DNA of 27,488 nt from a virus, in the IMG/VR virus record IMGVR_UViG_3300044613_000825, positions 1-27,488 of that record. One strand, given 5' to 3'. The position numbers and the translations under genes were made by a program. Positions within the stretch are counted from its first letter, which is position 1. The number at the start of each line of letters is the position of its first letter. A model generated the notes under the pieces. It was given only the letters and a program-made list of their open reading frames with translations. It searched no databases and was not told the DNA's origin. Shown piece after piece: positions 1-27,488 of the stretch.

Positions 1-131
1 TTGAAACGCAAAGCTCCCAGGCCCCGTGGGATATAAGAACGGGCACGCGCGCCTAGTCGAGAACGGGGTGCAATGCAAGTCACAACCGCGTGATGACCGT
101 TAGGGTTGCACGTCCTGGGAATAGCTATGTA

Positions 132-150
132 ATACAATGGCTGATTGTAT
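132..150. repeat. 7-bp inverted repeat, operator-like
   Basis: ATACAAT and ATTGTAT flank the 5-base spacer GGCTG, a perfect 7-bp dyad of the size bound by small dimeric regulators. Each arm contains a TACAAT hexamer, one per strand, but neither has a -35 box at a usable distance. Its function is unknown. Confidence 0.45.
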
Positions 151-202
151 CATGTGGTGTTGCTTAGGGTGACACACTAACAACCCCTCCCATTACTTGA
201 CG

Positions 203-224
203 CATCATCTGTCCATCATCTGTC
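203..224. repeat. Two tandem copies of an 11-base unit
   Basis: CATCATCTGTC occurs twice back to back (203-213 and 214-224), followed by one further C. No further copies were noticed in the window. It could be a binding site or replication slippage. Confidence 0.6.
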
Positions 225-521
225 CCTCAACAGTATTCATCGCCCTCTATACTCAATGCCCCGACCTGGAACCTTGCGTGACCCTCGCCAGGTCTTGGGT
301 GTTACTTGGAAGGGGTACCCCGGGGGCTGGGGGTGGCCTTATTCTTGCATACGACACTCTCACATTTTCCCAGAGAAATTCCCATCCGACTGGGACCCCA
401 TACCATATCTCGGGATGTAAGACATGATATGTTCCATCTGATGTCCCCTAGGCTCTAGGTTGTCTTCCAAGGTGACTCATCGGGGGATACCATCGCTTAT
501 ACTGTCTCGATATGGAGATTA

Positions 522-541
522 GGTAATTATTTGTCATTACC
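522..541. repeat. Inverted repeat just upstream of the first promoter
   Basis: GGTAAT (522-527) and ATTACC (536-541) form a 6-bp dyad with an 8-base spacer. It ends four bases before the -35 box at 546, a position suited to an activator or repressor site. Confidence 0.45.
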
Positions 542-545
542 CCCA

Positions 546-574
546 TTGACTTTGTATTTAAAATATGCTATAAT
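546..574 (+). promoter_or_regulatory. Sigma70-like extended -10 promoter (P1)
   Basis: A -35 box TTGACT (546-551) is followed by a 17-base spacer and a perfect TATAAT (569-574), with TG one base upstream of the -10 box (extended -10). The predicted transcript starts near 581 and leads into the spike gene at 784 and the packaging genes. It closely matches the promoter at 7714-7742, including the spacer block AAATATG. A host-sigma70 promoter fits the absence of a phage RNA polymerase in the window. Confidence 0.8.
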
Positions 575-697
575 AAGAGCATAGCGCAAGAGAGCTCATG
601 TAGATGTCACCCACAGGGTAACAGAGATTCTTGTTTATCTAATCTTTAATCTTTGTCATCTCTTCTACTTTATAACTTCTTGCCACCAACATCGCTC

Positions 698-735
698 AAG
701 GGGTACCCGAGCTTGTCCCGGCCCCCTTTCTTTTT
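698..735 (+). terminator. Possible terminator or attenuator ahead of the spike gene
   Basis: AAGGGG (698-703) can pair with CCCCTT (723-728), followed by the T-rich run TCTTTTT (729-735). The loop is long (about 19 bases) and the stem short, so the structure is weaker than the two other terminators in the window. It lies between promoter P1 and the spike gene, so if active it would reduce read-through from P1. Confidence 0.4.
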
Positions 736-783
736 GTCCTCTTCCGTCCAAATTGGGCGTCGACCCTACAAAGGATTAAGACC

Positions 784-3420
784 ATCGCCAAACTTACCGT
801 AAACCCGTTGCAGTCCGGCTACCGTTCATCGAACGCCCTGAATGCCAATTTGGATGCTATTGAGGCCGCACTCGAGAATACCCTGAGCCGCGACGGAACC
901 TCGCCCAACCAAATGTCCGCCCCGCTGGACATGAACAGTAACCGCATTACAAACCTGGCCGCGCCTGTGAGCGGTTCCGATGCTGCACGCCTTACCGATG
1001 TGCTGACCGTGGCTCCTGGCACGAATGTCGGGACTTTCCTCGCGACGCCTACCAGTGCCAATTTGGCTGCCGCCCTGACGGATGAGACGGGTACCGGGCT
1101 CGCAGTATTTAATAATTCGCCGACCCTCGTGACCCCGGTTATCACGGGCGGGTCGGTCACCGGTATTACCGATCTGGCGGTGGCTGACGGCGGCACGGGC
1201 GCATCGGACGCATCAACCGCTCGCACAAACCTTGGCCTTGCAATCGGCACGAACGTCCAAGCCTATGACGCGGACCTTCAGGCTATCGCAGCACTGACTT
1301 CCGCTGCCGACAAGCTGCCCTACGCCACCGGAGCGCAAGCGTGGGCGATGACGGACCTGACGGCAACTGGTCGCTCTTTGACCGGAGCCGCTACCCCCGC
1401 CGCAGCTAAAGACAACATTTACCTTGAGCGCACCCCGTTTGATTTTGGTGTGGTCGGAGACACCACGGACGGGACGAACGGCACCGATGACACCGCCGCG
1501 TGGCAGGCATATTTTGACTATTGCTTCACGAACAACCGCGTTCCGACAGCTAACCGCTACATCAAATCGCGCATCACCGGAGCGCTAACAATCCTTGCAA
1601 AGCGCGTTCCCGTGAGCGTGGGCGGAAACGTGGCGGTAGCCTTCGACCTCGGCAACGTAACGTTCATGTATAACGGCACCCGGAATCGCGTTGTTTTGGA
1701 CATCGGTTCTGCGCCAAACGGGACTGCGGGGGCAAACGCCTACATCGAAAGCAAGATGGTCTTGCCAGATGTGATCGCGGTGGGTGGTTCCGTAACTTGG
1801 CCTGTGACCTCGCTGTCCGGGGCGGACACTGCCATTCGCATCCGTCGAGCGTTCCGCTGCGACATCCGGTATGGTTACGTTGTCGGTTTCTCCAAGGGCG
1901 TCGAACTGATTGGCGTGGCGTATTGCCAGCATCATCTCCAGCACATTGTTGACAACAAGTTCGGCCTGATCCTGACGACTGAAGGCACGGACATTGACGA
2001 TAGTTTCACCAACGAAAACAACTTTTTTGGCGGCAGGATCGGCCACACTTCTAACTCAAACGGGTTAGGTGCCGCTGCGGGCGTCGTGTTCACCTGGGAC
2101 AAGTCGGCCTCATATCGGGGCCAGAACTGCAATCGCTTCCACGGGCCGTGCTTTGAAAGCGGCGGCGCGGGTTCTGGCGCTGACCGCATCCCGATCTGGT
2201 TTGATGGCGCGGGTAGCCACAACGTCTTCCGAGACATCCGCAACGAAGGAAACTTCGGCGTGATGGCGGTTTGCGATGGGGCGGGGGCATCATCCCGGGC
2301 GGCGGGCAATGAGTTTAATATGCTCTATGGCGAGAGCATTGGGCTTCAACTGGCCATTCAGCAAGTCGGAGGCGCGAGCGGAAACATTGTCACAGGCCCG
2401 CGTTCTCACCAGTCGCACTGGCACAGCAGCGACATGGGCAAGCTAATCTATACTAACGGTGACACTAAGGCGGCGCTACGCGGGAAAGAGTTCTTCTTCG
2501 GGGTCGCAGGCACGTTTATTGCCAGCACCCCTAGCAGGGTTGATCCTGTCGGCGGCGGCGCAAGCATTATGACGCACCGGACAGCCGTCATGCTGGACGC
2601 GGGAGGTTACGCTCGCATCGGCGTTGCAATAGATACCTCAGTTCTAAAGGATTTTTTGTGCTGTTATTCTACAGTCACAGGGACTTCGGGACGCCCATAT
2701 TTTGTTGCGCTTGACGCAAACGGCGCAATACTGGCTGGAACAGCTACCGAAACTGCGACAAACCCCATAACTGGCGCAACTTTTAGTAACGAAAGCTATG
2801 TAAAAGCTGTAGCGCCAACAACTGCGGCAACCAAACTAGTAACAAGCGGAAACGGGTTCAGTACGTCTGCCGATGTTGCCTCGACGCGCGCATTGTTTGT
2901 TACCGTGCGGCCCGAAGTAAAAACTTTGTTGTTTATGGTAATGGGTGGTTCGGCCAAAGTCGGCGTCCATTCCATGAGTGTTACCAGTTTTGGTTTTAGC
3001 GATCTGGTTGGCTCTGCATACCCGACGCTGGACGGCCTTTCCGCTTTGCGCGTCTTCAACCCGCTCGATGACGGGTATGACGATATGCGGGCTATCGCGA
3101 ACCCGGCTACGACTGGCATCCACGGTTATTACCGCTTGGGTGATATTGTTCGGAACGCCGTTGTGGTTGCGGGTCAACCAACTGGATGGCAATGCACGAC
3201 AACGGGGTTCCTCGCCCCGGCGTGGGCTATCAGCACGGCATACGATCCTGTTGGCCGGTTGGTGACGAATGACGGCGGCAAGATTTACGAGCTTGTGACG
3301 GCAGGCACGTCAGCGGGCGCAACCGGCCCGACCGGCACGGGATCGGCCATCGCGGACGGCACCTGCGTTTGGAATTACATCGGCGTGAAGGCGACCTTTG
3401 CTGCGCTGGCGAACCTGTGA
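784..3420 (+). CDS. Tailspike/tail fibre with beta-helix domain, probable ATC start
   Basis: Host-receptor binding virion protein of about 878 residues. Residues 1-75 form an anchor domain containing ENTLSRDG and PLDMNSNR, nearly the same as the fibre at 10470-11402 and typical of N-terminal virion-binding regions of podovirus fibres. A linker of short fibre-like repeats follows, including NLGLAIGTN. From about residue 219 the motif FDFGVVGD with nearby TDDTAAWQA marks a pectate-lyase-like parallel beta-helix, the usual tailspike fold. The last 100 residues contain a YELVTAGTSAGATGPTGTG module seen at adhesin ends. The first ATG/GTG/TTG in frame is TTG 808, but the protein similarity to the second fibre begins 8 codons earlier, at ATC 784 (I-A-K-L, where the other has M-A-K-L). 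AAAGGA at 770-775 is well spaced for ATC 784. Codon use is richer in GCG and CGC than in the head genes, suggesting transfer. Any enzymatic activity on host polysaccharide is unproven. Confidence 0.85.
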   Translation: MAKLTVNPLQSGYRSSNALNANLDAIEAALENTLSRDGTSPNQMSAPLDMNSNRITNLAAPVSGSDAARLTDVLTVAPGTNVGTFLATPTSANLAAALTDETGTGLAVFNNSPTLVTPVITGGSVTGITDLAVADGGTGASDASTARTNLGLAIGTNVQAYDADLQAIAALTSAADKLPYATGAQAWAMTDLTATGRSLTGAATPAAAKDNIYLERTPFDFGVVGDTTDGTNGTDDTAAWQAYFDYCFTNNRVPTANRYIKSRITGALTILAKRVPVSVGGNVAVAFDLGNVTFMYNGTRNRVVLDIGSAPNGTAGANAYIESKMVLPDVIAVGGSVTWPVTSLSGADTAIRIRRAFRCDIRYGYVVGFSKGVELIGVAYCQHHLQHIVDNKFGLILTTEGTDIDDSFTNENNFFGGRIGHTSNSNGLGAAAGVVFTWDKSASYRGQNCNRFHGPCFESGGAGSGADRIPIWFDGAGSHNVFRDIRNEGNFGVMAVCDGAGASSRAAGNEFNMLYGESIGLQLAIQQVGGASGNIVTGPRSHQSHWHSSDMGKLIYTNGDTKAALRGKEFFFGVAGTFIASTPSRVDPVGGGASIMTHRTAVMLDAGGYARIGVAIDTSVLKDFLCCYSTVTGTSGRPYFVALDANGAILAGTATETATNPITGATFSNESYVKAVAPTTAATKLVTSGNGFSTSADVASTRALFVTVRPEVKTLLFMVMGGSAKVGVHSMSVTSFGFSDLVGSAYPTLDGLSALRVFNPLDDGYDDMRAIANPATTGIHGYYRLGDIVRNAVVVAGQPTGWQCTTTGFLAPAWAISTAYDPVGRLVTNDGGKIYELVTAGTSAGATGPTGTGSAIADGTCVWNYIGVKATFAALANL

Positions 3421-4079
3421 TGATCCTCGAACCTGGCCACCTCATTACCAATATAGCGCCTGCCACCGCTGCCAACCCGCCGAAAGCCAACCGCATGACA
3501 AACGCAGACGATCTCAAAAACCCTGTTCCCGAATCAATTATCATAAAAAAACTCACAAAACCTCCATATAAAGGTGAGTCGGGCGTCTGGCTCACCGAGG
3601 CTCTCTTCTACCAAAAGACCGTTGACCGACCTAAGAACCGGCTTATCTGCGAACCCGTCTTTGACCTCTACGATACACGACCCGGTCTAATCAATTGCCG
3701 GACCACCTTTGTCAACCTCAAAGACCCAACGGGTCGCAAGTGGGCAATGACGTATCTTGGCGACTGGAACCACTGGCTACGTCTCATGCGATGTGCCTGG
3801 TTCCGGGAAGCCTTCGAGGTCTGGATATCAGAACTTAATCTCCAATTGAAATCAGAGGCCATCGCCAAGGCCCTCGAGATCATGAACGGTGAGAATGGTG
3901 CTCAAGCTCTTGCTGCTGCTAAGTTCATTGCGACTGCAGAATACGACAAGAGCGTCCGAGGTCGACCGTCTAAACAAGAGCTCGAAGGCCAACTTAAAAA
4001 GGCAGCTGAGGCGCTTACCGTGGAAGATGAGGACCTAGCCCGCATTGGATTGAAAGTAATTGCAGGAGGTAAAGCCTGA
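3420..4079 (+). CDS. Probable terminase small subunit / DNA maturase A-like protein
   Basis: A 219-residue protein placed two genes before the large terminase, where podoviruses usually encode the DNA-recognition subunit of the packaging motor. It has a central Trp/Arg-rich region (WAMTYLGDWNHWLRLMR), then a predicted helical stretch, and ends with RGRPSKQELEGQLKKAAEAL, a basic-to-acidic tail that I associate with phage small terminases; this is recall, not a search. The ATG at 3420 shares a base with the spike stop codon (TGATG), which suggests coupled translation. An alternative ATG lies at 3495 (MTNADDL), which would remove 25 residues. Neither has a clear ribosome binding site. The assignment rests mainly on position, so moderate certainty. 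Confidence 0.6.
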   Translation: MILEPGHLITNIAPATAANPPKANRMTNADDLKNPVPESIIIKKLTKPPYKGESGVWLTEALFYQKTVDRPKNRLICEPVFDLYDTRPGLINCRTTFVNLKDPTGRKWAMTYLGDWNHWLRLMRCAWFREAFEVWISELNLQLKSEAIAKALEIMNGENGAQALAAAKFIATAEYDKSVRGRPSKQELEGQLKKAAEALTVEDEDLARIGLKVIAGGKA

Positions 4080-4339
4080 TGGCCACAGAAGCCCGCCGAA
4101 GGGCGCAAGCTAAGTACAACTCAAAGCCGGAACAAGTCAAACGTCGAATGGCCCGCAACAGGGCCCGGGCGGAAATGATTCGCTCCGGCAAAGCGCGTAA
4201 GGGTGACGGCAAAGATGTCGGACACGCCAACGGTAACCCCCTAGACAATAGGAAAGGGAACCTGCGAATGGAGTCTAAAAAAGCCAACCGCTCGTACCCG
4301 CGAAAGAAGAATGGCTCAAAGCGAAACCCAAAGGACTAA
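4079..4339 (+). CDS. Small HNH-like basic protein
   Basis: An 86-residue, very basic protein. The N-terminal half is a Lys/Arg-rich helix (KPEQVKRRMARNRARAEM). Residues 45-70 read DVGHANGNPLDNRKGNLR followed by KKANRS, matching the HNH pattern of an H-x2-GN turn, a central DNR and an N-L-R helix. The normal first Asp-His pair appears as G-H, so catalytic competence is uncertain. HNH proteins next to terminase genes in other phages (such as HK97 gp74) assist DNA packaging; a similar role is inferred here only from position. The start ATG overlaps the previous stop (TGATG), and a strong AGGAGG sits at about 4065-4070. The 3' end overlaps the terminase start by 29 bases. Confidence 0.7.
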   Translation: MATEARRRAQAKYNSKPEQVKRRMARNRARAEMIRSGKARKGDGKDVGHANGNPLDNRKGNLRMESKKANRSYPRKKNGSKRNPKD

Positions 4340-5882
4340 GACAGAACTAATCAAGGAGGCCGCCCTCGCGGACCTTGAGACGTTCATCCGCCTGATCGCC
4401 CCTAAGCAGGTCTTGGGGGCGGTCCACGTTGAACTCTGCTCCTGGTGGACACGGCAAGAGGCTAAGACCCACCAGCTTCTCCTGTTGCCTCGAGACCACG
4501 GTAAGTCCCGTATGATCGCTTTCCGGGTGGCCTGGGAGATTACTCGACGTCCCGACATCAGGATTCTTTATGTCTCCGCTACTTCGCATCTCGCGGAGAA
4601 GCAGCTTAAGTTTATCAAGGACATTCTGACCAGCGATATTTATCGTCGCTATTGGCCGGAGATGGTCAACGAAGAAGAAGGTAAGCGCGAAAGGTGGACG
4701 AACACCGAGATTGCAATCGACCACCCGAAACGGAAGGAAGAGGGTATCCGGGATGCGACTGTCTTTACCGGCGGCCTGACAACCTCCCTGACCGGTCTTC
4801 ACTGCGATGTGGCGGTAATGGACGACGTGGTTGTCTACGAGAATGCCTACACCGATGAGGGACGAAACAGGGTTCAGAGCCAGTACTCCCTCCTAGCGTC
4901 CATCCAAGGCGGTGACGCCTCTGTATGGGCCTGCGGGACTCGGTACCACCCGAAAGACCTCTACTCCGAGCTCATCGACATGCACGAAGACGTGTATGAC
5001 GAAAACAATGAAGTTGTAGACAAAGAACCTGTCTACGAGGTCTTTGAACGGGCAGTTGAGAATATCGGTGACGGTACTGGTGAATTCCTCTGGCCAATCC
5101 AGATTCGCTCCGACGGTAAGAAGTTTGGCTTTGACCAAAAGATTCTAGCCCGTAAGCGTGCCCAGTATCTCGACAGGACACAGTTCCGAGCCCAGTACTA
5201 CAACGACCCTAACGATCCCGGAGACATGCGGATTGACCGTGGCAAGTTCCAGTATTACGACAAGAAGCACATGGTGAACCAGAACGGTTCCTGGTGGTAT
5301 CGCGACCGTAAGCTGAATGTCTTTGCCGCTGTCGACTTTGCCTACTCAGAATCCGCTAGGGCCGACTACACGGCTATTGTTGTCATCGGGATCGACCGGG
5401 ACGGTTACATTTATGTTCTAGATATCGACAGGTTCAAGACTGATAAAATCAGCGAGTACTTTAAACACATCCTCGATTTGCACATCAAATGGGATTTCCG
5501 TAAGCTGTCCGCAGAAATTACAGCGGCTCAGAGAGCTATTGTCTCCCAGCTCAAGGATCACATTCGATCATATGGTATGCACCTCAGCGTTGTGGACCAC
5601 AAGCCGACCCGCCACCAGGGCTCTAAAGAAGAGCGACTTGCGGCGATTCTTGAGCCAAGATACGATAACGATACCGTCTGGCACTACAAAGGCGGTAACT
5701 GCCAAGTCCTCGAAGATGAACTGATCTTGTCTCACCCGCCTCATGACGACGTCATGGATGCCCTAGCCTCGGCTATTGAGATCGCAGTACCTCCTGTCGG
5801 TATGCAGGGTCGAGGTTCTAATGGGCCTACCACCAACATTATTTACGGTCGCTTTGGCGGCGTATCAGGGAGAGTCATGTAA
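4311..5882 (+). CDS. terL: Terminase large subunit (DNA packaging ATPase-nuclease)
   Basis: The 523-residue motor that pumps phage DNA into the prohead and cuts it. The N-terminal ATPase shows a variant Walker A, PRDHGKS, at residues 60-66, a phage-terminase form lacking the usual G-x4-GK. Walker B is VAVMDD at 167-172. The C-terminal RNase H-like nuclease has its first metal-binding Asp in FAAVDFAYS (D342) and the last acidic cluster in HPPHDDVMDAL (D479, D480, D483). The length is close to T7 gp19 and similar terminases. The start lies inside the HNH-like gene with GAAAGAAG just upstream. The stop TAA shares a base with the portal ATG, so terminase and portal are probably co-translated. Confidence 0.95.
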   Translation: MAQSETQRTKTELIKEAALADLETFIRLIAPKQVLGAVHVELCSWWTRQEAKTHQLLLLPRDHGKSRMIAFRVAWEITRRPDIRILYVSATSHLAEKQLKFIKDILTSDIYRRYWPEMVNEEEGKRERWTNTEIAIDHPKRKEEGIRDATVFTGGLTTSLTGLHCDVAVMDDVVVYENAYTDEGRNRVQSQYSLLASIQGGDASVWACGTRYHPKDLYSELIDMHEDVYDENNEVVDKEPVYEVFERAVENIGDGTGEFLWPIQIRSDGKKFGFDQKILARKRAQYLDRTQFRAQYYNDPNDPGDMRIDRGKFQYYDKKHMVNQNGSWWYRDRKLNVFAAVDFAYSESARADYTAIVVIGIDRDGYIYVLDIDRFKTDKISEYFKHILDLHIKWDFRKLSAEITAAQRAIVSQLKDHIRSYGMHLSVVDHKPTRHQGSKEERLAAILEPRYDNDTVWHYKGGNCQVLEDELILSHPPHDDVMDALASAIEIAVPPVGMQGRGSNGPTTNIIYGRFGGVSGRVM

Positions 5883-7669
5883 TGGCTACCGGAACTAGAA
5901 GTCTTGACATCTGGGATATCTTGAAGCCAGACCGTCTTGCCGAGCACATCAGCAATAAGTTTGTTGAGTGGGAATCGATGCGGAACCAATGGCTCGAGCA
6001 AAAGGCCGAGATTCGCGAGTATATCTTTGCGACAGATACTTCAGGCACTTCTAACGAAGCCCTCCCGTGGAAGAACTCGGTTCACATCCCTAAGCTATGT
6101 CAAATTCGGGACAACCTGAACGCCAACTATATGGCGGCTCTGTTTCCTAATGACCGGCCTATTAAATGGGAAGGTGATGACGAGTCCTCGGAGGCCAAGA
6201 CCAAGCGAGAGGTCATTGAGGCCTATATGGCTAATAAGATGCGTATGGGTGGCTATCGCGGCACCGTACAGCAACTAGTCAATGACTACATCGATTACGG
6301 CAACGTCTTCTGTATGACGGAGTTTATTGCCGAGGAATTCGAAGACTCCGTGACCGGTGAGAAACATTCCGGCTTCGTGGGCCCCCGTCTCGTGCGTATC
6401 TCCCCGAACGACATTGTCTTCAATCCGACTGCATCTTCGTTCGCTGAGTCCCCTAAGATTATTCGAGAGCTTCGCTCAATGGGCTCCTTGAAGGCGGATA
6501 TGCAAGATCACCCCGAGAATGGATATCTCGAGGAGATTTTCGATAGGGTTATGGCTAATCGTCATCAGTTTTCTGGCCTGAGTCAAGGCGACTTCAAGAA
6601 GGCCGATGGCTTCCAGATCGATGGTTTTGGATCGTTCCTACAGTACTTCCAATCGGAGTATGTAGAACTGCTCCACTTCTACGGGGATATCTATGATGTT
6701 GACACGCAGGAGTTTCAAAAGAATCGTGTCATCACCGTTGTTGATCGCTGCTACATTATTCGTAATGAGCCCTGTTCTACTTGGACGGGACGCCCGAACA
6801 TCTTCCATTGTGGTTGGCGTCTGCGCCCTGATAACCTCTACGCTATGGGCCCTCTCGATAATCTGGTTGGCATGCAATACCGCATCGACCACCTCGAGAA
6901 TGCCAAGTCAGACGCCTTTGACCTGATTATCCACCCCGTCATGAAGGTGAAAGGGTACGTCGAGGACTTCGAATATGGTCCTGGTGAACGTATTTACTGC
7001 GGTGACGAAGGTGACGTAGAGTTCCAAAGTCCTGACACCACCATGCTTAATGCGGATACGCAGATCGCTATCTATGAAGCTAAGATGGAGGAGATGGCTG
7101 GTGCTCCTAAACAGGCTATGGGTTTCAGGACTCCTGGTGAAAAGACTGCCTACGAGGTCCAGGTTCTCGAGAACGGCGCTAACCGGGTCTTCCTGAACAA
7201 GAGCGCGTATTTTGAGGAGACCTTCCTCGAACCCGCCCTTAACTCGATGTTGGAGACCGCTCGCCGCAACATGGGTCCGTCCGACCTCATCAAGGTTATG
7301 GATGACCAGTTCGGCGCTGCGGAGTTCATGAAGATTACCAAAGACGACATTGCCGCTAAAGGCAAGCTTCGTCCTATTGGTGCTCGTCGATTCGCCCGTA
7401 ATGCCAATATTCTTCAAAACCTGACGCAACTGGCTACCTCTCCGCTGGGTCAAGACCCTGCAGTTAATGCCCACGTTTCTGGTATTGGTATGGCCAAACT
7501 CATTGAAGAGCTGTTGGACCTTGAGCGTTTTGACCTAGTCAGTGACAATGTCCGTATCTCTGAGATGCTGGAAACCGAGAAACTCAAGCAATCTGCACAA
7601 CAAATCGTAGCCGAACAAGGAATGCCGACCAATGCAAACCCGATGGTACCAGCACCGACCCCAGTCTGA
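5882..7669 (+). CDS. Portal protein (head-tail connector)
   Basis: A 595-residue protein that would form the ring at the capsid vertex through which DNA enters and leaves. It directly follows the large terminase and precedes scaffold and capsid genes, the standard place for a podovirus portal. Supporting text includes an early LPWKNSVHIPKLCQIRDNLNANYMAALFP, a central WRLRPDNLYAMGPLDNLVGMQYRID and a C-terminal Gln-rich tail (KLKQSAQQIVAEQ), features I recognise from T7-like portals. There are no membrane segments. The ATG overlaps the terminase stop by one base. Confidence 0.85.
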   Translation: MATGTRSLDIWDILKPDRLAEHISNKFVEWESMRNQWLEQKAEIREYIFATDTSGTSNEALPWKNSVHIPKLCQIRDNLNANYMAALFPNDRPIKWEGDDESSEAKTKREVIEAYMANKMRMGGYRGTVQQLVNDYIDYGNVFCMTEFIAEEFEDSVTGEKHSGFVGPRLVRISPNDIVFNPTASSFAESPKIIRELRSMGSLKADMQDHPENGYLEEIFDRVMANRHQFSGLSQGDFKKADGFQIDGFGSFLQYFQSEYVELLHFYGDIYDVDTQEFQKNRVITVVDRCYIIRNEPCSTWTGRPNIFHCGWRLRPDNLYAMGPLDNLVGMQYRIDHLENAKSDAFDLIIHPVMKVKGYVEDFEYGPGERIYCGDEGDVEFQSPDTTMLNADTQIAIYEAKMEEMAGAPKQAMGFRTPGEKTAYEVQVLENGANRVFLNKSAYFEETFLEPALNSMLETARRNMGPSDLIKVMDDQFGAAEFMKITKDDIAAKGKLRPIGARRFARNANILQNLTQLATSPLGQDPAVNAHVSGIGMAKLIEELLDLERFDLVSDNVRISEMLETEKLKQSAQQIVAEQGMPTNANPMVPAPTPV

Positions 7670-7877
7670 ACAAGCAGAAATTAAAAATATAGTAGTTAAT
7701 TCACAAAAACTACTTGACATTCTGAAAGAAATATGTTACAATACTATTCAGAATGGGGTAAAGACTCAAGAAGCCGACTACGATTGTCCTTCTTGGGCCT
7801 TCAAGCAAGCTGACCAGAACGGTTACTTGCGTGCTTACAACGAGATACTCCAACTAGCTAATCTTGACAAAAGGTAG
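7632..7877 (+). CDS. Small conserved-looking hypothetical protein
   Basis: An 81-residue acidic protein whose start lies 38 bases inside the portal gene. The C-terminal half (DYDCPSWAFKQADQNGYLRAYNEILQLANLD) looks like a compact conserved helical unit, while the N-terminal half is less protein-like and overlaps an AT-rich stretch with an inverted repeat and promoter P2 (7714-7742). The true start is uncertain: no other ATG or GTG in frame is well placed, and P2 transcripts (start near 7749) would begin downstream of ATG 7632, so P2 would yield only a partial message of this ORF. Function unknown. Confidence 0.6.
   Translation: MQTRWYQHRPQSEQAEIKNIVVNSQKLLDILKEICYNTIQNGVKTQEADYDCPSWAFKQADQNGYLRAYNEILQLANLDKR
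7691..7714. repeat. Inverted repeat abutting the second promoter
   Basis: AGTAGTT (7691-7697) and AACTACT (7708-7714) form a perfect 7-bp dyad with a 10-base spacer. The last base is the first base of the -35 box, so a bound protein would touch RNA polymerase. Promoter P1 has a dyad in nearly the same place but with a different sequence. Confidence 0.5.
7714..7742 (+). promoter_or_regulatory. Strong sigma70-like promoter (P2) for scaffold and capsid genes
   Basis: A consensus -35 TTGACA (7714-7719), a 17-base spacer and TACAAT (7737-7742), with TG one base before the -10 box. The expected start is near 7749. It lies inside the small ORF 7632-7877 and would add transcription of scaffold (7889), capsid (8600) and the second head protein (9611), ending at the terminator at 10187-10217. 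This gives the most abundant virion proteins their own promoter. Confidence 0.85.
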
Positions 7878-7888
7878 AACATACTTCC

Positions 7889-8587
7889 ATGACCGATGGA
7901 TTCATTGCCCCCGCGACTGAGCCCGTAGCGACCCCTACGCCGGATCAAGTCATTCAAGAACGTCTGGCCAACAAAGACGCCTTCATCAATCAACTGCAGG
8001 AAGAACTCGCCGGTGTGCGAGACGCCCTTGCGGCCAAGGATGTCGAAGTCGAGGCCCAACGTCTACTGCGGGAGGCCCGCGAAGCCGCCAACCCTGCCCC
8101 AGCCCGAGAAGCCACACCAGCGTCTAGGGAACCGGCTAAACCTCTTGATGAGGACCAACTGGTTGAGCGTGTTATCAAAGCGCAAGAGCAACGTGTCGCC
8201 GCTGAGCGTTCACAAGCGAATGCAAAAGCTGTTGGTGAACGTCTTGTCGAACTTTATGGTTCGCCGGATGCAGCCAACAAACTGGTCGCAGATCGTGCTG
8301 CGGAACTCGGCGTCTCTATTGCGTATCTGCAAGAGACGGCTGCCAAGAGCCCCAATGCTTTCTACGAACTGATGAAGCTCGAAACTGCGCCGAAGCAAAG
8401 CCCGGCCCCTCGCGGGGACATTAATCCGGTCGCGCTTCAAACTCACGCACCGGGTGTAAAGGAAGGGACTGCCGCCTATTATGAAAAGCTTCGGCTTGAA
8501 ATCGGTGACACCAACTTCTATAAGCCTAAAATTCAACAGGCACGCTTTAAGGACGCACAGCGTCTAGGCGACGCCTTCTATACTTAG
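7889..8587 (+). CDS. Capsid scaffolding protein
   Basis: A 232-residue, highly charged protein between portal and major capsid, the standard scaffold position. Residues 20-60 (ERLANKDAFINQLQEELAGVRDALAAKDVEVEAQ) form a clear coiled coil, a Pro/Ala-rich linker follows (about 68-90), then a second helical region (KAQEQRVAAERSQANAKAV). Scaffolds guide capsid assembly and leave before or during packaging. The C-terminus is basic and aromatic (FYKPKIQQARFKDAQRLGDAFY), a plausible capsid contact. AAAGGTAG lies about 13 bases before the ATG, a long spacing. Low sequence conservation of scaffolds means the call rests on coil content and order. Confidence 0.8.
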   Translation: MTDGFIAPATEPVATPTPDQVIQERLANKDAFINQLQEELAGVRDALAAKDVEVEAQRLLREAREAANPAPAREATPASREPAKPLDEDQLVERVIKAQEQRVAAERSQANAKAVGERLVELYGSPDAANKLVADRAAELGVSIAYLQETAAKSPNAFYELMKLETAPKQSPAPRGDINPVALQTHAPGVKEGTAAYYEKLRLEIGDTNFYKPKIQQARFKDAQRLGDAFYT

Positions 8588-8599
8588 GAATAAGATTTA

Positions 8600-9592
8600 A
8601 TGGCTGGTATGACTACCGCTAATTCGGACGCCCTGATTCGGTCCGAAATCTGGTCTGGCGATCTCAAGAGGATTCTTGAAGATCAGCTGATGGCCACTAA
8701 ATACGTCGACTGGCTGAGCGGGTTCCCTGATGGTACCACGTTCACCATCCCGTCGATCGGCACCCTCGATGTAAATAACTACACCGAAGACACCGCCATC
8801 CAATACAGTGCGATGGACACCGGTGAATTCCAGTTCTCGATCACCGATTACATCAGCTCGGCCACCTACATCACCCAGAAGGACCGCCAAGACGCGTTCT
8901 ACGCGGCGAAGCTGGAAGCCTCATTTGTCCCTGCTATGGCTCGCGCCATCCAAGAGCGTGTCGAAGTTGACATCCTCAAGCAAGGTCAACCTGGCACCGC
9001 TAACGGTCAGACTGTGGCTAACCTGAACTCGATCAACGGCGCTGCTCACCGATTCGTTGGTAGCACGACCTCGAACTCGAAGCAGATTATTGGTGTTGCC
9101 GACTTTGCCCGCGCCCTGCACTCGCTGAAGAAGGCGAACGTGCCGGACCAAAACCTGATCGCCATTGTTGACCCCTCGGTTGAGTACGTCCTGAATACCT
9201 TGACGAACCTGACCAACGTGTCCAACAACCCGCGCTGGGAAGGCATCATCGAGTCTGGCCTGGGTTCGGGTATGCGCTTTGTCCGTAACGTGTACGGCTT
9301 CGACGTCTACACCTCGAACCGACTGGCCCTCTCGGGTACCAACCAATCTGGTGCCTCGGAAACCATCGATTCGGTAGCCTCGACCGGCGCTTCGGTCTGT
9401 AACCTGTTCTTCTCCGCTACGCAGGACATCCTGCCGTGGATGGGTGCATGGCGTCAGATGCCGAAGGTTGACGGCGAGTTCAATAAGGACTTCCAGCGTG
9501 AAGAGTATGTTACGACTGCTCGCTACGGCCTGAAGACCTACCGTCGTGAAAACCTGGTTACGGTTCTTTCTGATCCGTCGATCGTCGCCTAA
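8600..9592 (+). CDS. Major capsid protein
   Basis: A 330-residue soluble protein following the scaffold, with strict codon bias (many TCG, GGT, ACC, CTG) as expected for the most abundant virion protein. It begins MAGMTTANSDALIRSEIWSG and includes TKYVDWLSGFPDGTTFTIPSIG, a pattern I recognise from T7-like major capsid proteins; an HK97 fold is inferred from that family. Residues near 85-115 (ISSATYITQKDRQDAFYAAKLEASFVPAMARAIQ) suit the spine helix region. AGGA lies 11 bases before the ATG. It is driven mainly by promoter P2. Confidence 0.9.
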   Translation: MAGMTTANSDALIRSEIWSGDLKRILEDQLMATKYVDWLSGFPDGTTFTIPSIGTLDVNNYTEDTAIQYSAMDTGEFQFSITDYISSATYITQKDRQDAFYAAKLEASFVPAMARAIQERVEVDILKQGQPGTANGQTVANLNSINGAAHRFVGSTTSNSKQIIGVADFARALHSLKKANVPDQNLIAIVDPSVEYVLNTLTNLTNVSNNPRWEGIIESGLGSGMRFVRNVYGFDVYTSNRLALSGTNQSGASETIDSVASTGASVCNLFFSATQDILPWMGAWRQMPKVDGEFNKDFQREEYVTTARYGLKTYRRENLVTVLSDPSIVA

Positions 9593-9610
9593 TAGAAAGG
9601 ATTAATAACC

Positions 9611-10168
9611 ATGTCTGCTCCTTGGACTAACCCGGACGGCCTTCAAGTCAAGTTCCCCAACTACTACCGTGAACCTGGCAACTTCGTCAATGTTCCTCGC
9701 GCCCTCCCGTCGAAAGGTGGTCTCATTAAAGAGATCGTCATCGATTACGATCTGGCCGAACTCGGTGCCAATGGTGTTTCTTACACCTCGGACCTGAACA
9801 ACGACGGCACCCGTGATGGCTTTAATACCGGTGACTGCTATCTGCCTGCCAATTCCTCGGTTCTTCGAGTCGTTGTTGTAGCTAGTGTTGCCGCCGCTGG
9901 CGGTACCTCAATCACCCTCGGCACGTTCGGTCTCACCGGTTCGGCTATCGATGCCGACGGCCTGATTACGGCTACCGAAGGTGTTGTTGCCAATCTGAAT
10001 ACGGTTGGTGGTCGCACTTATGGTAATGGTGCGTACGTTGCTACATCGGCTGATACCCCGGGTATTGGTACGGCTGACGGGTACTTGGCCCTGACTGCTG
10101 ACGGCACCTTTACTGCCGGTAAGGGTCGTATTCTCATTGAATACATCGACCCCCTCGGCGACCTGTAA
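9611..10168 (+). CDS. Second head protein, possible capsid decoration protein
   Basis: A 185-residue, beta-rich, Gly/Thr-rich protein immediately after the capsid gene, sharing its codon bias and its P2-terminator unit, which suggests high expression and a structural role. Residues 61-69 read DLNNDGTRD, a match to the D-x-N-x-DG-x2-D calcium-binding loop of EF-hand/dockerin type. AAAGGATTAATAACC precedes the ATG. No membrane segment or enzyme motif is seen. A head decoration or head-fibre role is inferred from position; an adaptor role is possible. Confidence 0.65.
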   Translation: MSAPWTNPDGLQVKFPNYYREPGNFVNVPRALPSKGGLIKEIVIDYDLAELGANGVSYTSDLNNDGTRDGFNTGDCYLPANSSVLRVVVVASVAAAGGTSITLGTFGLTGSAIDADGLITATEGVVANLNTVGGRTYGNGAYVATSADTPGIGTADGYLALTADGTFTAGKGRILIEYIDPLGDL

Positions 10169-10186
10169 TCAGTAAGGTTTGACATC

Positions 10187-10217
10187 AAGGGGGCTGCTGG
10201 AAGGTGGCCCCCTTTTT
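10187..10217 (+). terminator. Intrinsic terminator after the capsid unit
   Basis: AAGGGGGC (10187-10194) pairs perfectly with GCCCCCTT (10207-10214) across a 12-base loop and runs into TTTTT. It sits just after the second head protein, as the T7 terminator follows gene 10. Partial read-through would feed the tail genes, for which no other promoter was found. Confidence 0.85.
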
Positions 10218-10227
10218 GTTACACGCC

Positions 10228-10482
10228 ATGGAAATTGCACAGGAAATCACCCACTACGAGACCAACCCTGCGATTATGTACAAATTAGGGCATATCGAGG
10301 CACAGCTCGCCGCAATTAACGCTAAACTCGATGTGAAGGAGGCTGCACAAGACGCAGAAATTGCCGCACTTCGTAAAGACGTTTCCCAGCTTAAAGATTG
10401 GCGTATGCTCCAACTCGGTGCCGCAGGGGCCATCTCTTTTATCATTGGCATCCTAACTAAGGTGGTCACATGGCCAAGCTAG
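10228..10482 (+). CDS. Small coiled-coil and transmembrane protein, possible holin-like
   Basis: An 84-residue protein from ATG 10228 (MEIAQEITHYE). Residues about 25-60 form a coiled coil (HIEAQLAAINAKLDVKEAAQDAEIAALRKDV), and a single hydrophobic segment lies near the C-terminus (LQLGAAGAISFIIGILTKVV). This layout resembles XhlA-type membrane proteins and some small phage lysis accessory proteins. A GTG at 10204 would add 8 residues but lies inside the terminator stem, so the ATG is preferred. No good ribosome binding site is visible. A dedicated 3-TM holin is encoded at 24018-24482, so lysis is only one option; a membrane contact for the virion or injection is another. Confidence 0.65.
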   Translation: MEIAQEITHYETNPAIMYKLGHIEAQLAAINAKLDVKEAAQDAEIAALRKDVSQLKDWRMLQLGAAGAISFIIGILTKVVTWPS

Positions 10483-11402
10483 TCCTAACCGATATTGCCA
10501 GTCTTCAGGCCGAAAGCACTGCGATCCAATCGATGAACGCGAACTCGGCGGCCATTGAAACGGCCTTCGAAAATACGCTGAGTCGGGACGGCACGACCCC
10601 CAATACCATGTCCGTTCCGTTGGACATGAACAGTAACCGCGTAATTAATCTCGCCGCACCTGTAAGCGGCTCCGATGCCGCACGTCTCACTGATGTTGCG
10701 GATGCTCTGTCTGTTGATGCGACGTTGGTTCCTTCGATGACTGGCAACTCCGGTAAGATCATGTCGAATGACGGCTCGATCTTGAACTGGAAGACGCCTG
10801 CTCAAATCTCCGGTCTCGGCGATCTTCTGTCTACCAATAACCTTTCTGACCTAGCTTCCGCCGCAACGGCCCGGACGAACCTCGGCTTGGGCACTGCCGC
10901 TGTTGTCGCTACAGGTACCTCCGGAGCCACTCTTGGTCTCCTGAATGGTAACCTGACGTTCTCGGGCACCGTAGCGAATACAGGTCTTGTTTCCATGTCG
11001 GCCGGTGCCACCCTTAGCGGTACCGTGGACTACCGTCTAACGGCTACACCCACAACCCTCAACTCAGACAGTATTGGTTATCGAGGAGCCCCCCTCAACA
11101 CCAAGGATGTGGATTACACCCTAGTCCTTTCAGACTCCGGCAAAACGGTCCTACACACCTCAGCCTCTGCTCACGTCTGGACCATCCCGCCGAACTCGTC
11201 GGTGGCCTACCCCACTGGAACTGTAATCGTCGTTGCTAATATCGGTTCTGGTCCCGTTGCCATTAACCGTGGCTCGGGCGTAGCTCTTCGCCAGGGTGGT
11301 AGCGCAACCGATGGTAACGTAGCCTTGGCCCAGCACGGCATCGCTTCTCTGTTGAAGCTCGACACTAACAGCTGGTACATTTCTGGAACCGGTGTGTCCT
11401 AA
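10470..11402 (+). CDS. Second tail fibre, sharing its anchor domain with the 784 spike
   Basis: A 310-residue fibre-like virion protein. Its first 75 residues (MAKLVLTD, FENTLSRDG, PLDMNSNR, NLAAPVSGSDAARLTDV) closely match the spike at 784-3420, so both probably attach to the same kind of virion site. A middle region has fibre repeats (TARTNLGLGTAAVVATGTSG), and the last 100 residues (DYTLVLSDSGKTVLHTS... through WYISGTG) resemble the compact C-terminal domain of other phage fibres. No beta-helix is evident, in contrast to the first spike. It starts 12 bases inside the previous gene with AAGGTGG upstream, and its stop shares a base with the next ATG (TAATG). Confidence 0.8.
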   Translation: MAKLVLTDIASLQAESTAIQSMNANSAAIETAFENTLSRDGTTPNTMSVPLDMNSNRVINLAAPVSGSDAARLTDVADALSVDATLVPSMTGNSGKIMSNDGSILNWKTPAQISGLGDLLSTNNLSDLASAATARTNLGLGTAAVVATGTSGATLGLLNGNLTFSGTVANTGLVSMSAGATLSGTVDYRLTATPTTLNSDSIGYRGAPLNTKDVDYTLVLSDSGKTVLHTSASAHVWTIPPNSSVAYPTGTVIVVANIGSGPVAINRGSGVALRQGGSATDGNVALAQHGIASLLKLDTNSWYISGTGVS

Positions 11403-11746
11403 TGAGCGGCGCTGTTGTGGTCCTCAGCACCGGTAAACCTACTTTCGCAGTCTCCGTCGCGCAAACCAATCTTGGTGCGACTCGATTTGGTGTCGGCACT
11501 GCTGTAACACTGCAAACAGCTATCGCTACTGTTGTAGGTGGTGTAGCCCCGTATACCTATGCCTGGACTCTAGTTTCTGGGGATACCGAGATCGGGCCTA
11601 TCGATGGTACTTCAAGCGCCACTAAATTCTCAGCATTTTTTGCGAGTACCGGCAGCTACTCGTCTGTGTACAAATGTGTCGTAACAGATGCTACCGCCGC
11701 GACGGTTGATTCAAATAATATTAATATAGACATGGAAAGTAACTGA
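11402..11746 (+). CDS. Small Ig-like virion protein
   Basis: A 114-residue protein with an Ig/PKD-like pattern: GGVAPYTYAWTLVSGD followed by YSSVYKCVVTDA, the usual Trp and Tyr-x-Cys positions of a beta-sandwich. Phages use such domains on virion surfaces for weak carbohydrate binding. It lies between a fibre and tail tube A, and both junctions overlap by one base (TAATG, TGATG). No signal peptide is seen. Tail attachment is inferred from its neighbours. Confidence 0.7.
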   Translation: MSGAVVVLSTGKPTFAVSVAQTNLGATRFGVGTAVTLQTAIATVVGGVAPYTYAWTLVSGDTEIGPIDGTSSATKFSAFFASTGSYSSVYKCVVTDATAATVDSNNINIDMESN

Positions 11747-12459
11747 TGTCACGTAAAACACTACTAGACATGACTCAGAACATTCTCAACGCTATGGATA
11801 GCGATGAGGTTGATTCCATTGGCGATACTGTTGAGTCACTTCAGGTGGCTGAAGTCATCCGTGAAACCTACGAATACATTACGGTAGGTCTCGACATCCC
11901 AGGTCGAGCTGGTATTATCAAACTTGATGCTAGTGGCGATGTCGACCTCCCGAACCACATGACCGTCCCTTCAAATGTAGAACGCATCGAATGGATTAGG
12001 TACAACGGCGAGCCTATCGAATACAAGGACCCGCTGGCGTTTGTCATCCATGTGTCGGGTCGTGGTACTGGAACCGAGATTACTACGATTGCCAATCTCG
12101 CAATCTACAATGATCGTGACCCTACTTGCTACACCAGCTTCGATGATGACACCATTGTCTTCGATGCCTACAACTTAGAAACCGAATCCACCCTCCAACA
12201 AAGTAAGACGCTTTGCTGGGGCCAACGCTCCCTCGCCTTCTTGATGGAAGATACCTTCGTCCCCCTGCTGCCTCTTGACATGTTCCCGAGGCTGCTGGCG
12301 GAGGCAAAGGCTGCTTGCTTTGTCAACTTTAAGCAGGTGTCTAACTCCAATGAAGAGCGCCGGGCCCGGAACCAAAAGGTTGTCAATATGAATAGTCGTT
12401 TCAAGGCTGGCACTATTAGACCGATTGATAGGCTCCCGGATTATGGGCGTAAGAGATGA
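11746..12459 (+). CDS. Tail tubular protein A (adaptor)
   Basis: A 237-residue tail component that would join portal to nozzle (T7 gp11-like; T7 gp11 is 196 residues). The N-terminus MSRKTLLDMTQNILNAMDSDEVDSIGDT with repeated helices, the internal LPNHMTVPSNVERIEWIRYNG, and C-terminal WGQRSLAFLMEDTFVPLLPLDMFPRLLAEAKAACF are features I recognise from this family. Its position before tail tube B agrees. Translation is probably coupled to the Ig-like gene (TGATG). Confidence 0.88.
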   Translation: MSRKTLLDMTQNILNAMDSDEVDSIGDTVESLQVAEVIRETYEYITVGLDIPGRAGIIKLDASGDVDLPNHMTVPSNVERIEWIRYNGEPIEYKDPLAFVIHVSGRGTGTEITTIANLAIYNDRDPTCYTSFDDDTIVFDAYNLETESTLQQSKTLCWGQRSLAFLMEDTFVPLLPLDMFPRLLAEAKAACFVNFKQVSNSNEERRARNQKVVNMNSRFKAGTIRPIDRLPDYGRKR

Positions 12460-12730
12460 TTTACTTAGAGCCGGAGTTCACCCAAAAGCTCTCCGCTGCA
12501 TTTCGGAACACGCAGTATACGTTTCAAGTGGTCGACAAGAGTACCGGATACTTCAATCTGGTCCGACCTTCTCAATCAAACGATGGCCAAGGGGACCTCT
12601 TCCCCGAAACCTTAACGGCTCCTTCACCTCTTTCCGAATGTGTGAGGACCGTCTCGTCAATTTCCTAAAATCTAAGGACAAGTGGGGCAAAGCCATCTAC
12701 CCCGGCAAGGAGTCTCATGGCAAGAGCTAA
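12443..12730 (+). CDS. Small basic hypothetical protein between the tail tube genes
   Basis: A 95-residue basic protein from ATG 12443 (MGVRDDLLRAGVHPKALR). The text has balanced, protein-like content (EYRILQSGPTFSIKRWPRGP, SFRMCEDRLVNFLKSKDKWG) and ends YPGKESHGKS. It overlaps the tail tube A end by 17 bases and the tail tube B start by 14 bases, as is usual in this block. A second open frame (12456-12668) runs in the same place; this one is preferred because it reaches the next gene and its second half reads better. A TTG start at 12425 is less likely. I do not recognise a known family; a small tail-completion role is possible from position only. Confidence 0.6.
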   Translation: MGVRDDLLRAGVHPKALRCISEHAVYVSSGRQEYRILQSGPTFSIKRWPRGPLPRNLNGSFTSFRMCEDRLVNFLKSKDKWGKAIYPGKESHGKS

Positions 12731-14903
12731 AGTCAATCGCCTATACAGGACGTTCGTTAAGGGCCTAATCACTGAGGCCAGCCCTTTGACGTATCCTGCT
12801 GATGCCTCCATCGACGAGGACAACTGCGAGATTTTCCGAAAGGGTAATCGTAGTCGTCGTCTAGGTATGGATTTTGAAGACTCCTATGCGCTGAGCGTAT
12901 ATGCTTCATCTGGAACCGATAGCACCCGCACCTATCGCTGGGAGTCGGTTAATAACGATAGCGCGGTAAACTTTCTCGTGCATCGAATCGGGACGTCGAT
13001 CTACTTCTACGACCTGAGCCTCAGCCCGCTTTCCAGTGGGCTAAAGTCGTTTTCAATCGACCTTAATCTTTTTGCGGCTCCGAACCAGACCGATTTGAAT
13101 GTCGGTGAGGTTTCTATGTCGGGCGGTAAGGGCTATCTATTTGTCGTCGGCGAGAAGCTTGAACCCTTCCTGGTCGAATATGACCCGGGTACCGACACCA
13201 TCACCACGCAGCGTATTTACGTTCAGATGCGTGACTTCCAAGGTGTCAACGACGGGCTGGCCAACGACGAAGAACCCTCGACGCTAACAGACCTGCACAA
13301 ATACAACCTTATGAACCAGGGCTGGCTTGACCCTCGTAATGCTGGTAGCGGCGGTACTGTAAACTATTTCGACCAGTTTGGCGGTATTGAAACCTATGCT
13401 GGCCCCACCACTGGCGTCATCACTGCGTATCACACGGAGTGGGGTAAATATCCACCAAACAATAAACAATGGTGGGTTGCTAAGGATGCCACTACTGGCG
13501 CTTTTACGCCTGACATTTTGGGTACGTTTTTCAACGGGACAACGCGGGCTCCTCGTGGTCACTTTATTCTAGATGCTTTCTACAAAGACCGCACTGCAGC
13601 CTCCGGTGTCCCCGACATTCCTGTTGAAGCTGTTGCCGATCGACCTCCGACAGTAGCCTTTGCTGCGGGCCGCGTTTGGTACGCCTGTAACTCGACCGTC
13701 TACTTCAGCCAGGTTCTGGATAACAAGGCCAAAGCCGGGTTCTGTTATCAAGAGGCTGACCCTACTTCAGAGGACATCAGTGACCTGATCGACTCTGATG
13801 GCGGTGTCATTCCGATCCCTGAGATGGCCAAAGCTGTCAAGATTCTACCTTTCAGCTCCGGCCTTGTTGTCTTTGGGACCAACGGTATCTGGTACATCGG
13901 CGGTACCCAAGCGGGCCTGACGGCTACGGATATATCTGTCTCCAAGGTCAACCCTATTGGCACCGACAGCCCGGATAGCATCGTGGAAGCCGAGGGTCAA
14001 ATCTTCTGGTGGTCCCGCGTGGGCATCATGGGTATGTCCCAGAAGTCTGGCCAGTTCGGGCCCGTTGAAGGCGTCTTTGATCGCACGAACACCACCGAGC
14101 AAACCATCCAATCCTTCTATGTCCACGACATCCCTGAGGCCTCTAAGCCATATGCCAAGGGCGTCTATGACCCGGCAACCAACAGGGTCCAGTGGATATT
14201 TAAGTCCGGCACGACCCCCAGCCCGTACATGTATGATCGGGTCCTTAATCTTGACCTGTCTCTCGGGGCCTTCTTCCCGTGGACCGTTGAAACTGCTGGG
14301 CCTTATATCAGCGATATCTTTATTACTGCCAGCCTTAATACTTTGACCGACCAAGAGAACATTCGTAGTTCGTTCATCAAGTATCTCTGTGCCGTACCCA
14401 TCGGCGGTAGTATGTACAAATATACCTTCGGGTACTTCAAGAGTTCCGAGTTCGCCGACTGGTATACCTACGACGGTGTTGGCACAGCTTACATGAGCTT
14501 TGTCGAAACCGGCTACGAGTTGCTGGAAGACGCCATGCGTAAGAAGCAGACACCCTATGTCTTCTGCTACTTCCGGCGCACCGAAGAGAACTACGTTGAC
14601 AATGGTGATGATTATACTGTTGACAAGCCCTCCTCTTGCTACTTCCAGGTTAAGTGGGATTGGGCCAGCTCTTCTAACTCTAATAAATGGTCCAGCAAGA
14701 TTCAGGTCTACCGGCATCGTCGGACGCCTCAATTCTCTGAGGATGACCTAACCTTTGATACCGGCTTCCCTATTGTCATCTCCAAGAACAAGGTGCGTGG
14801 CAATGGTAGGGCGATTCAATTCAGATTTGAAAGTGATGAAATTGGACACGACTTTGATCTTCTCGGATGGGCAGTCCCCGTCGAAGGCAACACTGAATCC
14901 TAG
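12717..14903 (+). CDS. Tail tubular protein B (nozzle)
   Basis: The 728-residue large tail tube component that extends the connector and carries the fibres (T7 gp12-like; T7 gp12 is 794 residues). The start MARAKVNRLYRTFVKGLITEASPLTYP matches the family hallmark of a conserved F-x-G-x3-E-x-S-P near the N-terminus. Later text includes LVVFGTNGIWYIGGTQ, GQIFWWSRVGIMG and PWTVETAGPYISDIF, features of nozzle beta-propeller repeats. GGCAAGGAGTCTC before the ATG gives a good binding site. Confidence 0.9.
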   Translation: MARAKVNRLYRTFVKGLITEASPLTYPADASIDEDNCEIFRKGNRSRRLGMDFEDSYALSVYASSGTDSTRTYRWESVNNDSAVNFLVHRIGTSIYFYDLSLSPLSSGLKSFSIDLNLFAAPNQTDLNVGEVSMSGGKGYLFVVGEKLEPFLVEYDPGTDTITTQRIYVQMRDFQGVNDGLANDEEPSTLTDLHKYNLMNQGWLDPRNAGSGGTVNYFDQFGGIETYAGPTTGVITAYHTEWGKYPPNNKQWWVAKDATTGAFTPDILGTFFNGTTRAPRGHFILDAFYKDRTAASGVPDIPVEAVADRPPTVAFAAGRVWYACNSTVYFSQVLDNKAKAGFCYQEADPTSEDISDLIDSDGGVIPIPEMAKAVKILPFSSGLVVFGTNGIWYIGGTQAGLTATDISVSKVNPIGTDSPDSIVEAEGQIFWWSRVGIMGMSQKSGQFGPVEGVFDRTNTTEQTIQSFYVHDIPEASKPYAKGVYDPATNRVQWIFKSGTTPSPYMYDRVLNLDLSLGAFFPWTVETAGPYISDIFITASLNTLTDQENIRSSFIKYLCAVPIGGSMYKYTFGYFKSSEFADWYTYDGVGTAYMSFVETGYELLEDAMRKKQTPYVFCYFRRTEENYVDNGDDYTVDKPSSCYFQVKWDWASSSNSNKWSSKIQVYRHRRTPQFSEDDLTFDTGFPIVISKNKVRGNGRAIQFRFESDEIGHDFDLLGWAVPVEGNTES

Positions 14904-15309
14904 GCAAGCGGTTCTCGCAGACCTTGAAACTGTCGTTGCCCTGTGCCGAGAGTTCCATTCAATCTCACTTTGGTCTTCCATCCCCTTCGACGAGGATCAC
15001 GTCACCAAGCTGGCAGCCAATACGATTGCTACCGGGGGCGTCTTCCTTGTCGACGGAGGTCTTATAGCTGGTCTCGTTACCGGCACTGTTTTCGCCCCTG
15101 ATGTCTTGATGGCCGCTGAGATAATTTGGTATGCACCAAATGGTGGCGGGCAAGAACTTCGGACTGCTTTTGAAGCCTGGGCCGTCTCTCAAGGGGCTAC
15201 GGTTTCCCAATTGACGCATCCGGTGAACGAGAACCTTAAGGACTTTACGGCTCGAATGGTCGACCGTTCTTACCACCCCTTTGAACTTTCTTTTGTAAAG
15301 GCCATCTAA
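14836..15309 (+). CDS. GNAT-like N-acetyltransferase
   Basis: A 157-residue protein from ATG 14836. The core reads QAVLADLETVVALCREFHSISLWSSIPFDEDHV, then GGVFLVDGGLIAGLVTGTVFAPDVLMAAEIIWYAPNGGGQELRTAFEAWAVSQGA, matching the GNAT fold: beta strands, then the acetyl-CoA pyrophosphate loop (NGGGQEL) and helix. Similar genes lie between tail and ejection proteins in other T7-like phages. The substrate is unknown. The start is uncertain: ATG 14836 overlaps tail tube B by 68 bases and adds 19 residues before the conserved text, while CTG 14893 has GAAGG 5 bases upstream and would start right where the family normally begins. It ends one base before the next ATG. Confidence 0.75.
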   Translation: MKLDTTLIFSDGQSPSKATLNPRQAVLADLETVVALCREFHSISLWSSIPFDEDHVTKLAANTIATGGVFLVDGGLIAGLVTGTVFAPDVLMAAEIIWYAPNGGGQELRTAFEAWAVSQGATVSQLTHPVNENLKDFTARMVDRSYHPFELSFVKAI

Positions 15310-15768
15310 ATGCCTGCACTTACTCTTGCTGTCGCAACAGCCGGTGTTGCTATTGGTGCAGCCGGAACCGCCGAAAACCTTAAACAAGGTCGAAGGGCGG
15401 CCTCTGCACAACGCGAAGCTGCGGCCTTGCAGCAGAAACAGGCTGACCTTCAAAATGCCCGCCAGAAACGTGACGCCATTCGCGAGGCGCGTCTTGCCTA
15501 CGGGCGTGTAACGAATGCGGCCGCTAATCAAGGCGTCTCTAGCTCCTCCGGCTCGCAAGGCGGTCTGAGTTCTATTTCTTCGCAACTGTCAGACAACATC
15601 AGCTTCCTCGATCAATACGGCTTCTTCTCCGATCAGGCTTCACGAGCTCTGGGTCGGGCCAATCAAGCAACAGCTCGAGCCAACGCTGCTGGTTCTATTG
15701 CCAACCTTGGTTTCCAAGTTGCCGGTAATGCAGGCGGAATCGTCAATACGTTTAGGCCCGGAGGTTAA
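15310..15768 (+). CDS. Small internal (ejection) virion protein, gp14-like
   Basis: A 152-residue protein with a hydrophobic, Ala/Gly-rich N-terminus (residues 4-22), a strong coiled coil (about 28-62: RRAASAQREAAALQQKQADLQNARQKRDAIREARL) and a Ser-rich linker (SSSSGSQGG) before a helical C-terminus. This layout fits the smallest of the three ejection proteins of T7-like phages, which enter the host envelope during DNA delivery. It follows the GNAT gene without a gap and precedes the large ejection proteins. Confidence 0.75.
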   Translation: MPALTLAVATAGVAIGAAGTAENLKQGRRAASAQREAAALQQKQADLQNARQKRDAIREARLAYGRVTNAAANQGVSSSSGSQGGLSSISSQLSDNISFLDQYGFFSDQASRALGRANQATARANAAGSIANLGFQVAGNAGGIVNTFRPGG

Positions 15769-15771
15769 TAC

Positions 15772-18700
15772 ATGAATCTTTTTGAAGAGCCTACCGTTGA
15801 TCCGTTCTCGCAGGTTGGCCCACAAGCCGAGGCTCAGCGCGCCATGGAAACCGAAGCGGCCCGCCGAACGGCGCAACTGGCCGCCCTTGCTGCTCGTCCT
15901 AATGTTGAGGAAGGTGGTTCTGTTATCCGCTCCCTCCAAGAACGGGCTGCAGGCTACCAGCAATCAATGGAGATCATTGGCGACTCTGCTATTAGAAATC
16001 AGATTGCCGCTGAACGCAACGAAGAGCGCGCTCAAGCCCTAGAGGGTCTTCTGCGCCAGAACATCCTGCCCGAAGGCACGGAGGAGATGCGTCAAGGGGC
16101 TGTTATCGCCTACAACAACGTGGTGAATCTGAAGGCTGAGGATGAGGCTAACTACGCCCTAGAACAGCAAGCAGTGCGCCGCATTCAAGACTTGGCCGCC
16201 AGTGGTGACATCACCCAGGCGCGCATCATGCTGCTCAATCTGGAACGTGGTAGCGCGCTCGATGTTATCGCAGACCACCAGGCGAAACAGCAGATTCTTC
16301 AAGCGGCCCTTGAGCGTCAACGCTTTACCCAACAAGATCAAAGCTGGATGCGTGACGTGGCTGACTTCGCGCTTTCTGTTATCCCTCTCTACTCACCGAG
16401 CCGCACCGGTAACGTCGATGTAGCCGATTCTGTTAAGAACTGGTTTGACGGCTTCTTCTCCGGGGGTCGCTATCGTCGCGAGGCTGAGGCTCTGTGGGAC
16501 ATGGATGCCGGGGAGCTGGCTGAGTTCGTTAATGGAGACTTCCTGAAGAATCTCCACGAGAACGCCTCACTGTTGGGTTATACTAACAACACCGAGCAAC
16601 TCGAGCTGATGTCAGGTCTTATTGATCGTACACCTAGCGCCTTTGAAACTAACGCTTGGTCTGCTGTTGATATTGCTGGCTTTGTCCCGTGGACCAAGGC
16701 TGCCCGTCTGGGTGGTGGTCTCACAAGTACTCTGGTCCGTTCCGGTGCCCGTCGTGAGGCAACCGAGGTTGTCGTCGATGCGGCTCGTGCTGTTATCAAT
16801 GAGGCCCCCGAGGCTGCCCAGCGTTCGGGTATGAGCGTCGATAACCTCACCAACAACCTACAGGTCTCTGCTGTGGCTCCCGAGGGCACCTTTACTCGGG
16901 TCCCGTTGGCTGTTGATGCTGCTACTGGGCTCCGTCGCGGTGACGCACTTCTGGCTGAATACTCTGACCTTGAGCGTTCTGCTCGTCTGACCCAAGGTGA
17001 ACTAGACTCGGCGGTGAAAACTTTGACCGAACGGTATACGCGCTTGTTCGGCCGTGATGTTAAAGATGTTAATGTCGTTAACATCGAGAGAGCCGGTGGG
17101 CGCTCCATTAACCGTGTTGAGTTCACCCTTGGCCGTAAGGACGGCGGTGGTTTTGTCAGCGAAGCTCAAGCCAACCGTTATGGGGGTAGTGTCTCGCTCG
17201 AAGGACAGGCCATCCAAGACGAGTCGGGCCAGTGGTTCTATCGGACGTCGCAGGACATCCCTGAAACCGGCTTCTTCTCACAAGCTGTTGAAGTCCTTCG
17301 TTCGGGACCGGCACGACACATTCTCGGTTCCCGTAATGTGGGCGACAGGGCTCTGGCCGATGCTGCACAACAAGCGGGTAACGCTCGTAGTCGTCTTTTG
17401 AAGACTCTTGTAGAACCATATAGCGAAACCTTTCAGGCTCTTCGTGGTGACGAACGCGCCGCACTTGCTCAGGTCATGCAGGCCGGAGACATCATGGGCC
17501 GCTGGTTCAACGAAGCAGAACTCGGAGCTTTGTGGCAGCGTGCTTACAAGCGTCCGCCTTCAACTAGGGAACTAGATGCATATAGGGCGGCAGCTGACAT
17601 TAACGATATGGAATTTGCGCTCCGCAACGACGATCTCTACATTACGAAGTCCGGTAAGGGTTACAAGACTGTAAGCTTTGACACCGGGCGTGGGAATCTC
17701 GACCAAGTGAACGCCATCGTGGATCGTGAACTGCGCGATGCACCTCCGGCTGCCCGGGTCTTTGACGTGTCGGCTGGTCGTCACTATGCTGACGAGCTAG
17801 GTTTGACCGCAAAGCAATGGAATCGCATGCGGGGTCAAGGTTACCAGCTAGTCACCGTTGAGGTCCCACTCAAGATGGCTGACGGCACCACTGTTAAACA
17901 CTTCCTCGTGAAGGGTAAGGACATGGTTGTCGAGAACCTTCGCCGCGACCAGATTGCCTATCGTCCAGGCGGTCACCGTATGTACGAGGGTAAATACTTC
18001 GTTAAGCAAACCGTCTGGGGCCGCCAAGCTGATAACGGCAAGGAGTTCCTAGAGAATCCGAACACCTACATCGTAGCCAAGACTAAAGCCGAGGCAAACT
18101 TCTGGGCGTCTCGCATGGAGGCTGCGCGTCTCGCACATCTCAATGGCGAGGGTTTGGATGTCATTGACGAAATCTTTGGCGGTCATGCAGGCTTCCCAAC
18201 GGCAAAAGACTTCGTTCGGATGCTGGATGATCCGGCAGGCGCTTACCAAAAGAACACACCTTTTGGTGTCTATTTTGACCGTCAGATGCCTTCTGAATAC
18301 GCCAACATCGAAAACAATCTGCAGTTCGTAGACCCGGAAGACACCGGCTTGAATGGCTTCTTGCGTCAGACCGGTCGTATGTATACGGGTCGTAAGGGTG
18401 AAATTCTGCCCGACTTCCAGGGTCAGACGGCTACTCTCCTCGACCCCTACCGCACCATCAACACCAGTTTGATGAACATCGCCTCTCTGTCCTCTTTCGG
18501 GGACTACAAGATCAAGTCTATCGAGCGGTGGATGAAGCAGTTCGGCCCCTATCTTGACAAAGAAGGTTTGCCGAAAGACTGGTCTGATGTTCGTCAGTTC
18601 TTGGATGCACCCTTCAAAACGGGTAACGACCAACTGGCGCGTATCCGTAACCAGGGTATTGCCCAGCGTCAGATCATCATGAGGACTCTCGGTTGGAAGA

Positions 18701-20373
18701 CTGAGGCTGACCTTGCTGCAGATCAGTTCACGCGTCAGTTTAGTGAGTGGGTCGCAGGCGATGCGATTGATGGGGTGGTCCCCTCGGCCCGTCGTTTCCT
18801 GTCTGGTGTTGACTGGATGGCGGACACGGACCCGATTGGGGCTCTTAAGAGCTTCGCTTTCGACCTCAAGATGGGTATGTTTAACATTGCCCAACTTCCG
18901 CTGCAGCTCGGTACCGCCGTGGCTGCTACAACCATGTCTCCCAAACTGGGTATGCAAGGTTGGTCGATGATTATGCCTATGCGCTTTATTCTTGGCGGCA
19001 AGGCTCTGTCAAAGGAGGCCCTTGAAGCTCGTCTTGATGAGATGGTTAAACGTGGCATTCATGACATAGGGGGCTTCTCGTCTTCGGCCGAGTTCAAACT
19101 CTTTGCACGGTCTGCTGTTCGTTCTGGGTTCTTTGATCTGAACAGTTCACATTCTCTTATTGACCACATGGGGGCTCATGCCACCCTAGATGGTTTTCAG
19201 AGTGGTGTCAAGCGTGCTCGTGAGTCAGGGCGATTCTTCTTCAACGAGGCAGAACGCTGGAACCGTATTGTGGCCTGGCGTATCGCTTGGGGCGAAGTTC
19301 AAGCCCAAGGTCTGAAAGCCGGGTCCCCGGAGTTCTCTGCGGCCCTTGCCGGTCGCGCCGAAGAATTTGCCTTTAACATGTCACGGGAGTCCCGCGCTTG
19401 GTGGCAGCAAGGTCTTCTTAGTGTCCCTACTCAATTCTGGGCATACAACGCCCGGATGATTGAGGCGATGACTGTAGGTAACTTCACGCTGGCTCAAAAG
19501 GCCCGTCTAGTTGCCTTCCAGTCCATTCTCTACGGCACTGCGGGTCTCCCCATCGTGGGGGCTATAAGCGCCTTCGCCAAGGGTAAGGACCCCTCACTTG
19601 TCATGGAGGGCGGGGCACTCGAGCTGGATGCCAACCCCATGAACAGCCCATTCGCTACGCTAGACCGGGGTCTTCTGGACCAAGCTATTCTGTCCTTTAC
19701 TGGTGCCGACGTTCTTGCTGGGGCCCGTTTCGGTACGGGGGGTTGGGTCGTGGACACCGTGAAGAACATCATGGGTATGTCCGCCTACGGTGAAGTCTCT
19801 GCTGCTGATATGCTTGGCGGTGCCACTTTCAACATCATGGGTAAGCTCGGGTCCGACGTCATGCGTCCTATCATCGAGTACATGGCTGCTGAGAGTGGTG
19901 ACCAAGGCATGGTTGTTCGAGGTGAGGCACTAATTCGTCTTGCCTCTAACGTCTCCCTTCTGAGCAATAGTTACAAGGCTTATCTGGTCGCCAACTATGG
20001 TGTGCTTCGCTCTGGCTCAGGTGGGACGCAGGTTACTGACCTACCGCCACAGACGGCCTTCGCCACCATGCTCGGTATCAACCCAGCCGAGATGGACCAG
20101 GCATCAGCCATCAGTGTCTTTAGACGTAGTCGCTCTGACCGCGTCAAAGAGGCGGCTAAAGTCTTCACTAACTATCGTGTGGACCTGGCTAATCGCCCCG
20201 ACCAACGTGAAACCATTATGGAAGAGATCAACATTTTCTCCCGTCTACTGCCGCCGGATATCCGTCGTGAAGCTCTGCAACGCGCCAACGGTGATACGGA
20301 CCCCAGCTTCCACGCTGGTCTTGTCGAATACTATGAAAAGCAACAACTAGAAGCGGATGGCCAGACTGACTGA
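15772..20373 (+). CDS. Large internal (ejection) virion protein
   Basis: A 1533-residue protein, the largest in the window. It begins with long acidic/Gln-rich helices (TEAARRTAQLAALAARP, then ERNEERAQALEGLLRQ), has a middle region with GRDVKDVNVVNIERAGGRSINRVEFTLGRKDGG, and hydrophobic segments toward the C-terminal third (LKMGMFNIAQLPLQLGTAVAA; LVAFQSILYGTAGLPIVGAISAFA) that could insert in the host membrane. It is followed by the transglycosylase-bearing ejection protein, with which it overlaps by 17 bases. Role by analogy: forming the trans-envelope channel, as T7 gp15/gp16 do. GGAGG lies before the ATG. Confidence 0.8.
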   Translation: MNLFEEPTVDPFSQVGPQAEAQRAMETEAARRTAQLAALAARPNVEEGGSVIRSLQERAAGYQQSMEIIGDSAIRNQIAAERNEERAQALEGLLRQNILPEGTEEMRQGAVIAYNNVVNLKAEDEANYALEQQAVRRIQDLAASGDITQARIMLLNLERGSALDVIADHQAKQQILQAALERQRFTQQDQSWMRDVADFALSVIPLYSPSRTGNVDVADSVKNWFDGFFSGGRYRREAEALWDMDAGELAEFVNGDFLKNLHENASLLGYTNNTEQLELMSGLIDRTPSAFETNAWSAVDIAGFVPWTKAARLGGGLTSTLVRSGARREATEVVVDAARAVINEAPEAAQRSGMSVDNLTNNLQVSAVAPEGTFTRVPLAVDAATGLRRGDALLAEYSDLERSARLTQGELDSAVKTLTERYTRLFGRDVKDVNVVNIERAGGRSINRVEFTLGRKDGGGFVSEAQANRYGGSVSLEGQAIQDESGQWFYRTSQDIPETGFFSQAVEVLRSGPARHILGSRNVGDRALADAAQQAGNARSRLLKTLVEPYSETFQALRGDERAALAQVMQAGDIMGRWFNEAELGALWQRAYKRPPSTRELDAYRAAADINDMEFALRNDDLYITKSGKGYKTVSFDTGRGNLDQVNAIVDRELRDAPPAARVFDVSAGRHYADELGLTAKQWNRMRGQGYQLVTVEVPLKMADGTTVKHFLVKGKDMVVENLRRDQIAYRPGGHRMYEGKYFVKQTVWGRQADNGKEFLENPNTYIVAKTKAEANFWASRMEAARLAHLNGEGLDVIDEIFGGHAGFPTAKDFVRMLDDPAGAYQKNTPFGVYFDRQMPSEYANIENNLQFVDPEDTGLNGFLRQTGRMYTGRKGEILPDFQGQTATLLDPYRTINTSLMNIASLSSFGDYKIKSIERWMKQFGPYLDKEGLPKDWSDVRQFLDAPFKTGNDQLARIRNQGIAQRQIIMRTLGWKTEADLAADQFTRQFSEWVAGDAIDGVVPSARRFLSGVDWMADTDPIGALKSFAFDLKMGMFNIAQLPLQLGTAVAATTMSPKLGMQGWSMIMPMRFILGGKALSKEALEARLDEMVKRGIHDIGGFSSSAEFKLFARSAVRSGFFDLNSSHSLIDHMGAHATLDGFQSGVKRARESGRFFFNEAERWNRIVAWRIAWGEVQAQGLKAGSPEFSAALAGRAEEFAFNMSRESRAWWQQGLLSVPTQFWAYNARMIEAMTVGNFTLAQKARLVAFQSILYGTAGLPIVGAISAFAKGKDPSLVMEGGALELDANPMNSPFATLDRGLLDQAILSFTGADVLAGARFGTGGWVVDTVKNIMGMSAYGEVSAADMLGGATFNIMGKLGSDVMRPIIEYMAAESGDQGMVVRGEALIRLASNVSLLSNSYKAYLVANYGVLRSGSGGTQVTDLPPQTAFATMLGINPAEMDQASAISVFRRSRSDRVKEAAKVFTNYRVDLANRPDQRETIMEEINIFSRLLPPDIRREALQRANGDTDPSFHAGLVEYYEKQQLEADGQTD

Positions 20374-22891
20374 ACAAATCGGCAGCGTTAACTCCGGCAA
20401 ACCCATCATCGATCCCGGCCCGGCCAACCCCAGTTTTCTGGGGGCCGTGGCTGATGTCGCTGCCAATGCCATTCCGGCGGTAGTGAACTTCGGCCGGGAG
20501 CGTGATAGACGTAATGAGCAATCTCGGCAAGATGCTAATGCTGCGGCCATTGACCAGGCTGTTGGTGGCATCTTTAATCTGAGGCGTGAGGACGCAGCAC
20601 AACAAGCCCTCATCAATGCCCCTGGGCCTGAGTGGATGGGTGCCGTTGATAGTCAAACACCTTTGCCTGAGGGTGTCATGCGTCAGGCTGAGGAGGTTCT
20701 CCGTGTCAAGCGCGCTGTAAGTCAAGGTCGCTTGTCTCCGGGAACCCTCGATATGCGTGTCGAGAACTTTGTGTCGTCTATGTTCCAGCAGCATCCCGAG
20801 AGCATCTTCGAAATTTCTACGGCTATGAAGGGTCTCGGTATCGACCACTATCTCTTCCGTGAAGAGGCTGGACGCAGGACCATGGAGGATGCTGAATCGG
20901 CGGCACAGATTCGCGGTCTTCAGACGCAGTTCCAGGTGGCTGCTGAAGCCGGACTCGTTACCCAGAACATGTCCATCGAGGAAGGCGCACAACGTGGTCG
21001 TGAGATCATCGGGCTGAGAGCAGAAGCTGCCGCCGCTCAAGCTCGGTACGAGCGCGCCGTGTCTGACAATACGATCTCTAATGACGATAGGGACAGAGAG
21101 ACCCGTGCTGCTGCTCAAACCATGGTCAGCACGGTCATCTCTTCTTTCGGACGTCGTGTCGATCCCTACATCGCTAATTTTGAAGCTGCTATTGCTGCCG
21201 CTGGCACTAATGCAGAAGATCAGGCTGCTCTGGGTGAGGGTCGTATTGCGATGATGGCGGGTATCTCTGCTGCTCGTCGAGGTGCTATTGTCGACTTGAG
21301 TGCCGTAAATGCGCCCGCAGACGCTGTCAAGCAAGTTAATGACTTCTTCGACGCACAAGAGGCCGCTCTAGATCGCCTATTCGACACGTCCTTTGAACAG
21401 AATACTACCGCTGCCCGAAGTCTTGCCGCCGGTCTCGGCATCGAGATGGGTAACGCTTTACCTATCTATGGTCGCATCTCTGCTGCCCTCGGACAGGCTC
21501 GCGCCAACGCCCTTATCGAAGACATGACTTCTGGTGCTCCGGGCCTCAGTACTGAAATCATTGAGGCGGCTAAGGCGGAAATGTTGAACTTCGACCCGAC
21601 CTCCGCTCGTGGTACGATGTCGCTGGCCCGTTCTATCGCCTATCTCGAAGGTAAAGAAGGTCTTCAAGACTTTACGCCAGATCAAGCCCCCGGCCTAGTC
21701 CGTCAGAATACGCGAGCTCTGGCTGCGGTTCAGGCGGCTGTTCTTGGGGGTGCTGAGTCTCAACTTCCTAGTTGGGAGCAGTCGTTCGGCAACACGCTCG
21801 AGGCCACGGCTGAACTCTCTCCGGCGACTGCAACCGGAGAGTCTGTGTGGCGTGCTGCCAGTACCTTTGCCACGGTAGACTCCCGCCGAGTCCTGGCTAT
21901 GTCCATTCGACAGAACCCAGAGTTCGGCAACGCCCTCGCTATGGCCAGTCGTGCTACGGCAGCTCACGTCATCAACGTGGCTACATCGGTTCCTAGTGAT
22001 TCTATGTATCGCGTGGAGTATTATCCCGAGACTCGTAACTATCAACCATACCTGCCCCGTGAGGCTTACGATGCTTGGGCAGCAGACCAAACTGCTATCA
22101 GCTCTGCTGGTCGTGGTATTGCTGGCGCTCTTGCCGGTGGTATGATTCCGGGAGGAGCAGGTGCTGTTCCTACGTATGAGCAGATGCGAAGTTCAGCCAA
22201 CATCCCTGAGGACATCCGTCAACGGGTAGGTGCTGCCAACAACGCTATCCAACATCTTATCGCAACCGATCAATACGATGAGAACGTCCGTGGCCTGTCG
22301 GCCATTGAACGGGCAAACCTGTACGGTGCCGGTCAGACGCCTGCCTCTATGGCTAATCGCGGGACATCCCCGACGGCTGCCGGTGAGATGCGTCGACTGC
22401 GGGATATCGCCACCCAAGGGGCTCAGGAGTTCCTCAGCACTACGCTGGCAACCCCGAGGACACCGGACATCCGTCAAGGTCTTATCCAGTCGGAATCCGG
22501 GGGTGACCCAACCGTAGTTAATGATGAAGGTTACGGCGGCCGTATGCAGTTCGGTACTGCTCGACTAGCCGATGCAGCGGCAGAAGGCCTTGTTCCCCCA
22601 GGCACTACCGGAGCTCAGTTCGCCCAAATGTCTGAAGAACAACAAGCCCGGGTGGAGGATTGGCACCTAAATGACATCGATCAGAAGGCTCGGGAATTTG
22701 GTCTGACTAGATACCACGGTCGAGTTATCGGTGGAGTACCCATCAATGAAAACTCTATTCGTGCTATGGCCCACCTCGGAGGTATTCGTGGGGCCCGTCG
22801 CTTCATTGAGTCGGGAGGTGAATATGATCCGGCAGATAGTAACGGTACAAAACTCTCAGACTATGGTCGTCGCTTTGGGGCTAACGGATGA
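20357..22891 (+). CDS. Ejection protein with C-terminal lytic transglycosylase domain
   Basis: An 844-residue internal virion protein. The first 680 residues are largely helical and Ala/Gln/Glu-rich. From about residue 705 a lysozyme-like transglycosylase domain begins: LIQSESGGDPTVVNDEGYGG then RMQFGTARLA, with the Glu at position 713 in the ESGG box as the likely catalytic residue. The end, MAHLGGIRGARRFIESGG with DSNGTKLSDYGRRFG, is typical of such phage domains. It would open a hole in peptidoglycan during DNA entry. In T7 the transglycosylase is at the N-terminus of gp16; here it is C-terminal on a shorter protein. Confidence 0.85.
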   Translation: MARLTEQIGSVNSGKPIIDPGPANPSFLGAVADVAANAIPAVVNFGRERDRRNEQSRQDANAAAIDQAVGGIFNLRREDAAQQALINAPGPEWMGAVDSQTPLPEGVMRQAEEVLRVKRAVSQGRLSPGTLDMRVENFVSSMFQQHPESIFEISTAMKGLGIDHYLFREEAGRRTMEDAESAAQIRGLQTQFQVAAEAGLVTQNMSIEEGAQRGREIIGLRAEAAAAQARYERAVSDNTISNDDRDRETRAAAQTMVSTVISSFGRRVDPYIANFEAAIAAAGTNAEDQAALGEGRIAMMAGISAARRGAIVDLSAVNAPADAVKQVNDFFDAQEAALDRLFDTSFEQNTTAARSLAAGLGIEMGNALPIYGRISAALGQARANALIEDMTSGAPGLSTEIIEAAKAEMLNFDPTSARGTMSLARSIAYLEGKEGLQDFTPDQAPGLVRQNTRALAAVQAAVLGGAESQLPSWEQSFGNTLEATAELSPATATGESVWRAASTFATVDSRRVLAMSIRQNPEFGNALAMASRATAAHVINVATSVPSDSMYRVEYYPETRNYQPYLPREAYDAWAADQTAISSAGRGIAGALAGGMIPGGAGAVPTYEQMRSSANIPEDIRQRVGAANNAIQHLIATDQYDENVRGLSAIERANLYGAGQTPASMANRGTSPTAAGEMRRLRDIATQGAQEFLSTTLATPRTPDIRQGLIQSESGGDPTVVNDEGYGGRMQFGTARLADAAAEGLVPPGTTGAQFAQMSEEQQARVEDWHLNDIDQKAREFGLTRYHGRVIGGVPINENSIRAMAHLGGIRGARRFIESGGEYDPADSNGTKLSDYGRRFGANG

Positions 22892-23055
22892 CACCAAAAC
22901 TTAAGGAACTAATTCTGGACGCTAAGGCATGGATGGCCCGTGGCGTCTGGAACCCTGATGAAATCTTTCTTTACCTCAACCGCGACTATCGACACGTCCA
23001 CTACGCAACCATTAGAAAAGCCATCCATGTGGCTAAATCGGAGATTTATAAATAA
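22888..23055 (+). CDS. Very small HTH-like protein
   Basis: A 55-residue protein beginning MTPKLKELILDAKAWMARG. The middle (VWNPDEIFLYLNRDYRHVHY then ATIRKAIHVAK) reads as a helix-turn-helix-like unit, suggesting DNA binding, but without a search this is tentative. Its ATG overlaps the ejection gene stop (ATGA) and its TAA overlaps the next ATG (TAATG), so it fits the coupled row of genes exactly. Confidence 0.7.
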   Translation: MTPKLKELILDAKAWMARGVWNPDEIFLYLNRDYRHVHYATIRKAIHVAKSEIYK

Positions 23056-23309
23056 TGGCTAAAACGCCAGCGTGGCAACGTAAAGAAGGTCAGAATAAAT
23101 CTGGTGGTCTCAACGACAAAGGTCGTGCCTCCTATAACAGGGCCAACCCAGGGAAACCCGGACTCAAACGACCACAACCGGAGGGCGGTAAGCGTAAGAA
23201 GTCTTTCTGTGCCCGTATGCAGGGCATGAAAAAGAAACTTACCAGCGCCAAGACGGCCAACGACCCCAACAGCCGGATCAACAAAAGCCTACGGGCATGG
23301 AAATGCTAA
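23055..23309 (+). CDS. Small Lys/Arg-rich protein, DUF6321-like
   Basis: An 84-residue, strongly basic protein: MAKTPAWQRKEGQNKSGGLNDKGRASYNR, then KKSFCARMQGMKKKLTSAKTANDPNSRINKSLRAW. I recognise this pattern from a widespread small phage family (DUF6321), common in marine phages; its function is unknown. The fixed KSFCARMQGMK and NDPNSRINKSLRAW blocks suggest nucleic-acid contact. Junctions to both neighbours overlap by one base. Confidence 0.85.
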   Translation: MAKTPAWQRKEGQNKSGGLNDKGRASYNRANPGKPGLKRPQPEGGKRKKSFCARMQGMKKKLTSAKTANDPNSRINKSLRAWKC

Positions 23310-23734
23310 TGACACAGAATGACCTAGAACTCATTAAAGAACTCCGGCGCGACGAAGGCGTCATCCCACATGCCTATCAAGACAGTCTCGGCTACTGGAC
23401 CATCGGCGTGGGTCGACTAATTGACAAGCGCAAGGGCGGACGACTGACTGATGAGGAAATTGACTATCTCCTGATGAACGATATCAAGGAGTGCGTCGAG
23501 GACCTCGATAAGAATCTGCCCTGGTGGCGATCTCTGTCAGATGTTCGGCGCAGGGTTCTTGTCAACATGCGGTTCAATCTTGGTATGGCGGGGTTGCTTG
23601 GGTTTAAGAATACTCTCAAGTTCATCGAAACGGGTGACTATAAGAGGGCCGCTGACAATATGCTTCTGTCCAAATGGGCTAAACAAGTGGGCCAACGGTC
23701 GAACCGTCTGGCTGCAATGATGGAGAAGGGCTGA
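23309..23734 (+). CDS. GH24 (T4-type) lysozyme, endolysin
   Basis: A 141-residue muramidase that breaks peptidoglycan at lysis. From ATG 23309 the catalytic triad E16, D25, T31 sits in RDEGVIPHAYQDSLGYWTIGVG; the spacing of 9 and 6 residues is the same as E11-D20-T26 of T4 lysozyme. NMRFNLGMAGLLGFKNTL then SKWAKQVGQRSNRLAAMM is the typical C-terminal lobe, with W-x-R-class ends. ATG 23297 and 23303 in the same frame would add 4 or 2 residues; 23309 is chosen for the TAATG junction. There is no signal peptide, so export depends on the holin. Confidence 0.93.
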   Translation: MTQNDLELIKELRRDEGVIPHAYQDSLGYWTIGVGRLIDKRKGGRLTDEEIDYLLMNDIKECVEDLDKNLPWWRSLSDVRRRVLVNMRFNLGMAGLLGFKNTLKFIETGDYKRAADNMLLSKWAKQVGQRSNRLAAMMEKG

Positions 23735-24018
23735 TGCCAGAAACAAGACGCCGGATGCGTATTGGCCCAAACGCTCGACGCGGCGGTAACATCGAGGACC
23801 GTCGTGGTGAAGACCGTCGATTCCAGGTGCTGGAACGTCAGGATGGCATGTTTGTCACCCCTAGGCAACACGATGAGCGGGTCTATAGGGCTCTCAGGGG
23901 CCGTAATCGCAGCGATGGCTCGAGGGTTACCGACTATGGTCAACGTGGCTCTAGGCCTATGTCCCGGGGTCGACAGGGCTCACGTCCGGGTACGACCTCA
24001 ACAATGGGAAGAAGCTGA
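23734..24018 (+). CDS. Small Arg-rich hypothetical protein
   Basis: A 94-residue protein with about one-fifth Arg (MPETRRRMRIGPNARRGGNIEDRRGEDRRFQ) and a low-complexity, Ser/Gly/Arg-rich end (SRPMSRGRQGSRPGTTS). It is probably disordered and able to bind nucleic acid or anionic surfaces. It lies between lysozyme and holin with one-base overlaps at both ends, which supports translation in this frame. No known family was recognised. Confidence 0.65.
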   Translation: MPETRRRMRIGPNARRGGNIEDRRGEDRRFQVLERQDGMFVTPRQHDERVYRALRGRNRSDGSRVTDYGQRGSRPMSRGRQGSRPGTTSTMGRS

Positions 24019-24482
24019 TGAATCTGCCTTGGACTGACCTAATCAATCAAATCGGTCAAGCCGTACGACAGGTACTCCCGAACCCCGAGGCCCAACGCGA
24101 CTTTGATCTCAAGATCATGGAACTGGCGGCCAAAGCGGAGGAACAGGAAACGCAACTAGCTCTCGGCCAAATCGAGATCAACAAGATCGAGGCCGGTAGC
24201 GCTAACCTCTTCGTGGCTGGCTGGCGTCCTTTCATCGGCTGGACCGGCGGCGTGGCTCTAGGGTATACCTGGATTCTGTCGCCATTGATTAAGGCTATCT
24301 TCGGTCTTGACGAACTTCCCGCCCTCGATGCCGACGCTATCTGGCCTATTATTGCGGCCATGTTGGGTCTCGGCACTATGAGGTCATTCGAGAAATCCCG
24401 TGGCGTAGCTACGTCCGTCAATGGACGTGTGCTAACACCAAGACGGGCGGCACTCCCAGCGGACCTAGAAGGTCTGGTATAA
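24018..24482 (+). CDS. Holin of the 3-TM (GTA-type) family
   Basis: A 154-residue membrane protein. An amphipathic acidic helix (about 24-60, with LALGQIEINKIEA) is followed by FVAGWRPFIGWTGGVALGYTWILSPLI (about 65-91) and IWPIIAAMLGLGT (108-120), the signature of the GTA_holin_3TM family named after the alphaproteobacterial gene transfer agents. Its role is to make holes in the inner membrane that release the lysozyme. It is the last gene of the rightward block, followed at once by a terminator. Confidence 0.88.
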   Translation: MNLPWTDLINQIGQAVRQVLPNPEAQRDFDLKIMELAAKAEEQETQLALGQIEINKIEAGSANLFVAGWRPFIGWTGGVALGYTWILSPLIKAIFGLDELPALDADAIWPIIAAMLGLGTMRSFEKSRGVATSVNGRVLTPRRAALPADLEGLV

Positions 24483-24490
24483 ACAAAAAA

Positions 24491-24528
24491 AAAAGGCCCA
24501 CCCGGAGTTTCCTCTAGGTGGGCCTTTT
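24491..24528. terminator. Bidirectional intrinsic terminator between converging genes
   Basis: AAAAGGCCCACC (24491-24502) and GGTGGGCCTTTT (24517-24528) form a perfect 12-bp stem with a 14-base loop. A-rich flanks on the left (24484-24494) and TTTT on the right let it act on both strands: it ends the rightward holin transcript and the leftward methyltransferase transcript, whose stop codon begins 4 bases away. Confidence 0.92.
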
Positions 24529-24531
24529 AGT

Positions 24532-25113
24532 TTATCCCCACTGCTCTGCCATGGCGGCAGCAATTCCTGGGAATGTGGCGGACCGAATCTTCCAGCGGTC
24601 CTTGCTGGGTGGCAGGTTGTACCAAGAGGGGAGCGACTTGCCAGACTTGGTAACGTGCCGTGCACCCTTGTCTACGATTTGTGTCGTCTCTAACGGACGG
24701 AGATTCTTAAGCCAAAGACAGGTAGTCTTCGTCGCTTCATGTCCAAACATCCAAGGTTGGATAATCTGGTCGGGCTTCCGAATCTTAGAGGAGATAACGG
24801 AGACAGGATTCTCAAGACAGATTTTGTCAATGGGGGCCTCAAGAAGTCGCTGTACGAAATCAAGAGCCCTTTGCTGACGGCCATCTGCAATCTTAGCTGC
24901 GAAGTGCTTGGCCCCCGATACGGCCAAGTCGGTACACGGGGGATGTGCAATCATGAGGTCCCAGCCCTTGTCAATGATATCAAAGACATCACCTTCGTAG
25001 TGAGGGCCGGGAGACTCAGTAGGCAACAGGTCGCAGGAGACCGCCTCGTGGCCCCGGGCAAGGAACGCATCGCGCACCACACCCGAGTACTCACAAGCGA
25101 TTAGAACTTTCAT
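24532..25113 (-). CDS. C5-cytosine methyltransferase-like protein
   Basis: A 193-residue protein that likely modifies phage DNA using S-adenosylmethionine. It opens MKVLIACEYSGVVRDAF (motif I) with VSCDL (motif II); AHPPCTDLAVSG gives motif IV, with the nucleophile Cys in PPC followed by Thr, not Gln as in most enzymes; ICLENPVS gives motif VI with ENP in place of ENV. It ends TFPGIAAAMAEQWG. The enzyme is shorter than most C5-methyltransferases and lacks a clear large target-recognition domain, as in many phage forms. A start 10 codons upstream exists, but ATG 25113 overlaps the reductase stop (TAATG on the minus strand) and begins the conserved text. Confidence 0.8.
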   Translation of the reverse strand: MKVLIACEYSGVVRDAFLARGHEAVSCDLLPTESPGPHYEGDVFDIIDKGWDLMIAHPPCTDLAVSGAKHFAAKIADGRQQRALDFVQRLLEAPIDKICLENPVSVISSKIRKPDQIIQPWMFGHEATKTTCLWLKNLRPLETTQIVDKGARHVTKSGKSLPSWYNLPPSKDRWKIRSATFPGIAAAMAEQWG

Positions 25114-26975
25114 TACACGATCTCGCAGAAACCTGCGGCACAAGCCAACTCTTGAGTACCCGTCGTGGTATCCTCAAGTTCGAACTCGCTCAGCCTCTCC
25201 CACTCAATGCGGGCGGGGCTTTTTTGTACCCAGGCTTCATACTCCTCCTTGTCAATCTCCTGATAGGGAGCCTGCTTGTAGGTATGTTCGCTGTAGGGCA
25301 GGAAGGAGACACCCGAGAGGATATCCCAGTTTTTCCAGACCCACGCCTGCACATCCATCCATTCGTCTTCTTTTACGTTGACGGTGATGGAGGGCTTGTG
25401 TTCACACCATTCTTCCTGGAGGGTTTTCCAGATTTCGAGATGGTCAACAGCGGTAATGTCAGCGCGAACAGTTGCGCCTTCAGGAGCTCGTTGAGGGAAA
25501 CTGAAGACCACAGTATCGTGGGGCTTCGTAACATCTGGCTCATTGGGGACTCCCTGATCGATGAGGAACTGGGTCAGCGGGTCTTTAATGTCCCCGCGAA
25601 CCGTGCGAACATAGTACTCAGACCAGCGAGGGTGAATGCCGCTGGCACTGTCAACAAGTTGTGACACAGTTCCCGAAGGTTTGACACAAGTCGTAGCAGT
25701 CGACTGGGGGATGCCTAGAGCCTTGGCCCAGATTTTATTAGTCTCAACTACTAGGTCACGAAGCTCGTTCAAGAGTTTTTTGTCATAGCAGAGAGTCTTG
25801 TGGTCAAGGATGCCAGTAAGGGAGACACCCAGCAGCCGCTCTTCCTCGGTGTTGGTTTGCCAGACCTTGCGGAGGTATTTGAAGTTGGTGAGTGTGGACT
25901 GTAGCGTCCCTAGAATGGCAGCTGCAATTGCCTTTTCTCGGAGCGACGCGGCGTCATCATCAGAGCGGACGACAATTTCACTAAGGTTGCAAAACTGATA
26001 GGGCCGGAGGATGATCTCACTACATGGGTTTGTCCCGAATGCATGTTCTGCTTCACGACGTCCAAACTTGGCAGCTTGTCGCTGGCTAGCGTCTCGGCTA
26101 AACATACCTCGTTCACCAGAATGGGAGTCATATAAGGCTTTCCATTCTCCCAAAAAGACACTCGTATCAGGTCGTCCCACGTATGTTGCAGAGTTATTTG
26201 CCAACGCTCGCTGGACGTTGTGTTCCCACCAGTTCCCACTTTTTGCTCCACGCATCCTGTCATCATTAACATCCGAAAGAGAGATCATGGCCGAACGACG
26301 GACACCGCCGACGACGACGACCTCCCCGATCTTGCACATGATGTCATGACATTCTAGGGTAGAGAGTCTTCGTCCTTTTGCTTTCTTGAAAGTATCGACG
26401 ACAAAGCGGAAGAGGCTCTCCAGTGGTTCAGGCCCACTTGCCCGACCCCCAAAAGTGCGTAGTCGCTCTCCTGCACGTCGAACTTTTGTTGTGTCCCATC
26501 GCGGAACTTGACCAGTATAGAGGAGACCAATAAGCTCTCGGAGGGAGCGGGCCCAGCCTTCTTTGGAGTCTGCGACATGGATTGTAGTTTCCGTTTCTTC
26601 GAAATGTTCATTGACAATGGGCAGCTGGTCAACATTACGCTGTTCCACCGAGAAGCCGACCCCCGTCCCACACATGAGAACAAACATGGCCTCATCAAAG
26701 GCCCGAGGCGAGTCAACGGGAAGGTAGGCGCAGTTGTACCCGGCCACGTTGTTACGCTCGAGGGCCGGGCCAGCCGTCATGAGGGCCCGCATCGAGGGCA
26801 TCACCTCAAGATTTAGAATCTTTTCCCGCAGCTTAGCGTTGGTTTCCGCCGGAATGTGTTGACTAAAAAACCCGAGGTAGCGGTCAACTACTTCGGGCCA
26901 GGTCTCTCTTCGGTTTTCGTCGTCCCGCCATCGGGCATACCGACTCTTGTAGATGAAAGATTGGTAGTCGGTCAT
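25113..26975 (-). CDS. Ribonucleoside-triphosphate reductase, adenosylcobalamin-dependent (class II)
   Basis: About 620 residues; converts ribonucleotides to deoxyribonucleotides for phage DNA synthesis, with vitamin B12 coenzyme as radical source. Numbering from ATG 26975: first redox Cys C82 in GYNCAYLPVD; active-site box TNPCSEI with C318 and E320; second redox Cys C329 in FCNLSEI; and C-terminal CAAGFC pair C612 and C617 that re-reduces the site. All catalytic residues are present, so it appears functional. The monomeric class II type is known in SIO1-like and other marine phages. The start is ambiguous: ATGs at 27005 and 26987 are in frame, but ATG 26975 forms an ATGA junction with the endonuclease stop and begins the typical MTDYQSFIYKSRYARW text. 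Confidence 0.93.
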   Translation of the reverse strand: MTDYQSFIYKSRYARWRDDENRRETWPEVVDRYLGFFSQHIPAETNAKLREKILNLEVMPSMRALMTAGPALERNNVAGYNCAYLPVDSPRAFDEAMFVLMCGTGVGFSVEQRNVDQLPIVNEHFEETETTIHVADSKEGWARSLRELIGLLYTGQVPRWDTTKVRRAGERLRTFGGRASGPEPLESLFRFVVDTFKKAKGRRLSTLECHDIMCKIGEVVVVGGVRRSAMISLSDVNDDRMRGAKSGNWWEHNVQRALANNSATYVGRPDTSVFLGEWKALYDSHSGERGMFSRDASQRQAAKFGRREAEHAFGTNPCSEIILRPYQFCNLSEIVVRSDDDAASLREKAIAAAILGTLQSTLTNFKYLRKVWQTNTEEERLLGVSLTGILDHKTLCYDKKLLNELRDLVVETNKIWAKALGIPQSTATTCVKPSGTVSQLVDSASGIHPRWSEYYVRTVRGDIKDPLTQFLIDQGVPNEPDVTKPHDTVVFSFPQRAPEGATVRADITAVDHLEIWKTLQEEWCEHKPSITVNVKEDEWMDVQAWVWKNWDILSGVSFLPYSEHTYKQAPYQEIDKEEYEAWVQKSPARIEWERLSEFELEDTTTGTQELACAAGFCEIV

Positions 26976-27430
26976 TTCAGTAGACATGCTGTAGCAGCTC
27001 TCCATTGTTTACGAGACGCAATCATGCTAATAGCAGAGCGCGAAACATTAAATTGATCGGCTAATGTTTTATGTTTAACACCAGCTTTAGCTTTTAGGTA
27101 GATTTCCTGGGCTTGTACGTTTGTCAGCTTAGATTGAAAATTGTTTTCACCACTTTGCCGATTAAACGCCGCCCCACCAATAGCATGCAAGTACTCCCTC
27201 TCAAGAGTAAAAGCTTGCTCTTCGGTCAGACGATGTTTGATTATCTTAACCCAATCGTTAGGTAGATATCCCGTACCGACGAGGTTTGTCATCCAAGCTA
27301 GATGTTTGGGATGGCCATTACGGTTCCTAGTGACGTCCCAAGCCCGTCCGTAACACCCTTTGCCAACATACATAATGTCTTGTGTGTGTGGGACTACATG
27401 AACGTAGACGTAATAGATATTTTCGTCCAT
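26972..27430 (-). CDS. GIY-YIG homing endonuclease-like protein with HTH
   Basis: A 152-residue protein. Residues 7-9 (YVY) and 21-23 (YVG) are the two strands of the GIY-YIG motif; GKGCYGRAWD gives the catalytic Arg (R29), TLEREYL the metal-binding Glu (E77), and AFNRQSGENN the closing Asn (N90). Residues 103-142 (TNVQAQEIYLKAKAGVKHKTLADQFNVSRSAISMI) are a helix-turn-helix of the kind used for target recognition. Such free-standing endonucleases spread by cutting related genomes near their own site and are often beside phage reductase genes. AGGA lies 5 bases before the ATG. Its AT-richer composition than its neighbours supports mobility. The stop overlaps the reductase start (ATGA). Confidence 0.85.
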   Translation of the reverse strand: MDENIYYVYVHVVPHTQDIMYVGKGCYGRAWDVTRNRNGHPKHLAWMTNLVGTGYLPNDWVKIIKHRLTEEQAFTLEREYLHAIGGAAFNRQSGENNFQSKLTNVQAQEIYLKAKAGVKHKTLADQFNVSRSAISMIASRKQWRAATACLLK

Positions 27431-27437
27431 TTAGTTC

Positions 27438-27488
27438 CTATTCATATTCGTCAATGTAGCGCAGCCAGTCTTTCTGGCGCTTGTGTTT
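27438..27488 (-). CDS. C-terminal end of an unidentified gene cut by the window edge
   Basis: The last 16 codons and TAG of a minus-strand frame open to the window edge, reading KHKRQKDWLRYIDEYE. It ends 7 bases before the endonuclease ATG, consistent with a leftward operon. Too short to identify. Confidence 0.6.
   Translation of the reverse strand, partial: KHKRQKDWLRYIDEYE

Follow-up and report, generated by a model that had tools for sequence, protein, structure and literature searches.

A conserved AUC/AUU codon as the probable start of a tail spike gene in Zobellviridae-like phages

Introduction

Where does translation of a phage tail gene begin when the conserved N-terminus of its protein is preceded by no standard start codon? 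This question is raised by a tail spike gene for which an initial annotation had proposed a start at ATC. The initiator tRNA can read AUC and AUU with a mismatch at the third position, and IF3 discriminates against such starts. The gene of IF3 itself, infC, begins with ATT in E. coli and with ATC in Streptomyces, and the GTC start of Streptomyces sigR is repressed by IF3, as mutation and Western blot demonstrated; the starts of both genes had been misannotated in like manner (passages of PMC5472188). In vitro, weak third-base pairs are poorly accepted, the more so at higher IF3 (excerpt of PMC10158994). Why a rare start codon is used has also been asked for the tail spike of Enterobacter phage EspM4VN. 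This phage differs from ours in belonging to another family, the Ackermannviridae, and the available extract of the article names only Val or Leu starts of the GTG/TTG class (PMC7283392).

We analysed the complete sequence of IMG/VR record IMGVR_UViG_3300044613_000825 (positions 1–27,488, one strand, 5’ to 3’), referred to below as the window.

Results

Source and phage affiliation

The window is probably a fragment of a podovirus genome. In protein comparisons its terminase, portal, capsid and tail proteins were Zobellviridae-like (SIO1, ICBM, CRP-4, ICP2), and large terminase (TerL), portal and tail proteins were closest to those of phages SIO1, ICBM and ICP2, as is expected for Zobellviridae. 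Identity of TerL to Cobavirinae phages was 62–66%, whereas the tail protein encoded at 12717–14903 reached only 29–36%. For window bases 1–25000 no phage record close at the DNA level was found, and the window contained neither tRNA genes nor Rfam families at the gathering threshold. A TTG-initiated frame of 184 aa at 14755–15309 overlaps the end of the 12717–14903 gene and is conserved at about 45–49% in three related loci (L174, L175, L179).

The list of open reading frames showed no evident long gene in the first 780 or so bases. Positions 1–540 are part of a gene-poor stretch that is seen more completely in the relative L005, where about 1.4 kb without a clear gene (L005:612–2030) separate a leftward gene (3–611, minus strand) from the rightward spike promoter.

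The spike gene and its probable start site

The spike gene occupies 784–3420 on the plus strand and, counted from ATC, encodes 878 residues, namely an N-terminal anchor of about 75 residues followed by an exchangeable distal part. Parts of the product matched tail fibre proteins in PHROGs, and no solved structure matched it by sequence. We call it a spike because of the PHROG hits and the exchangeable distal part. Among close relatives the distal part is swapped; residues 1–172 of window and L003 are 91% identical, with no significant alignment thereafter. The anchor (N-terminal 75 residues) is common to the spike, to many phage fibres and to a second fibre of the same phage, whose gene (10470–11402, plus strand) has a normal ATG start. 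Counterparts of the second fibre in L006, L008, L009, L010 and L091 (position 13170) also start with ATG.

Protein alignment bore out that the similarity between the spike (I-A-K-L-T-V) and the second fibre (M-A-K-L-V-L, ATG 10470) begins at the ATC codon at 784–786, and most anchor-bearing phage fibres begin with Met where the window has codon 784. The first in-frame stop upstream is TAA 673. Between this stop and ATC 784 the frame contains no ATG, GTG, TTG or CTG; its only near-cognate codons are ATC 691 and ATT 775. The next standard codon after ATC 784 is TTG at 808–810, eight codons downstream. When the open frames of the window were compared by eye with 13 related loci, unassigned overlapping frames being set aside, the spike was the sole gene in which distant homology was seen to reach, for no other evident reason, beyond the first standard start (homology from residue 37 of the frame, first standard start at 45). 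The TerL frame also showed similarity 5’ of its ATG in this comparison, at a place where the previous gene overlaps.

The motif AAAGGA lies at 770–775, 8 bases ahead of ATC, as had been described, and resembles a Shine-Dalgarno site. For each of the six genes with an AT(C/T) codon (window, L003, L004, L005, L091 and L097), pairing with the 16S tail came to between -5.0 and -5.3 kcal/mol at that codon and to 0 at the standard start that follows. Taken alone the AAAGGA site is weak evidence, because about 12% of random window positions reach a pairing of -5; the weight of the Shine-Dalgarno argument is carried by the conservation of the site. ATT 775 was rejected as a start codon: it abuts the Shine-Dalgarno site and is absent in L005 and L097. 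Where it does occur (window, L003, L004, L091 and L020) it is part of the element AAAGGATT.

Conservation among close relatives

The initial annotation had suggested aligning related phages at codon 784. This alignment returned ATC or ATT and in no case ATG. Besides the window, the clade comprises the contigs L003, L004 and L005, whose anchors are 84–97% identical to that of the window, and L091, a contig of 49.6 kb from another sample whose TerL is 95% identical. The first codon is ATC in the window, L003 and L004 and ATT in L005 and L091, and the arrangement of (A/T)AAGGA, 8 bases and ATC/ATT is kept in 5/5 members. The first standard codon is found at residue 9 in L003 and L004, at residue 19 in L005 and at residue 6 in L091.

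We then considered at which point the frame begins to behave like protein-coding sequence. Over codons 2–74, comparison of the window with L005 or L091 showed saturation at synonymous sites and dN values of 0.12 and 0.22, respectively. Within codons 2–8, K, L and T were retained despite third-base changes (AAA/AAG, CTT/CTA, ACC/ACT). The anchor is under strong purifying selection. On the 5’ side of the site, three indels (2, 1 and 1 bases) set L005 apart from the window, and L003 carries an insert of 30 bases. Since the indels differ among relatives the leader is not coding, and an upstream frame as entry into the spike was rejected for the same reason; no upstream open frame common to the relatives was seen. 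Constraint on codons 2–74 and indels upstream together place the beginning of protein-like behaviour of the frame at 784.

A second lineage with a probable ATC start

A further ATC was found in L097, whose TerL is 70% identical to that of the window. Here a strong promoter is followed by AAAGGA, 9 bases and ATC-AAA-CTT, with TAA upstream and no standard codon in between. The non-canonical codon is thus kept in 5/5 clade members and, independently, in L097. In the TerL tree L097 is sister to L103 (support 100/100), which has TTG at the position aligned with the ATC, and the window clade is sister to L095 (97/97), which also starts with TTG. TTG is likewise found at the same place in L020, behind AAAGGATT, and the spike of L094 starts at TTG 503. 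Because each of the two lineages has a TTG-starting sister, AT(C/T) starts would have arisen at least twice, provided that the few sampled relatives are representative.

Promoter and leader

A sigma-70-type promoter (TTGACT-17-TATAAT, 11 of 12 matches, TG before the -10 hexamer) is located at 546–574 on the plus strand, about 200 bases from AAAGGA. It is kept in all five clade members, and comparable promoters occur in the more distant L020, L095, L097, L103, L121, L143 and L170.

The leader itself showed several features on the plus strand. An AUG directly before UAG (598–603) lies inside the conserved element GCTCATGTAG, which is common to both AT(C/T) lineages (window 594–603; L097:227–236) and located 21–35 bases 3’ of the -10 box. 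The leaders of VP41s3 and ICP2 carry a similar TTCATGTA. The element GCTCATGTAG is possibly a start-stop mini-ORF or an RNA element. A fold of four sequences predicts pairing within 586–683 (arms 586–592/676–683, inner stem 600–604/664–668). Two pairs of the inner stem show compensatory changes on both sides in L091. The single-sequence fold was no better than shuffles (z 0.17), so evidence for the predicted fold is weak. A terminator-like hairpin at 698–735 (AAGGGG and CCCCTT, 698–703/723–728, followed by TCTTTTT) was recognised from sequence and folding, its loop being too long for a simple terminator scan; transcripts would be expected to terminate here. The equivalents of 580–735 in L004, L005 and L091, with their long predicted helix, terminator-like hairpin and U run, are strongly conserved. 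The leader may serve as an attenuator or as an antitermination site of a late promoter. We do not claim a leader like that of lambda pR’-tR’; by eye, L097 and L103 have no comparable hairpin.

Census of anchor starts

We collected anchors with an HMM, which yielded 220 distinct anchors from the assembled loci, 219 of them with an upstream stop in view. In seven of the 219, namely the window, L003, L004, L005, L091, L097 and L033, no standard start was present as far as codon +4. L033 proved to be a misplacement by the HMM (match from model position 14) and was dropped, as was L203 at a contig edge, leaving 218 anchors. A promoter was counted as strong if it showed 11 of 12 matches with a spacer of 16–18 within 450 bases, a rule set after the leader had been seen. 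L093, with only 225 bases upstream, was counted as having no promoter.

Behind a strong promoter (n = 18) we found 6 AT(C/T), 10 TTG and 2 ATG starts, 16/18 being non-ATG. The other anchors (n = 200) had 0 AT(C/T), 18 TTG, 3 GTG and 179 ATG starts (21/200 non-ATG). Fisher’s test of non-ATG starts against the promoter gave 2e-12, a figure that is only descriptive because rows are related, loci were chosen for resembling the window and its relatives and the promoter rule is post hoc. All AT(C/T) starts of the census come from two lineages only. With an earlier, looser cut-off, whose pattern missed several anchors and let in two weaker ones, 14 strong-promoter anchors comprised 6 without a standard start, 4 with TTG and 4 with ATG.

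L294 and L371 have ATG despite a strong promoter, and the spikes or fibres of the cultured phages ICP2 and VP41s3 start with ATG behind long leaders; a weak start is therefore not required. In other clades, TerS genes close to a promoter of this kind mostly begin with ATG, so that the weak start tracks the spike and not position alone. Within the window, the TerS-like gene (phrog_8035; start region 3495–3543) has ATG 3495 upstream of ATA 3543 and without a good ribosome site, and the ATG of relatives appears aligned with ATA 3543. The TerS-like genes at L097:4300 and L103:6209 begin with TTG behind AAAGGATT, the same box as ahead of the spikes.

We also scanned viral contigs for the promoter pattern; among the matches listed (at least 120 loci) none carried the anchor. 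Genome contigs contained 7 relatives of the anchor; the start regions read (4/7) all had standard codons (3 ATG, 1 TTG). The tail fibres of the Zobellviridae phages SIO1, ICBM2, CRP-4, ICP2 and VP41s3 share a homologous N-terminal anchor with the window, and their large terminases are homologous as well. Unlike the spike, all of these fibres are read as ATG starts, and no promoter of the scanned kind matched upstream of them.

Alternative explanations

The window is a single-contig metagenome sequence, and a misread ATG had been named as the main alternative to an ATC start. Since relatives carry ATC (L003, L004) or ATT (L005, L091) at the same codon, base 786 is not an error; with a further ATC in L097, a sequencing or assembly mistake is in practice ruled out. 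Initiation at TTG 808, with eight preceding residues that merely look coding, would have the advantage of a standard codon that is common for the spike gene in relatives. The codon at this position is CTG in L005 and CTT in L091, though, and Shine-Dalgarno pairing is lacking at 808 and likewise, in each of the six AT(C/T) genes, at the standard start that follows, in agreement with the description of TTG 808 as a first standard codon without a good site. Such a start would also remove K-L-T, which is kept through synonymous changes and occurs in homologues whose ATG, GTG or TTG start lies at the earlier position. We judge TTG 808 to be internal, and initiation there to be very improbable. Ribosomes might instead enter from elsewhere, by an upstream start in another frame plus a frameshift, or the spike might be a silent cassette that is not translated in place. 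The AUG-UAG of the leader and the wholesale, cassette-like exchange of the distal spike part among close relatives would suit these ideas. Against them stand the differing leader indels with no shared upstream open frame seen, the conservation of promoter, ribosome site and frame, and the strong purifying selection on the anchor; their chance is slender. The proposal that the spike starts at ATC 784 is thus supported by an ATC/ATT codon kept behind a conserved site, and the gene very probably initiates at AUC 784 (AUU in two relatives). The ATC to ATT change itself would be equally expected of an internal isoleucine codon.

An AUC start may also be without any regulatory role, if abundant mRNA from a strong promoter relaxes selection for ATG and near-cognate codons drift in. 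Related spikes that follow such promoters do commonly have TTG, and AT(C/T) could have drifted from it through ATG. Yet ATG occurs in none of the five clade members despite synonymous saturation, and drift alone would not lead one to expect that 16/18 strong-promoter anchors avoid ATG. We consider this explanation unlikely, though deserving of some weight. Overall, we favour as the probable explanation an AUC/AUU start that is read with fMet, is inefficient and limits the amount of spike made from a strong promoter. Comparative evidence settles the position of the start far better than its purpose.

Discussion

One of the closest parallels to the spike is infC, which has a start codon of the same AUU/AUC class (PMC5472188, in excerpt). 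The spike shows features expected of a gene of this class: a frame that holds no standard start from the preceding stop as far as the conserved N-terminus, a conserved ribosome-binding site at working distance, and a non-canonical codon kept across relatives. Unlike the spike, which does not regulate IF3, infC is a cellular, autoregulated factor gene. For sigR the same excerpt describes a non-canonical start that keeps the protein low relative to its partner and, as with the spike, is missed by annotation; its codon is GTC and was established by mutation and Western blot, whereas the ATC/ATT of the spike was identified by comparison alone. AUU and AUC starts as such are already known. Searches of the open-licence full-text literature found no report of a phage virion gene that uses, and conserves, a start of this kind.

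How might such a start work? The AAAGGA site would place the ribosome, and the initiator tRNA would read AUC or AUU as formyl-methionine. Because its third pair with the CAU anticodon is imperfect, such a codon would be rejected by IF3; initiation would then be slow and little spike would be made from an abundant mRNA, even though the gene is the first cistron behind a strong promoter of host type. A low output would suit a virion that needs few copies, and it could balance the spike against the second fibre, an ATG-started protein that carries the anchor too and might compete with it. Both the limitation of spike amount and its control by IF3 are what we infer from this scheme. The census, in which weak starts go with strong promoters, is consistent with a weak codon that would keep the spike low; whether low output is what selection keeps we judge to be evenly balanced.

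Gene callers usually take ATG, GTG and TTG only and would shorten the spike anchor by at least eight residues. A misplaced start would leave the host-recognition protein of this group mis-modelled at the very end by which it attaches to the virion. With a conserved AUC/AUU start on a virion gene, nature would provide a test of the extent to which near-cognate initiation is used, and also of whether start-codon strength sets the ratios of tail proteins. More tentatively, in this Zobellviridae-like group the AUC, AUU and UUG codons of a gene that comes first after a strong promoter could form a conserved throttle on translation of the receptor-binding spike, one that host IF3 may read and that sets the ratio of two anchor-sharing tail proteins. 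If this is true, the throttle would be a control of virion stoichiometry by the start codon, the AUC/AUU form of which was reached at least twice.
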